Below are positions 1 to 64,000 of a DNA stretch of 64,000 bases, piece after piece. The translations under genes and the position numbers were made by a program. Origin of the DNA: Armatimonadota bacterium (GTDB taxonomy: Bacteria > Armatimonadota > Zipacnadia > UBA1398 > JAKPQA01). Every line of letters begins with the position of its first letter. The first letter of the stretch is position 1. The stretch lies in contig JAKPQA010000074.1 in assembly GCA_029547025.1 (NCBI GenBank), positions 1 through 64,000 on the forward strand, written 5' to 3'. The notes beneath the pieces are model-generated. The model searched no databases, had not been told where the DNA came from, and worked only from the letters and a program-made list of their open reading frames with translations.

Positions 1-48
1 CAAGCCGCTACCATCGACATTCCCCAAAGCCCAACCAGGATTCGCACC

Positions 49-1770
49 ATGTGGAAGCTGCTGCTCGCCTTCGTCGTTTTCGCCGCCGTCGCGCTGTTTG
101 TGCTGAAGAAGGGCGGCGGCAACGTCGACATGACCAGGTTCCAGCAGCAAGGCCAGGACCCCGCCGGACAAACACCCCCCGGCTAGGAACCCGCCGGTCC
201 TCAACCCGAAATCCAGGCCGGCGCCGCCGGCGTCACCACCGTCCAGGAATACAAATTCGTCCCGCAGGAGAAACTCCCCCCCGTCAAGGGCACGAGCGCC
301 TACAAGTGGGACGCCAACGCCAAGGTCGTCCAGTTCCACATCAACGTCTGGATCGGATGGCTCCCCATCATCGCCGCCAACCACGGCTTCGCCCCCAATG
401 AGGAAAGCGTCTTCTTCAAGAATTACGGCTTCAAGGTCGACCTGAAACTGATCGACGACCCCGTCGTCGCGCGCGACACCTATGTCTCCGGCGACAGCCC
501 CATTCTCTGGGGCACGCTCGACATGATGGCCCTCTTCGCCCCCGAACTCATGAAGGATTCCCGCACCTCGCCCCGCATCTACCAGCAGATCGACTGGTCC
601 AGCGGCGGCGACGGCATCGTGGTCCGTGAGGGCATCAAGACCGTCGAGGACTTGGTCGGCAAGACGGTGACGTACGCGCAGAACAGTCCCTCGCAGTATT
701 ACCTGAATACGCTGTTGCTGTCGGCCGGCATCCAGCCGAACCGCGTCTCGCACAAGTTCACCGACTCGGCGTTTGGCGCTTCCGCAGCCTTCGTCACGGA
801 CCCCAAGATCGACGCCTGCGTGAGCTGGGCGCCCGACATCTACAACATCCCAGACAAGGTTCCCGGGACGAAGCTGCTGTCCACGACCGCCGACGCGAGC
901 AAGGTCATTGCCGACGTCTGGGCTGCGCGCGCGGACTTTGCCCGGGACAAACCCAAGGTCATTCGCGGTCTGGTTGAGGGCATCTTCAAGGGCATGGAGA
1001 TGCTCGAGAAGGACGCCGCATTCCGCGACCAGGCGTGCCAATGGCTAGCGAAGGGCTACGACCTGCCCGCGGAAGACGTCAGGGGCATGCTCCAAGACGC
1101 CCACTCGACCAACTTCGCCGAGAACAAGCAGTTCTTCCTGAACGCGGCGAACCCGACCAACTTCGAGCGCACCTGGAACCGCATCACCTTCGTCTACCAG
1201 CAGCTCAAGAAGCTCGACAAGGCCATAGCCTTTGACCAGGTGATGGACTTCTCGGTCATCAAGGCACTGCAGGACGAGAACAAGTTCGCGTCCCAGCAGG
1301 ACACGTACACGTCGAAGTTCGCTCCCTCGGACTGGCAACGGGTCGCGGAGGCTCCGCTGATCCGGCAGGTCATCCGCATTCACTTCTACCCCAACTCCGC
1401 GAACCTGTTCGAACCGGCCCGGGACGAGTATGGCCACATCATCCAGGGCCAGCTCTACGACCCGTCGGTCAACGACACGCTCGAACGCGTGGCGCAGCTT
1501 GCCGGCCAGTTTGACCGGGCGATGATCGTGATATCGGGCCACACGGACGACTCATACCGCGATCAGGTACCTTACGAACTGGTGAAGAAACTCTCGCTCG
1601 ACCGCGCGGAAGCCGTGCGCAAGGCACTTATCGACAAGCACAAGTTCGACCCAGGCAAGTTCAAAGCCGAGGGTAGGGCGTGGGATGTGCCGGCGGACCC
1701 CAATGACCCGCACAACCATGCACTGAATCGGCGGGTCGAAATCGGTGTGTACCCGCCGGAGGCCGAGTAG
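49..1770 (+). CDS. NitT/TauT-type ABC transporter substrate-binding protein fused to C-terminal OmpA-like domain; reading frame interrupted by in-frame TAG at 184-186
   Basis: ATG at 49 encodes MWKLLLAFVVFAAVALFVLKKGGG (membrane anchor). Same frame is open from 187 to the TAG at 1768-1770. Periplasmic-binding-like core, then IRIHFYPNSANLFEP...VISGHTDD...LSLDRAEAVRKAL...NRRVEI (OmpA/MotB-like). The supplied ORF track starts only at the internal Met at 523. Confidence 0.8.
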
Positions 1771-1796
1771 TCCAGCATGGGGACGGCCCGACAGCC

Positions 1797-2810
1797 GTGA
1801 GTGCGGAGACGGGGGAGCCGGAGCGGATGCGCCGCCGCGGTTGGCTGGGGTTACTGGTCCGCCCGCCCCAGGACCCGGGGCCCGATGACTCGGGAGGCGC
1901 CGGGGAGGAGCGGAGCGACGCCGTGGCATCCGGGCCACGGCCGGCCCGGGCAGGTTCGGGCGGGAGGCCACGCGGGAAAGCCCGGCCGGGGCCGCGTTTC
2001 TTCCGCGTACGCGAACCACTGGCACCGCAGTGGCGTCTCCTGCTGTCGCTGCTGCCCTTCGTGGCATTCGCGGCATGGTGGGTGTGGGCCACGGCAGGCC
2101 CATCGCCGGAGGTGCGCCGCATCTCACCCTATGCTCTGCCCAGCCCGGGCGATATTGGCGAATTCCTCCCCAGCCTGTGGTATGACAGCGCGTTGATGCG
2201 CAACATCCTGGTGAGCCTCGTCCGTGTGGGCGCCGGGTTCGCTCTCGCAGCAGCCATCGCGCTGCCCCTCGGCGTGGCCATGGGGAGCTTCACCCGCATT
2301 GGGGCCACGTTCAGCCTTGTGGAGACGGTGCTCGGATATCTCCCTATCGCCGCCATCGTCCCACTCACCATGGCGTGGTGGCATAGTGGCGAGAAGCAGA
2401 AAGTCGGCTTCCTGGCGCTGGCTACGTTCTCCTACCTCCTGCCGCTCATTGTCCGGCATGTGCGGAAGGTGGACCACCAGTACCTTCTGGCGGCGTACGC
2501 CCAGGGCGCGACCCCATGGCAGGTGGTGTTCCGCGTGCTGGTGCCGATCGCGCTGCCGGATATGCTGAACTCGCTTCGGCTGGGCCTCGGTGTGGGATGG
2601 ACCTACATCGTTCTGTGTGAGGTCATCAAAGAGGGAGAGGGCATGGGCGGGGTGGGCAACCTGATCCTGGTGTTCCAGCGCCTGGGGAAGATGGAGGGCG
2701 TCTACCCGACCGTTGTGGCGATTATGCTGGTGGGCGCACTGCTCGACCGCGCGTGCGCCAAGCTTTGGGCCTGGTTCTTCCCCTACCGTATTGGGCTGGA
2801 GGGGGAGTGA
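1797..2810 (+). CDS. ABC transporter permease (NitT/TauT/SsuC-like, BPD_transp_1)
   Basis: Multiple TM segments; EAA-loop-like AAYAQGATPWQVVFRVLVPIALPDML; GTG start 26 nt after upstream stop. Confidence 0.88.
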   Translation: MSAETGEPERMRRRGWLGLLVRPPQDPGPDDSGGAGEERSDAVASGPRPARAGSGGRPRGKARPGPRFFRVREPLAPQWRLLLSLLPFVAFAAWWVWATAGPSPEVRRISPYALPSPGDIGEFLPSLWYDSALMRNILVSLVRVGAGFALAAAIALPLGVAMGSFTRIGATFSLVETVLGYLPIAAIVPLTMAWWHSGEKQKVGFLALATFSYLLPLIVRHVRKVDHQYLLAAYAQGATPWQVVFRVLVPIALPDMLNSLRLGLGVGWTYIVLCEVIKEGEGMGGVGNLILVFQRLGKMEGVYPTVVAIMLVGALLDRACAKLWAWFFPYRIGLEGE

Positions 2811-2813
2811 GCC

Positions 2814-3737
2814 ATGGCCGCCCCCCCGACCCCGGATCCGCCTTGTCTCGAGATCGACCACGTCAGCAAGGAGTTTCGCCGGCCGGGGCAGGCGCCGTTC
2901 GTGGCGGTCCGGGATCTGTGCGCCACGGTGCAGGACTCTGCGGGCTCAGGCGAGTTCATCACCATTGTCGGTCCGAGCGGATGTGGGAAGTCGACGCTAC
3001 TGCAGCTTGTGGCGGGGTTTGACACCCACGTCCCCCCCACGACCGGCGAGATTCGGTTCCACGGTGAGCCGGTCACGGGGCCGAGCGCAGATCGCGGCAT
3101 GCTGTTCCAACACTACGGGTGTTACCCGCACCTCACTGTGCTCGACAACATCGCGTTCGGGTTGAGGCTCCACGCTCGCGAGCTCGGTCTCTCACGGCGG
3201 GTGATCCGCGACATCGCGCTCGACTGGATGCGCAAGGTGCGATTGTCGGGGGATGACGCGACGAAATACCCGCACGAACTCTCGGGCGGGATGCGACAGC
3301 GAGTTGCCCTGGCCCGTTGCCTGGCCCTCAAGCCCAAGTGCATTTTGATGGATGAGCCTTTCAGCGCGTTGGATGAACCGACGCGGTTTGAGATGCAGGA
3401 TCTGATTGTGGATCTGTGGTCGGACCTGAGGGCCACGATCCTCCTGGTCAGCCACAGTGTGGCCGAGGCGGTGTACCTCGGCGACCGTGTATGGGTAATG
3501 AGCCCCGCGCCGGGGACGATCGTGGCTGAGTACAGAGACGTGCCGCTCCCGAGCCCGGACGTTCCGGCCATGGCCGAGCAGTCAAAGCCCGAGTTTGCCG
3601 CGGCGGTCACGGAGATCAGCGGCGAGTTCCTACGTATCCTCAGGACGCCCCGCGAGGAGCTGCAGGCCGTGGTGGCCGATGGCACCGGACGGAATCGGCC
3701 GGTCGAGGGGAGGGCCGTGAGCAGTGGCGCGGGGTAA
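2814..3737 (+). CDS. ABC transporter ATP-binding protein (NitT/TauT/SsuB-like)
   Basis: Walker A VGPSGCGKSTLL, signature LSGGMRQRVALAR, Walker B CILMDEPFSALDEPTR. Confidence 0.95.
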   Translation: MAAPPTPDPPCLEIDHVSKEFRRPGQAPFVAVRDLCATVQDSAGSGEFITIVGPSGCGKSTLLQLVAGFDTHVPPTTGEIRFHGEPVTGPSADRGMLFQHYGCYPHLTVLDNIAFGLRLHARELGLSRRVIRDIALDWMRKVRLSGDDATKYPHELSGGMRQRVALARCLALKPKCILMDEPFSALDEPTRFEMQDLIVDLWSDLRATILLVSHSVAEAVYLGDRVWVMSPAPGTIVAEYRDVPLPSPDVPAMAEQSKPEFAAAVTEISGEFLRILRTPREELQAVVADGTGRNRPVEGRAVSSGAG

Positions 3738-4566
3738 GGTTCGGAGGCCAAACGAGCCGGGATACGGCGATTACCTGAGGGCCGCGTTCAACTACCGCGT
3801 GCCGGTCCGCGGGCTCGGCGGCGTCCCGATCAACTGGCTGTTCCTGGGCGCGGTAGGCGTTGCCAGCATCGTCGCGTGGCCCGTTCTGCTAGTCGGGGCG
3901 GGCGCGGAGATCGGCTTCCTGAGTGCTCTGGCCAACAGCGACCGTTTCCAGCGTTCGGTGCGCGCACGGATGCTTCAGACTCGCGACGAGGCCCTGCTGG
4001 ATCAGCAGGACGTCGCAGCTAGCGGGCTGTCACCCGGTGCCCAGGCGCGCTACGCGGCCTTCAGGCAGAGGTGCTCCGAGATCGTCGAGATCGCCCGGAA
4101 GCTACAACCCGCGGACGGTTCGGAGCTGCAGACCTATGCCGACCACCTGGCCGAGCTGCGTTCTGTCTATGTGCGAATGATTACGCTGCTTGAGGTGTTC
4201 TCTCGCTACTCGGTCGACTGGAACAAGACCGACCCCGAGCCGGCGATGAGGGCGGTGGAGAAGGAGCTCGAGCGCGAGGACTTGTCCGACTCGATGCGCC
4301 GGTCCAAGGAGGCGACGCTGGGGGTCCTGAGACGCCGCGCCGAGAGCCGAAAGGCCATCAGCGAACGGGCTCACGTGCTGCACTCGGAGATCGGCCGCCT
4401 CGAACAAGAGGTCGCGCTCCTGCGTGACCAGGCTCTGCTGACTCGAGACCCGTCGGTCCTCACGCAGAGCATGGATTCGGCGGCAGGCATCCTCGAGCAG
4501 CACAACGCGTGGCTTCAGGAGAACGCCGCCGTGTTCGAGCGCCTCGAGCAGGAGGAGATGGCCTGA
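3724..4566 (+). CDS. Membrane-anchored helical/coiled-coil protein of unknown function, translationally coupled to the ABC operon
   Basis: GTG start overlaps the ATPase stop by 14 nt; hydrophobic INWLFLGAVGVASIVAWPVLLVGAGAEIGFL, then long charged helices. Confidence 0.75.
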   Translation: MARGKVRRPNEPGYGDYLRAAFNYRVPVRGLGGVPINWLFLGAVGVASIVAWPVLLVGAGAEIGFLSALANSDRFQRSVRARMLQTRDEALLDQQDVAASGLSPGAQARYAAFRQRCSEIVEIARKLQPADGSELQTYADHLAELRSVYVRMITLLEVFSRYSVDWNKTDPEPAMRAVEKELEREDLSDSMRRSKEATLGVLRRRAESRKAISERAHVLHSEIGRLEQEVALLRDQALLTRDPSVLTQSMDSAAGILEQHNAWLQENAAVFERLEQEEMA

Positions 4567-4655
4567 CTCGGGCACCGTGGAGCATCCGCCGCCGCCCTCG
4601 CCCTCCTGCACCGGACGCGGGGCCCTGTCGCCGCCCATCGAGGAGGTCCTGCCGC

Positions 4656-5651
4656 ATGCCCCGGCTCTCGCCCAAAGAGAACCTGCTCCGCGCCATCCGG
4701 TATGATGACCCTGAGTGGGTACCGCGCTGCAATGAACCGACTATGGTTGGCATCGCATATGAGGGCAACTTCAGGGTGGCCTGTTGGACGGACGCGTGGG
4801 GCACGCATTGGGAGACCACACGAGACGATATGGTGCCCTTTCCGAAGGGCCACCCCCTACCCAGCCTCGACGCGCTGGCCGAGTTCGCCTTCCCCGACCC
4901 GGACGTCATGTTCGTGCTGTCTGAGGACGCGAAGAGCTGCCTTGCCCGGGCAGAGAAAGAGGACCAGCTCATCTTCGGCCAGCAGACCTATCTGCTGTTC
5001 GAGCGGGCATGGGCGCTGATGGGCATGGAGGCCTTCATGGAGGCCTTCTACACGCATCCGGAGGAGATGCACGAGCTGCTCGGGCGCATCACGGACTACA
5101 ACATCCGCATCTTCGAACGCTACATGGAGGCGGGTTGTCATGGCGTGTCGTTCTCGGAGGACTTGGGCGCGCAGCGCTCACTGATGATCTCGCCTGACCT
5201 GTGGCGCCGCTTCTTCATGCCCCAGTACGCCCGCGCATTCGAGCCGGTGAAGCGTGCGGGAGGGCTGATCAACTTCCACTCATGCGGGTGTGTGCAGGAC
5301 ATCGTCGACGACCTGGTGGCGTTGGGGGTAGACATACTGAACCCCATCCAGGCTCGCGCCAACGATCTGGCGATGCTCAAGCGTGTAGCGCACGGTCGCA
5401 TGGCACTTCAGGGCGGGGTCGACACGCAGCACCTGCTCATGCTGGGGACACCCGATGAGGTCGCCATCGAAGTGCGGCGGCTCATCGACCTGTTGGCTCC
5501 GGGAGGCGGGTACATCATCGGCCCCGATCAAGGGATGCCGTTCCCTCCGGCCAACCTCCAGGCTCTGTGGCGAACGGCGGCGGAGTACGGCCGCTATGAC
5601 GCGCCGCATCTCCGGGAACAACGGGCCCCGGCGTGCCGTCAGACACCATGA
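4656..5651 (+). CDS. Uroporphyrinogen decarboxylase/MtaA-like methyltransferase family protein
   Basis: MPRLSPKENLLRAIRYDDPEWVP N-terminus, HSCGCVQDIVDDL (HxCG), GGGYIIGPDQGMP. Start chosen at ATG 4656, downstream of the ORF-track start at 4509. Confidence 0.85.
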   Translation: MPRLSPKENLLRAIRYDDPEWVPRCNEPTMVGIAYEGNFRVACWTDAWGTHWETTRDDMVPFPKGHPLPSLDALAEFAFPDPDVMFVLSEDAKSCLARAEKEDQLIFGQQTYLLFERAWALMGMEAFMEAFYTHPEEMHELLGRITDYNIRIFERYMEAGCHGVSFSEDLGAQRSLMISPDLWRRFFMPQYARAFEPVKRAGGLINFHSCGCVQDIVDDLVALGVDILNPIQARANDLAMLKRVAHGRMALQGGVDTQHLLMLGTPDEVAIEVRRLIDLLAPGGGYIIGPDQGMPFPPANLQALWRTAAEYGRYDAPHLREQRAPACRQTP

Positions 5652-5679
5652 ACGCACGCGCTGAAGGGATGGAAGCCCC

Positions 5680-7086
5680 GTGAGCCGCTCACGATGGATT
5701 GCTCCTGCAGTAGGCGCCGCCGTCCTCTGCATCGGTTTCGCCGGAGCCAGACCGAACGAGGGTTCGACGCCCAGCTACGTGCTGGCGCGGCCTGCCACCG
5801 GGGCCGCCGCAGACGATCCGGCGGCACCTGCGGTGGGACCGCGGATGGACGTAGTGTTCCTTATCGATACCACGGGCAGCATGGCCGATGAGATTGAAGT
5901 GGTGAAGGAGAAGATGCGCGACATGGTCGCGCAGATCGCGTCGGGCGACCCGGCCCCGCGCGTGCGCTTCGGCCTCGTGCTCTACCGCGACCGCGGGGAC
6001 GAGTACGTGACCAAAGTCATCGAACTGACCGACGACATCGACGCCATGGTGGCCCACATTGCCGAGGTCCAGGCGGCGGGCGGAGGCGATGAGCCCGAGA
6101 GCCTCAACGAGGCGCTCCATGTGGCCCTGCACGACATGAACTGGGACCCGGCCGAGGAGGTCGACAAGACGGTCTTCCTCATCGCTGACGCCCCGCCGCA
6201 TATGGACTACGAGGGCGACTATCAGTACGCGGGCGAGGTCGAGTACGCGGTTCATCACAACATCATCATCCACTCCATCGGCTGCAGCGGGCTCAGCGAG
6301 GAGGGGAACTCGATCTTCAGGCAGATCGCCCAGGGCAGCGAAGGGACGTTCAACCTGTTGACCTATAAGCGCGAGTACGTCACGGCCGACGGCACGACGG
6401 AGACAGTGCTCGAGGCGGGGGGGCGGGTGTTCGGCATCATGGGCGAGCCGGGTGCGGCAGCGGATGCCGACTGGCGCGTCGGCGCCGAGCGCCTGGAGGA
6501 GGCTGGGGCGGCGCGAGCCATCGCGGCCGCGCCGGTCCCTCCGGCCACCGCGGCCCCAGGCGGAGCGATGGGCGGCGGTATGATGGGCGGAATGGGTGGA
6601 ATGGGTGGGACGGCGATGGGTGCCGCAACCGAGAACAACCTCGACTCGATCCTCGCCGGCACCCTCCGCAAGCAGGCTGAGAGACGCGGTGTGCGCTACG
6701 CCGACACGGGTACCCTCGAGATCGTGGCGCGCTATACCGGAACCCGAAGCGGCATCCATGAGGCCCTGCGGCAGGTAATCCGCACCGAGGACGAATGGAA
6801 GGCGCTCTGGGAACGGCACACCCAGCCGTTCGAGCCGCGCCCGGAGCTGCCCCAGGTGGACTTCGGGAAGTCCATGCTCATCGTCGTGTTCTCGGGAGAG
6901 AAACCCACCGGGGGGCACTCGGTCCGGGTCGAGACGGTCCGTGAGACGAAGGACGGTCTGGATGTGACGTTCCGGGTCACCAAGCCGGACGAGGGGATGA
7001 TGACCACGCAGGCGTTCACCCAGCCCTATGACATCGTTGTCGTCGACAACACGGAGGGCGAGTTGCGCTTCCTGGAGGCCGAGTAG
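5680..7086 (+). CDS. Secreted von Willebrand factor A domain protein with Gly/Met-rich linker and C-terminal PrcB_C-like domain
   Basis: MIDAS DVVFLIDTTGSMAD; GGAMGGGMMGGMGGMGGTAMG linker; C-terminal SMLIVVFSGEKPTGGHSVRVETV...YDIVVVD resembles PrcB_C. Confidence 0.82.
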   Translation: MSRSRWIAPAVGAAVLCIGFAGARPNEGSTPSYVLARPATGAAADDPAAPAVGPRMDVVFLIDTTGSMADEIEVVKEKMRDMVAQIASGDPAPRVRFGLVLYRDRGDEYVTKVIELTDDIDAMVAHIAEVQAAGGGDEPESLNEALHVALHDMNWDPAEEVDKTVFLIADAPPHMDYEGDYQYAGEVEYAVHHNIIIHSIGCSGLSEEGNSIFRQIAQGSEGTFNLLTYKREYVTADGTTETVLEAGGRVFGIMGEPGAAADADWRVGAERLEEAGAARAIAAAPVPPATAAPGGAMGGGMMGGMGGMGGTAMGAATENNLDSILAGTLRKQAERRGVRYADTGTLEIVARYTGTRSGIHEALRQVIRTEDEWKALWERHTQPFEPRPELPQVDFGKSMLIVVFSGEKPTGGHSVRVETVRETKDGLDVTFRVTKPDEGMMTTQAFTQPYDIVVVDNTEGELRFLEAE

Positions 7087-7229
7087 CGGCACTGGGCCTC
7101 GAGGCAGACTCCATCCTGCTGCGCTCGCCGAGCCCACATAGCGGTTTGTCGTGAAGGCGCACGGACTGCCGCCCCCGAACGCGTAGGCCGGTGATCATAC
7201 CCGACACCTTCGACGGCGGGGGGACCTCT

Positions 7230-8315
7230 ATGGCGGAACTGCGCTGCGGAGTTGTGGGGCTCGGTCGCGGGCGGCTCTTCGTCGAGCGACTTAACGCACA
7301 GCCCGACTGCCGTGTCACGGCGGTGTGCGACACGAACGACCGGGCTCTGGCCGGGCTCAGCGGACTGGAGTGCTACACGGATTTCGAGGAGATGCTCGAC
7401 TCGGAGCGGCTGGACCTGGTGGCCATAGTCGGCCCGGGTCCCGTGCATGCATCGCAGTCGGCTCGTGCCCTCGAGCGCGGGCTCCACGTCATCACCGAAA
7501 CGCCCTGTGTGTACTCGCTCGAAGAGGCGGCCACCGTGGTCGATGCGGTCCGCCGGAGCGGCCTGAAGTACATGCTGGCCGAAGACTACCTCTATGCCGG
7601 CTTCATGCAGCGGCTGCGGCCCATTGTGGAAGCCGGCGAGCTGGGCGATATCGTTGCCGCACAGGGGGAGTACACGCACGACTGCCGCGACATCCTCCTG
7701 CTCGATGGCGATGGGGCCTATGTGCCCTGGGCAGAGCGGGAAGGCCGCAACGACACGCGGCCATCGTGGCGAGCGACGGATCTGCCCCCCCTGAAGTACT
7801 GCTCCCACACGCTCGGGCCGCTGCTGCGACTGATGGGCGATCGCTGCGTTCGCGTGTCGGGCGTGAGCTCGGGGTCGCGCACCTTCCCCGCGGCCGGCAT
7901 GATCGACTATGCCACCGCCGTCATGCAGACAGCGGGTGGCAGGGCCGTCACGCTGACGAATGGGTTCGGCGTCGCTCATCCGTTCGCGTTCTTCCTGGCG
8001 CTATATGGGACGGCGGGAAGCATCCGCTGTGTACACTTCGGTACCCCGGAGGTTCGGATCCACCGCGATGGCCCTGACGCGGGCTGGAGGCGTCTCGATT
8101 GTGGCTGGTATGACCGCCCCGACGGGCGGAATTGGCTGGACGTGATGTTCGAGGAGTTTCTGACAAGCATCCGCGAGGACACGGAGCCACCCATCGATGT
8201 GTTCGCGGCCATGGACTTCACGCTGCCCGGAGTCTGCGCCCATGTGTCGGCCGAGCAGAACGGCATACCGGTCGTCGTGCCGGACTACCGCGAAGCTGCA
8301 GTGCTCGACCGGTGA
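7230..8315 (+). CDS. Gfo/Idh/MocA family oxidoreductase
   Basis: MAELRCGVVGLGRGRLFVERLNA Rossmann N-terminus; GLHVITETPCVYSLEEA; AEDYLYAGF. Confidence 0.9.
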   Translation: MAELRCGVVGLGRGRLFVERLNAQPDCRVTAVCDTNDRALAGLSGLECYTDFEEMLDSERLDLVAIVGPGPVHASQSARALERGLHVITETPCVYSLEEAATVVDAVRRSGLKYMLAEDYLYAGFMQRLRPIVEAGELGDIVAAQGEYTHDCRDILLLDGDGAYVPWAEREGRNDTRPSWRATDLPPLKYCSHTLGPLLRLMGDRCVRVSGVSSGSRTFPAAGMIDYATAVMQTAGGRAVTLTNGFGVAHPFAFFLALYGTAGSIRCVHFGTPEVRIHRDGPDAGWRRLDCGWYDRPDGRNWLDVMFEEFLTSIREDTEPPIDVFAAMDFTLPGVCAHVSAEQNGIPVVVPDYREAAVLDR

Positions 8316-8342
8316 AGCCAGGACGATGGAGTGGAGGCATCG

Positions 8343-11300
8343 ATGAGCAGGCGGTACCCGGGCTGGCCCGCCGTCTTGGCGGCCATCCTGGCCTCACTGG
8401 GCAGCTCAGCGGCCGCGGGACAGCGGGACACGATCTCGCTGTCCGGCCGTTGGCGGTTCGAGCTCGATCCCGGGGGGGTGGGCATCACCGAACGCTGGTT
8501 CGAGCGGGACCTGGCGGACTGGGTGATACTGCCCGGCTCGACCGACGAGAACCACAAGGGCACGCCCAACACACGACCGCCAGACCTGAACGGGCTCAGC
8601 CGCGTCTACGAGTACGTTGGCCCGGCGTGGTATCAGCGCGAGATCGACATCCCCGAGAGCTGGGCCGGGCTCCGCGTGACGTTGTTCCTCGAACGCTGTC
8701 ACTGGGAAACGCGCGTGTGGCTCGACGACCAGGAGCGGGGGACCGAGAACAGCCTGTGTGTGCCGCACGAGCACGATCTGGGCACCGGGTTGACGCCGGG
8801 TAGGCACCGGCTGACGCTGTGCGTGGACAACACGCTGAAGCTCAACATGGGCTACGCGGCGCATTCCACTTCGGAGCAGACTCAGACGAACTGGAATGGC
8901 GTGGTCGGCCGCATCGAGCTACGCGCGACGCCATCGGCGTGGGTCGCGCGCTTGCAGGCCTATCCGGACGTGCATGGCCATTGCGTCCGGGCAGCGGCCC
9001 ACATCGAGCCCGTGGGCGAAGCCAGTGGAGATCTGCAGCTCGCCGTGCGCGATCTCGCCTCCGGGACCATGGTGGCGGCGGCCCGCGTCCCCGCCGCGCC
9101 GGGCGGGATGGTCGAGGCCACACTGCCGCTGGGTGCCGCAATGCGCCGGTGGGACGAGTTCTCGCCGAGCCGTTACGAGCTTGTCGCCACGCTCCGCCTC
9201 CCCGATGGTGCCTCCGACGAGCGTCGTGTGCGCTTCGGCATGAGGGACCTGGAGGTGCGCGGTGGTAGACTGGTGCTTAACGGGCGGCCGGCGTTCCTGC
9301 GAGGTACGCTGGAGTGCTGCGTCTTCCCGCTCACCGGCTATCCGCCTACAGATGTCGAGAGCTGGTTGCGCATCTTCCGCATTGCCCGGTCGTACGGGCT
9401 GAACCACATGCGCTTCCACTCGTGGTGTCCGCCTGAAGCGGCCTTCGAGGCAGCCGACCGGACCGGGTTCCTCTTGCACGTCGAGGCACCGCAATGGACC
9501 TTCGACGTGGGTCAAGACCCACCAAGGGACGAGTTCATCCGCCAGGAAGTGATGCGGATCCTCGATGCGTACGGCAACCACCCTTCGTTCGGCATGCTGT
9601 GCATGGGGAACGAGCTTACAGGCGACGTGAGCTTCCTGCAGACGCTGGTGCTGTTAGGGCGCGAGCACGACCCGCGGCACCTGTACACATCATCCACGGC
9701 ATGGTCGTTCGGCCCGAACGACCAGTACAACGTGGCCGCCGTGCGCGGGCTTCATGGCCCGACGACCGACGCCGACTTCGCAGAGGCCGTTCGGCAGAGC
9801 CCCGTGCCGCTCATCTCCCACGAGGTGGGCCAGTGGAGCGTTTTCCCGAACATCAGGGAGATCCGGAAGTACACCGGAGTGCTCAGGCCCCGGAACTTCG
9901 AACGGGTCCGTGATAGCCTGAGGGCGCATCACCTCCTGAGTCAGGCCGACGACTTCACTTGGGTCACGGGCCGGCTGTCCGCGCAGCTCTACAAGGAGGA
10001 GATCGAGGTGCTGCTGCGGACGCCCGGTCTGGGTGGGTTCCAGTTGCTGGACCTGCATGATTTCCCGGGCCAGGGAACGGCGCTAGTGGGCATGCTCGAT
10101 GCCTTCTGGGACAGTAAGGGCTTCATCAGCGCCTCCGAGTTCAGCCGGTTCTGTGGGCCCACGGTTCCGCTGCTGCGGATGAAGCAGCGCACCTACACGA
10201 CGGCGGACACCCTTTCGGCACGCGTGCAGATCTCTCACTTTGGGCCGCGACGTCTGCGAGGCGTGGTGCCCCAGTGGTCGCTGGTCGCCGAGGACGGCCG
10301 CCGGATCCACTCAGGTGCACTGCCCGCCCGCGACATCCCGACTGGGCAGCTCAGCGACCTCGGCGCCATCGAGGTGGCTCTGAAGGGGGTGAGGGCGCCG
10401 GTAAGGGCCACGATCGAGGTGAGGCTGAGCGGGCTAGGCATCGCCAATGACTGGAACATCTGGGTGTACCCCGAGAACGAGGCCGCCGGCGAGCCGCCGG
10501 ATGTGCTGGTCACCCCCTCGGTGACCGAGGCCCTGGCCGCTCTCGATGCCGGTGAGAGGGTACTCCTGCTTCCGCGCGGTCCCTACCTGGTTCGCTCGCG
10601 GCCGGGGAGCTTCACACCGGTGTTCTGGAGTCCTCTGTGGTTCAGCAGCGCGGCCCGAGGAACAATGGGCATCCTGTGCGACCCCGAGCACCCGGCTCTG
10701 GCCCAGTTCCCCACAGAAGCACACGCGGACTGGCAGTGGTACGACCTACTCCAGCGCTCGCGGGCCATGAGTATCGACGGCCTTCCTCCACGTCTGAGAC
10801 CCATCGTCCAGGTCGTCGACAACTTCACCGCCAACCAGCGTCTGGCGAACCTATTCGAGGCTCGCGTCGGCCCGGGACGTGTGGTGGTATGCTCGGTCGA
10901 CCTGGGCAACGATCTCGGCGTTCGCCCCGCGGCTCGCCAGCTTCGCCGGAGCATCCTGGAGTACATGGGTTCGCGCCGCTTCGAGCCGTCCGTCCAGGTG
11001 ACTCGCGAGGAGCTGCTCTCGGTCGTCAGCGAGCAACCCGACAGCGTACTGCGCGCCCTGGGAGCGCGGGTGATCCGCGTCGACAGCGAGGACACCGCTC
11101 ACGGCAATGTCGCGGCTTGCGCCATCGACGGCGACCCCGAGACGTTCTGGCACACCGAGTGGGGGACGCAGGAAGCGGGCTTCCCCCACGAGCTCGTGAT
11201 CGATGTGGGGAGATTGGTGGAAATTCGTGGTTTCCGGTACCTGCCCAGGCAGGACATGAACAACGGGTGGTTCGCCGGCTATGAGATTGCCGTGTCGGAC

Positions 11301-11489
11301 GACGGCGCCGAGTGGGGCACTCCGGTGTCGGCCGGCGAGTTCTCCTTCGACGCCGACGAGAAACGCATCGAGCTGGCGGAAGAGGTGGTGGGGCGGTACG
11401 TCCGTCTCCGGGCCCTCACCGGCTACCAGGGCAAGCCGTGGGTGGGAGTCGCCGAGTTCGACATCGTGGCACAGGCGTCGAAGCGCTAA
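8343..11489 (+). CDS. Secreted GH2-family beta-galactosidase-like protein with C-terminal F5/8 type C (discoidin-like) module
   Basis: LSGRWRFELDP...VGPAWYQREIDIPESWAGLRVTLFLERCHWETRVWLDDQ (GH2 sugar-binding); central barrel with MLCMGNEL; C-terminal CAIDGDPETFWHTEWG...IDVGRLVEIRGFRYLPRQ. Confidence 0.87.
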   Translation: MSRRYPGWPAVLAAILASLGSSAAAGQRDTISLSGRWRFELDPGGVGITERWFERDLADWVILPGSTDENHKGTPNTRPPDLNGLSRVYEYVGPAWYQREIDIPESWAGLRVTLFLERCHWETRVWLDDQERGTENSLCVPHEHDLGTGLTPGRHRLTLCVDNTLKLNMGYAAHSTSEQTQTNWNGVVGRIELRATPSAWVARLQAYPDVHGHCVRAAAHIEPVGEASGDLQLAVRDLASGTMVAAARVPAAPGGMVEATLPLGAAMRRWDEFSPSRYELVATLRLPDGASDERRVRFGMRDLEVRGGRLVLNGRPAFLRGTLECCVFPLTGYPPTDVESWLRIFRIARSYGLNHMRFHSWCPPEAAFEAADRTGFLLHVEAPQWTFDVGQDPPRDEFIRQEVMRILDAYGNHPSFGMLCMGNELTGDVSFLQTLVLLGREHDPRHLYTSSTAWSFGPNDQYNVAAVRGLHGPTTDADFAEAVRQSPVPLISHEVGQWSVFPNIREIRKYTGVLRPRNFERVRDSLRAHHLLSQADDFTWVTGRLSAQLYKEEIEVLLRTPGLGGFQLLDLHDFPGQGTALVGMLDAFWDSKGFISASEFSRFCGPTVPLLRMKQRTYTTADTLSARVQISHFGPRRLRGVVPQWSLVAEDGRRIHSGALPARDIPTGQLSDLGAIEVALKGVRAPVRATIEVRLSGLGIANDWNIWVYPENEAAGEPPDVLVTPSVTEALAALDAGERVLLLPRGPYLVRSRPGSFTPVFWSPLWFSSAARGTMGILCDPEHPALAQFPTEAHADWQWYDLLQRSRAMSIDGLPPRLRPIVQVVDNFTANQRLANLFEARVGPGRVVVCSVDLGNDLGVRPAARQLRRSILEYMGSRRFEPSVQVTREELLSVVSEQPDSVLRALGARVIRVDSEDTAHGNVAACAIDGDPETFWHTEWGTQEAGFPHELVIDVGRLVEIRGFRYLPRQDMNNGWFAGYEIAVSDDGAEWGTPVSAGEFSFDADEKRIELAEEVVGRYVRLRALTGYQGKPWVGVAEFDIVAQASKR

Positions 11490-11512
11490 GTTGCGAACGG
11501 GGAGCGGCGCAG

Positions 11513-14500
11513 ATGGTGTCGGTCACAGTTCTATGCACGGCTCTGGCATCGGCGGGAGCGCCGAGCTATGTGAATGCGGGATTATGCCTGGCACGGCCCA
11601 CGCCCTCCCAGGTCGAGTGGCAGGACATGGAGATCGAGATGTTCCTGTGCCTCGACCCGTGCACCTGGCAGGAACGGGAGTACGACGACCACTCCACACC
11701 GCTCACCGCCATCAACCCCCAGCAGCTCGACACCGACCAGTGGGCGCACGTGGCGCTCTCGATGGGGGCGAAGCAGATCCTGTTCGTGGCGAAGCACACG
11801 GGCGGCTTCTGCTGGTGGCAGACGGAGACAAGTGACTACGGCGTGCGCCAGATCCCGTGGCGCGGGGGCCGCGGCGATGTCGTCGCCGACCTGGCCGAGT
11901 CGTGCCGGAAGCATGGGCTGAAGCTGGGGCTCTATCTAAGCCCGGCCGATGACGTTCACGGAGCGACCACCGGTGGACGCTGCCCGACGGCGGAGGCGCA
12001 GGCGGCCTACGCCCGCATCTACCGCCAGCAGCTGGCCGAGCTCCTCGGGCGCTATGGCCCCATCAGCGAGATCTGGTTCGACGGGAACCTGGTCATCGAC
12101 GTCGCCGACATCCTGGAGCGATTCGCGCCGGAGGCCATGGTCTTTCAGGGTCCGCGAGCGACCATCCGCTGGGTCGGGAACGAGGAGGGTTACGCCCCAT
12201 ACCCGGCGTGGAACGCTGTGGCTCGCGGGGATGCCGCCTCGGGAGGTGCCACCGCTGCCCACGGTACACCCGACGGCGACGTCTGGCTTCCCATCGAGGT
12301 CGACACCGTCAACGTGTCGCCCCACTACTGGTTCTGGAAGCGGAGCCCCGAACGTCGCCTGCGTACCGTGGCGGAGCTGATGGACTGCTACTACCGCTCG
12401 GTCGGTCACGGTGCCGTGCTGTTGCTGAACCAGAGCCCTGACACTCGGGGGCTCATTCCTGCGGAGGATGCGCGCGTCGCGGCGGAGTTCGGGGCCGAGA
12501 TCCGTCGCCGCTTCGGCCGGAGCCTGGCAGAGACACGCGGCCAGGGGACCCGGGTGGATCTGGACCTGGGCGGGTGGCGGTGGGTGGATCACGTGGTCAC
12601 GATGGAGGAGATCCGGCGGGGCGAGCGCATCCGCGAGTACTCGCTGGAGGGCAGAACCAGCTGCGGCTGGCAGGAGTTGTGCCGTGGCACGGCCGTGGGA
12701 CACAAGCGGATCGACCGCTTCGCCCCGGTCTGGGTCTCGGCGATCCGGCTGCGCTGCACGCGATCGGCTGCGACGCCGGTCATCCGGCGGCTAGCGGCCT
12801 ACTACGTTGGTCTGTGTGAACCACGCGGTGGGGCGCTGCGATGGACCTTTGACCGCGACGAGGTCGGCGCGGCAGCCGGCCTCTACCGGGCCGAGCCGCG
12901 CGGCGCGCGGCTCGTTGCGGGCATTATCGGCGACGCCCTGCAACTGGACGGCCATGGTGCCCATGTCCGCCTTGGCGATGTTCCGATTCCCGAGGGAGAC
13001 TTCACCCTGGCCGCGTGGATCTGCCCGCGCACCGTGACGCGCCGCGAGCAGATCATTGTGGCCAAGGAGCGGAGCGGCGTCGCCGACCACCAGTTCCGCC
13101 TGTACCTGGCGCCAGGCAACCGGGTGGGGTTCATCCACTCGGATGGGGAAGGCCACGGCGCGTGGCCCTCTGCCGGAGTGGGGGACGCGCTACCGGCGAG
13201 GCAGTGGTCGCATGTGGCGGTGACGCGGGGTCCGTCCGGGTACACCGCCTGGGTGAACGGCCAGGCCGTGGCGACCGCGCCTCCCTCGGGCAGCATCCGG
13301 CACCGCAACACGCTGGAGCTGCGCGCCGGAGCGCGCTACGCCCCATCGGGCGACGGCGCGGACAGCCCATTCGACGGCCTGATCGACGAGGTCATTCTGG
13401 CGCCGCGGGCTCTGTCGGAAGCAGAACTTCAGCCATCTCCGGCCGCCCGGGCGCTCATGTCGCAACCGGTGGAGATGACGCCCATGCAGAGAGGCCCACT
13501 GGCCAAGCCCACGCCGCAGCAGGCGGAGTGGCACGACCTCGAAGTGGGGATGTTCATCCACTTCGGTCCCAACACGTGGCAGAACCAGGAGGGCGACGAC
13601 CTCTCGACGCCGCTCGATCAGATCAACCCCCAACGACTGGACACCGACCAGTGGGTCTCCGTCGCTGATTCCATGGGGGCCCGGTACATTGTCTTCGTCG
13701 CCAAGCACGTCGGTGGCTTCTGTTGGTGGCAGACGGACACGACGGACTACAGCGTCGGCCACACGCCATGGCGCGGCGGCCGGGGCGACGTGATGGCTGA
13801 TCTGGCCGCATCGTGCCGCAGGCGCGGGATGAAGCTCGGCGTCTACCTGTCACCTTGCGACCGCAAGCACGGCATCGACGTCGGTGGTCGCGCTCCGACT
13901 CCCGAGGCCCAAGAGCAGTACAATGCCCTCTACCGGCGCCAGCTCACCGAGCTACTCACCCGCTACGGTGACATTGTCGAGATCTGGTTCGATGGCAGCA
14001 TTGTGGTGCCGGTGGGCGACATCCTGCAGGAGCATGCGCCGCGGGCGATGGTCTTCCAGGGTCCCCACGCAACGATCCGGTGGGTGGGCACCGAGTCGGG
14101 CTTCGCGCCGTACCCGGCCTGGAATGGCGTCAGCCTGGCTGACGCGAGATCGGGAGTCGCCACGGCAGCGCACGGGACCCCCGACGGCGATGCTTGGCTC
14201 CCCAACGAGGTCGATACCGTCAATGTGGTCCCACACTACTGGTTCTGGAACACCGACCCGAACCGGAGACTCAAGACCGTCGACGAGCTCATGGAGTGCT
14301 ACTATCAGTCCGTCGGGCGCGGGGCGGTCCTGCTGCTGAACCAGACGCCAGACACGTCGGGACTCATCCCCCAGGCCGATGCGCGCCGCGCCGCCGAGTT
14401 CGGGGCGGAAGTGAGGCGGCGGTTCGGGATACCCATCGCAGAGACGCGGGGCCGGGGCCAGACCGTCGAGCTCAAGCTGCCACGGACGGCCTCGGTGGAC

Positions 14501-14731
14501 CATGTCGTCGCCATGGAGGACATCCGCCGAGGCGAGCGGGTCCGCGAGTACGTGGTCGAGGGCCTTGTGGGCACCGAGTGGCGCGAGCTATGCCGCGGCT
14601 CGGCCATCGGGCACAAGAAGATCGACCGTTTCCCGCCGGTCGAGGTCGCCGGCATCCGGCTGCGATGCCTCGAGTCGGCCGGCGATCCGATCATACGAAA
14701 GCTGGCGGCGTACCGCGTCGGTGGGGGCTAG
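11513..14731 (+). CDS. Tandem GH29 alpha-L-fucosidase-like protein: GH29 module, LamG module, second GH29 module
   Basis: Two co-linear modules each with EIWFDG nucleophile motif, VAKH-GGFCWWQT and PWRGGRGDV; LamG region FTLAAWICPRTVTRREQIIVAKER...DGLIDEVILAPRALSEAEL between them. Signal-like MVSVTVLCTALASAGA at ATG 11513. Confidence 0.87.
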   Translation: MVSVTVLCTALASAGAPSYVNAGLCLARPTPSQVEWQDMEIEMFLCLDPCTWQEREYDDHSTPLTAINPQQLDTDQWAHVALSMGAKQILFVAKHTGGFCWWQTETSDYGVRQIPWRGGRGDVVADLAESCRKHGLKLGLYLSPADDVHGATTGGRCPTAEAQAAYARIYRQQLAELLGRYGPISEIWFDGNLVIDVADILERFAPEAMVFQGPRATIRWVGNEEGYAPYPAWNAVARGDAASGGATAAHGTPDGDVWLPIEVDTVNVSPHYWFWKRSPERRLRTVAELMDCYYRSVGHGAVLLLNQSPDTRGLIPAEDARVAAEFGAEIRRRFGRSLAETRGQGTRVDLDLGGWRWVDHVVTMEEIRRGERIREYSLEGRTSCGWQELCRGTAVGHKRIDRFAPVWVSAIRLRCTRSAATPVIRRLAAYYVGLCEPRGGALRWTFDRDEVGAAAGLYRAEPRGARLVAGIIGDALQLDGHGAHVRLGDVPIPEGDFTLAAWICPRTVTRREQIIVAKERSGVADHQFRLYLAPGNRVGFIHSDGEGHGAWPSAGVGDALPARQWSHVAVTRGPSGYTAWVNGQAVATAPPSGSIRHRNTLELRAGARYAPSGDGADSPFDGLIDEVILAPRALSEAELQPSPAARALMSQPVEMTPMQRGPLAKPTPQQAEWHDLEVGMFIHFGPNTWQNQEGDDLSTPLDQINPQRLDTDQWVSVADSMGARYIVFVAKHVGGFCWWQTDTTDYSVGHTPWRGGRGDVMADLAASCRRRGMKLGVYLSPCDRKHGIDVGGRAPTPEAQEQYNALYRRQLTELLTRYGDIVEIWFDGSIVVPVGDILQEHAPRAMVFQGPHATIRWVGTESGFAPYPAWNGVSLADARSGVATAAHGTPDGDAWLPNEVDTVNVVPHYWFWNTDPNRRLKTVDELMECYYQSVGRGAVLLLNQTPDTSGLIPQADARRAAEFGAEVRRRFGIPIAETRGRGQTVELKLPRTASVDHVVAMEDIRRGERVREYVVEGLVGTEWRELCRGSAIGHKKIDRFPPVEVAGIRLRCLESAGDPIIRKLAAYRVGGG

Positions 14732-14831
14732 TCATCTCCGACCCAAGAGCACGACAATGAGCCCCAGGCCGTGCAGTCGAAGGCACGAGTGCTGTTTGCC
14801 CGGACCGACGTGTGCCGTGTGGAGGCCGTCC

Positions 14832-17000
14832 ATGACCGAGCGCGTCAGCGCCCTGCGGGACCGTGCATTGCGCAGCCGTCGAGGCGAGGACCGGACGACG
14901 CCGAGCCTGTGGCAGGAGTCCTATCGTCGGACCGAGGGCCTTCCCGAGGTGACGCGCTGGGCCATGGCGACGGCTCACGGCTACCGCACGCAGCCTGTGT
15001 ACGTGCAGGAGTTGGAGCTCCTCGTCGGGACGCCCCCGGGCATGGTGTACGACGAGGACGGGCCGGTAGTCCCGCAGATCTTCGGCCGCCAGCCCTTCGT
15101 GTGCCCGTGGCCAGTCTCGGACGAGATCCAGCGCCTGTTTGGAGCAGGGCTGTTCTCGCCGGCGGGAAACCATACGACCATCGACTACGATGCCATCATG
15201 GTGGGCGGGTTTCGCGGGCTGATCAGCCGTGTCGATGCGAGGCTCGCGTTGCCGCAGGTTCGGGCGGACGACGAGCAGACCGCTTTTCTGGGGGCGCTGC
15301 GGACCATCGCGGAAGGCTACATCGACTACTGCGGCCGCCATGCCGACGAAGCGCTGGCACAAGCGGCCGCCTGCGCGGACCCCCAGCGCGCTCAGGAGCT
15401 CCGCACGATCGCGGGCAACTGCCTGCAGGTGGTTGCCGATCCTCCCCGGACTTTCTGGCAGGCATGTCAGTCGGCATGGTTCTCGTTCGTCTTCCTGCCT
15501 GACGCGCCGGGGCGTGTGGATCAGTACCTCTATCCCTTCTACCGCGCGGACATGGACTCGGGGCGGCTCGACGATGACCGCGCGCGCGAGCTACTGAGCT
15601 GTCTGTGGCTGCGATATCTGGAGTTCGCGGGCGCTGCGGCGGCGGTCAGCGCGTTCCACCACCTCACTCTGGGCGGCATGCGCCCCGACGGTTCCGACGC
15701 GTCCAACCAGCTCACGTGGCTTTGCCTTGACGTCACGGAGGAACTCAGGATCCAGCGCCCCCAGGTCGGGCTGCGATGTCATGCAGACACCCCGCCGGCA
15801 TTGCTCGAGCGGGCAGTGAGGGTGCTGCGGGCTCGAGCGGGGAACCCGGACTTCTGCAACGACGAGCAGATCGTGCCGGCGCTGGTGCGCACTGGCATTT
15901 CCCTCGAGGACGCGCGGGACTTCTCGCTCTCCGGCTGCCATGAGGTCATCGTGACGGGCCGTGCCCAAATGGGATCCGTCGAGGGCTTCATCAACCTGCC
16001 GAAGGTTCTGAGGGCCGTGCTGGGGCTCGAGCCGGGGCTGCTTGGCGGGGCCACCCCCCCGTTCCCGGAGTCGTGGGAGCAGCTCTGGGAACAGCTGACA
16101 TCGGCCATGAGGTGGGTGGCCTGGCGTGCCCATGAGGCGGCCCTGGCGCGCGACGAGGAGGCGGCACGTGGGGCGGGGGGCCACCTCCAAGCATCCCTCG
16201 TGGTGGGTGACTGCGTCGAGCGCGGCAAGGGCTACACCCAGGGCGGCGCCCGGTACAACCACTGCAACTGGAACGTCATCGGCCTCGCCAACCTCACCGA
16301 CGCCCTCAGCGCCATCCGGTGGCTGGTGTTCGACCAACGCCAGCTCACTCTGGCGGAGCTCGCCGGCGTGGTGAGCGCCAACTGGGTGGGTCACGAGCCA
16401 CTTCGACAGCGGGTGCTCGGAGAGTCACCGAACTTCGGCAACGACGATGACCGGGCAGACGCCATCGCGACCGACCTGCTGCGGATGATCGCCGCGGCCT
16501 TTGAGGGCCTCACGCCATTTCGAGGTGGCAAGTACATCCTCGGCACTCTCGCGGGTGGGGAGAACATGCATATCGAGTTCGGCCGGATGACGGGAGCAAC
16601 ACCAGACGGCCGGCGCGATGGTGAGCCGCTGGCCGACAGTGCCGGGCCGGCGCAGGGACGCGACCGCCGCGGTGTGACTGCCATGATGAACTCGGTGGCC
16701 AAGCTCCCGCACCACCTGCTGCCGACGGCGACGACACTCAATGTGAAACTCGACCCGAGGCTGCTCGAAACCGATACGGGCCTCGCCAAGGTAGCTGGGC
16801 TGATCCGCGCGCACTTCGCCGCCGGCGGCCAGCAGTGCCAGTTCAACATCGTGGACCGCGAGATGCTGCTCGAGGCCCGGCGGGATCCAGAGCAGTACCG
16901 CGATCTGATGGTCCGCGTCGCGGGCTACAGCGCGCCCTTCACTTCGCTGTGGGAAGACCTGCAGGACGAGATCATCGCGCGGACGGAGCACGCGCTGTGA
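14832..17000 (+). CDS. Glycyl radical enzyme (pyruvate formate-lyase/GDH-like superfamily), substrate unknown
   Basis: Cys-loop DFSLSGCHEVIVTGR and C-terminal Gly-radical loop VRVAGYSAPFTSL. Start chosen at ATG 14832. Confidence 0.87.
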   Translation: MTERVSALRDRALRSRRGEDRTTPSLWQESYRRTEGLPEVTRWAMATAHGYRTQPVYVQELELLVGTPPGMVYDEDGPVVPQIFGRQPFVCPWPVSDEIQRLFGAGLFSPAGNHTTIDYDAIMVGGFRGLISRVDARLALPQVRADDEQTAFLGALRTIAEGYIDYCGRHADEALAQAAACADPQRAQELRTIAGNCLQVVADPPRTFWQACQSAWFSFVFLPDAPGRVDQYLYPFYRADMDSGRLDDDRARELLSCLWLRYLEFAGAAAAVSAFHHLTLGGMRPDGSDASNQLTWLCLDVTEELRIQRPQVGLRCHADTPPALLERAVRVLRARAGNPDFCNDEQIVPALVRTGISLEDARDFSLSGCHEVIVTGRAQMGSVEGFINLPKVLRAVLGLEPGLLGGATPPFPESWEQLWEQLTSAMRWVAWRAHEAALARDEEAARGAGGHLQASLVVGDCVERGKGYTQGGARYNHCNWNVIGLANLTDALSAIRWLVFDQRQLTLAELAGVVSANWVGHEPLRQRVLGESPNFGNDDDRADAIATDLLRMIAAAFEGLTPFRGGKYILGTLAGGENMHIEFGRMTGATPDGRRDGEPLADSAGPAQGRDRRGVTAMMNSVAKLPHHLLPTATTLNVKLDPRLLETDTGLAKVAGLIRAHFAAGGQQCQFNIVDREMLLEARRDPEQYRDLMVRVAGYSAPFTSLWEDLQDEIIARTEHAL

Positions 17001-17033
17001 GGGGAACAGGAACCACGCAGGGGCGCTGGCCAC

Positions 17034-18647
17034 ATGACGAGCGAGTGGCGATGGGACTACGGGTGGAATATGCGGACGCCCGCCCGGGTTAGGCGGGCCA
17101 CACTCGGCCAGGCGCTCGCGGCTTTGGGAGGTCTCATGTTCGCTCTTGCTTGGGCTCTGTGCGCGACCGGCGCCTCGGGCGCCGACTGCTTCGCCATCCG
17201 CGTCGTCGATGAGGCCACGGGCCGCGGCGTCCCGCTGGTGGCCCTACGCACGGTCGACGGAACGGTGCGGTACACCGACAGTGCCGGCTTCGTGGCCGTG
17301 CGCGACCCCGAGCTCATGGGCCAACGGGTCTTCTTTCACATCAGCAGCCACGGCTACGAGTACCCGGCTGATGGCTTCGGCAACAGGGGGATTGCGCTAG
17401 ACGTGACGCCCGGCGGACGAGCCGAAGTGCGCGTCCACCGGGTGAACATCGCCGAGAGGCTGTACCGGCTGACTGGAGCGGGTATCTACCGCGATAGTGT
17501 CATCCTCGGCGAGCCCGTCCCTGTCCGTCAGCCCTTGCTCAACGCCAGGGTCACGGGGCAGGACTCGGCCCTGGCCATCCCGTGGCGAGGCCGCATCTAC
17601 TGGTTCTTCGGCGACACGAACCGTATCGAGTACCCGCTGGGGAACTTCCACACGTCCGGTGCGACCTCAGCCCTGCCGGGCGACGGCGGGCTGGATCCTT
17701 CGATCGGGGTTGATATCGAGTATCTGGTTGATGACGATGGCTTCAGCCGGGCCATGTGCCCCATGGCAGGCGAGGGGCCCGTGTGGCTCGACGGGCTGGC
17801 CGTGGCCCGGGACCGTGACGGCGCCGATCGGCTGGTGGCCCACTACTCCCGGGTGCGAGGACTTGAGACGCTCCTCGAGCACGGCCTCGCCGTGTTCGAC
17901 GACGAGAGACAAGTGTTCACCAAGCATGTCGAGTTCGCACTCGACGACACACAGCGCTGTCCACGGGGCCATCCGGTTGCGATACGCGAGGACGGGCGCG
18001 ACTGGCTCCTCTTCCCGACGCCTTTTGCCAGTCTCCGGTGTGAGGCAACCATCGAGGCACTGTCGGACCCCGGGCGCTATGAGAGCTTCACGTGCCTCGC
18101 CCCCGGAGCGCGCTTCGCGGCGGAGCACACCGCCGTCGAGCGTGGCCCCGATGGCACCCTCGTATGGGGATGGAAGCCGAACACCGATGCCATTACGCAG
18201 GCACAGGAGGCCGAGCTGGCGGTCGCCGGCCTCTTGAGGCCGGACGAGTGCCGCTATCAGGTCCGCGATGGCACGGGGCAGGCCATCCGCCTGCACAACG
18301 GGTCGCTCGCGTGGAATGCCTACCGCCAGCGATGGATCATGATCGTGGCACAGGCGGGAGGCAGCAGCTCGGTCCTCGGCGAGATCTGGTTCGCCGAAGC
18401 CGACTCACCCACGGGGCCCTGGACGAGCTGCACGAAGATCGTGACCCATGACCACTACGGCTTGTACAATCCGGTGCACCACCCGTTTCTCGATCAGGAT
18501 GGAGGGCGGGTGATCTACTTCCAGGGGACATACAGCCAGACGTTTGAGGGGCCCGTGGCCCCCACGCCCCTGTATGACTACAACCAGATCATGTACCGGC
18601 TCGACCTGTCCGATGCCCGGTTGGGCCCGCCACCATCGCGGCGCTAG
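17034..18647 (+). CDS. Secreted beta-propeller-like protein (DUF4185-like or GH43-like fold possible)
   Basis: Signal/TM LGQALAALGGLMFALAWALCATGASGA, CarboxypepD_reg-like FAIRVVDEATGRGVPLVALRTVDG, then GRIYWFFGDTNRI and repeated propeller-like strands. Confidence 0.65.
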   Translation: MTSEWRWDYGWNMRTPARVRRATLGQALAALGGLMFALAWALCATGASGADCFAIRVVDEATGRGVPLVALRTVDGTVRYTDSAGFVAVRDPELMGQRVFFHISSHGYEYPADGFGNRGIALDVTPGGRAEVRVHRVNIAERLYRLTGAGIYRDSVILGEPVPVRQPLLNARVTGQDSALAIPWRGRIYWFFGDTNRIEYPLGNFHTSGATSALPGDGGLDPSIGVDIEYLVDDDGFSRAMCPMAGEGPVWLDGLAVARDRDGADRLVAHYSRVRGLETLLEHGLAVFDDERQVFTKHVEFALDDTQRCPRGHPVAIREDGRDWLLFPTPFASLRCEATIEALSDPGRYESFTCLAPGARFAAEHTAVERGPDGTLVWGWKPNTDAITQAQEAELAVAGLLRPDECRYQVRDGTGQAIRLHNGSLAWNAYRQRWIMIVAQAGGSSSVLGEIWFAEADSPTGPWTSCTKIVTHDHYGLYNPVHHPFLDQDGGRVIYFQGTYSQTFEGPVAPTPLYDYNQIMYRLDLSDARLGPPPSRR

Positions 18648-18697
18648 GCTCTTCGCATCCCAACGGACCGATCCGCGGAGTCTGAGGAGGCCGATAG

Positions 18698-21181
18698 TTG
18701 CTGCTCCCTCTGATCTGCAGTGCGTTTCCCGCCACCGCCCTGGCGTTGGGGGCCTCTGAGCGCCAGGCGGAGGTGACCATCCATCGCGACCAAGTCATCG
18801 CCCACGTCTCGCCGTATATGACGGGAGCTTGCCTGGAGGACGTGAACCACGAGGTCTACGGCGGCATCTATGCGCAGATGGTGTTCGGCGAGAGCTTCCA
18901 GGAACCGCCGGCGCCTGCGCCCGTGGCCGGGTTCACCGCTTACGACGGAGCCTGGCTGGTGGCCGGGGATGGGACGCTTCACGGTGCCGCCGCGCCTGGC
19001 CCAAAGCTGGTTTGTGACCAGGAGTGGCAGCGGCCCGGGGCGTGCGGGGTCGAGGTGTGGTTCGCGGACCGAGCCGAGGGAAATGCCGGCCTGGTGTTCC
19101 CCATCACCGATGCCGGTCGCGGACCCGACCGGATGACCGCGTACGAGATCTCACTGGATCCCTCACGGGGCGTGCTTGTCTTGGGCAAGCACGAACAGAA
19201 CTGGCGGCTCCTCGCCGAGCATCCCGTCGACATTCCCGTCGGCGAGTGGGTGCCGCTCACGGTGCGGCGAGACGCGAAGACGATCACGGTCGACATCGCA
19301 GGGCGCCGCGCGCTGTCGTTCCTCGATCCCGGTGAGCCGATCGTTCGCGGCGCCGTGGGCTTGAGAACGTGGAACCGAGAGGCCTCCTTCCGCAACTTGT
19401 GGGTCGAGCACGAGGGAGGGCACTCCGACCTACCCTTCCGGCAGGACGGGTCCCAGGACACCCGTGACCAGGTCAGCGGCATGTGGCGCCCCGTCCGCCG
19501 GGGCACGGCGCGTGCGGCGTTCTTCCTGGTCACCGACGCACCGTACACCGGCAGCCAGAGCCAGCGTATCTGTTTCGAGTCGGGCTCAGGCGCGGTGGGT
19601 GTTGTGAATCGCGGACTGAACCGCTGGGGCATGGCCTTCCTCCGCGACCACGACTACGAGGGATGCCTCTGGGCGCGATGCCCGAGGTCGACGCGGCTGG
19701 CCATCGAGGCGCAGACAGCCAGCGGAGAGGCCTCTCTGGCGCGGGCGGTTGTGAGCCTGCCTGCAGGAGACTGGCAGCGGCTGACCTTCACTCTGTCGCC
19801 CGACACCGGTACCGAATCGGGCCGCCTGGCCATTCTGCTCGAGGAGCCCGGCCAGGTCGACCTGGGCTACGTGTCGCTCCTGCCGGGCGAATGGGGACGC
19901 TTCCATGGGCTCCCGGTGCGGCGCGACGTGGGCGAAGCGCTCCAGAGGCAGGGGCTGACCGTGCTCCGCTATGGGGGCTGCATCGTGAACACAGACCAGT
20001 ACCGGTGGAAGTCCATGATCGGCCCGCGGGATCGGCGTCAGCCCTATCGGGGGTTCTGGTACCCCTACTCGACTAACGGGTGGGGCATCATCGACTTCGT
20101 CGACTTCTGCCGCGCCGCGGGGTTCCTCGCCATTCCCGCGTTCAACATGGGTGAGACCCCCGAGGACATGCGCGACTTCGTCGAGTACATGAACGGGCCC
20201 AGCTACTCGGAGTGGGGGAGGCGACGAGCCGCCGACGGTCACCCCGAGCCCTATGGCCTGCGGTTCATCCAGCTCGGGAATGAGGAGGCCGTCAACGAGG
20301 AGTACTTCGCGCGCTTCAGGCCCATGGCGGAGGCGATCTGGACCGCCGACCCGGACATCACGATCGTGGTCGGCGACTTCCTCTACTCCGAGCTGATCGC
20401 GGACCCCTTCAGCTTCGATGGGAACCCGGTTATCCGGACGCTGGCAACCCACAAGGACATTCTCGAACTGGCGCGGCGCCATGGCCGCGAGGTGTGGTTC
20501 GACGTGCACGTAACGAGCGAGCGCCCGGAGTCTGTGGCGTGCATTGATCCACTGCCAACGCTGGCAAGTGCCCTGAGACAGCTGTGTCCTGGAGCCCAGT
20601 TCAAGTTGGCCGTGTTCGAGCTCAACGCAAACCAGCACGATCTGGGCCGGGGCCTGGCCAACGCACGGGCCATCAACCAGCTCGAGCGGATGGGCGACCT
20701 GGTCCGCATCGTCTGCTCGGCCAACTGCCTGCAGCCCGACGGGCAGAATGACAACGGTTGGAACCAGGGCCTGCTGTTCCTGAACCCGTCGCGCGTCTGG
20801 CCTCAGGCCGCCTACTTCGTCACGCAGATGCTGTCGGAGCACTATCTGTCGGTGTGTGTGGGGGCCGATGTCGCCGGGCAGGCCGACTGCCTTGATGTAA
20901 CCGCCAAGACCAGCTCCGACGGCCGGTTGGTCCAGCTGCAGATGGTCAACTGGGCCGATGAGCCCACGCGTCTCACCATACGCCTGGAGCCCCACGGCTC
21001 GCTGGCCAGGCCGGCACACCGCGTCGAACTATGCGGGGGGACTAACCAAACCAACACCGCCGCCGAACCGGACGCCGTGGTCCCTGTGGCAGGGGACATC
21101 GATCTCGTATCCACCGGCGCGGCGACCGAGTACGTTCTTCCACCGCGCTCCTTCACGGTGCTGCGCGCGCGAGCGGAGTAG
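18698..21181 (+). CDS. Secreted GH51 alpha-L-arabinofuranosidase-like protein with inserted concanavalin-like domain
   Basis: TTG start with signal peptide; VLRYGGCIVNTDQYRWKSMIGPRDRRQ, FIQLGNEEAVNEEYF (acid/base NE), AVFELNANQ (candidate nucleophile). Confidence 0.82.
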   Translation: MLLPLICSAFPATALALGASERQAEVTIHRDQVIAHVSPYMTGACLEDVNHEVYGGIYAQMVFGESFQEPPAPAPVAGFTAYDGAWLVAGDGTLHGAAAPGPKLVCDQEWQRPGACGVEVWFADRAEGNAGLVFPITDAGRGPDRMTAYEISLDPSRGVLVLGKHEQNWRLLAEHPVDIPVGEWVPLTVRRDAKTITVDIAGRRALSFLDPGEPIVRGAVGLRTWNREASFRNLWVEHEGGHSDLPFRQDGSQDTRDQVSGMWRPVRRGTARAAFFLVTDAPYTGSQSQRICFESGSGAVGVVNRGLNRWGMAFLRDHDYEGCLWARCPRSTRLAIEAQTASGEASLARAVVSLPAGDWQRLTFTLSPDTGTESGRLAILLEEPGQVDLGYVSLLPGEWGRFHGLPVRRDVGEALQRQGLTVLRYGGCIVNTDQYRWKSMIGPRDRRQPYRGFWYPYSTNGWGIIDFVDFCRAAGFLAIPAFNMGETPEDMRDFVEYMNGPSYSEWGRRRAADGHPEPYGLRFIQLGNEEAVNEEYFARFRPMAEAIWTADPDITIVVGDFLYSELIADPFSFDGNPVIRTLATHKDILELARRHGREVWFDVHVTSERPESVACIDPLPTLASALRQLCPGAQFKLAVFELNANQHDLGRGLANARAINQLERMGDLVRIVCSANCLQPDGQNDNGWNQGLLFLNPSRVWPQAAYFVTQMLSEHYLSVCVGADVAGQADCLDVTAKTSSDGRLVQLQMVNWADEPTRLTIRLEPHGSLARPAHRVELCGGTNQTNTAAEPDAVVPVAGDIDLVSTGAATEYVLPPRSFTVLRARAE

Positions 21182-21212
21182 AGGGGCGCGGGGGCGCGCT
21201 GGCGCGGCGGCC

Positions 21213-24185
21213 TCAGCGCAGTAGCACGGCCTCGGCCCAATCGGCGTGGTCCGCACCGATACCGTCGCCGCCATCGGTGACAACCAGTGTGAGCCGGCGG
21301 ACGCCCCGGATGTCCACCCGGATCGGGATCGGCGTCGAGCGAACGCGCATGACCGGGCTGCGATACAGCTCAGCACCGTCTCCCTCGACGGCAAAGACCA
21401 CCGAGTTGCCCGAGACCTCCTGGTCGCACCCGACCGTGGCCACGAAGGCCGTGTAGGCACCATCGATCTGATAGGTGATCCTGGAGTTCGCGTGGGTGCC
21501 GATGCCGCGACGGTGCACCCGGTTGCCGATGACCATGGGGGTCCCCATGACGCTGGCGTTCCGGTGGACCTGGCCCCAACCGGCCGTGGCTTCGGTCCAA
21601 TCGAGCGCATCCAGGTACACCCCGTCCACATCGGTCGTGCGCCGCTTCATGCGGGAACTGGTCGCGCCCGCCTCCTTGGCATTCGCCAGCGGCACGAGCG
21701 TCACTGACCACGGGCGCAACCCGGCAGGCTTCACGGGGAAGCTGGGGCCGACTGGCGGCTCCGCGCCACCGGAGCCGGCCCGCCGCTCGCCGCGCACGAA
21801 GACGGCGCAGCGGCACTCGTCATCCGGGACGGTCAGCCGGTAGGACACACGATGCCGTCCCGCCGGCAGGGGGGCGAGGAACCACTGCCAGTCCTCCTGG
21901 GGTGTGGCGCCCGCAGCATAGAAGGTACCGCGGGAGCCGGTGACCTCGGGGGCAACCACCTGGCCGTCAACAACGATGTCGCACAGCGGCATTGCGCTTC
22001 CGGCAGGCCCTTCGGCCAGCAGACAGAGCTCCGCCGGCCGGGAGGTCCGCAACTCGCCAGAGCCCGAGAGCACCAGCGCCTCCGGGGAATCGCCATCGGG
22101 CGAGGTCCACGATGGGCCAAGGGGAGGACGGTCATCCTCGAACGTGACCCGCTCGAAAGCCGGACTCGCCACCGGCCGCCACTCCACCCCGAGACCAGGC
22201 ACTACAGCCGGTGCGACACCGCGAGCAGGGACCGGAAGCACCTCGAGTACCGCCGTCTCATAGGGGCCCAGGGCCACACGGGGAAGGGCCTCGCCGCTGC
22301 GGGCAACGGCGAGCACGCAGCGAGCCGGGTAGTGCATCACCAACTGCCGGGCGCCATCGGTCCTGCACTCGGGCAAGACCACCTCGGCCTCCGAGATCCA
22401 CGGGTTGCGCGCGAAGTAGAGAGGCCGGTCGAGCCGCGGGTAGGCGTATCCGTAAACCTCCCTCGCCGAGGGATCCCCGCCGAATGGCTCAGGGCTCTGG
22501 AGTCTGGCGCGGTTCTCCCGTGCCCACTGCATCAGCTGGGCAAAGAACCGCCACTCATCGGCATCCATGTACAGCGGGTTGATGTACGTCGACTGAAACC
22601 AGTGGCCACGAGCGACCGCCATGACAGCGTGGTTGTAGAACGATCCCGAACACTGCACGATGATATCGAAGCACTCCAGTGCTGAGCTGGGCATCCAGAA
22701 CGCATCGCGACCACGCAGATTCGCCACATCGCGCGCCGTGGTGAGCGACTCCATCCAGTCCGGGGCCGGACACACTCCTCGCGGGCAATCATCGCCGAAC
22801 GGGCCGATCACAAACGGGGTGTGCATCAGCCACCACGGGCTAGGGAAGTACCCGAGACATGTGGGTTCGAGTGCGATGTCCGGGGCCTGGGCACGCAGGG
22901 CGTCGAACACGTCCAACAAGCCCTCGGCGATGGGCTGGTAGGACTCAGAGGCCGGCCGGTGGCCGTGCTCGGCAGAGGGGCAGGGCCATGCCAGGCCGTC
23001 GAACTTCACATGGGCCATCTGGCCGTCCCGCACATGGCTCAGGACCGCCGACTTGAACGACTGCTGATACCGTCCGCCACGAGCCAGGCACGCATAGCGA
23101 GTGCCGGCCGCGTTGGTGAACGTCTCGTAACCCTCCCCATCCAGCCACTCGTTGTCCAGCGCCGGGGGATAGCAGCTACTTGGCGAGACCCACAGCCCCG
23201 GCCGGCAGCCCATGGGCGCCAGAGCCCTCGCGATCCGGCGAAAGCCCTCGGGGTAGGCCTCTCCGTTCACCTGCCACACCGTGTGCGGGTCCGACCAACC
23301 CATGTCCATGGCATACGAGTCAAAGAAGAAGCCCGTACGGTCGTACAGGCTCGCCTTCAGGTCCGCAATGTTGGCGAGCACGTCGTGTTCCGTGAATGGG
23401 ACCGGCATCGTCCACCAGTTGTTGTAGTGGATGTGCATGTCCTTGGGCTTCACCCACACCGTGTCAAGATACCGCAGGAAGGCCACGCGCACCGCTTCGG
23501 CGCCGCGCGTGACGTCCTCCAGCGAGGCCGCCCCGAACACAGCCGAAGGCACGTCGACCCACTGGCTGCCGACGGTGATGTACGAGTGCTGGGCAATGTG
23601 GAGGGCATCGCCATCGACCTGAGTCATGGCCGACGGGTGTTCGACCCCGGCGAAGATCCGATCACCCACCACGGGGCATGAGACATGCTCGGGGCCTATG
23701 CGCCGCAGTGTCTGTCCGGGCAGGCGCAGATCCAGGAGCCCGACCCGCTGGATGACCACCGGGGCCGCAAGGGCGCGCAGACGCGTACGTACCCGCAGAG
23801 TCCGACCGTCCGCGCAGAAGCCAAAGGTCTGCCGCACCCGCACGGCAGTGGGCAGGAGCTCGGCCTCGAAGATGGCCTCACGATCGCCCGGCTCCCCGCC
23901 TGCGAGGAAGCGGAAGCCCACGTCACCCAGGTTGGCGCGGATGCCATCCTCAGTCTGCAGGCTGAATCGCGGGCCGTCCACCGGCCAGGTGAGCCCCGTC
24001 GCCACGTCGCCGAACGCGCTCCAGCGATACCGCCCGCCCGCCTTCGCGAACACCACACGCGTGCCACCCGGCCCTGCCAGCACCACCTGCTCGGGCTGCG
24101 CCGAAACCGCCGACACCCCGATGGTCAGAGACGCGATGCCAAGCACGACCGACCGCCGGCATCCGGTTCCGAATCTTGTCCTCAC
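21213..24185 (-). CDS. Secreted TIM-barrel glycoside hydrolase (GH36/GH31-like) with C-terminal NPCBM-like domain
   Basis: GTG start at 24185 with signal VVLGIASLTIGVSAVSAQ; barrel motif HVKFDGLAW; C-terminal GIGTHANSRITYQIDGAYTAFVATVGCDQE (NPCBM). Start overlaps the upstream stop as GTGA. Confidence 0.78.
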   Translation of the reverse strand: MRTRFGTGCRRSVVLGIASLTIGVSAVSAQPEQVVLAGPGGTRVVFAKAGGRYRWSAFGDVATGLTWPVDGPRFSLQTEDGIRANLGDVGFRFLAGGEPGDREAIFEAELLPTAVRVRQTFGFCADGRTLRVRTRLRALAAPVVIQRVGLLDLRLPGQTLRRIGPEHVSCPVVGDRIFAGVEHPSAMTQVDGDALHIAQHSYITVGSQWVDVPSAVFGAASLEDVTRGAEAVRVAFLRYLDTVWVKPKDMHIHYNNWWTMPVPFTEHDVLANIADLKASLYDRTGFFFDSYAMDMGWSDPHTVWQVNGEAYPEGFRRIARALAPMGCRPGLWVSPSSCYPPALDNEWLDGEGYETFTNAAGTRYACLARGGRYQQSFKSAVLSHVRDGQMAHVKFDGLAWPCPSAEHGHRPASESYQPIAEGLLDVFDALRAQAPDIALEPTCLGYFPSPWWLMHTPFVIGPFGDDCPRGVCPAPDWMESLTTARDVANLRGRDAFWMPSSALECFDIIVQCSGSFYNHAVMAVARGHWFQSTYINPLYMDADEWRFFAQLMQWARENRARLQSPEPFGGDPSAREVYGYAYPRLDRPLYFARNPWISEAEVVLPECRTDGARQLVMHYPARCVLAVARSGEALPRVALGPYETAVLEVLPVPARGVAPAVVPGLGVEWRPVASPAFERVTFEDDRPPLGPSWTSPDGDSPEALVLSGSGELRTSRPAELCLLAEGPAGSAMPLCDIVVDGQVVAPEVTGSRGTFYAAGATPQEDWQWFLAPLPAGRHRVSYRLTVPDDECRCAVFVRGERRAGSGGAEPPVGPSFPVKPAGLRPWSVTLVPLANAKEAGATSSRMKRRTTDVDGVYLDALDWTEATAGWGQVHRNASVMGTPMVIGNRVHRRGIGTHANSRITYQIDGAYTAFVATVGCDQEVSGNSVVFAVEGDGAELYRSPVMRVRSTPIPIRVDIRGVRRLTLVVTDGGDGIGADHADWAEAVLLR

Positions 24186-24814
24186 GGGTTCTCCCACACC
24201 TGAATGTCGCGGAAGCGCACGTCCATGACCGTGCCCGAGTGCATCTGGAGCGCGATGTGGCCCCTGGGCCGGCCCGGGTCGTCGCGGAGCTGCGCCGTCA
24301 CGGTGCCGTTGAGCCGCACCTCGACGGTACCACCCGAGGCAAGGATCTCCAAGTCGTTCCAGTCGCCCGGCCTCACCCATCGCTTCTCGTCGTCGACCGT
24401 GGGGTGCACGAGCCATCCGCGGTCGTAACTCTCATAGATCCCGCCGTTGCCGCTGCCGATAGGCCCCACCTGTATCTGCAGACCGTGCGCCTCATCCGGT
24501 GGCTGGATGTCGGTGCGGATGTACACACCGCTATCGCCGTTGTCGGACTTGTACCGGAGGCGCAGCCGGAAGTCGCGGAACGTGTCCTTGCTGACGAGCA
24601 GACCATAGAGCTTCTCATTGCAGGCGCGACCAACGAGCGAGCCGCTCTCGACGGTCCAGAGCCCGTCCCCCACCATATGCCACCCGGCGAAAGTGTAGCC
24701 GTCCATCAGTGGGCGCCAACCAGTCGGCCGGCGCGGAGCGCACCACGACGGCGAGGGCAGCGGAACGAGGCAAGCAAACAGGCAGCCAGCGAGACAGAAT
24801 CGTCTGCGATTCAT
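24182..24814 (-). CDS. Secreted DUF1080 (3-keto-disaccharide hydrolase-like) protein
   Basis: MNRRRFCLAGCLFACLVPLPSPSWC; LMDGYTFAGWHMVGDGLWTVESGSLVG...GDWNDLEILASGGTVEVRLNGT. SD-like GGGAGG upstream of ATG at 24814. Confidence 0.88.
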   Translation of the reverse strand: MNRRRFCLAGCLFACLVPLPSPSWCAPRRPTGWRPLMDGYTFAGWHMVGDGLWTVESGSLVGRACNEKLYGLLVSKDTFRDFRLRLRYKSDNGDSGVYIRTDIQPPDEAHGLQIQVGPIGSGNGGIYESYDRGWLVHPTVDDEKRWVRPGDWNDLEILASGGTVEVRLNGTVTAQLRDDPGRPRGHIALQMHSGTVMDVRFRDIQVWENP

Positions 24815-25008
24815 CGTACCCTCCCAGGTGATCCGACCTGCCGGCCGGTTGAAACGCTGCCGGCCACCGTGGCTTTCCCCCTGGGGATGCGCAAGCCCTT
24901 GCATGCCGGCGAATGGCTGGCCCACGCGCCCCCAAGGTCGGCCGGGCCGCCGCGCTGAACACAGTACCCGCATCACCACTGGCTGTTCCCGCTCAAGGAG
25001 GCTCCGCC

Positions 25009-27540
25009 GTGCGAGTCCTGCCCACTCTCCTGCCCCTGCCCATTATCGGAGGCGTGCTCGTGCCCACCCACGCCGCTCCGGTGGATCTGCCACCTGAGGT
25101 CGCGCTCAACCGCGAGTGGGCGGAACGGGCCTTCTCTGCTGGCGGTGGGGAGCCCGTCCCCGCCCACCGGCTGACCGTGGTCCACGAGGATTCCGCAGGC
25201 GACACAAAGGTCGGCCGGTGCTCGTTCGGCGGGCCCATGCGGCTCGGCGACGACACCTACGCCCGCGGGATCGGCGTCAACTCGCACAGCGTGCTGCGGG
25301 TGAGTCTGGCACGCCCTGCCGAGCGGTTCCTCGCCCGCATCGGCCTCGACCGTAATGTCGACAACACCCCCGCCTCCGTCCGCTTTCATGTCGCCGTGGG
25401 GGGACAGGACGTTTTCGCGACGGACGTTCTGCGCGCGGGCGCGCCCCCGCAGGATATTGACGTGTCCCTCGCCGGCGCCACTGAGCTCGAGCTCATCGTG
25501 GACGTCGGGCCCGACGATCGTGGCTGGGACCAGGCCAACTGGGCCAACGCCCGAGTAATCCTGGATGATGGCTCCGAAGTCTGGCTAGACGACCTGGCCC
25601 GGAGCGCGGAGCTCCAGGCCGGTCCGCCGTTCTCGTTCGTCTACGACGGACGCCCTTCGTCCGAGCTCCTGAGCACATGGGATCGGTCAGAGGCGACTGA
25701 GGAGCGGGCGGACGGCAGTATCGTCAAGACACTGACGTTCCGCGACCCCGCCACAGGGCTCGAGGTCGAGGCCACATGCACCATCTACACCGATACGGCG
25801 GGCGCCGACTGGGCCCTGCGCTTCACGAATGGGGGCGACGCAGACACTCCCGTGCTCGAGCAAGTGCAGGCGGTCGATGCGACTCTCGGCCTCGGGCCCG
25901 GCAGCCAGGTGACCCTTCACCGGCTGAACGGGGCACCGTGCCTCGTGGACGACTGGATGCCTTTCGACCAGCCCGTTCCCCCTGGGCAGGCCGTGGCCTT
26001 CTCGGCCACCAACGGCCGGTCGTCGAACGTCTCGCCCTTCTTCAACGTGAGCTGGGGGGGCGGCGGCGTCATCACGGCCATCGGCTGGTCGGGCCAGTGG
26101 GCGTCCTCAGTCGGCCTGCAGGAAGACCGGCTGCGCATTCGGGCGGGCACGGAGAACCTGCGGACCGTGCTGCACCCGGGCGAGTCGATCCGCAGTCCGC
26201 GGATCCTGCAGCTCTACTGGACCGGTGACGATTCCTGGCGGGCCTACAACCTGTTCCGGCGCACCATGTTGGCGCACATCGTCCCGCGAGAGGGCGACGG
26301 CCCGGCCTTCCCTCCCATTGCACACCTGAGCACTTCCTTCTACGAGCTCAATGCGACGAACCAGGAGAACGTCCTCTCTCACCTCAACTCGGTGAAGGGT
26401 CTCGGCTTCGAGGTGTTCTGGTTGGACGCCTACTGGACCGGCCCGGATGGCTTCCCGAACAGCATGGGCAACTACGGTCTGCCCCTCGAGCGGGTCGAGC
26501 CCAGGGACCGCTTCCCCGATGGCTTGGCAGCCATCGGCCGAGCGGTAAGCGATGTGGGGCTCAAGTTCCTGATGTGGTTCGAGCCCGAGCGCGTGGCGCC
26601 GGGGACACGCATCGCCCGCGAACACCCGGAGTGGGTCCTCTCGCCGGGCGGCGACGGCAGCGGGCTGTTCCACCTGGGCATCCCCGAAGCGCGGGCGTAC
26701 ATGACCGAGTACCTCGACGCGGCCATCAAGGGCTATGGGCTGAGCTGGCTCCGGATCGACTACAACATCGACCCTCTCACATTCTGGCAGTTCGGCGACC
26801 AGGACCGTCCCGACCGGTTAGGCATGACCGAGATGCGCTACATCGAGGGCCTCTACCAGATGTGGGACGACCTTCGCGCCGCGAACCCGGGTCTTCTGAT
26901 CGACGACTGCGCCTCCGGCGGCCGTAGGGTCGACCTCGAGACCTGCTCGCGGTCTCTGATCCTCTGGCGGAGCGACAACACGTGCGACATGGTGGGTTCG
27001 AGCCGCGACTCGATACTCATGGCCGCCGTCAAGAACCAGCTCATGAGCGCCGGGCTGAACCGCTACCTGCCGATGAGCATCGTGGGCCAGATGGGGGCTG
27101 CGCCGTACTTCTTCCGCAGCGGCTTCAACGGCGGCATAGCCTTCGGCGAGGACGTCCGGCCCGCCGACTACCCGCGGGACCAGCTCAAGCAGGCCATCGC
27201 CGAATGCAGGCGGATCCGTAAGTACTGGTTGGGCGACTTCTACCAGCTCTCCGAGGCCACCCCCGACCCCCGCGACTGGTGTGTGCTGCAGTACCACCGC
27301 CCGGAGCAGGAGGACGGCATCGTGCTCGCGTTCCGCCGGCACTTGTCACCCTACAGCGGCTACGATTGTGCCCTGCGGGCGATCGACCCGAACGCGACCT
27401 ACGCGGTGACCGTCTCCACCACCTACGAGCCCTCCCCGGAGGTCACGATGCACGGCGCCGAGCTGCAGCGGCTTAACATCGTCATCCACGAGTGCCCAGG
27501 GTCGGCGCTGCTGGAGTACCGGAAGACCGGCGGAGGGTAG
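25009..27540 (+). CDS. Secreted GH36 alpha-galactosidase-like protein with N-terminal NPCBM domain
   Basis: AAGGAGG SD then GTG 25009; NPCBM YARGIGVNSHSVLRVSL; GH36 motifs LKFLMWFEPERV, LSWLRIDYN (nucleophile D), DDCASGGRRVDLE, WRSDNTCDM (acid/base D). Confidence 0.9.
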   Translation: MRVLPTLLPLPIIGGVLVPTHAAPVDLPPEVALNREWAERAFSAGGGEPVPAHRLTVVHEDSAGDTKVGRCSFGGPMRLGDDTYARGIGVNSHSVLRVSLARPAERFLARIGLDRNVDNTPASVRFHVAVGGQDVFATDVLRAGAPPQDIDVSLAGATELELIVDVGPDDRGWDQANWANARVILDDGSEVWLDDLARSAELQAGPPFSFVYDGRPSSELLSTWDRSEATEERADGSIVKTLTFRDPATGLEVEATCTIYTDTAGADWALRFTNGGDADTPVLEQVQAVDATLGLGPGSQVTLHRLNGAPCLVDDWMPFDQPVPPGQAVAFSATNGRSSNVSPFFNVSWGGGGVITAIGWSGQWASSVGLQEDRLRIRAGTENLRTVLHPGESIRSPRILQLYWTGDDSWRAYNLFRRTMLAHIVPREGDGPAFPPIAHLSTSFYELNATNQENVLSHLNSVKGLGFEVFWLDAYWTGPDGFPNSMGNYGLPLERVEPRDRFPDGLAAIGRAVSDVGLKFLMWFEPERVAPGTRIAREHPEWVLSPGGDGSGLFHLGIPEARAYMTEYLDAAIKGYGLSWLRIDYNIDPLTFWQFGDQDRPDRLGMTEMRYIEGLYQMWDDLRAANPGLLIDDCASGGRRVDLETCSRSLILWRSDNTCDMVGSSRDSILMAAVKNQLMSAGLNRYLPMSIVGQMGAAPYFFRSGFNGGIAFGEDVRPADYPRDQLKQAIAECRRIRKYWLGDFYQLSEATPDPRDWCVLQYHRPEQEDGIVLAFRRHLSPYSGYDCALRAIDPNATYAVTVSTTYEPSPEVTMHGAELQRLNIVIHECPGSALLEYRKTGGG

Positions 27541-27735
27541 AGCGCTCTCACCTGACACGAGCGCTCCTCATGACCCTCGCCGCAACCGGCACGCCGCGAT
27601 CGCCCACGTGGACGCGCGCGCCCGTGGGTCGGTACCACGTGGTGTCTGCGGAGAGGACCTACTCCGCTGGCTGCGCGCCTTCGCCGACATGACGCCCGCG
27701 CTTCCATGCCCGGACATCCCCCCTTGTAGGCATCG

Positions 27736-27885
27736 AAGCGCGACTCGGTGATGCTCTGGGACTGGGCCATGATTGTCCCGCGGGGGCGGCCGGGCGAGTT
27801 GAGTTCGACCATGCGCGACATGGTTGCCCGGGGCGACATCAGCCCGGATGTGGCCCGACGGCTGAATGTGCTGTCTGCTAAGTGA
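27736..27885 (+). pseudogene. Possible C-terminal remnant of a decayed amidohydrolase/phosphotriesterase-like gene
   Basis: 50-codon reading frame after TAG: KRDSVMLWDWAMIVPRGRPGELSSTMRDMVARGDISPDVARRLNVLSAK*. No start and no intact upstream ORF; the ending resembles metal-dependent hydrolase C-termini. Confidence 0.3.
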
Positions 27886-27978
27886 CGCCCGCCAAGGGAG
27901 TCCCTGGCTCGTGGGCGAAACAGGGCGGTAGATCAACCAGTGTCCAAGGACGTGCGCGAGACCGAGAGGTGAGTGGGC

Positions 27979-29214
27979 ATGCTCCAGGCTAAGTTGTCGC
28001 CGACACTCCTGGCGGCTCTGTCGTGCGGCGGTGGTGCACTCCTTATCGGTGCGTCTGTGGCCGGCGGAGCCGAAACGGAACGATGGCAGATCGGGACCCC
28101 CATCGCGACCTACTGGGCCGGACCGCCCATGACGGACGCCACGGCAGAGCAGATGGCCGACGGCGGGTTCAACGTCGTGTGGTGCACTCCCGACGAGCTC
28201 GACACCGTCCAACGGCACGGCCTGCGCGCCCTCCTGGCGAGTGGCCTCATCGCGCCGGAATCCCTCGACGACCCCGCCAAGCGACAGGAGCTCGACGCGC
28301 TCATCGCCCGCGTCAAAGGCCACCCGGCCCTGTACGCCTACTTCGTCACCGACGAGCCCAACGCCTCACGCTTCGCGGCCCTCGGCAAGCTGGTGGCGTA
28401 CCTGCGCGAGCGAGACCCGGCCCACCTGGCCTACATCAACCTCTTCCCCAGCTACGCGACCAATGAGCAGCTCGGCACAGCTGGTGACCACGAGGCGGCC
28501 TACGCGGAGCACCTGCGGCAGTACGTCGATGTGGTCAAGCCCGACTTGATCAGCTACGACCACTACCACTACACGTCGGCGGGCGATGGCGGCTGGTACT
28601 TCCTGAACCTGGCCATGATTCGGCAGAAAGCCCTCGACGCCGGCCTGCCGTTCCTCAACATCGTCCAAGCCTCCTCGTGGACTCCCTCCATGCGCGTCCC
28701 CAACGGCGACGAGCTCGCGTGGCTGGTGTACACGTCGCTGGCGTATGGCGCCCAGGGCATCTCCTACTTCGTCTACTACTACCCCGACTGGCAGGGCGCC
28801 ATGGCGAACGCCGACGGCACCACCACGCCGCTCTACGACGCCGCCTCTCACCTGAACAGGGAGTTCGTGGCCATCGCGAAGGAGCTCCAGCCGCTGACGT
28901 CTCTCGGCGCGTACCACCTCGGCGAACTGCCGCGCGGTGCCGAGGCGCTACCCGACGATTCGCCCGTGAAGGTCGTGGGGGCCCAGCCCGCCCAGGGGCT
29001 CGTGGTTGGCCTTTTCGGCCGCGACGGCACGGCCAGCCACGCCGTCATCGTCAACCGTGACTACCGGTGGGGCGTGCGTGTGACGCTCTCCGTGCCGCGG
29101 GACACCCGTGTGTTCGGCGGCGCGGCGGCCGGATGGAGCCCGACCTATGGCAACGGAAGTGTCACCGTCGAGCTGGGACCGGGCCGAGGCAAGCTCGTGC
29201 GGTGGAAGCGATAG
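27979..29214 (+). CDS. Secreted TIM-barrel (GH-like) protein of unknown specificity
   Basis: Signal peptide; GHPALYAYFVTDEPNASRFAALGKLVAYLRERDP and AYGAQGISYFVYYYPDW resemble GH42-like/DUF4091-like barrels. Confidence 0.7.
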   Translation: MLQAKLSPTLLAALSCGGGALLIGASVAGGAETERWQIGTPIATYWAGPPMTDATAEQMADGGFNVVWCTPDELDTVQRHGLRALLASGLIAPESLDDPAKRQELDALIARVKGHPALYAYFVTDEPNASRFAALGKLVAYLRERDPAHLAYINLFPSYATNEQLGTAGDHEAAYAEHLRQYVDVVKPDLISYDHYHYTSAGDGGWYFLNLAMIRQKALDAGLPFLNIVQASSWTPSMRVPNGDELAWLVYTSLAYGAQGISYFVYYYPDWQGAMANADGTTTPLYDAASHLNREFVAIAKELQPLTSLGAYHLGELPRGAEALPDDSPVKVVGAQPAQGLVVGLFGRDGTASHAVIVNRDYRWGVRVTLSVPRDTRVFGGAAAGWSPTYGNGSVTVELGPGRGKLVRWKR

Positions 29215-29248
29215 AGGCCCGAGACATACTGGGCCGCTTCAGGAAGGA

Positions 29249-29800
29249 ATGGTGGTTGGCGCAATGCGTTCGGCGCACCACGTGATCATAGTAATAGCCC
29301 TTTCCGCAGCCATCGCCGGGTGTGGGAGCGGCGCACCCGTGGACCAGACGGTCGAGCCCCCGTCTCTTCAGGTCCAGGTGACCTGCACCGAGCACTGGCT
29401 CGATGCCAGCGGAGCCGCCGGGAGAGCACTGCTCATCGATACACCGTTCAACAAGGTGCAGATCACTGTCGATGAGCAGCCCGAGGGGGGCACCCTCACC
29501 TTCACGCCGCTCTATATCAAGGAGGGCGTGCAAGTCTACACGCCGACCGGGAACACTGCCGGACTCAGGCAGGCCGGAACCTGGGACACCGTCTTCACGG
29601 TGATCTCCCCGCGAACACACTGCCTGCCCGGCCACTACGTGCTGACGATCCTGCCGTACGTCGAGACGTCCGTCATCGACTCGGGCTACTACCCCTTGCC
29701 AAACCAAAGCAGGACGGTCGAGCTGGACATCACCGATACCCAGCATGCGACGGCCACGGCCGCGGTTGAGACGTCCTGCATCAAGTTCCCGGGCGACTAG
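29249..29800 (+). CDS. Small putative lipoprotein, unknown function
   Basis: Lipobox AIAGC in MRSAHHVIIVIALSAAIAGCGSGAP; SD-like AGGAAGG upstream; exact start uncertain (29249, 29252 or 29264). Confidence 0.65.
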   Translation: MVVGAMRSAHHVIIVIALSAAIAGCGSGAPVDQTVEPPSLQVQVTCTEHWLDASGAAGRALLIDTPFNKVQITVDEQPEGGTLTFTPLYIKEGVQVYTPTGNTAGLRQAGTWDTVFTVISPRTHCLPGHYVLTILPYVETSVIDSGYYPLPNQSRTVELDITDTQHATATAAVETSCIKFPGD

Positions 29801-31389
29801 GTCGCGAACGCGGGGCGAAGCATCGCCCCGCGTGCTCCCGATACCGTCACATCCAGCGTGCCGTCGATGTACACGCGGAACACATCGGCATGCGGCATCG
29901 TGGCCCAGTGATAGACCACCGTCCCCACGTTGGCCACATGCAGGGCGCCGCCGATCACGCTGAGGACCGCGATGATGAGGGCTGCCAGCTCGCTGGCCGC
30001 CGCTGCCGATAGGCCGACGCAGACGATGGCCAGAAGGGCCTCGACGCCCTCGGTGCCGATGAGCGAAATGCCCGTGAGGACGATCTGCACAACGGCACGG
30101 GTGGCCGACTTCCAGTTGAAGTGGCCAATGAAAGTCCGCAGGTTGTTCAGCATGTCCATGAAGTTCCGTGAGCTCGCGATGCTCTTGTAGAGATCGGTGC
30201 AGGTAAGCGGCAGCTTATCGCCGCCCGCGAGGAACCGGGCGTTGCTGATCCCCGAGATCACGGCGATGATGGGGAAGAACACGTAGAGCACGATGCTGAT
30301 CCCCCAGGCGTCCATCGTGCTCTCGGGGATGTCGTCAGGTAGCGGCTCGGTCGCCGCCGCGAAGCCCGGGCCGCGGATCCAGTACTCGAGGCACGAGATG
30401 CCCTTTGTGTCCCGACTGTCGAGCCCCTTCGCCTCCTGGAACTGCGTCCAGGTCAGCAGCGAGCCAATACTCAGTGGCACCGCGCCGGGCATCGAGTTGA
30501 TGCCGTCCGCCACCGTCTCCCAGTCCAGGTACTCGCCGTCGGTGTCGACCGGGTGCCGGTGGATGTTCACCCAACGCATGCCGTGGTTCTCCATGAAGAC
30601 GTCCACGTCGCGCGGCTTGCCCGGGTTCCACGTGGTGCCGCCCGTGCCCGCTCCAGGCACTTTGAAGCGCGACCAAGGGCTCGGACCTTCCACTCTGAGC
30701 TTCACGTCATAGTCGTTGATGTCCCGCGCCAGAGCTTCGGGAGCCGCGGGAGCGTGGTAGTCGCACCACTGCGAGTAGCAGTCCGACAGCAGGTCTGATA
30801 GGTGCTCATCGTTGGCGACCAGGTCAGCCAGAGCCTCTGTCGGGAGCTTCGTCGCCAGGTAGCGGGACAGAGTGCTGAAGGTGCCGTACCCTTTGAGCTC
30901 AGCGATGACCTTCGCCGCACCCTCTGGGTCCGTGTCGAGAATGCCCGGCGTCAGGAACAGCAATCCCATGGCCGTGCTATCGGCGTCGAACTGCGGCGCC
31001 GCGCGCGATGACGCCCCTGCCGTCGCGGAAACCGTCACGGCCAGGCCACGAAGTGTGCGGTTCTGGTCCAGCGCGAACAGGAGCTGCGGACCTTCGCCAG
31101 ACACCTGAGTCCGGAAACTGCCGGTCGCGGAGAGTGCGGCGCTCTGTTGGTACGCCGAGAGCACCGTCAGCCCCTCGCCGCCGATGGCCGTGCGGTCCAC
31201 ATAACCGGTGACCGTGACCACCTCGGGCGCGTTCGGGTCATCCGCGAAGTGGGTGGCGGTGGGGTCGCCCCCGTTGTTGCCACCGTTGCCGTGGTTGTCG
31301 TTGTTGCCGTCGACCGGCGCTGGCCCTCCCCCGCAGCCCGCAATCCCCACCATGACCGCGATCAGCAGCCACGCTATACCCCTGCTCAT
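29797..31389 (-). CDS. Putative lipoprotein with Asn/Gly-rich linker and hydrophobic C-terminal segments, unknown function
   Basis: MSRGIAWLLIAVMVGIAGCGGG lipobox; GNNDNHGNGGNNGGD linker; hydrophobic GISIVLYVFFPIIAVISGI and EALLAIVCVGLSAAAASELAALIIAVLSVIGGAL. Confidence 0.68.
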   Translation of the reverse strand: MSRGIAWLLIAVMVGIAGCGGGPAPVDGNNDNHGNGGNNGGDPTATHFADDPNAPEVVTVTGYVDRTAIGGEGLTVLSAYQQSAALSATGSFRTQVSGEGPQLLFALDQNRTLRGLAVTVSATAGASSRAAPQFDADSTAMGLLFLTPGILDTDPEGAAKVIAELKGYGTFSTLSRYLATKLPTEALADLVANDEHLSDLLSDCYSQWCDYHAPAAPEALARDINDYDVKLRVEGPSPWSRFKVPGAGTGGTTWNPGKPRDVDVFMENHGMRWVNIHRHPVDTDGEYLDWETVADGINSMPGAVPLSIGSLLTWTQFQEAKGLDSRDTKGISCLEYWIRGPGFAAATEPLPDDIPESTMDAWGISIVLYVFFPIIAVISGISNARFLAGGDKLPLTCTDLYKSIASSRNFMDMLNNLRTFIGHFNWKSATRAVVQIVLTGISLIGTEGVEALLAIVCVGLSAAAASELAALIIAVLSVIGGALHVANVGTVVYHWATMPHADVFRVYIDGTLDVTVSGARGAMLRPAFAT

Positions 31390-31439
31390 GCCCACCCGGA
31401 CGCGTCGGGTCACCAGCGTCGCGCTCCTCTCATGTTCCC

Positions 31440-32924
31440 TCACTCGTCGCCCGACGGGACGACTCGTATCGTGCACGCCCTGCTTGCCGGCAAACAGGTC
31501 ACGAAGTCGCTCGCCTCTGGATCCAAGCGCATGACCGCTCCGTTACCGAACAACCCGGACGTCGGGTTTGAGAGATCCACTGGGTACCCATCGAAGACAT
31601 AGACACGACCCAGTGGCGTCACCGCAATCCCCGTCGCCAGCTTCACGTTCGACATGTGCCCGAACAGCGCTTCCATCTGCTTCATGCTCACGTTGTGATA
31701 TGCGACCAGGTTGCCAGAGTTGTCGAACTTGAACAGACTGCGATCCCGGGTCGAGCCGATGACGCAGACGTTGCCCGCGTCGTCGACATCGACATCGTTG
31801 GCCAGCATCTCGTCGACGACGCTCCCACAGGCGAATGTGTAAGTCCACTGCGTGCGGAGACTGCCCGCTCGACCGAACTTCACGATCCGCTTGTTGCCCG
31901 TGTCGGCCACGAAACAGTTCCCATAGCGGTCCACCGCCATGCCCTGTGGGTCCTTGAGCTGACCCTCGCCCGAGCCCACCGGAATGAGCTGGCGCGAGAT
32001 GTCACGGAACTTGGCGTTCACTTGCACGATGCGGTAGGCGGCCAACCCGGTCGACGAGTCCACTGCCGGCCCGTCCAGCACGAAGACGGTGCCGAACGGG
32101 TCGATGTCGATGGACCGAGGCGATATGAACACCATCGGGTCCCACGGCGAGCTCGGACAACCCGCCTGGTACTCGCCGCCTCTCGAGAACACCTGAATGC
32201 GGTTGTTGCCTGTGTCGGCGACCCATATGTCGTGCGTCTCGGGGTGCACCGCGATGTCGTAGGGATACGAGAGCTGACCCAAGCTCACACCTTGCCCCCC
32301 ACCGATCTCGCGACTAAGCACCGGATCGCCGCTGGACAGGTCGTACTGGGCTATCTTGCTCTGCTGCGTGTCGAGGACGTACACGGTCAGGTCGCCATCG
32401 GCGGCGAGCTTGCACGGTGCCTGGAACTCACCGGCACCCGTGCCGTAGTAGCCCCAGCGGACATCGGCCACGTCGTACGCCCGCCGGTCGGTCTCCGGCT
32501 CAGAGAGGATCACTGACGCGTAGGTGATCCCATCGATGTTGGGCTTGATCGACACGTTGGCCTCGCCCCGGGCAAGCCACGGGTCTCTGTGTGCGGCGCT
32601 GGCGTATGCCGTCGCCTGCAACGTCGCGGCGCCCGCACGAACCGGGTCGAAAACCTTCTCGGTCTCCGGATAGTCGATATTCCCCGCGGTCCGAGTGGCA
32701 TCGGCGTAGATGATGTAGAGGCTGATCGACCGCGCGGCATCCGGGATGACGCGAGTGCTCGAGGGAGCCTCGGGCCACTTCACGCGAACCACGACCCGCC
32801 CCACCGAGCCGCTCTCCGACTCGGTAAGCGAGTCGCCGCCGAGTCCGCACCCCGCGAGGGCCACCACGCCCGCCAAGGCCAGGAGGCGAACGCTCGGTGG
32901 GGCACCACGGTTATCGAACAGCAC
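31440..32924 (-). CDS. NHL-repeat (6-bladed beta-propeller) lipoprotein
   Basis: Lipobox LALAGVVALAGCGLGG; NHL motifs LSYPYDIAVHPETHDIWVADTGNNRIQVFSRGG and LKDPQGMAVDRYGNCFVADTGNKRIVKFGRAG. Start uncertain; the ORF extends to 33059. Confidence 0.85.
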   Translation of the reverse strand: MLFDNRGAPPSVRLLALAGVVALAGCGLGGDSLTESESGSVGRVVVRVKWPEAPSSTRVIPDAARSISLYIIYADATRTAGNIDYPETEKVFDPVRAGAATLQATAYASAAHRDPWLARGEANVSIKPNIDGITYASVILSEPETDRRAYDVADVRWGYYGTGAGEFQAPCKLAADGDLTVYVLDTQQSKIAQYDLSSGDPVLSREIGGGQGVSLGQLSYPYDIAVHPETHDIWVADTGNNRIQVFSRGGEYQAGCPSSPWDPMVFISPRSIDIDPFGTVFVLDGPAVDSSTGLAAYRIVQVNAKFRDISRQLIPVGSGEGQLKDPQGMAVDRYGNCFVADTGNKRIVKFGRAGSLRTQWTYTFACGSVVDEMLANDVDVDDAGNVCVIGSTRDRSLFKFDNSGNLVAYHNVSMKQMEALFGHMSNVKLATGIAVTPLGRVYVFDGYPVDLSNPTSGLFGNGAVMRLDPEASDFVTCLPASRACTIRVVPSGDE

Positions 32925-33115
32925 GACCGACCACTCCCCAGAGAGGACAGGGACGCGCGCCCACCGCGCGCCCCCTCGCGCGTCACCGCTCACCATTCGG
33001 ACGGAATCGCGCGCACGCCTCCGCGACTCGGGAGCCGCAGGCGCTTCCCCGACACGCACCGAATACCCGCTCCGAGTCGCAGATCCCCAGATCCCTCAGA
33101 CAAGACGGAGCGTAC

Positions 33116-36100
33116 ATGATGCCACTTCTGCTTGCATGCCTGTGGGTTATGGCCCCCTCGAGCCCCGTTCCGGCCAGCTTCCCGTTCGACGGCACGCTCG
33201 CGTCCACCGTCGGGCACGCTCCAGTGCTTGCCGAGGGCGTCTTGTTCACCGAGGGCCGTCAGGGAGAGGCGGCCTACGTGGGCGGCCGCGCGCACCTGGC
33301 CTATCCCGTGGGGGGCCTCTACGATCCCGCCAAGGGCACAATAGGACTGTGGGTGCGCCCCAGATGGAACGCGCGAGACATACGTGGCGACCGGCTCCTA
33401 TGGTCGGTCGCGGGCGACGCGGGAGCTGACAACCAGATCGCTCTCGGGTTCTACGGAGGCGGCGACCGCACTATCGTCTACTTCTCGAACCCCGCCGGCG
33501 CCGACGGCGTGGTCTGGCCCATCGGCTGGCAGGCCGGCGAGTGGCATCACCTGCTGGCCTGCTGGGATGAGTCCACACGCTGCAGAGCCCTCTACATCGA
33601 TGGCGTTCGCGTGGGCGTCTCGAACTTCCGGCGCGACATGCCACGCACGGCTACGACCTTCCAGGTCGGCTATCTGCCGGGCGAGTACCAGGGCGCGACA
33701 GACGCGTGCCAGGCCGAGTGTGACATCGACGACCTGCGCCTCGCCCAGACCGTCGAACCCGCCGACTTCGCCGAGGCCGTCGCTGGGCTCGAGGAGAGTG
33801 CCACACGCGCCGAGCGTGAGGCGCTCCGGGCACGGCTCGCCGAGACGTTCTCCCTGGACCGCGTCGCGCGAGAGCACATCGAGGTCACCTGGGACGACGT
33901 CCTGGGCCTCTGCCACCCCATGACGAAGCGCGTGCCGATCCAAGTCCGCCACCACCCTGATGTCGTCTTCGTCCAGCCCGACATGTCCATCTCCCTTGGC
34001 ACCCGCGACGATGCTCTGGGCCTCGGCCTGGCCCTCGGGATTCCGCCCCGTCTGCCGGGCCTGCGCCAGGTGGTGCTCCGGCTCCACCGAGGCTACCAGC
34101 CGATCGTCATCAGCCAGTGGGAGACGGACGGGCTAACGGTGACCCAGACGGCCCTGTGCACGCTCGTGGGGGCCGAGGATGTGAGAACGGGCCGCGAGAC
34201 CCAGTACGTCATCACCCACACCACCGTCAGCAACACCGGGGACACCACCCGGGAGACCACCCTGACAGCTCTCATCGGCCGAATGGGCGGCTCGCAGAAC
34301 ACCAACTACGGCCCCTTCATGGCCCCGGTGGACCGTTGGCTGCAACCGGACATGGGCCTGCGCCTTGCCGACGGAGTGGTGACGGTGGGCGACCGAGGCC
34401 TGCTCGCCTACCGCGCGGAGGGCACCAGCGGCCCCGAGCTCCGTCCGACCCTGGCGCTGCCCGTGCCCACAGGAGCCCCCCAACGCGAGCTCACGAACTG
34501 CCTGTGCTTCCCCACCAGCCTCGCCCCGGGCGAGGAGACCACCGTCGACCTGGTCGCTCCCACCGCGCCGGGGCTCTGCGACCCTCAGGACCTGGCCCAA
34601 GCTGCATTGACTCCGTTCGCCGAGGCGCTCTCCAGGGCGGAGGCCTACTGGGATGCTCCACTCGCCAAAGGCATGAAGCTGACCACGCCGGAGCCGCGCT
34701 ATAACGACATCTACCGCCACCTGATCCTCTCGTCGCTGCAGAGCACCGTCCAGGAGCCCGACCGGCCGTGGCACGTGCCCTACCAGAGCGTCTTCGCGCC
34801 CTCCATGGTCTGGCCGTGGGAGTTCGCCCACATGGCCGTGCCCCTCATGTCCATCGGCTACGCGGAGGAGATGCGGCCGTCGCTGGCCTTCTTCACCGAG
34901 CGGCAGACGGGCGTCGGACCGCACTCTGCCGGCCGAGGGCCCGAGGGCGATGTGCTCTCGGTGGACGGCTGCTACACCGGCACGTCGATGTACTGGATGT
35001 GCGAGACGGGCTCCGTCCTCTGGGCACTTGGCGAGGAGTATCTCCGCTCGGGCGATGCCGACTGGCTCCGCCAGCAGCGCCCGAGCATCCTCGCCGCCTG
35101 GGGGTGGATCCAGCGGGAGCGGGCCCGCACACGTCTGCGGTATGACGACGGCCGAAAGGTCGAGTACTACGGCCTTCTGCCCAAGGGCCGCGTGCACGAC
35201 TGGGAAGGGCACCGGTACCACTTCGGCTTCTCCGACGGATACACGTGGAAGGGCATGTCGACCATAGCCAATGCATTCGCGCGCGCCGGCCTGCCGGAAG
35301 CAGACCGGCTGACCGCCGAGGCCGAGGAGTACAAGCAGTGCATCCTCGATGTCGCGCGGCGGGCCGAGTTCACCGATCCCGAGACCGGCCTCTCGTTCGT
35401 CCCGAGCACCGTGTTCCACCGCGAGGGCGCCCGGGGCGGCGTCTGGTGGGCCGATGGGCCCCAGGCGCTGTTCGCCAGCGGGATCCTCGACCCCACTGAC
35501 CGGCGGTTCGAGCCGATGCTCGAGTACCTCGACCGGAAGTGGACTACCCTCATGGGGCTCATGGGCCACATGGATGGCCCTCCCGACAACACCTACTGGT
35601 ACGTGAACTCAACTGAGCGCGAGTACTACCGAGACTTCCTCGCCCGGGGCGAGTTTGAGAAGGCGTGGCTCGTGTTCACATCCAACCTGGCCTACACGCT
35701 GTCACACGACTGCTATCAGACCGTTGAGCGGATCGACGTGTATGAGAGCAACTTCGCGCCCTTCCAGCCCAACCCGTCGGGCAACGGCCGGCTGCTCGAT
35801 ATGTTCAAGCGAATGGTGGTCGACGAGCAGGATCCACGGACGCTGTGGCTCCTCCGCGGGTGTCCGCGCGCGTGGCTGGCGCCGGGGCAGTCGGTTCGGG
35901 CCTCGGACGCCCCGACGGCCTTCGGGACCGTTGGCGTCGAGTCCCGATCGACGGAGGGTGCCGTGGTAGTCCAGATCGACCCACCGGCGCAGTGGCCGCC
36001 CGATGGTCTCCGGGTCGTGGTGCGCCGGCCCGGAGGCGGCCGGTGGAGCCGCATAACGGTCAATGGCCACCGGGCCGAGCTTGAGGATGGGATCGAGACC

Positions 36101-36151
36101 GTCCGCGTGCGGAAGGCATGTCGGCACCTCACGCTGGTGTGCCAGCCGTGA
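33116..36151 (+). CDS. Secreted protein with N-terminal LamG domain and (alpha/alpha)6-barrel glycosidase-like domain
   Basis: ATG 33116 signal MMPLLLACLWVMAPSSPVPA; LamG KGTIGLWVRPRWNARD...GEWHHLLACWDESTRCRALYIDGV; six-hairpin-like VWPWEFAHMAVPLMSIGYAEEMRPSLAFF. Confidence 0.78.
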   Translation: MMPLLLACLWVMAPSSPVPASFPFDGTLASTVGHAPVLAEGVLFTEGRQGEAAYVGGRAHLAYPVGGLYDPAKGTIGLWVRPRWNARDIRGDRLLWSVAGDAGADNQIALGFYGGGDRTIVYFSNPAGADGVVWPIGWQAGEWHHLLACWDESTRCRALYIDGVRVGVSNFRRDMPRTATTFQVGYLPGEYQGATDACQAECDIDDLRLAQTVEPADFAEAVAGLEESATRAEREALRARLAETFSLDRVAREHIEVTWDDVLGLCHPMTKRVPIQVRHHPDVVFVQPDMSISLGTRDDALGLGLALGIPPRLPGLRQVVLRLHRGYQPIVISQWETDGLTVTQTALCTLVGAEDVRTGRETQYVITHTTVSNTGDTTRETTLTALIGRMGGSQNTNYGPFMAPVDRWLQPDMGLRLADGVVTVGDRGLLAYRAEGTSGPELRPTLALPVPTGAPQRELTNCLCFPTSLAPGEETTVDLVAPTAPGLCDPQDLAQAALTPFAEALSRAEAYWDAPLAKGMKLTTPEPRYNDIYRHLILSSLQSTVQEPDRPWHVPYQSVFAPSMVWPWEFAHMAVPLMSIGYAEEMRPSLAFFTERQTGVGPHSAGRGPEGDVLSVDGCYTGTSMYWMCETGSVLWALGEEYLRSGDADWLRQQRPSILAAWGWIQRERARTRLRYDDGRKVEYYGLLPKGRVHDWEGHRYHFGFSDGYTWKGMSTIANAFARAGLPEADRLTAEAEEYKQCILDVARRAEFTDPETGLSFVPSTVFHREGARGGVWWADGPQALFASGILDPTDRRFEPMLEYLDRKWTTLMGLMGHMDGPPDNTYWYVNSTEREYYRDFLARGEFEKAWLVFTSNLAYTLSHDCYQTVERIDVYESNFAPFQPNPSGNGRLLDMFKRMVVDEQDPRTLWLLRGCPRAWLAPGQSVRASDAPTAFGTVGVESRSTEGAVVVQIDPPAQWPPDGLRVVVRRPGGGRWSRITVNGHRAELEDGIETVRVRKACRHLTLVCQP

Positions 36152-36233
36152 AGCTGGCGGCGGAACGAGGGAGCGTGTGGGTCAGGGCCGTTGTGGGGCC
36201 CCATGGCCCCAGCACATAGGGAGGTGCATCACG

Positions 36234-36920
36234 ATGCGACACGGAGCATGGATCACGGTGAGCGTCGTCGTGGCAGTTGCCGTCGGGCTCGCCGCAGCGC
36301 AAGACAATGGGTATGCGCTGAAGGACTACATGCCAAGAGCCGTAGGGTCGATCTGGTCGATGCAGCCAGCCGGTGGCGGCCAGCGCACGACACTCGAGGT
36401 ACTGCCGCCCGAAGACATCAATGGACACCAGGTCTCGGCGCTCGTGACGAAGTCGCCCGATGGCACGGTCCGTATGGGGACGTATGAGACCGTGGACGCC
36501 GACAGCTATATCGTCTATGGATCACTATTCGTCGCCGGTCCGGGCGGCCCCGGCGGGGGCCCGCAGGGCCCCGCCCCGGATGAGCCCCGGAAGGTCCTCC
36601 ACGACCCGCCCGCACGATTCCCGGGCACCCTCAAAGTCGGCGAAACCTACGAGGCCACCTTCAGCTCCACCGGCGGCCGGCGGCCGGCCCAGGTGACCAT
36701 GAAGATCACCCTCGAGGCCGTCGAGTCAGTCACCGTGCCCAAGGGGACCTTCGACGGCTGCCTCAAGGTCGTGACCTCCACCACTCGAGGACAACGCGAG
36801 ATGAAACGCACCACTTGGTACGCCAAAGGCGTTGGGCCAGTGAAGACGGAGCGCGTGGGCCGCAATGGGCTGGCCAACGTCACCGAGTTGGTCGAGTACA
36901 AGCTCGGCGAGACCCCATAG
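36234..36920 (+). CDS. Secreted hypothetical protein
   Basis: SD-like GGGAGGTG then ATG 36234; signal MRHGAWITVSVVVAVAVGLAAAQ; VTVPKGTFDGCLKVVT...TTWYAKGVGPVKTE is common in uncharacterised secreted proteins. Confidence 0.72.
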   Translation: MRHGAWITVSVVVAVAVGLAAAQDNGYALKDYMPRAVGSIWSMQPAGGGQRTTLEVLPPEDINGHQVSALVTKSPDGTVRMGTYETVDADSYIVYGSLFVAGPGGPGGGPQGPAPDEPRKVLHDPPARFPGTLKVGETYEATFSSTGGRRPAQVTMKITLEAVESVTVPKGTFDGCLKVVTSTTRGQREMKRTTWYAKGVGPVKTERVGRNGLANVTELVEYKLGETP

Positions 36921-36996
36921 GAGCCTGGCGCGTGGAGCGAAGGGGGAGGGCAGTGGCTGATCACGACCTGGGCCGGATCAGCCCTGCCCGACCCAT

Positions 36997-37782
36997 TCAT
37001 GCCCCCGCCGGCATCAGCCGGACGGCATCCGCGTTGCAGTAGCCCTCCGATGGAGTCTGTGTGGTGAACTCGATGTAACTGCCAGGGCCCAGTGTAAGGG
37101 TCGCCAACGGGAACCACTCATTCCCGTTCCGCCTCAGACTGACATAGTAGGTATGGTCGGTTCCCGACGAGTCGTGCACGATGATCGGCTGGGCGGCGGT
37201 TCGGTTTTCCGCAGCCGACCAGTAGACCGAGATGTCATACAACGCCACGGTCGCCAGGTCCAGCGTGAAGCGGGCGCGCGCGAGCGGATCGGGAGGCGTG
37301 CTGTAGGCGTACGCGAAGTCGGCGCCCCAGCACCCATTCCCATCGGTTGTGGGCGACAGATCCCAGGTCCCCTCGACAACCGAGAACGCCGCATCGGTGT
37401 TGTCGATAGCCATGCCTACAGTGACCGTGACATCGTCCACACTGGAGGCGCTTCCATCGTTGGCAGTCAGGCGGAGCACATAGACGCCCATGGCATCGAA
37501 CGTAGCCGTCGTGTCCACGGCCGCGGCATTGCCGAAAAGGACGTTCCCCGGCCCGCTCACTCGACTCCACGTCGTGGTCAGCGTCCCGCTTGGGCTCCCA
37601 TCATCTGTCGCTGTGGCGTCCAGATTCAGCGCAATCCCCACAAGGGCCGCGAGGTCTGCCCCGGCATTGACAACCGGGGCGGCGTTCCCGCCACCCCCAC
37701 CGCCACCGCATCCGGCCGCGACGAGTCCAAGTACCACAACCGCAGCGACCGGAGCGATCGCACTCCGACGTTCCCGGTCCAT
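36997..37782 (-). CDS. Lipoprotein with PKD-like domain and golvesin/xanthan-lyase-like C-terminal domain
   Basis: LGLVAAGCGGGGGGGN lipobox with poly-Gly; PVVNAGADLAALVGIALNLDATATDDG (PKD-like); C-terminal YDISVYWSAAENRTAAQPIIVHDSSGTDHTYYVSLRRNGNEWFPLATLTL. Confidence 0.78.
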   Translation of the reverse strand: MDRERRSAIAPVAAVVVLGLVAAGCGGGGGGGNAAPVVNAGADLAALVGIALNLDATATDDGSPSGTLTTTWSRVSGPGNVLFGNAAAVDTTATFDAMGVYVLRLTANDGSASSVDDVTVTVGMAIDNTDAAFSVVEGTWDLSPTTDGNGCWGADFAYAYSTPPDPLARARFTLDLATVALYDISVYWSAAENRTAAQPIIVHDSSGTDHTYYVSLRRNGNEWFPLATLTLGPGSYIEFTTQTPSEGYCNADAVRLMPAGA

Positions 37783-37855
37783 CGCGATCCCTCCACCTTC
37801 TCATGTCCGCACGCATTGAATGCAGTCTGAGTGGTGGGTTCGCGACTGCGCCAGA

Positions 37856-39082
37856 CTAGTCCTCGATCGAGGCTAGGCGCACAACCTCCGAACACATCGC
37901 AACCACGTGGTAGTCGACCTTCCACTCATTCCCCTTGTCGGCATTGCGAGCATCCTCGTGCGGATACCAACCTCCAACCTCCGGATCGGTGAAGTGCTCG
38001 CGCCAGAAACCAACGTTCCGCAGCAGCGCCTCCGCCAGGTCGCCCCGACCCCGAGCCGCCACATGATGCGCCAGAGCCCGCGTGGCCTCGCACTGCTCCC
38101 ACCAGCCCCTCGGGCGCGAGCGGTCCCCAGCGCCTCCACCGACCGGGTAGGACGTCCTCACCCCTCCGTCGGCGTCCATCCCATGTGCGAGGCCGAACTC
38201 CAGCAGCGCCGCGGCGGGACCGGCATAGCGGCTCGGCAGGCCGACCTCGACCGCGCGTGAGAGCAGGAATGCCCACTCGAACAGATGGCCGATGTTGATC
38301 CAGCCACCGGCGGAGTCGGGCAGGGCGCGCCAAGCCGGGTCATATGTCTCGGGGAGCGCTCCGTCGGCGCGCATGAGCTCTCCGGTGATGAAGTCGCCCA
38401 CGCCCTGCGCCGCTGACGTCATGTGCCCCATCCCCGGAACCATGCTGAGCCACAGCAGTGCCTCGAACATGTGCATGACCGGGTTCTGGCTGCGCACCTC
38501 GTCCAGGATCTGGATGCCTTCTCGGTCGGTTCGCTGCGCCAGCCCTCCGGCATCATCGGCCAGGTGCTCCTCGACCCACCGCCACACACTCTCGGCCGCT
38601 GCGGCGTAGCGGTCATCGCCCGTGCACGCGGCGGCGTTGGCCAGGCCGAAGAGGGCGAAGGCGTGCCCGTAAGCATCCTTGTAGTCCTCGAGGACCCGAC
38701 CGCCACGCCCGACCGACCAGAACACGCCGCCGAAGTCGCGATCGACGAAGTGCTCCACGATGTAGTCTGCCCCACGCCTCACGACCGTGCGATAGCCCTC
38801 GTCACCGGTCAGCACATGCCCCGCGGCGAAGTTGTGCACCAGCCGACCCTGCGACACGATCGTGCTGAACCCGCGGTCCACGGGGCGCCACCGGGCGTCG
38901 ACGTGCGGCAGAAGCAGGCCCTCAGGCGTCGGTGCCACCGCAAGCCACCTGGGCAGCAACTCCTCGGCAATATGAGCACGGAACCAAGCCACGTCGAGCA
39001 GGGCGCTAATCCCTGACACCGAGACACCGTCCCAACGCAACCAGCCGACAGGAGCCACCGGAAGGCCGCCCGGCACCGCCAC
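37856..39082 (-). CDS. N-acylglucosamine 2-epimerase (AGE)-family sugar epimerase/isomerase-like protein
   Basis: FGGVFWSVGRGGRVLEDYKDAYGHAFALFGLANA, QNPVMHMFEALLWL, GGWYPHEDARNADKGNEWKVDYHVVAM are AGE-family signatures. Confidence 0.85.
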   Translation of the reverse strand: MAVPGGLPVAPVGWLRWDGVSVSGISALLDVAWFRAHIAEELLPRWLAVAPTPEGLLLPHVDARWRPVDRGFSTIVSQGRLVHNFAAGHVLTGDEGYRTVVRRGADYIVEHFVDRDFGGVFWSVGRGGRVLEDYKDAYGHAFALFGLANAAACTGDDRYAAAAESVWRWVEEHLADDAGGLAQRTDREGIQILDEVRSQNPVMHMFEALLWLSMVPGMGHMTSAAQGVGDFITGELMRADGALPETYDPAWRALPDSAGGWINIGHLFEWAFLLSRAVEVGLPSRYAGPAAALLEFGLAHGMDADGGVRTSYPVGGGAGDRSRPRGWWEQCEATRALAHHVAARGRGDLAEALLRNVGFWREHFTDPEVGGWYPHEDARNADKGNEWKVDYHVVAMCSEVVRLASIED

Positions 39083-39087
39083 CGCGG

Positions 39088-39662
39088 CTACGGGTAGATG
39101 TACCCGCCCTTCGTGGCGTCGAACCGCACCATCGGTGCACCCTCAGGGGAGTGGCTTCGCAGCATGGCCTCAAGCGAGCCGTCGCACATCGCCACGCGGA
39201 TCGTTGGATTCGCGCACGCCGTCTGCTCCGCCAGATCGCCGAACTCTATGCCCTCGACGGGCTCCCGCTTCGACAAGTCACTAGATCGCACGAACCGAAA
39301 GCTCCACTGCGCGGGTCTGCTCGACTCATAGGCCATCAGGAAACCCTTACCGTCCCGGCAGACCGATGTGTTGAGCAGGTGCTCGTCCCCTCGACGCGTC
39401 ACGACCTGCTCCTGTCTCCATGTCCTCAGGTCGGTCGACCAGAAGCAGCGGATGTCCTTGGTCCACTCCGTGTTGGTGTTCTCGGTAGCGAACAGGCTGA
39501 GCCCATCGCCGTTGACGAACCCGCTAACGAAGGAGAACCCCGTCAGACGACCGCGGTGTTCTCCATCCCTTCGCCGAAGGCGAACGGCAGCTTGGTGAGC
39601 ACCGGGTTGTCCGGCGCTGCCTCGCCCGGGGCGAGGAATGGGCAGACGCTCAGGGCAGACAC
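39088..39662 (-). pseudogene. Frameshifted, apparently internally deleted beta-propeller (GH43-like) gene
   Basis: N-terminal piece VSALSVCPFLAPGEAAPDNPVLTKLPFAFGEGMENTAVV* (ends at 39543) and C-terminal piece LTGFSFVSGFVNGDGLSLFATENTNTEWTKDIRCFWSTDLRTWRQEQVV...LNTSVCRDGKGFLMAYESS lie in different frames meeting at ~39543-39547. Confidence 0.65.
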
Positions 39663-39678
39663 GAGGCGCCGAGGGAGC

Positions 39679-40386
39679 CTACTCCGGCTTCGCCTCTCCG
39701 GCCACCCGCGGGTAGACCAGCCCCGAGGCGAGCGCCCCAACGATGGGCCCGACCCAGAACAACCAGAGCTGCTGCAGAGCCCAACCTCCAACGAAGACCG
39801 CCGGCCCCGTGCTCCGAGCTGGGTTCACCGAGGTGTTCGTGATCGGGATGCTGATCAGGTGGATGAGAGTGAGACACAGGCCAATGGCGATGGGTGCCAG
39901 GCCGGCGGGAGCCCGCGAGTCGGTCGACCCCAGGATCACGAACAGGAACATAAACGTCAGCACGATCTCCGCAAGCAGGCCCGATTCCAGCGGGTAGAAA
40001 CCCGGCGAATGCTCCCCGTAGCCGTTGGATGCAAAGCCGCCTTTGAGGTCGAACTCCGGGTTGCCGTTGGCGACAACATACAGCACGCCCGCAGCCGCGA
40101 TGGCCCCGGCCAACTGCGCGGCAATGTACGGCAGCAGGTCAGAGCCGCGGAACCGCTTGCCGGCCCAAAGCCCCAGCGAGACGGCGGGGTTCAAGTGGCA
40201 CCCCGAGATGTGCCCGATCGCGTAGGCCATCGTCAGGACCGTGAGACCGAACGCGAGGGAAACCCCCACAAGGCCAATCCCCACCTCGGGGAAATTGGCC
40301 GCCAGCACCGCACTGCCGCAACCGCCGAACACGAGCCAGAACGTCCCGATGAACTCCGCTGCCGCACGCTTACCGATGGGCACCAA
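39679..40386 (-). CDS. aqpZ: Aquaporin Z (MIP family)
   Basis: [23 protein letters not shown], both NPA boxes ([13 protein letters not shown] and [15 protein letters not shown]), SG-H-NPAV context. Confidence 0.94.
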
Positions 40387-40584
40387 ACACCCTCTCCTCT
40401 CCCCAAGCCGCGCCGACGATGCGGCTCGTTGCAGACCAACCTAGGAACGAGGAACCCAGTGAACTCCAACGGTGGGCCCGGTGACCGGGCTGCGCGACCT
40501 CGAGCATCGCGGCATAGTTACCATGTTCACGTAAGCACCACGCCACTCCTTTGCCACGACGCGCGGCTGAGCGCCGACAGGGGC

Positions 40585-42738
40585 CTAGGGGCGGGAGCCG
40601 CGCAGGGCGCGCACGTCGGCGAACTCGCACTGGCCACGCCCGCCCGGCTCCTGGAACTCGACGCGCGAGCCGTCGTACGGGACCTTACCCACCGCCAGCG
40701 ACCGCGGCCCGTCCGTCGGCCCGACGTACTCCACATGAACCGGCCGCCACACCGACCCCTCGGACGATGACTCCAGCACCACGCACCCCTCGGCCAGCCG
40801 CACGCGAAGCCAGAACCACGTACCCAGCGGGTAGCCGTCGAACAGAAGCTGAGACCCCGGACGGTCGCCTTGAGCCTTCCCATCTGACCGCAGGCCAAAC
40901 CGGAAGATCCGGTTCCCGGCCCGGAACAAGATCGCCGGGCCCCATGACATGCCGCACTCGCCTGTCGCGCGAATCCTCAGCTGCACGGCCGCGACGTCCC
41001 CGGGCAGGTCATGCTCCAGGCAGACCACCGTGTGCGCCAATGCGTCGATATGCAGCACGCCCCCCTCAGAGGAGAGCGCCGCATCGCTTCTCGGGCTGAG
41101 GTAGGCTCGCCAGCCGCCGGGGAGCTCATGCTCGCCGGGCCCGAGTCCCCCAAGGGCCGCAACGAAGCCGGGGTCCGCCAGGTTGGCCGCCCACACCTCC
41201 GACAGCCCGGCTTCGCCACCCTCCCGGGCCGATCGCATCGCCTCCCAGATCCCGGCCCCAGCGGCCTGTCGCCGAGCCGCGGCGCGCTCCACGCGACCCT
41301 TCAGGCGCTCATCGAGCGCCGGCCAGTACCACTTCCGCATGGCCTGCGTCCGCTGGTCTCTGGGGCCGCCCAGCAGGTAGTGCAGTCGGATGTTCCGGTC
41401 CAGCAGGCTGTCGACGAACGCCTGGTCCAGCGGGTAGTCGTTGTTGTTGCACAACACCCCGATGGAGTTGCTGATGTGGTACGTCGAGACGAAGTAGCGC
41501 AGGTAATCGGGGTTGGTATACTCGGCCTGGACGCCCTCGCCGCGCAGGATGTAGTCGAAGTAGGTGTCGATCTGCGGCAGATAGACCCCCCCGCCCGGTG
41601 GGCTCCCTGTGGCGTGGTACTCGAGCAGCCCCCCTTCGCCGACGATCTCCCGCGCCTTCCGCGACACAATGTACGTCCTCACCACATTGTCGTAGATGCC
41701 GTCGAAATACAGCCCGTCTGGCCGGTACTCGCGCATAACCTTGGCGATCTCCTGAACGAAGATCGGCCAGTTCAGCCCGCGGCCGTCGCCCGGCGAGAAG
41801 CCGGTCACCGCGAAGTTGTCGAAGCTATTCATCGCCTTGTCCTCAAGCCCGGTGCCTGTGAGGAAGTAGTACGGCGACGTGTACACGATGTTGCGCATCC
41901 CCAGCCGCTCGCACGTCCGATTCACCCGCTCGAACTCGCCGACGCCATTCCGGGGGATGAACCGCAGGCTCCAGTCCTTCCACAGCATCACCTCGGACTG
42001 CTGAAGCAGGATGTTTCCATACCGACACCACCGCTCGATCTGCGCATCGGTGGGGTACCCGGTCTTCATCGACCAGTGCCAGCACACCCGATCGCTCAGC
42101 GATGCCTCCCACGGGTACTTGCGCGGCGGCGCCACCGACACCCACAGAACTTGCTCGGGCGCCAGGCTACACGTGATGCGCCCGTCGTCCCCCGGAACGC
42201 ATCCGGGCCCCGAGCCGGTCGCGAGGTAGCTCCCGATCCCGCCGTACTCGTCCAGTAGCAGCATGTTCCCTGAGGACTGGCGGATGGTCGCAGGCGAGAA
42301 GCCCAGCGCGTAGCTAAGCTCCAGAGCCCTCGCGTACCGGATCATCAGCAGCGAGTCGCCGTTGATGCGCATCTGCAGCCGGCCCCGATGGGCCGAGAGC
42401 ATGACAGCACCGTCGCTGTGCCAGTCCACCTTGAGCCCGGTGAGCGCCGTCGGGGGGAAGGTGACCGTCGCGACCTGCCGCGCCTTCCCGATCCGCTGCC
42501 GCAGCTTCAGCGTGCCAGCCGCCGGCTCGAAGGCGAACTCAGCGCCGGTGGTCCGAACCGTAATGCCCCGCTCACTCTCCCGGACCCACTCCAGGGCCAT
42601 ACCGAACTGGGCAGACGAGAAGTCCCGCGTCGTCATCAGGTAGTCGGCATCGTGCTCGATCGAAGGCGACACGGGTGGCAGAGGCGACCCTTCTGCACCG
42701 AAAGACTGCAGCGCCAGAGCAATAGCAAGGACGGACAT
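40585..42738 (-). CDS. Secreted TIM-barrel glycosidase-like protein of unknown specificity
   Basis: Signal MSVLAIALALQSFGAEG; IAKVMREYRPDGLYFDGIYDN and FVQEIAKV barrel motifs; C-terminal concanavalin-like region. Confidence 0.65.
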   Translation of the reverse strand: MSVLAIALALQSFGAEGSPLPPVSPSIEHDADYLMTTRDFSSAQFGMALEWVRESERGITVRTTGAEFAFEPAAGTLKLRQRIGKARQVATVTFPPTALTGLKVDWHSDGAVMLSAHRGRLQMRINGDSLLMIRYARALELSYALGFSPATIRQSSGNMLLLDEYGGIGSYLATGSGPGCVPGDDGRITCSLAPEQVLWVSVAPPRKYPWEASLSDRVCWHWSMKTGYPTDAQIERWCRYGNILLQQSEVMLWKDWSLRFIPRNGVGEFERVNRTCERLGMRNIVYTSPYYFLTGTGLEDKAMNSFDNFAVTGFSPGDGRGLNWPIFVQEIAKVMREYRPDGLYFDGIYDNVVRTYIVSRKAREIVGEGGLLEYHATGSPPGGGVYLPQIDTYFDYILRGEGVQAEYTNPDYLRYFVSTYHISNSIGVLCNNNDYPLDQAFVDSLLDRNIRLHYLLGGPRDQRTQAMRKWYWPALDERLKGRVERAAARRQAAGAGIWEAMRSAREGGEAGLSEVWAANLADPGFVAALGGLGPGEHELPGGWRAYLSPRSDAALSSEGGVLHIDALAHTVVCLEHDLPGDVAAVQLRIRATGECGMSWGPAILFRAGNRIFRFGLRSDGKAQGDRPGSQLLFDGYPLGTWFWLRVRLAEGCVVLESSSEGSVWRPVHVEYVGPTDGPRSLAVGKVPYDGSRVEFQEPGGRGQCEFADVRALRGSRP

Positions 42739-42998
42739 ACCACCAACTCCGTGCTGGGAATGCACCTGTGTTCGGCAGGGCCCGGCCGAACCCTGCTCGC
42801 CCGCAGACCAACCGGCACTACCCTCGGAGACCAACCACCTACCGGAGACGGCCGATCGAGAGTAAGTGAATCACCAACCTGACCGCAGGCGGCGACATCG
42901 CGCAAGAGGTTAGGCGGCACGCGTGGGGAACTGGGGGGCAGCGCACAGCGTGCTCCTGTCCGGACCGTGACGACAGACCAACGGTGAGAGGAGTCGCG

Positions 42999-45464
42999 AT
43001 GCAAAGCGTGCTCGATGGCGTCAGTGTCCTCGTGATCGGCGACGAGTCCGAGATATGCGCGCAACTCGAGAGCATCCCGGGACCCACATGCGTTCGGCGC
43101 GCGGCCGACCTCGACCGGGCGCGGCGTGAGCTCGCGGCAAGGCCGGTGGATATCATTCTACTGGATCTCCACCTCCCGGGCTTTGCCGGGCACGGAGCGC
43201 TCGATGCACTCCTCGCCACGACCTCAGACGTCCCTGTAATCGCGGTCACGGAGCGAGGAGACGACGCGCTCGCCACCGAGGCGCTGCGCCGCGGTGCCCA
43301 AGATTGCCTGCCACGGGCCGAAGCCAGCCGGACCGTGTTGGTACGGAGCATTCGCTATGCCGTCGAGCGCCGCCGGATGGAGCGCGAGCTCGGGGCGGCG
43401 CACATCGAGCTGAGCCAGCGAGTGCGAGAGCGCACGGCGGAGCTGGACGCGGCCAAGGAGCGAATGGCCCGCGAGCTATCCGAGCTCCGAGGTGAGCGGC
43501 TGCGCCTCGAGACGGTGCTCGACGGATTCCCCGCGTGGGTGTGCATCCTCGATGCCGAATATAGTATTACATTCACCAATATCATGTTCCGGGACACGTT
43601 CGGCCCGACTGAGGGACGCAAGTGCTACGAAGTGCTGGCAGCGCAAGCGCAACGATGCGAGCAGTGCCCTCTACAAGAGGTCGGCAAGGGCCTGGCCGCC
43701 GGCAGGTTTCACGAGACGACCCTCGCTGACGGCCGACGGTACCAGGTCTACGCCTACCCATTCCAGGACGAGTGCGGCGCGCCTCGGGTGCTTGAGATGG
43801 GCGTCGACGTGACCGCCTCCCGCGAGGCAGCGGAAGCCCTGGAGCGGAGCGAAGTCCTCTTCCGGGCCGTAGTCAACTCGAGCGTTGACGCCATGGTGGC
43901 CATCGACGCCCAGAGCCGGGTACGCATCTTCAACCCGGCAGCGGAGCGTATGCTGGGCTGGCAGGCCGAGCAAATGCTCGGGCAGCCCGTGGACGTCATC
44001 ATGCCCGAGCGATTCCGTGGTGACCACAGGAGCATGGTGGCCAGCTACTTCGCGACCGGTCAGCCGTGCGGCGCAGTTGGCCGCACGGTCTCGCTTCCGG
44101 CGCTGCGGTCCGACGGAACCGAACTGCCCGTGGAACTGACCCTCTCGCACCGCTTCGATGCCGAGGACCCGATCGTGCTGGCCGTGATGCGGGACACCAC
44201 CGAGCGCGAACGCGCTCTGGAGGCCTTGCGTGAGAGCGAAGCTCGCCTCCGCGCCATCTACGAGGGATCCAGCGACGCCATCATGCTCCTCAGCGAGGAC
44301 CACTTCATAGACTGCAATCCTCGAACGCTGGCCATGTTCGCGGTGGAGGACCGGGCTCGGCTTGTCCAGATGCGTCCAACTGACCTGTTGCCGCCGGTAC
44401 AGCCGGACGGTCGGCCATCCTGGCAGGTCGCACGAGAGCACATCAGGACAGCATATGAGCAGGGGCACCACCGTTTCGAGTGGATACACCGCAGGACGAC
44501 GGGCGAGGACTTCGCGGCTGAAGTCATCCTTTCGGCCTTCGAACTCGGGGGGCGCACTGTGCTGCAAGCCACGGTGCGGGACATCAGCGAGCGAAGAGAG
44601 GCGGAGCAGCGCCTGCGCCGTGCCCAGAAGCTCGAGGCCATCGGACAACTCGCCGCGGGCATTGCCCACGAGATCAACACACCCGCTCAGTATGTCGGCG
44701 ACAACACTCGCTTCCTTCAGGAGTCTCTATGTGGGCTCATTGAGCTGATAACAAGCTATGATACTCTCCTCACCCAGATCAAGTCGGGCGCGCCCGTAGA
44801 TCCCGAGCTGGTGCAAGACATCGAGACGGCACGAGAGATTGCCGACATCGAGTACCTCTGTGAGGAGATCCCCAACGCCATCAAACAGTCACTCGAGGGC
44901 ATCGACCGCATCTCCACGATCGTCCGCGCCATGAAGGATTTCTCTCACCCCGGCGTCGACGAGCGAACGCCTATCGATCTGAACCGATGTGTCGAGAGCA
45001 CCATCACCGTGGCCCGGAATGAGTGGAAGTACGTCGCCGAGCTTGATGCGGAGCTGGACCGGTCTCTTCCCCTCGTACCATGCTTCCCTGCCGATATCAA
45101 CCAAGTTGTGCTCAACCTCATCGTGAATGCGGCCCACGCGGTGGCCGAGGCCCAGGAGCAGGGCGCTCCTCGACCCGGCCGGATACGAGTATCGACACAC
45201 CGAGCGGGAGACTGGGCGGAGATCCGGGTGGACGACTCGGGACCAGGCATCCCCGAGGCGATCCGCGACCGCATCTTCGAGCCTTTCTTCACGACCAAAG
45301 CGGTCGGCAAGGGTACGGGTCAGGGACTGTCGCTCGCCCACTCGACGATCACCCAGAAACACGGTGGAGAGCTGCTCTTCGAGACATGCATGGGCCAGGG
45401 CACGACCTTCATCGTCCGTCTGCCTCTGGCGACACCGAGCGCGGAGGGCGGAGATGCGAGATGA
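42999..45464 (+). CDS. Hybrid sensor histidine kinase: N-terminal REC-like domain, three PAS domains, HisKA and HATPase
   Basis: REC phosphosite region VDIILLDLHLPG; PAS with KCYEVLAAQAQRCEQCPL; VVNSSVDAMVAIDAQSRVRIFNPAAERMLGW; H-box AAGIAHEINTPAQYVGDNTRFLQES; N-box VVLNLIVNAAHAV; G1 DSGPGIPE; G2 GKGTGQGLSLA. SD-like GAGAGGAG before ATG 42999. Confidence 0.93.
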   Translation: MQSVLDGVSVLVIGDESEICAQLESIPGPTCVRRAADLDRARRELAARPVDIILLDLHLPGFAGHGALDALLATTSDVPVIAVTERGDDALATEALRRGAQDCLPRAEASRTVLVRSIRYAVERRRMERELGAAHIELSQRVRERTAELDAAKERMARELSELRGERLRLETVLDGFPAWVCILDAEYSITFTNIMFRDTFGPTEGRKCYEVLAAQAQRCEQCPLQEVGKGLAAGRFHETTLADGRRYQVYAYPFQDECGAPRVLEMGVDVTASREAAEALERSEVLFRAVVNSSVDAMVAIDAQSRVRIFNPAAERMLGWQAEQMLGQPVDVIMPERFRGDHRSMVASYFATGQPCGAVGRTVSLPALRSDGTELPVELTLSHRFDAEDPIVLAVMRDTTERERALEALRESEARLRAIYEGSSDAIMLLSEDHFIDCNPRTLAMFAVEDRARLVQMRPTDLLPPVQPDGRPSWQVAREHIRTAYEQGHHRFEWIHRRTTGEDFAAEVILSAFELGGRTVLQATVRDISERREAEQRLRRAQKLEAIGQLAAGIAHEINTPAQYVGDNTRFLQESLCGLIELITSYDTLLTQIKSGAPVDPELVQDIETAREIADIEYLCEEIPNAIKQSLEGIDRISTIVRAMKDFSHPGVDERTPIDLNRCVESTITVARNEWKYVAELDAELDRSLPLVPCFPADINQVVLNLIVNAAHAVAEAQEQGAPRPGRIRVSTHRAGDWAEIRVDDSGPGIPEAIRDRIFEPFFTTKAVGKGTGQGLSLAHSTITQKHGGELLFETCMGQGTTFIVRLPLATPSAEGGDAR

Positions 45465-46672
45465 AGCTGCGCGTGCTGTTCGTCGATGACGAACCCAACG
45501 TGCTACAGGGTCTCCGCCGGATGCTGCGCCCTCAACGCGATGAGTGGGACATGGACTTCTCGAGCAGCGGCGCGGCCGCGCTGGCTGCCATGAGGGAGTC
45601 GCCCTACGACGTCATCGTGTGCGACATGCGGATGCCGGGGATGGACGGAGCGCAGGTGCTGGCTGCCGTACGCGACCAGTTCCCAGGCACAACGCGCATC
45701 ATCCTCTCTGGCCAGTCGGACGACGAGAGCGTGATGCGCACCGTCGGCCCGGCCCATCAGTTCCTCTCGAAACCTTGTGACCCGTCGGCACTACGGGACG
45801 CTATTGCCAGAGCCCAGTCGCTGCGGAGGCTACTGAGGTCCGACAACCTGCTGTCACTCGTGGGGCGCATCGATGTCCTCCCTCCGCTGCCAAGGATCTA
45901 CACCGAGCTCGTCGAGGTCCTCCAGTCTCCCGGTTCCTCAGCGAAGGAGGTTGCCTACGTCGTCTCCAAGGATGTCGGGATGGCCGCGAAGATACTGCAA
46001 CTCGTGAACTCGGCATTCTTCGGATTGCCGCGCCGGGTCACCAACATGACCATGGCCGTCAGCTATCTCGGCAACGAGACCATCCGAGCCCTGGTCCTGA
46101 CCGCCAGTGTCTTCTCACAGCTAGGGCGGCGGCGCATGGAATGGTTCCCCATGGAGGCGCTCTGGAACCACTGCATCCTGGTGGGCGCGGTGGCGTCTCG
46201 TGTGTGTACCATACATCAGGCCGACCGCCCCTTGGTGGACGATGCCATGCTGGCCGGTTCGCTGCACGACGTGGGGCGCTTGGTCCTCGCCGTCGCCGAC
46301 AGCGCTGCCTACAAGGAGGCGATGGCTCTGGCCGCCAAAGAGCAGCTGTCGGCTGGCGACGCGGAGGCCCGGGTGCTCGGAGCCACGCACGCCGAGGCCG
46401 GTGCATACCTCATGGGCCTGTGGGGGCTGCCTGACCCGGTGGTCGAGGCCGTCGCCTACCATCACCGCCCTGCCGAAGGCGGCCCGCCCTCCTGGTCGCC
46501 ACTCGCAGTTGTCCACGTAGCCGATGTGGTGGCCCATGAGGCAGTGCCGCCCCCCGATCGATGCCGGCCGGGTGTGCTGGACCAGAAGTATGTGGCGCCC
46601 CTGGGCGTGCTCGAGACATGGCACTGCCTGATCGAGGAATTCCGTGGCCTCGTCGAAGGAGACACGCGATGA
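45461..46672 (+). CDS. Response regulator with HDOD output domain
   Basis: REC VLFVDDEPNVL...VIVCDMRMPGMDG...FLSKPCDP; HDOD LPPLPRIYTELVEVLQSPGSSAKEVAYVVSKDVGMAAKILQLVNSAFFGLPRRVTNM. ATGA overlap with the kinase stop. Confidence 0.94.
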   Translation: MKLRVLFVDDEPNVLQGLRRMLRPQRDEWDMDFSSSGAAALAAMRESPYDVIVCDMRMPGMDGAQVLAAVRDQFPGTTRIILSGQSDDESVMRTVGPAHQFLSKPCDPSALRDAIARAQSLRRLLRSDNLLSLVGRIDVLPPLPRIYTELVEVLQSPGSSAKEVAYVVSKDVGMAAKILQLVNSAFFGLPRRVTNMTMAVSYLGNETIRALVLTASVFSQLGRRRMEWFPMEALWNHCILVGAVASRVCTIHQADRPLVDDAMLAGSLHDVGRLVLAVADSAAYKEAMALAAKEQLSAGDAEARVLGATHAEAGAYLMGLWGLPDPVVEAVAYHHRPAEGGPPSWSPLAVVHVADVVAHEAVPPPDRCRPGVLDQKYVAPLGVLETWHCLIEEFRGLVEGDTR

Positions 46673-47808
46673 ACCACCGCGTCCTGTGTGTCGACGACGA
46701 TCCAAACATGCTGGCTGCCTGCCGCCGGCGCCTGCGAGGCATCTGCTCGGTTCAGACCGCAACCGGCGGTGCCGAGGCCATGGAACGCCTGGTCTCCGGC
46801 GGCCCTTTCGCGGTGATGGTGACTGATCACCGCATGCCCGGCATGAGCGGCATCGAGCTCCTCAGCCGCGCGGCGGAGCGCGTGCCCGACACGGTCCGGA
46901 TCATGCTGACAGGACATGCCGACCTGGCGAGCGCAATGTCCGCTGTGAACGATGGGCGTGTGTTCCGTTTCCTCACCAAGCCATGCGCCGCTGGGCAGCT
47001 CGAAGGAGCCGTGCGCGATGCCCTCGAGCAGTACCGCCTGGTGACAAGCGAACGGGACTTGCGCACGCGCCTGGAGGCTCGGGTACGGGAGCAAGTGGAC
47101 CAGATCGCGGCGGCTCAACTGGCGGTCATCGTCGCCATGTCCCGACTCGCCGAGTCGCGCGACCCGGGCACCGGCCATCATCTGGAACGGATCGGTACCT
47201 GCTGCCGGGTCCTTGGCGAGCGGCTGCAGGCCTGCTCCCGGGACGGCTATCAGATTGACGGCGCCGCCCTCGACGTGCTGTGCGCCGCCAGCGCACTGCA
47301 CGACATCGGCAAGGTGGGGATCCCCGACCGGATCCTCCTCAAGCCCGGCCCGCTCGCCGAGGACGAGTGGGCCGTGATGCGCACCCATACCACGCTCGGC
47401 GCCGAGACCCTCCGTGCCGTGGACCGACAGCATCCTGGAAACGCACTGGTGCGCGCCGGGATCGACATCGCAGAGGCCCACCACGAGTGGTGGAACGGGC
47501 AGGGCTACCCTCGCGGCTTGACCGGAGAAGCCATACCTCTCTTCGCGCGCATCGTTGCCGTTGCCGATATGTATGACGCGCTGACCTCCGATCGGCCTTA
47601 CCGGTCCGCCCTTGAGCACGGCCGCGCGGTCGAGCTCATCGTCACTGCGGCTGGCCAGCAGCTCGACCCAGTGCTCGTGGACGCGTTTGAGGCCACCGGG
47701 GAGCGCCTCCACCAGCTGGGGGCCCGCCTCCGCGATGGGTGCGGGGCCCCTGCCGCAGCCGGCATACCAGGGGGGAGATCCGGTGAATCCAAAGGTTCTC
47801 TGCGTTGA
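46669..47808 (+). CDS. Response regulator with catalytically intact-looking HD-GYP domain (putative c-di-GMP phosphodiesterase)
   Basis: REC VLCVDDDPNML...MVTDHRMPGMSG...FLTKPC; HD-GYP ASALHDIGKVGIPDRILLKPGPL...AEAHHEWWNGQGYPRGLTGEAIPLFARIVAVADMYDAL. ATGA overlap with upstream stop. Confidence 0.94.
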   Translation: MNHRVLCVDDDPNMLAACRRRLRGICSVQTATGGAEAMERLVSGGPFAVMVTDHRMPGMSGIELLSRAAERVPDTVRIMLTGHADLASAMSAVNDGRVFRFLTKPCAAGQLEGAVRDALEQYRLVTSERDLRTRLEARVREQVDQIAAAQLAVIVAMSRLAESRDPGTGHHLERIGTCCRVLGERLQACSRDGYQIDGAALDVLCAASALHDIGKVGIPDRILLKPGPLAEDEWAVMRTHTTLGAETLRAVDRQHPGNALVRAGIDIAEAHHEWWNGQGYPRGLTGEAIPLFARIVAVADMYDALTSDRPYRSALEHGRAVELIVTAAGQQLDPVLVDAFEATGERLHQLGARLRDGCGAPAAAGIPGGRSGESKGSLR

Positions 47809-48946
47809 TGACGAACCCAACGTGCTGGCCGCGTTCCAGCGGCAGCTGCGCCGCGAGTTCGCGCTGGACACGGCGGAGGGCGGAGCGGCGGGGCTGAAGG
47901 CCCTGGCCGCGTCCGGTCCCTATGCCGTGGTGGTCTCGGACCTTCGCATGCCGGGCATGGACGGCATCGAGTTCCTCTCGCGTGTCCGGCAAGCGGCACC
48001 GGATACGGTGCGCATTATGCTGACCGGGAACGCGGACCTGAGCACTGCCATCGACGCCGTCAACGAAGGAGCGATCTTCCGCTTCCTCACCAAACCATGC
48101 CCCATGGACACTCTGGTGACCACCATCCGCGCGGGGGCGGCGCAGTACCGGCTGGTCACCGCAGAGCGCGAGCTCCTGGAGAAGACCCTTACCGGAAGCA
48201 TCAAGGTGTTGACCGACGTGCTCTCCCTGGCGAACCCGGCGGCGTTCGGCCGCGCGGCTCGGGTGCGTCGGATCGTGTACTCCGTCGCCGAGGCGATGGG
48301 ACTCGCCGATGCGTGGCTCTATGGCATCGCTGCCATGCTCTCGCAAGTGGGATGTGTATCCCTCCCCGAGGTCATTCTCCATAAGCTCAACTCCGGCCAG
48401 CCCATGGATGCGGAGGAACAGCGGCTGTTCGAGGAGCATCCAGGCATCGGAAGTGAGCTCCTCGCCAACATCCCTCGACTGGAGCCGGTGGCAAAGATCG
48501 TCGCCTACCAGGAGAAGAACTACGATGGCACCGGGGTCCCGGCCGACGACGTCAAAGGCGACGAGATACCTCTGGGCGCCCGTGTGCTCCACGCCGCGCT
48601 TCATTACGACGCACTCCTGTCGGCCGGCAAGTCGAGTACAGCCGCCGTTGCCGCAATGCAACGGCGCTCAGGGCACTACGATCCTGCCATCGTCTCGGCA
48701 CTGGCCGAAGTGGCAGGGGCCGAGAGCTCATGGGAGGAGCGGCTGGTGTCGGCCTGGGATCTCGCAGCAGGCATGTCGCTCCTCGATGACGTAACCACAC
48801 CAACCGGCGCCCTCGTGGTCTGCAGAGGCCAGGAGGTGACCCCGTCGATCCGAGCCCGCCTGATCAGCCTGGTCAGGCGAGCCGCTGTCCGAGAGCCATT
48901 TCGGGTGCTCGCGCCAGTCACCCCGATGAGGGGTGGCGATGTCTGA
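47783..48946 (+). CDS. Response regulator with degenerate HD-GYP-like domain
   Basis: REC VLCVDDEPNVLAAF...VVSDLRMPGMDG...FLTKPC; output domain has AAMLSQVGCVSLPE where active HD-GYP has LHDIGK, and AYQEKNYDGTGVP where it has HHExxxGxGYP. GTG start overlaps the upstream gene by 26 nt. Confidence 0.9.
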   Translation: MNPKVLCVDDEPNVLAAFQRQLRREFALDTAEGGAAGLKALAASGPYAVVVSDLRMPGMDGIEFLSRVRQAAPDTVRIMLTGNADLSTAIDAVNEGAIFRFLTKPCPMDTLVTTIRAGAAQYRLVTAERELLEKTLTGSIKVLTDVLSLANPAAFGRAARVRRIVYSVAEAMGLADAWLYGIAAMLSQVGCVSLPEVILHKLNSGQPMDAEEQRLFEEHPGIGSELLANIPRLEPVAKIVAYQEKNYDGTGVPADDVKGDEIPLGARVLHAALHYDALLSAGKSSTAAVAAMQRRSGHYDPAIVSALAEVAGAESSWEERLVSAWDLAAGMSLLDDVTTPTGALVVCRGQEVTPSIRARLISLVRRAAVREPFRVLAPVTPMRGGDV

Positions 48947-49220
48947 GGCCAGGTCTGAGCCCTGGTTGTCCGACCTCGCGGATCGCCCTGGCACAAGAGA
49001 GCCCCTCGGGTCGGAGTGTCTCGCCTCCCTGTTGAAGGGTGAATGGCGCCCCGTCGGCGAGCGCACCGAGTTCCCCGGCGTCTCCATCCGTCACACAGAC
49101 TCGAGGCGGCCGCCGTTACTCCCCGTACTGCTGGACGCGCTGAAGCTGCTCTCGATGGCGTGGGAAGTCCTGCCGCCCAGGCAGCAGCCCGCCGACGAGA
49201 CGACCCAGGCGGAGGGCTGA
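48939..49220 (+). CDS. Small hypothetical protein at the end of the signalling operon
   Basis: ATG 48939 overlaps the upstream stop by 8 nt; 93 codons, MSEARSEPWLSDLADRPGTREPLGSECLASLL... Confidence 0.55.
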   Translation: MSEARSEPWLSDLADRPGTREPLGSECLASLLKGEWRPVGERTEFPGVSIRHTDSRRPPLLPVLLDALKLLSMAWEVLPPRQQPADETTQAEG

Positions 49221-49310
49221 CTCGACGGCGCCGCCCTGCTCGCCGCCAGTGCCGACGTCGCCAGGACCGCGCTGCGGCGCGCGAGCCGCGATGGGGGGCG
49301 CGGCCGCAGG

Positions 49311-51557
49311 CTATCTCCGCCAGCCGGCCCGCGAGGCCCGAGGGGCCCGGTCCGCCGCCTCTGCTTGCGCCACGATCTCGAACGGCAACGCAGGCAACAC
49401 TCCGGCCGCAACCCGTCGTGTTGTTGCCGGCTTGCCGCCCTGGGCCTTGGTCTCGAGTTCCGCGTACAGCTCGACGATCAGATTGTCGACGTACCCGGCC
49501 GGCGGGGAGTCACTACCGGCGCTCAGTGTCAGCAGCAGGCCGCCGGGCACTGGCTCGACACCGTCCAGCGCGATCCCCGCCGGCGGCTCGCTCAGCGAGA
49601 GCCGAACCATCGACAGAAGCGGCCCGGCCGGCGAGTTCACCCGCACCTGCACACTCCCGCCCGCCGGGACCCGCACCGGCCCCGCGTCAGCCCAGGACAC
49701 CGTCGGCACCCGCCCCCCCAACCCCGTCGTCGTCGCGAGCAGCTCCATCGAGGGCACCAGGTGCCGGTACGCGAAGGCCTGCATCATGTCTTCAGCCGGA
49801 ACGGCTTCGTGAATCACCATCTGCCCAGCGATCGCCGCGGTCCCCTGCAGCCGCAGTGACACAGGCCTCCCGAACGGCTGCTTCGGCGCCGAGACCGTGA
49901 TGCGGATCGAGTCGAGCCCAGCCGGGACGCGCCCTCCCGCCAGCGCGTAGCCGGCTGGGGCATCAGCGAGCGAGACCTCGATCTCACCGTCGAAGCCGTC
50001 CTTGCGGATGGCGTGTACCGTCGCCGCGGCCGACCGCCCCGCCGGAATGCTCAGGCTCGAGGGCGTCACCCGCAGTGCGAAGTCGGGTCGGGGCCCGCTC
50101 AGACGAAGCCGGTAGCCATAGCGTTCGCCCCCATGCTGCTGAACATCCGACACGCGGACGAAGTACGGGCCATCTGCCGGTAGCTCCGCCCTCACATACG
50201 AGTCGGCGTGGTGCGTGATAAGCCCGGCCCCGGGGTCGGGGCTATCGTCGTTCCACGCGATGATCTTGCCGGCGCCGTCCATGAGCCGCACCAGCGAGTC
50301 CAGTTCGGAGCCGAGCCGACGAGCACTCACCTCGGCGACGACTGTCTCCCCCGCCCGGCCATCGAAGCGGTACACATCCACATCGCCCGCCCGCTCAATC
50401 CGGCCGCTCACACACACAGGCAGACGGACACTCTGCGCACGCTCCAGGCCATCGTTCGGCTCGGCCTCAACGCACTCAGGCAGCTCACCGCCCCAAGGGG
50501 CCATCGGGGTCAAGCCTAGCGGCTCGCCACCAGGCGCCGCCTCGGCCACAACCAGCCGGTACACGAAGTCCTCTCGCCCGCGGTAGAGCGCGTCGCGCAC
50601 CTCGATCTCATACTCGCCATCGCTAGGCACCTCGTACAGCAGCCGAGGGTCCGGATCGAAGCCGTTGTCGTCGCAGAAGGCCACCTCGGTCCCTTTGGGG
50701 TCGCGCAGGGCCAGCACCGCCTGGAACCACCCGGGTACCGCGTCGGCCAGATAGGGCATGAGCCGGCGCGCGTGGACTTCGATCTTCAGCCGCTCCCCTT
50801 GCCGCGCCGCGAAGCGGACTCGGTCGACATCGCCGGCCAGGACCTGTCCGTTCAGGACGAAGGCGGACTCCGCCGTCTGTTGCCGACTCCCCGGTCGGTC
50901 GTTGGGCTCGCTCTCGAGCAGTTCCGGCGCCGCACCAACCTCAAAGCGCAACGGGTTCGACAGCCCCATGGGACCCGCCAGTCGGATCTCGCGGCCGCCG
51001 GGCACCGCGTTCGCGTCGATGCGGACCTCGAGCAGCACCGTCTCGGCGATAGCCCGCTGGGGCGGTTGGAGGTTTCGTGGGCTGAAGAACCACCGGGCCA
51101 GCTCCACCAACTCCGGCAACGTCTTGCTGTCCAGATCGCGAAGCAACGGGTGATCGGGCAGGTTCAGCGGCTTTGCATCGGGCGCGCGCGGCGGGACCCG
51201 GCGCCGCAGGACGCCGAGCGTGTGTGCCGGACCCCGCTGGTCTTCCGGTATCTCGGCAACGCGCTTCTCCGCCGCCTCGGAAAAGTGGCGAGCCACTTCC
51301 TCGAGCAGGTCCTTGTTGAGAGGGGTTGGCGGGCCGCTCGGCCGCGCCACCGAAGCCCGTACCCCCGCACCCGACACATGAGCCGCGTTGACCCCGCGCA
51401 AGAACTGGCCCCCGACGATCACCCGCACCGTGCCGCCACGCTGCCCGCCCGCTGGGTACAAGTACCCCACGTGGGGCGATCGGATGTCCGCCTGGCCCCA
51501 GCACGCACTGGCCCACAGGAGAAGCGCGGACAACGTGGCCCTACATGAGCTCCGCAA
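49311..51557 (-). CDS. Secreted protein with bacterial pre-peptidase C-terminal (PPC)-like domains
   Basis: Signal MRSSCRATLSALLLWASACWGQA; repeated EAEPNDGLERAQSVRLPVCVSGRIERAGDVDVYRFDGRAGETVVAEV and ESEPNDRPGSRQQTAE...GDVDRVRFAARQGERLKIEV. TTG start overlaps the DUF1501 stop. Confidence 0.82.
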   Translation of the reverse strand: MRSSCRATLSALLLWASACWGQADIRSPHVGYLYPAGGQRGGTVRVIVGGQFLRGVNAAHVSGAGVRASVARPSGPPTPLNKDLLEEVARHFSEAAEKRVAEIPEDQRGPAHTLGVLRRRVPPRAPDAKPLNLPDHPLLRDLDSKTLPELVELARWFFSPRNLQPPQRAIAETVLLEVRIDANAVPGGREIRLAGPMGLSNPLRFEVGAAPELLESEPNDRPGSRQQTAESAFVLNGQVLAGDVDRVRFAARQGERLKIEVHARRLMPYLADAVPGWFQAVLALRDPKGTEVAFCDDNGFDPDPRLLYEVPSDGEYEIEVRDALYRGREDFVYRLVVAEAAPGGEPLGLTPMAPWGGELPECVEAEPNDGLERAQSVRLPVCVSGRIERAGDVDVYRFDGRAGETVVAEVSARRLGSELDSLVRLMDGAGKIIAWNDDSPDPGAGLITHHADSYVRAELPADGPYFVRVSDVQQHGGERYGYRLRLSGPRPDFALRVTPSSLSIPAGRSAAATVHAIRKDGFDGEIEVSLADAPAGYALAGGRVPAGLDSIRITVSAPKQPFGRPVSLRLQGTAAIAGQMVIHEAVPAEDMMQAFAYRHLVPSMELLATTTGLGGRVPTVSWADAGPVRVPAGGSVQVRVNSPAGPLLSMVRLSLSEPPAGIALDGVEPVPGGLLLTLSAGSDSPPAGYVDNLIVELYAELETKAQGGKPATTRRVAAGVLPALPFEIVAQAEAADRAPRASRAGWRR

Positions 51558-52869
51558 GCAGCCCACCCCCCGCGACCCCGGCCGGCGCGGGAAGCAGCGA
51601 CCCGCCTTCGGCACCGCGCATCGGCATCGGGCCGTCCGGGTCGATCCCCAGCAACGTGTAGATGCTCCGGATGACCTCGCTCGGATGCACCGGCCGCTCC
51701 AGAACCTCGGATCCCGTGGCATCCGACTCCCCGACCACCAGCCCGCCCCGGAACCCGCCGCCGGCGACCACCGTCGAGAAGCAGTTGCCGTAATGGCCCC
51801 GCCCGCCGTTCCACGGCTCCTCCCACTGCACGCGCGGGGTCCGCCCAAACTCCCCGCCCCACCATACGATGGTGCTGTCGAGTAGCCCCCGCTCCGACAA
51901 GTCGCCGATCAGCGCGGCCATGCCCTGATCCATCTGGGGCAGCTTCTGACGCATGGTCTCGAAGTGCCGCTTGTGTGTGTCCCACCCCTGGTAGTTGATG
52001 GTCACGTAAGGCACCCCGTGCTCCACCAGCCGCCGCGCCACCAGACACGACTGCCCGAATGTGTTCCGTCCATACCGATCCCGCATCTCGGGCGACTCCT
52101 CGCCCAGGTCGAACACCTTCCCCCCCTGCCCGAGGATCAGGTCGTACGCCTTCGCCTCACAGCCGTCGAGCTGCTCGAACAGCTTCTCGCCCGGCATCGC
52201 GGCCCCCAGTGAGTCCAGCGAGTGCAGCAAGTCGCGCCGCGCCTGCTGTCGCTCGGCCGTCACGCCCTCGGACACGATCCCCTCGACGGCGAACACCTTC
52301 TGGTTGGGGTCGCCACCGGTCGCGAACGGCTTGTACCGGGCGCCGAGGAACCCGGCCTCCGAAAACCGTCCCTGCGACTGGGTGAGCACGATGTAGGGCG
52401 GAATCAAGCCCTCATACCCGTGGTCGTAGCCCCTGAACAACGACACGACCGCACCGGCCGACGGATACACGCTCCCGCCGGGCTCGCGTCCCGTCTGGAC
52501 GATGTACGACGCCGTCTCGTGTGCGTTGACCCTGTGAGTCATGCTGCGGATGATCGAATACTGGTCCGCCAGCCTGGCCAACTGAGGCAAGAGCTCACCG
52601 ACGAAGACCCCGGGCACGTTCGTCTCTATCGGATGGTCTAGCGGCCCGCAGTAGTCCCGCCCGGCTTCCGGCTTCGGGTCGAAGGTGTCCAGGTGCGATG
52701 GCCCCCCCCACATCCAGATCTGGATCACGGACTTGGCCCTGGGAGCCGGCGGCGTCGGCTGCGAACGCGCCCGGCCGGGACCCAACAAGGCCACGCCCGC
52801 CGCACCCACCAATCCCCGCCTCAGCAGCTCCCTGCGCGTGAGACCCGCGCCACATCGTTGCCCGTCCAT
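51541..52869 (-). CDS. DUF1501 domain protein with Tat-type signal
   Basis: GLTRRELLRRGLVGAAGVALLG Tat-like motif; KSVIQIWMWGGPSHLDTFDPKPEA...SIIRSMTH...WWGGEFGRTPR. Confidence 0.93.
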   Translation of the reverse strand: MDGQRCGAGLTRRELLRRGLVGAAGVALLGPGRARSQPTPPAPRAKSVIQIWMWGGPSHLDTFDPKPEAGRDYCGPLDHPIETNVPGVFVGELLPQLARLADQYSIIRSMTHRVNAHETASYIVQTGREPGGSVYPSAGAVVSLFRGYDHGYEGLIPPYIVLTQSQGRFSEAGFLGARYKPFATGGDPNQKVFAVEGIVSEGVTAERQQARRDLLHSLDSLGAAMPGEKLFEQLDGCEAKAYDLILGQGGKVFDLGEESPEMRDRYGRNTFGQSCLVARRLVEHGVPYVTINYQGWDTHKRHFETMRQKLPQMDQGMAALIGDLSERGLLDSTIVWWGGEFGRTPRVQWEEPWNGGRGHYGNCFSTVVAGGGFRGGLVVGESDATGSEVLERPVHPSEVIRSIYTLLGIDPDGPMPMRGAEGGSLLPAPAGVAGGGLLAELM

Positions 52870-52947
52870 CGGCCCCTCCTCCAACTGCCGTCGGCGCGAG
52901 ACTGGCCGGCCATACCGAGGACTCGCACGGCGGAGTCCTCCGCCACC

Positions 52948-53200
52948 CATTGGCGGTAACTGAGGGCTCCAGTGGCCCATCAGCCTGGTTGCGGAGGGGC
53001 GCCATGGGGGGAACCACGCGTCTCCCAGCGTGGTGGGCCCCCAACGCGCCCGATCGGCACGCGCCAACGTCGGGCCGGTCAGGGGCCCCGCGCCCTCTGG
53101 GCACACCCCTGCGCGGCCCCTCCGAAAGACCAGGCGGGCGTTCCCCGCGACCTTCGCGAGACCCAGCCGCCCGGCCCAGGGCCCTATGTTACCGCCAATG
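52948..53200. repeat. Intergenic element bounded by perfect 13-bp inverted repeats CATTGGCGGTAAC ... GTTACCGCCAATG
   Basis: Exact 13-mers at 52948-52960 (+) and 53188-53200 (-), flanking a hairpin-rich non-coding stretch; related copy at 60354-60464. Confidence 0.75.
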
Positions 53201-53278
53201 CCTCCGCCACCTCACCGGTGGTCGGACCCTATCCGGCCCGCGCCGGCCGCAAGGCCCACGTGGGCAGATCGCCAGCCG

Positions 53279-54844
53279 CTAATGCCGGCACAGGAACTCC
53301 TTCGTGTTGATCAGTGCCCACGCCAGATCCTCGACAGCCTGCTTGGGCGTCCGACCGCCCGCCTCCAAGTAGGCGGATGCGGTCGCGACTTCGGTCGGCG
53401 TCGGCGGGCGCGACAGGACCATGTAGTAGACCGCAGTCACCTGATCCCGCCGGTTGCCCCTCCTGAGGGCGATGGCTGCTCTGAGCCGCGGGCTCGTCTC
53501 GAGCATCCGCCGGATGTCCGTCGAGTTCAGGGTGTAGAGGCGCTGCGCATCGGTCGGCTGGCCGCTCCGTTCCGAGTCCGTCCCCGTGTCCCGCGCCGGG
53601 CGGCCGAACATCTCGAGGAACGAACTCGAAATACTGCCATCCGCCAACTCGATGGCCCGCTCGTCGTCAGGCACGTACGTGAACGGCTCGGGAATCGCGC
53701 TAATGTAGTGCTCCGGCTCCGCGCCCAGCCACCGCAACGCATCGTTGAGCACTTCGGCCTCCAACTGCCGCACCGGGTAGTAGGCGAACAGTGCCGCCGC
53801 CTCCGGGCCGTCGCTCTGCGGGATCGACGACTGCTGGTAGGTCCGCGATGTCAGAATCAGTCGGTACAGGGCCTTCAGGTCGTAGTGGCTCGCCACAAAT
53901 GCCTGCTCAAGGTAGGCCAGCAGCTCGGGGTTCGATGGCGGGTTGTCAGGCCGGATGTCATCCGGCTCCTCGACAATCCCACGGCCGAGCAACCAGGCCC
54001 ACACGCGGTTGACGATAGCTCGCGCGAACCATGGATTGCCATCCGCCAGCAGCCAGTCGGCGAAGACCTGTCGCGGGTCTTGGTCGGCCGCAATATGCAC
54101 CGCTGTGCCATCCGGGAGAGTGGCGTCGAACGGCCCCAGCGGCGTCGGGTCGAGGCACACGATCTCCTCTTTCCATTCGTCGGTCTTCTTGTACGCCACC
54201 CGAAAGAAGAAGCGCGCCAGGTTCTCCCGCTCGGTCTGCGGCCAACTCGCAAGCCGCGTCCCCATGAACGTCAGCGCCACGGCTCCGGCGATGTCCTCGG
54301 GCTTCCGGCCCTGCACAGCACGGTAGAAGTTCGCCGGCGGTACCCGGAAAGCGCTGCCACTCGAGGTCAGCAGCTCGCGCGCGAACAGGTCGTAGGGCTT
54401 GTTGGTGGCCATGGCCTCGCGGACCCAGCGCTGGTAACACTGAACCGCGTTGGGCCACAGGTTGATGGGAAACTCCGCCTTGACCCGGAGCACATCACAC
54501 CACTTCATCGCCCAGTAGTCGGCGAACTCCGGGCGCTCCAGCAGCGAGTCGATCAGTCTCGCGCGCTTCTCCGGCCGCCGGTCTTGCAGGAAGGCGCGCA
54601 CAACCAGGGGCTCCGGCAGCGTGCCGATGATATCCAGGTGTGCCCGGCGCACGAACACCTCGTCGGAGCAGAGGTAGGCCGACTCGATGCCCGCAACCTG
54701 CAGCGAGGCACCGACGAGCTCATCAATGCGCGTCGCGGGCACGACCTCATCCGGCCGTTCGAAAGGCGCCACGGCCGGCGCCCGTGCGTCGACCGCGCTC
54801 GAGACGGCAATAAACGCCACCGCGCCCCACAAGGCTCCCCTCAC
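53279..54844 (-). CDS. DUF1549/DUF1553 domain protein (PSCyt2/PSD1-like)
   Basis: FVRRAHLDIIGTLPEPLVVRAFLQD...YWAMKWCDVLRVKAE (DUF1549); NPWFARAIVNRVWAWLLGRGIVEEPDDIRPDNPPSNPELLAYLEQAF (DUF1553). Confidence 0.93.
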   Translation of the reverse strand: MRGALWGAVAFIAVSSAVDARAPAVAPFERPDEVVPATRIDELVGASLQVAGIESAYLCSDEVFVRRAHLDIIGTLPEPLVVRAFLQDRRPEKRARLIDSLLERPEFADYWAMKWCDVLRVKAEFPINLWPNAVQCYQRWVREAMATNKPYDLFARELLTSSGSAFRVPPANFYRAVQGRKPEDIAGAVALTFMGTRLASWPQTERENLARFFFRVAYKKTDEWKEEIVCLDPTPLGPFDATLPDGTAVHIAADQDPRQVFADWLLADGNPWFARAIVNRVWAWLLGRGIVEEPDDIRPDNPPSNPELLAYLEQAFVASHYDLKALYRLILTSRTYQQSSIPQSDGPEAAALFAYYPVRQLEAEVLNDALRWLGAEPEHYISAIPEPFTYVPDDERAIELADGSISSSFLEMFGRPARDTGTDSERSGQPTDAQRLYTLNSTDIRRMLETSPRLRAAIALRRGNRRDQVTAVYYMVLSRPPTPTEVATASAYLEAGGRTPKQAVEDLAWALINTKEFLCRH

Positions 54845-55111
54845 GCGTCGAATCCTCCCACTCCCGCCCGAAGGCCTACCACACGCCCTGCGACGACAAC
54901 ACGACGGTTCTCAGCCATACTGCTGCCATCTCCTGTAACCCTCCACAACCCCTACGGGTCTCGCAACCAACCCCGCGCAGTCCTGACGGCACCCATCGGC
55001 CATACTTGTCCCGGACGCCAAATCCCCGCCCAGAGGACACACCGGCTCCGAAGCCGAACTCCCCACCCGCCGTGACACCGGGTGCGGTAGCCGACGATAG
55101 GACCTCACTCC

Positions 55112-56038
55112 ATGACTTCCCGCGAGCGTGTTCTCACGACCATCGCCCGCCGCGAACCCGATCGCGTGCCCTACAACCTGCGCCCTTCCCACGAGCTACT
55201 CCTGCAGTTCCGTGCACACGTGGGCGAGGGCGACTTCGCCGACCACTTCGGCCATGATGTCCGGTATGTGAGCCTGGCACTCCCCGAGAGGCCCGCCCAC
55301 GTCCCGGAAGACCAGTGGACGCCCACCCCAACGCCCGCTGACATCGCCGCAACAGCCGTCGCCACCGCCCGACTTCACGGTCGCGGGCTGGCCGTCTGCG
55401 GGGCCTACGCGTGCGGCGTGTTCGAGCAGGCCAAAGCCTGGCTCGGTGACGAGGGCGCCCTCGTGGCGCCTTTCGAGGACCCCGCCGGCCTTGCGCGAAC
55501 GCTCGACCGGATCACCGAATGGAAAGCCTCCATCTACGGCGCCTACGCAGAGGCTGGCGTCGACATCGTCTGGATGGGCGATGACCTCGGAAGCCAGCGC
55601 TCACTCGTCATGAGCCCCGAGCACTACCGCCAGTGGTACCGTCCACGACACCAGGAGCTCGTCGAGCATATCCGCTGGCGCGGCCCGTCGGCCCAGATCG
55701 CCTTCCACTGCTGCGGGCACGTCACGCCGCTGATCCCCGATCTGATCGAGATGGGCATCGACGTGCTCGAAGCGGTCCAGGCCGAGGCCATGGACATCGC
55801 TCAACTCAAGCGCGAGTTCGGACGCGACATCAGCTTCTGGGGTGGGGTAGGGGCCCAGAGCATCCTCGCCCGGACCGAGCCCGACGAGGTGATGGCCGGC
55901 GTCCGGGATGCCCTGGCCATCATGGCCCCCGGCGGCGGCTACATCGCCGCCCCGTGTCACACCCTCACCGACGAGGTCCCTTGGGCCAGCGTCATCGCGT
56001 TCCATGAAGCCGTCGTGCGATTTGGAGGATATGGGTAG
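55112..56038 (+). CDS. Uroporphyrinogen decarboxylase/MtaA-like methyltransferase family protein
   Basis: MTSRERVLTTIARREPDRVPYNL; FHCCGHVTPLIPDLIEMGIDVLEAVQ; GGGYIAAPCHTLTDEVP. Confidence 0.87.
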   Translation: MTSRERVLTTIARREPDRVPYNLRPSHELLLQFRAHVGEGDFADHFGHDVRYVSLALPERPAHVPEDQWTPTPTPADIAATAVATARLHGRGLAVCGAYACGVFEQAKAWLGDEGALVAPFEDPAGLARTLDRITEWKASIYGAYAEAGVDIVWMGDDLGSQRSLVMSPEHYRQWYRPRHQELVEHIRWRGPSAQIAFHCCGHVTPLIPDLIEMGIDVLEAVQAEAMDIAQLKREFGRDISFWGGVGAQSILARTEPDEVMAGVRDALAIMAPGGGYIAAPCHTLTDEVPWASVIAFHEAVVRFGGYG

Positions 56039-56857
56039 ATGAGGATTTGGGACTGCCACTGCCACGCCCGAGGCAACGAGACCGCCGACCAGGTCCTGCG
56101 CTGGATGGACGACGCCAGGATCGACCGCATCAACCTCTTCGCCCGCTATCCCGGTCCGGTAGACGGCCAGTACCGTCGCGACGACGCTCATGAGTCCATC
56201 GACCACATCGCCCAGATCCAGGCCGCCGATCCCGACCGCATCTACGGCCTGATCTGGGCCGAGCCGCGCACACCGGGCATGGTCGAGGAGATCGAGTACG
56301 GCATCGTCGAGAAGGGCCTGCGTGGGATCAAGATGATCCCGCGCCACTGGTCGCCCACCGACGAGATGCTCTTCCCCATCTACGAAAAGATGCAGGCCCT
56401 CAGGAAGCCGATCCAATTCCACTCGGGCATCCTCTATGGCTTCGAAGACAGCTCGCGCTTCTGCCAACCGGTGCTCTACGAGGTGCTCGTCAACTTCCCC
56501 GGCCTGCGGTTCTCCTTGGCCCACATCGGTTGGCCGTGGGTCGATGAGTGCATCGCCGTGTTCGGCCGCTTCCGCGCGGCCGTCGGCTACCAGACCGCCA
56601 ACTGCCAGATGTGGGTGGACACGTGCCGCGGCACGCCGGACGCTTGGCGCGAAGAGGCCCTCCGCAAGACCATCGCCTTCTGCGGCTCGGAGCACGTGAT
56701 GTTCGGAGTCGACGCCACGCCGGCAACCTTGGTCGGAAACGCTCCGGTGCACGTGGCCAAGGACTTGGCCCTCTTGCGCGACATCATCGGCCTCAGCGAG
56801 ACTCAGATCGACCAGTTCTTCTGGGGTGCCTGTGAAGCGTTCTACTCGCCCCAGTAG
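56039..56857 (+). CDS. Amidohydrolase-2-family metal-dependent hydrolase
   Basis: MRIWDCHCHARGNE (HxH), FSLAHIGWPWVDE, EHVMFGVDATPA. Start abuts the upstream stop. Confidence 0.88.
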   Translation: MRIWDCHCHARGNETADQVLRWMDDARIDRINLFARYPGPVDGQYRRDDAHESIDHIAQIQAADPDRIYGLIWAEPRTPGMVEEIEYGIVEKGLRGIKMIPRHWSPTDEMLFPIYEKMQALRKPIQFHSGILYGFEDSSRFCQPVLYEVLVNFPGLRFSLAHIGWPWVDECIAVFGRFRAAVGYQTANCQMWVDTCRGTPDAWREEALRKTIAFCGSEHVMFGVDATPATLVGNAPVHVAKDLALLRDIIGLSETQIDQFFWGACEAFYSPQ

Positions 56858-56983
56858 CCGGCCGCTGCCATCCCGAGCGCGTCGCCTGTACGCCAAGGCC
56901 GGCGAATGGCACACGGCGAAAGGATCCGGCGACGTCTCCTGGCGCGGGTTGCGAGCCGCCGCGCCCCCATATCGGAGGTCCCC

Positions 56984-59900
56984 ATGGAGGTCGCTCTCGC
57001 TGGTCTGCTCGCCGCCGCTCTGGCGTGGGGCGTCGCGCCGCCCAGTGAAGTGGCCTGCGGGTCGATGGCGCTGGACTTCGACGCCGTCACGGGTCAGTGG
57101 TGCGGCTGGTCGGAGAACGGCCGGGAGCTCCTGTCTCCCTCAACTCGACCTGATGTTACCGTGGCCGGCCCGGAACTCGAATGGCCGGCACCCGGCTTGT
57201 GGCAGGCCGATGAGCCCGTCGCCATCGTGGAGCAGGGCGTATACCGCGTCTCCGTCCGCCGGCACGCCGGAGACTGGACGCTGACCACCCAGTTCGAGGC
57301 ATACCCGGACGAGAGGCGCCTGGTCCGAAGCGTCACACTCCGCTGGAATGGGGCGGCCACGCTTCGCACCCACCAGGTAACCTTGCGCGTGCCTGGCCTC
57401 AGCCTGGGTGACTCGCAATCCGCCGTCGGCTGCCTACCCGGCGCCTACCCACCCCACGAGTTCCCTCTGGCAATCGACGGGCCGTCGCGGGCCGAACTCG
57501 AACCGGGGTGGACGTGGTCTGAGACCGGCTGCGCCTACGTGCGCTCGGACGCCGCCGGCCTTTCGGTGCTCGGCGCTTACCGGCTCGAGGACGACCGCGC
57601 GCGCGTGAGCCTCGAGACGGGCCAGGGCGGGCCGGCGCTCGTGCACCATTTCGAGGTGGTGGCCCGGCTCGCGCCGGGCAGCGAGATCACGGTCGGCTCC
57701 CAGTGTCTGCAGCTGGCGGAGCCAGACCTGCCAGCGATCCGCGAGGCGGGGGCAAGCCTGTCGGAACGGGTCAACTTCGGACCGCCGCCTGACCGGCCCC
57801 AATGGCTCGACGGAGCCGTGCTCTACGAGGTCCACCCCTGGGGCCGACTCGAGGCCTGGGGCGCCGGCGACCGCGGCGACCGGTTCCCGAGTCTCGAAAC
57901 CCAGTTGCCTTACCTGAAGAGCCTGGGCGTCAGCGCCCTCTGGCTCCTGCCCGTGACCGAGAAGCCCCCGTGGGTCTACTACCTGCCGAAGCTGCGGGAG
58001 ATCGACCCCGACGTGGGCACGCTCGCCGAGCTCGCCTCCATGATCCGCGCCGGCCACGGCCTCGGCATACGCACGCTCATGGACATCGTCACCTACGGCG
58101 TCGCGCCCGATAGCCCCGACGTGGCCCATCTGCCCGACACCGTGTGGTGTCTCGATGAGAATGGCGAGCGCCAGAAGGCCTGGGGTGGTACCGTCATGGC
58201 CGCGGACTGCTCCAACTCGGACTGGAATGCCCACATCGTCGACCTGGGCTCCTACTGGGTGCGCGAGACGGGCTGCGATGGCTACCGGCTCGACTGTGGT
58301 GGCGCCGGCCAGGTGCCCAACTACAGCCCGAAAGCCCACCCCAAAGCCAACCGGGCCATGCTCGCCGGCGGGGTCCGGCAGAACGCCCTACTGCGGGCCG
58401 CGATCCGCGCCATCAACCCCGATGCGGTCCTCTTGCCCGAGGCGGGCGCTACCGGGAACTTCCGCTCGGCCGACATGCTGTTCGACTACCCCTTCTATAT
58501 GGCGTGTCGCGAGCTGACACGGGAGCCCGACACCGGCCTCGCCGTCACCCGGCTTCGCGACTGGCTCGCCGCGCAGCAGATCACCCACTCGCTGCGCCAG
58601 CAACTCTCGATGGTGCGTTTTCTGGAGCTGCACGACACCGTCTCGGCGCAGGAGTTCTTTGGTCTCGGCCCATCGCAGGCCCTGACCGCGCTGAGCACCT
58701 TCATCCCCGGGGTGCTCCTCCTCCAGCAGGAGCAGGAGATCGGCATGGCCGAGGAGCTTCGCCAGTGGCTGCAGCTCCGGCACGAACTCCCCGAGCTCGG
58801 CAGGGGCGAGGCCGACTACCGGGGCGTCACCGTCGACGACCCGCGCGTGCTCGCCTTCACGCGGCGGTCGGTCGACGGGGCCTCCATCGTCCTGGTCAAC
58901 TTCGCCCCGGTGGCGCTGTCGTGCCACGTCCGCTGGCAGGAGGACCTCACCGAGGTGTTCCCCGAGGCCACCGATGCACTCACCGGCGCGGCCGTCGCGG
59001 ATGGGCAACCGATCACCGTGCCCGCGTACCGCCCGATCGTCATCGCGCTCCGGCGGGACGGAGCCGGGCCGCGACCTCGCATCCCCTCGCGCGAAGCGAC
59101 GCCCGGCCCCCTCTGGGCCGCCGCGCCCGAAGTCGCTCCCCTCGGCGATGGCCTCGAGCGTCATACCGTCCGCGTGACCGGCGCCACCGAATGGTTCGTC
59201 CTCACCACCGAGGGGTTCGCCATGGACGAGTTCGTCGATCGCCATCGGGGCACGAAGCCGGGCGAGACGCACGTCGATGCCGTGCCGCCTTTGGCCCGCG
59301 TGTGGCGGCCACTCGAGAACCGCCTCTGGGACGGCCCCGGCCCCACCGGGTTTGGCCTGGCCGGAGCCGCCGGAGACGCCGTGTGGCTCCCCATCACCGA
59401 TCGCGAGGCACTCCGCGGCGCCCGGATCGAGGCTGACTCGCCGGCCGGCGGCGACGTCCGCCTGGTGATCGACGCCCCCGCAGGGGCCCAACCCTTCGAG
59501 ATCGCCGAGACGACCCGCGACGAGCTGCTGAGCATGGCGCGAGTCGCACGACCCCCCGCATCGGCCGCGCGCGTCGAGGTCGACCCGCTCTTCGTCCGCG
59601 TCTCGAACGGCCACTACACCGCCAGCATGGCGCGCCGGCACGGCGGCGTCCTCGCGGGGCTCTGCGCACCCGGCGGCAAGCCCCTTCTGGCCGGCATGGC
59701 CGACGTCTACACGGACTGGGGGCTATTCGAGAGAGGCATCCGCATCGCCAGCGAGTGGGAGACGAGCCCGCGTATGTCCATCCGCGAGGCGCACGGCGCG
59801 GCCGAGGTGACCTTCGAGGGCGCCCTCCGCCGGCCCTCTTGGAACGGCGTGGCGGCGGGACCCGTGGCCGATCCCGTCGTGCGCTACACGCTGACCTACC

Positions 59901-60304
59901 GCGCAGATGACTCGGACACCCTCCATGTCTCGCTGACCGTCCGCCCCACCACAGACCGGCCGGATACGAACGCCTTCTTCGCGCTGCGGATTCCCTTCGC
60001 AGCCACGGCTTGGTCGGTGACCGGGGCGACGCAGGAGCTCTCCGGTGACGTCGGCACGCACCCCGGCCAGCGCATCTACCAGGCCCGCGAGGTCACCACC
60101 GGCCGCGATGGTGTTCGCATCCGCCTGAGCGGCGACGCCGGCACGGTCACGCTCTCCGAGGACGGAATCGCCCAGAACCCCTTCCTACTCGACGGCGGCC
60201 CGAGCACCATCCACCTCTTCTTCGCCCTGCTCGACGGCCAGGCCGTCACCTTGCCCGCCAATACGGACCGGACGGCAACGGCTCGCATCGAAGTGGGCCA
60301 GTAG
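56984..60304 (+). CDS. Secreted GH13-like (alpha-amylase superfamily) protein with large non-catalytic extensions
   Basis: SD GGAGG then ATG 56984; GDRFPSLETQLPYLKSLGVSALWLLPVTE; GYRLDCGG (nucleophile D), LLPEAG (acid/base E), FLELHDT (transition-state D). Confidence 0.8.
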   Translation: MEVALAGLLAAALAWGVAPPSEVACGSMALDFDAVTGQWCGWSENGRELLSPSTRPDVTVAGPELEWPAPGLWQADEPVAIVEQGVYRVSVRRHAGDWTLTTQFEAYPDERRLVRSVTLRWNGAATLRTHQVTLRVPGLSLGDSQSAVGCLPGAYPPHEFPLAIDGPSRAELEPGWTWSETGCAYVRSDAAGLSVLGAYRLEDDRARVSLETGQGGPALVHHFEVVARLAPGSEITVGSQCLQLAEPDLPAIREAGASLSERVNFGPPPDRPQWLDGAVLYEVHPWGRLEAWGAGDRGDRFPSLETQLPYLKSLGVSALWLLPVTEKPPWVYYLPKLREIDPDVGTLAELASMIRAGHGLGIRTLMDIVTYGVAPDSPDVAHLPDTVWCLDENGERQKAWGGTVMAADCSNSDWNAHIVDLGSYWVRETGCDGYRLDCGGAGQVPNYSPKAHPKANRAMLAGGVRQNALLRAAIRAINPDAVLLPEAGATGNFRSADMLFDYPFYMACRELTREPDTGLAVTRLRDWLAAQQITHSLRQQLSMVRFLELHDTVSAQEFFGLGPSQALTALSTFIPGVLLLQQEQEIGMAEELRQWLQLRHELPELGRGEADYRGVTVDDPRVLAFTRRSVDGASIVLVNFAPVALSCHVRWQEDLTEVFPEATDALTGAAVADGQPITVPAYRPIVIALRRDGAGPRPRIPSREATPGPLWAAAPEVAPLGDGLERHTVRVTGATEWFVLTTEGFAMDEFVDRHRGTKPGETHVDAVPPLARVWRPLENRLWDGPGPTGFGLAGAAGDAVWLPITDREALRGARIEADSPAGGDVRLVIDAPAGAQPFEIAETTRDELLSMARVARPPASAARVEVDPLFVRVSNGHYTASMARRHGGVLAGLCAPGGKPLLAGMADVYTDWGLFERGIRIASEWETSPRMSIREAHGAAEVTFEGALRRPSWNGVAAGPVADPVVRYTLTYRADDSDTLHVSLTVRPTTDRPDTNAFFALRIPFAATAWSVTGATQELSGDVGTHPGQRIYQAREVTTGRDGVRIRLSGDAGTVTLSEDGIAQNPFLLDGGPSTIHLFFALLDGQAVTLPANTDRTATARIEVGQ

Positions 60305-60353
60305 GGCGTGGACGCAAGCAACACAGATCCGCAAGAGAGGAGGGGACAGGGCG

Positions 60354-60464
60354 CCATTGGCGGTAACTTGGGCCCAGGTGGTGCGCCGAAGGCCCGTACG
60401 CCGCACCGCCCCTCCACGACCGCGTCCACGGGCCGATGGAGCCCGATGTGACCGTCATGCCTCC
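60354..60464. repeat. Second copy (shorter, one arm degenerate) of the CATTGGCGGTAAC intergenic element
   Basis: CATTGGCGGTAACTTGGGCCCAGGTGG at 60354; GAGCCCGATGTGACCGTCATGCCTCC ending at 60464 matches GGGCCCTATGTTACCGCCAATGCCTCC at the end of the first copy. Confidence 0.7.
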
Positions 60465-60554
60465 CGGCCCCCCGGGCACTGACGGCTAGCGGCGCGCAGG
60501 GGGGATCGCGAAGCGCGTCTGGCTGATCGGGCGCGCGGCAATGGAGTCCACGGA

Positions 60555-62726
60555 ATGGATGACCGCCTTGTGACGCTGTGTGGCCTGCCCATGGCGATGC
60601 TCGCGGCCGGCGCGGCCGGTCTGGGGACGCCCTGGTATCAGCAGGCGCTCGTCGGGATGGAGGTCGGCCCCACCGGCGCCCAGTTCGGCGCCGAGGGCGG
60701 CGACCCGCTCTATGCGGCGCGGTTCAACGGCAGCGAGATCGTCCGGCGATGCCGCGAGGCGGGAAGCGAGTACGTGGTAGTCTGGGCCCGCGATGGAGTC
60801 TATGCATACTACGACTCGGCCGTCCAGCCCAAAGCGCCTGGCCTCAGAGAGCGCGACGTTCTGCGTGAGGCGGTGCGGGAAGGGCGCCGCCTCGGTATGC
60901 CCATCATCGCTTACTGCGTGCTCCAGTACCCCACGACGGCTCTTGCGGAGCACCCGGAGTGGGCCATGCGCGACGCCGATGGCAAACCCATCCCAGACCG
61001 GGTGTGCTTCAACAGCCCCTACCGGGAGCACGTCAAAGACCTGCTCAAAGAGATGCTCGCCTATGGGATCGACGGGTTCCACCTCGACATGGTCGACCAG
61101 GGCTTCGGCCCGCCCCACGGATGCTGGTGCGACCACTGCGCCCGGCTCTACGAGGCCCGCTATGGTGCGGCCATGCCCACCGGCGTCACGTGGGACGAGA
61201 GCTGGAACCGGATGCTCGAACTCCGGTATGAGACGAGCGCCGGCTTCGAGCGCGAGCTCACGCAGTTCATCCGCTCCGAGGCCCCGGGCGTCACCGTCGA
61301 CTACAACTACCACGGCAACCCTCCCTTCTCATGGGAGGTGGGCCAGAGACCGGTCCAGCACGCCGTGAACGGCGACTTCGTGACGGGCGAGACGGGCATC
61401 TGGGGCTTCAGCGCCCTCACCACGGGCCTCAATGTCGAGATCTACCGGGCGGCCACCCCCGGCAGACCCGTACAGGTGGCGATGCAGCGCGGCGTGAGGA
61501 TGTACCACGACCAGACGACCCGACCGCTTGCCGACATGCAGTGGGAGTTGTACACGCTCCTGGCCCACGGCGCCTTCGTGACCATGGTCGACAAGACGGC
61601 GTACGATGGATGGCTCGACCCGGTCGCGTACGAGCGGATCGGCGAGCTGTTCGCTGAGGCGCGCCGCCGCCGCGACGAGTTTGGTCATGCGCCCGTCGCT
61701 GACGTAGCACTCTGGTTCAGCGACAGGAGCCGCGACTGGTACGGGCGCCAGGATCCGAGCCGGTACTTCGCCGGCTTCCTCGGCGCGCACAAGGCCATGA
61801 CCTACGAGCACCTGCCATGGTCCGTCGTCCTCGAGGAGAACGCGTCCCTCGCGACCCTGAAGCAGACCCCGGTGGTGCTGCTACCCAACGCGGCCATCGT
61901 CGGCGAGGCCACCGTCCGCCTTCTCAGCGACTACGTGACTGGCGGCGGCAACCTCATCGTCACGGGCATCTCCGGCTGCTTCGACCACATGGGACAACCG
62001 CGCCCCCACTCGGCCCTCGAGAACCTCATCGGCGGGCGCTTGGTGCGGCCCCTCGAGTCCCGAGACAACCACGTCCGGTTTGCCCGGGGACAGGGTCCGG
62101 AGGCACTCACGGCGGGCCTGCGCCCTGATTGGCCATTCCTCGTCGAAGGCCCCGCAGTGGTGTACGAGGCGACCGAGGCGACCGCCATCGGCGAGTTGCT
62201 CGCACCGCACCGCACCGTCCGCCAGATCCAGGGTGTGGAGGACACGGCTTGGCCCATGAGCGCCGGCGAAACAGTGGGACCGGCAGCGCTCCTGAACCAG
62301 CTGGGCAGCGGCCAGGTCCTCACCCTGGCATGCTCGCCCGACGCAGCCACATCCGGCGAGCACCCGATCGTCGAGGCACGACGGCTCCTCGCGAACGCGG
62401 TTCGCCTTCTCGCTCCGGAACCGAGAGTCAGGGTGGACGCTCCGGTGACGGTCGAGGTGGTCGTTCGCGACGACCCGGAGCGACGGATTCTGCGGGTGCA
62501 CCTGATCGGGTACTCCGCACCCCCGCAGACACTCCCCGCCCGCAACCGCCCGTACGTACTGCCAGGCCTGATGGAGGAGCCGCCAATCTACGAGGCAACC
62601 GTAACTCTGCGCGATAGGCCCCGAAGCCTGCGGGTGGTGGGGCGGGCTGACCCACCCAGGCGCGACGGGCGCCGTATCGCCCTGACGGTCAGAGACACCC
62701 ACGCCGTCCTCGTGGTCGGCTACTGA
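60555..62726 (+). CDS. GHL6-like hypothetical glycosyl hydrolase with GATase-like/trimerisation-type domain
   Basis: ARFNGSEIVRRCREAGSEYVVVWARDGVYAYYDS; GIDGFHLDMVDQGFGPPHGCWCDHCARLYEARYG; PVVLLPNAAIVGEATVRLLSDYVTGGGNLIVTG. Confidence 0.78.
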   Translation: MDDRLVTLCGLPMAMLAAGAAGLGTPWYQQALVGMEVGPTGAQFGAEGGDPLYAARFNGSEIVRRCREAGSEYVVVWARDGVYAYYDSAVQPKAPGLRERDVLREAVREGRRLGMPIIAYCVLQYPTTALAEHPEWAMRDADGKPIPDRVCFNSPYREHVKDLLKEMLAYGIDGFHLDMVDQGFGPPHGCWCDHCARLYEARYGAAMPTGVTWDESWNRMLELRYETSAGFERELTQFIRSEAPGVTVDYNYHGNPPFSWEVGQRPVQHAVNGDFVTGETGIWGFSALTTGLNVEIYRAATPGRPVQVAMQRGVRMYHDQTTRPLADMQWELYTLLAHGAFVTMVDKTAYDGWLDPVAYERIGELFAEARRRRDEFGHAPVADVALWFSDRSRDWYGRQDPSRYFAGFLGAHKAMTYEHLPWSVVLEENASLATLKQTPVVLLPNAAIVGEATVRLLSDYVTGGGNLIVTGISGCFDHMGQPRPHSALENLIGGRLVRPLESRDNHVRFARGQGPEALTAGLRPDWPFLVEGPAVVYEATEATAIGELLAPHRTVRQIQGVEDTAWPMSAGETVGPAALLNQLGSGQVLTLACSPDAATSGEHPIVEARRLLANAVRLLAPEPRVRVDAPVTVEVVVRDDPERRILRVHLIGYSAPPQTLPARNRPYVLPGLMEEPPIYEATVTLRDRPRSLRVVGRADPPRRDGRRIALTVRDTHAVLVVGY

Positions 62727-62733
62727 GCGCGCG

Positions 62734-62910
62734 ACCATGGCCTGGGGGCCATCCCCATCCCGCCGACCCTGAGCCGCCGCGTTCACGCGGCGTGACGAAG
62801 GGCGGCGGGACCGCTGCCCAGCGGTCGGTGTGCGGGAAGGCCGAGGAGCGCCTCGGCAACCAGGGCCATGGGCCGACATGACCCCAACGCCCGGCCAGTG
62901 CCCCTGGCCG
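62734..62910. other. Multi-hairpin structured intergenic element between convergent genes (possible bidirectional terminator or structured RNA)
   Basis: Outer CCATGGCC (62735-62742)/GGCCATGG (62864-62871); inner CGCCGCG-ttca-CGCGGCG (62775-62792), GACCGCTG-cc-CAGCGGTC (62809-62826), GCCGAGG-agcg-CCTCGGC (62840-62857); adjacent CGGCCAG-tgccc-CTGGCCG (62892-62910). Confidence 0.7.
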
Positions 62911-62918
62911 CTCTCCCC

Positions 62919-64000
62919 TCAGTACGCGTACCCCTGCGACCTCAGGTAGTTGCCCACATCTGCGCGATGCGTGACCGCCCGTGGCGCTCCGCCGCCGGCG
63001 ACGGGCTGCAGCCAGATCTCCCGCACCAGCCCCGGCGCGTCGGTCGTCGACGATAGCACGCCAGACCCATCCCACGTGAACGCTGGGCCAAACTGGTCCA
63101 CGTCAGGCACCCCGGGAAGCTCGCGGGCCGCACCCCCGGTCGCGCTGACGAGCCCGACGCGATACAGGCCACCGCCCGTACGGATCGTGCACGCAATCCA
63201 CGTGCCATCTGGCGACCACACCGGATGCAGGTACCAGGAGTCGCCTTCCGGGCTCAAGCGCTTGGCCCCCTGGCCGTCTGCCGCCATGGTCCAGAGGTCG
63301 TAGGCCACCCCCTCGGGCGTTTCCCTCTCACGGACGAACGCGATCGACTGTCCGTCCGGCGACCAGCACGCGTCCTCCTCGCCGGCCGGGTCCGCGGTGA
63401 GCCTCTTCACGTTCGTCCCGTCAGCGCTCATCGTGTAGATGTCGCCAGGCCCTCGGGTGGTGTCTTCGGCCACCGGGCGCGCGTCGAACAGGATCGTCCG
63501 GCCGTCGGGCGAGAACGTCGGACGGTAATACGCCATCCGCGGGCTCTGCGCGATGATGCGCCGGTTCCCACCGTCGACGTCCATCAGTGCGATGGCCGAA
63601 GGGTTGTCCGCGGCCCCGCCCGTTTCGAACACGATGGCCTCCCCGTCTGGCCTCCAACAGGGATGAAGACCCTCGTCGAGACGTGCATCATAGCCTTCAG
63701 GAGCGTCCGCCACATTCGGCGTCAGGTTCCTCGGGTTCGAGCCATCGGCGTCCATCAGCATCACGTCGTACTCGCTGTCACCGCCGTCTTGCACCGAGTA
63801 AACGATCCGTCCGTCGGCGTGGCACGCCCCGTATGCATAGGGGACCACATGCACGTCGACCGTGTCCGTCTGCCCGCCCGCAGCCGCCGACAGGGTCCCG
63901 TGGGCGCGCCGGGGCCCCGCCGTGAAGGTCCCGTCGGCATCGATGGAGCCGATCGGGCCCGCGACCGTCCAGGCGGGCCTCAAGTTCGGGTCGGCCGCGC
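62919..64000 (-). CDS. TolB-like (PD40/WD40-type) beta-propeller protein, 5' end outside the window
   Basis: Repeats YRPTFSPDGRTILFDA, EDACWSPDGQSIAFV, LHPVWSPDGTWIACT, each with DIYTMSADGTNVKRLT-like segments; upstream Ig-like GSIDADGTFTAGPRRAHGTLSAAAGGQT runs to the window edge. Confidence 0.85.
   Translation of the reverse strand, partial: AADPNLRPAWTVAGPIGSIDADGTFTAGPRRAHGTLSAAAGGQTDTVDVHVVPYAYGACHADGRIVYSVQDGGDSEYDVMLMDADGSNPRNLTPNVADAPEGYDARLDEGLHPCWRPDGEAIVFETGGAADNPSAIALMDVDGGNRRIIAQSPRMAYYRPTFSPDGRTILFDARPVAEDTTRGPGDIYTMSADGTNVKRLTADPAGEEDACWSPDGQSIAFVRERETPEGVAYDLWTMAADGQGAKRLSPEGDSWYLHPVWSPDGTWIACTIRTGGGLYRVGLVSATGGAARELPGVPDVDQFGPAFTWDGSGVLSSTTDAPGLVREIWLQPVAGGGAPRAVTHRADVGNYLRSQGYAY

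Follow-up and report, generated by a model that had tools for sequence, protein, structure and literature searches.

A new MITE family in an Armatimonadota genome, with an old truncated member in an intergenic gap

MIC231 offers a precedent for non-autonomous DNA that is moved by an IS4-family transposase, that of IS231, through matching ends, and it carries passenger genes. These mobile insertion cassettes are cited in PMC2266710, which gives the Y(2)R(3)E(6)K signature and lists 5'-CAT ends for two IS4 subgroups, IS231 (duplications of 10–12 bp) and ISH8 (duplications of 10 bp). Among smaller elements, the bacterial MITEs NEMIS, RUP, ERIC and Bcr1 have a size range of 70–300 bp (PMC3733652).

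The elements described here resemble NEMIS, RUP, ERIC and Bcr1 in being gene-less, mostly 70–300 bp long, bounded by terminal inverted repeats and present in many intergenic copies (PMC3733652). In contrast to them, the present elements have an 11-bp duplication, three arm types, tandem expansion of the core and young copies inside old ones; this comparison is one of descriptions, not of sequences. With the IS231 and ISH8 subgroups (PMC2266710) they share the 5'-CAT ends and duplications in the range of 10–12 bp, and relatives of the same class carry, between near-identical ends, an IS4-type transposase bearing the Y(2)R(3)E(6)K signature. Unlike IS231 and ISH8, however, the elements in the window contain no transposase, none was found in the genome, and only the terminal ~16–20 bp are common. 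They also lack passenger genes, in which they differ from MIC231. The family is a MITE-like non-autonomous DNA transposon, a new family of an ordinary kind. The best explanation, to which we give a probability of about 0.9, is a small gene-less element that spread through intergenic gaps, moved by an IS4-type enzyme, and left an old relic as its second copy in the window. The analysis adds an abundant MITE family, so far known only from this genome, to a bacterial lineage that is apparently uncultured, and links the family through its ends and duplication length to a concrete IS4-type transposase in relatives.

Two copies in the window

The window is the whole 64,000-nucleotide stretch of DNA that was analysed. 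It contains two exact occurrences of the 14-mer CATTGGCGGTAACT, at 52948 and 60355, and a one-mismatch match to the inverse of this 14-mer at 53187–53200. The arms of the family fall into three types, referred to as A, B and C, and the features at the two loci are as follows.

52937–52947, no strand: left 11-bp target-site duplication of copy 1, CCTCCGCCACC (flank comparison)
52948–53200, + strand: copy 1, a complete A-B element of 253 bp with terminal inverted repeats, the reference copy (many genome matches at 91% or more)
53201–53211, no strand: right 11-bp target-site duplication of copy 1, CCTCCGCCACC (flank comparison)
56906–60304, + strand: gene upstream of copy 2, encoding an alpha-amylase-domain protein (PF00128, 5.4e-17)
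60355–60459, no strand: copy 2, a short degenerate A-C type MITE with its core deleted (aligned with 11 other A-C elements or arms)
60355–60411, + strand: C-type arm of copy 2, terminal repeat CATTGGCGGTAAC and subterminal hairpin GGTGCGCCGAAGGCCCGTACGCCGCACC (C-arm consensus match, BLAST)
60412–60459, − strand: A-type arm of copy 2, its terminal repeat short by one deleted base (minus strand: CATGACGGTCACATCGGGCTCC; alignment, BLAST)
60555–62726, + strand: gene downstream of copy 2, encoding a GHL6 / beta-galactosidase-trimerisation-domain protein (PF14871, 8.9e-21; PF08532, 4.5e-8)

In the leftward reading direction, 78 nt separate copy 1 from the end of a stop (53279) on one side and from a Tat-signal-like start (52869, read from the sequence) that follows it on the other. 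A DUF1501 gene with this Tat-type start and a DUF1549/DUF1553 gene stand on either side of it (51541–54820). The short sequence CCCTATNCGGCC / GGTGGGACCCTAT, found at 53227–53238, is common to the flanks of several other elements; its presence beside many insertions possibly reflects another or older repeat family of the genome.

Copy 2 is 105 bp long. It begins 50 nt past the stop of the upstream gene (60304), and the downstream gene starts at 60555. The initial annotation had placed the element at 60305–60554; the repeat is indeed there, whereas that interval is the entire intergenic gap. The left arm of copy 2 is of the third type, C, carried by neither end of copy 1. It gives a 57-bp ungapped match to a C-arm consensus built from the other copies, a score that none of 2000 shuffles equalled. 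The right arm fits the left (A) arm of copy 1 slightly better than its right (B) arm (scores reached by 29 and 89 of 2000 shuffles, respectively), and in other A-C elements its counterpart in the alignment is the A end. Because its left arm is C and its right arm is A-type, copy 2 is inverted relative to copy 1, and the proposed matching of left arm to left arm and right arm to right arm does not hold. Nor does the CCTCC that had been taken as a shared part of the repeat after the right arm belong to it; in copy 1, it is part of the 11-bp duplication CCTCCGCCACC. The distances to the neighbouring stops and starts had been given correctly at both loci.

When copy 2 was used as a BLAST query against its own genome, matches were found at 13 other places. 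The element at C27:111300-111429 is 82% identical to it across 60355–60411 and 80% across 60412–60456. The core piece GGTTCCTCCCATGGCGCCG, retained in other short A-C copies, is deleted from copy 2. No target-site duplication is recognisable around it: the flanks GGACAGGGCGC and CCTCCCGGCCC match at 5 of 11 positions, which is the null level, as is expected of an old, decayed copy. Copy 2 is thus an old immobile relic, with a C-type left arm, a decayed A-type right arm, and both core and duplication lost.

Family anatomy and insertion sites

The family ends, CATTGGCGGTAAC...GTTACCGCCAATG, are widespread. In the genome scanned (6,305,774 bases, 369 contigs), the 13-mer CATTGGCGGTAAC has 109 matches with at most one mismatch, compared with 3 for a reversed-pattern control, so the view that the repeat at the two loci is not due to chance was well founded. 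A BLAST search of the same genome with copy 1 returned 52 pieces, and most A-B copies are 91–96% identical to copy 1. The arms at about 100 collected places were assigned to types (62 A, 40 B and 11 C); ten further end matches stayed unclassified and are mostly probable chance matches within genes. The elements range from 105 to 615 bp and contain no transposase gene. A-B elements form the abundant class, most commonly with a length of 253 bp; longer forms have a 45-bp insert or additional core copies (405 and 615 bp). In a second, more diverged set, to which copy 2 belongs, an A arm is paired with a C arm. The A-B copies are far more similar among themselves than are the A-C copies. Over 13 bp, the terminal inverted repeats are near-perfect, and among 21 facing positions tested, 92.7% of cells were paired, as against 33–46% when the arms were slid.

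Insertions into older copies were also seen. Immediately within an older C arm at C39 stands an A-B element whose duplication is perfect, and at C277 a C arm is directly adjoined by an A-type arm. By eye, about a dozen A or B arms have a common core-like sequence after them (CCCCTNNNCGGCCCCTCC and variants), as though insertion had preferred older elements. In one element (C6:7797-8317, L101 798-1318), four 128-bp core units stand in tandem, and the core copy number differs between elements.

Target-site duplications were sought by comparing left and right flanks at each length from 4 to 16 in 24 paired elements, with mismatched pairs as the null. Only a length of 11 stands out, with a mean flank identity of 0.72 compared with 0.36 for mismatched pairs; the other lengths are near the null. 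The 11-bp duplication is exact in 8 of the 24 elements and agrees at 9 or more of 11 positions in 15. Mismatched pairs gave no value of 9 or 10, and their 3 exact cases among 552 are flanks common to different contigs. Three A-C elements have duplications as well: C229 (11/11), C298 (9/11) and C27:111300 (CCGACACCCCC/CGGACACCCCC). The remaining nine of the 24 paired elements have no good duplication, and several of them look as if copies had been joined, either by the assembler or through recombination. Flank 11-mers of one element recur beside another on contigs C180, C306, C278 and C66, C65, C254 (L074, L024, L090, L112, L017, L013; GGGATCTGGGG; CCGGCCCACCG; CCACAGGGGGC), which suggests recombination between copies or assembly joins.

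The duplicated 11-mer has a symmetric composition. C/G makes up 95% of the two outer positions on each side and 66% of the middle five, and a wider set of flanks gave the same symmetric profile over exactly 11 bp, with C prevailing on one side and G on the other. Insertion into hairpins (terminators) was considered as a target rule and set aside: clear cases are few (C342:71777), and among 15 empty sites that were reconstructed, most palindrome scores fell in the shuffle range, with a mean folding z of only -1.1. The clear case lies on the window's own contig just past the window (C342 71777-72181, locus L098), where a 405-bp family element with a doubled core and a perfect 11-bp duplication CCCAAGAGGCG interrupts one arm of a perfect 13-bp hairpin (CCCAAGAGGCGGG...CCCGCCTCTTGGG).

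A candidate mobiliser in relatives

The genome that carries the family yielded no DDE_Tnp_1, IS4, ISL3 or IS1 transposase (PF01609, PF01610, PF03400, NF033592 and a relative's IS4 protein as query). The five rve-type (PF00665) and two IS256-type (PF00872) matches in the assembly were rejected as mobilisers, since they are without the family ends. Judging by their genes, some of these matches lie on contigs of actinobacterial appearance and may be contamination. C11 and C68 (L141, L142) combine actinobacterial-looking genes with IS256 fragments and are probably contamination of the bin, for which 4.83% is estimated. Forty other genomes of the class or order contain no element of the family, and no viral contig carrying it was found. 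A scan of genomes from 84,980 species, a set that may omit the own genome and very near ones, produced a single exact 22-bp match, on a Cyclobacteriaceae contig; no second arm was seen in the stretch read, and it is taken as chance.

IS4-type matches are present in 18 of 46 genomes of the class. Their loci were scanned for inverted ends and a duplication with the family sequence left aside. The cleanest locus, in G032, holds an IS4 element with perfect 18-bp ends CATATGCATTAACTTAAG and an 11-bp duplication CCCCCCTGGCC on both sides; it is the only complete case. G033 has a transposase 51–52% identical, with the end CATAGGCGCTAACTTAGG, and fragments of the same transposase gene occur in G043 (end CATAGGCGCTAACTTAAG) and G007 (end CATTGGCGCTAACTTAAG). 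All four genomes belong to one genus (g7) of the same class, and their IS4 elements or fragments have similar ends, the closest being CATTGGCGCTAACTTA. Over its first sixteen bases, the G007 end departs from the MITE end once. G033 and G007 are the two best cases, with identity to the MITE end at 16 and 17 of 20 positions. Only three of 195,000 positions of these IS4 loci reach 16 of 20 or more, presumably the end in G033, covered by two overlapping loci, and the one in G007, and the maximum in the window outside the family is 14 of 20. The relatives' proteins belong to the IS4 family (NF033592, PF01609), and in that of G033 the Y(2)R(3)E(6)K signature reads YRLRWQIEITFKRLK. What their elements share with the MITE is the terminal ~16–20 bp, not the interior.

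The mobiliser is very probably an IS4-family transposase; the link is a strong one, although its basis is the similarity of the ends together with a single complete element. Such an enzyme would have moved the family in this lineage at one time, and its absence from the present assembly may reflect loss or incomplete assembly. At intergenic targets with C/G edges it would make cuts offset by 11 bp and insert the element there, which would leave the 11-bp duplication. By analogy with IS231A, it presumably acts by cut and paste. The initial annotation had proposed looking for target-site duplications and for a transposase with matching terminal repeats. The former were found, at exactly 11 bp; the latter was not found in the own genome, whereas relatives of the same class have IS4-type transposases with similar ends. 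As a side observation, the IS4 fragment on contig C44 of G007 (L176 127-243) adjoins a cluster of 25–27-bp palindromes (TGCCCCTCTCCCGCAGGGAGAGGGGCA), perhaps repeats or terminators serving as targets.

Placement and alternative readings

Placement was assessed for 33 copies with enough flank by means of a codon-usage gene caller trained on the window, the starts of which are approximate. None of the 33 lies inside a called gene. Both neighbours were called for 31, of which 14 are in convergent, 12 in co-directional and 5 in divergent gaps. By a hand count of neighbouring pairs in the window's gene list, 5 are convergent, 27 co-directional and 4 divergent. Set against these pairs, convergent gaps look over-represented among the insertions, and a position between co-directional genes, which had been read as a conserved feature from the two loci, is not the rule.

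The family had been described as mobile or regulatory. Mobility is supported by the copies, inverted repeats, 11-bp duplications, nesting and IS4 ends in relatives. A structured RNA or regulatory element under selection between genes (a terminator, an mRNA stabiliser or a riboswitch-like element) would agree with the intergenic position of the copies, often close to gene ends, and with the folding of the complete copy 1, which is far better than that of its shuffles (z = -6.2). This folding, however, is explained by the inverted repeats, and copy 2 folds no better than shuffles (z = +0.57). In an alignment of 19 A-B elements, neither the 77 predicted pairs nor the 21 terminal ones included a single compensatory change, a test that is weaker for the inner stems because much of the alignment is invariant. 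The changes merely break pairs, as predicted for a DNA transposon end and not for a selected RNA helix, and the paired fraction of the terminal repeats (92.7%) is not above that of shuffles. Rfam gave no match, and neither did a scan for T-tract terminators and promoters in the gap of copy 2. The regulatory half of the description thus finds no support here, and selection as an RNA is very unlikely. Only two copies and no covariation would have spoken against a dispersed family; covariation is absent, but the copies number far more than two.

Other readings keep the DNA element and change its history. The same MITE family may have had a mobiliser from outside IS4, for example of an unassembled or unknown family, with the similarity to IS4 ends due to coincidence or convergence. 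There is no IS4 transposase in the assembly and there are five rve-type matches, although these lack the family ends; against this, the end sequence, the CAT terminus, the duplication length and the C/G-rich target all agree with the relatives' IS4 elements, and we regard such a mobiliser as unlikely. Slightly less likely again is a modular MITE in which arms and cores are recombined and expanded from copy to copy, as three arm types and tandem cores might indicate, and whose copies, concentrated between convergent genes, were co-opted as two-way transcription barriers. Palindromes of the REP/BIME type, moved by a REP-associated tyrosine transposase (RAYT), are likewise palindromic and intergenic, and tandem-core forms exist here too; but a DDE transposase is indicated by the clean 11-bp duplications and the length of the terminal inverted repeats, and units of 105–615 bp contrast with the 20–40 bp of REP (PMC3733652), which makes this origin scarcely credible.

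The MITE family also accounts for part of the fragmentation of this assembly: of 75 unpaired arms, 50 are no more than 400 bp away from the end of a contig.
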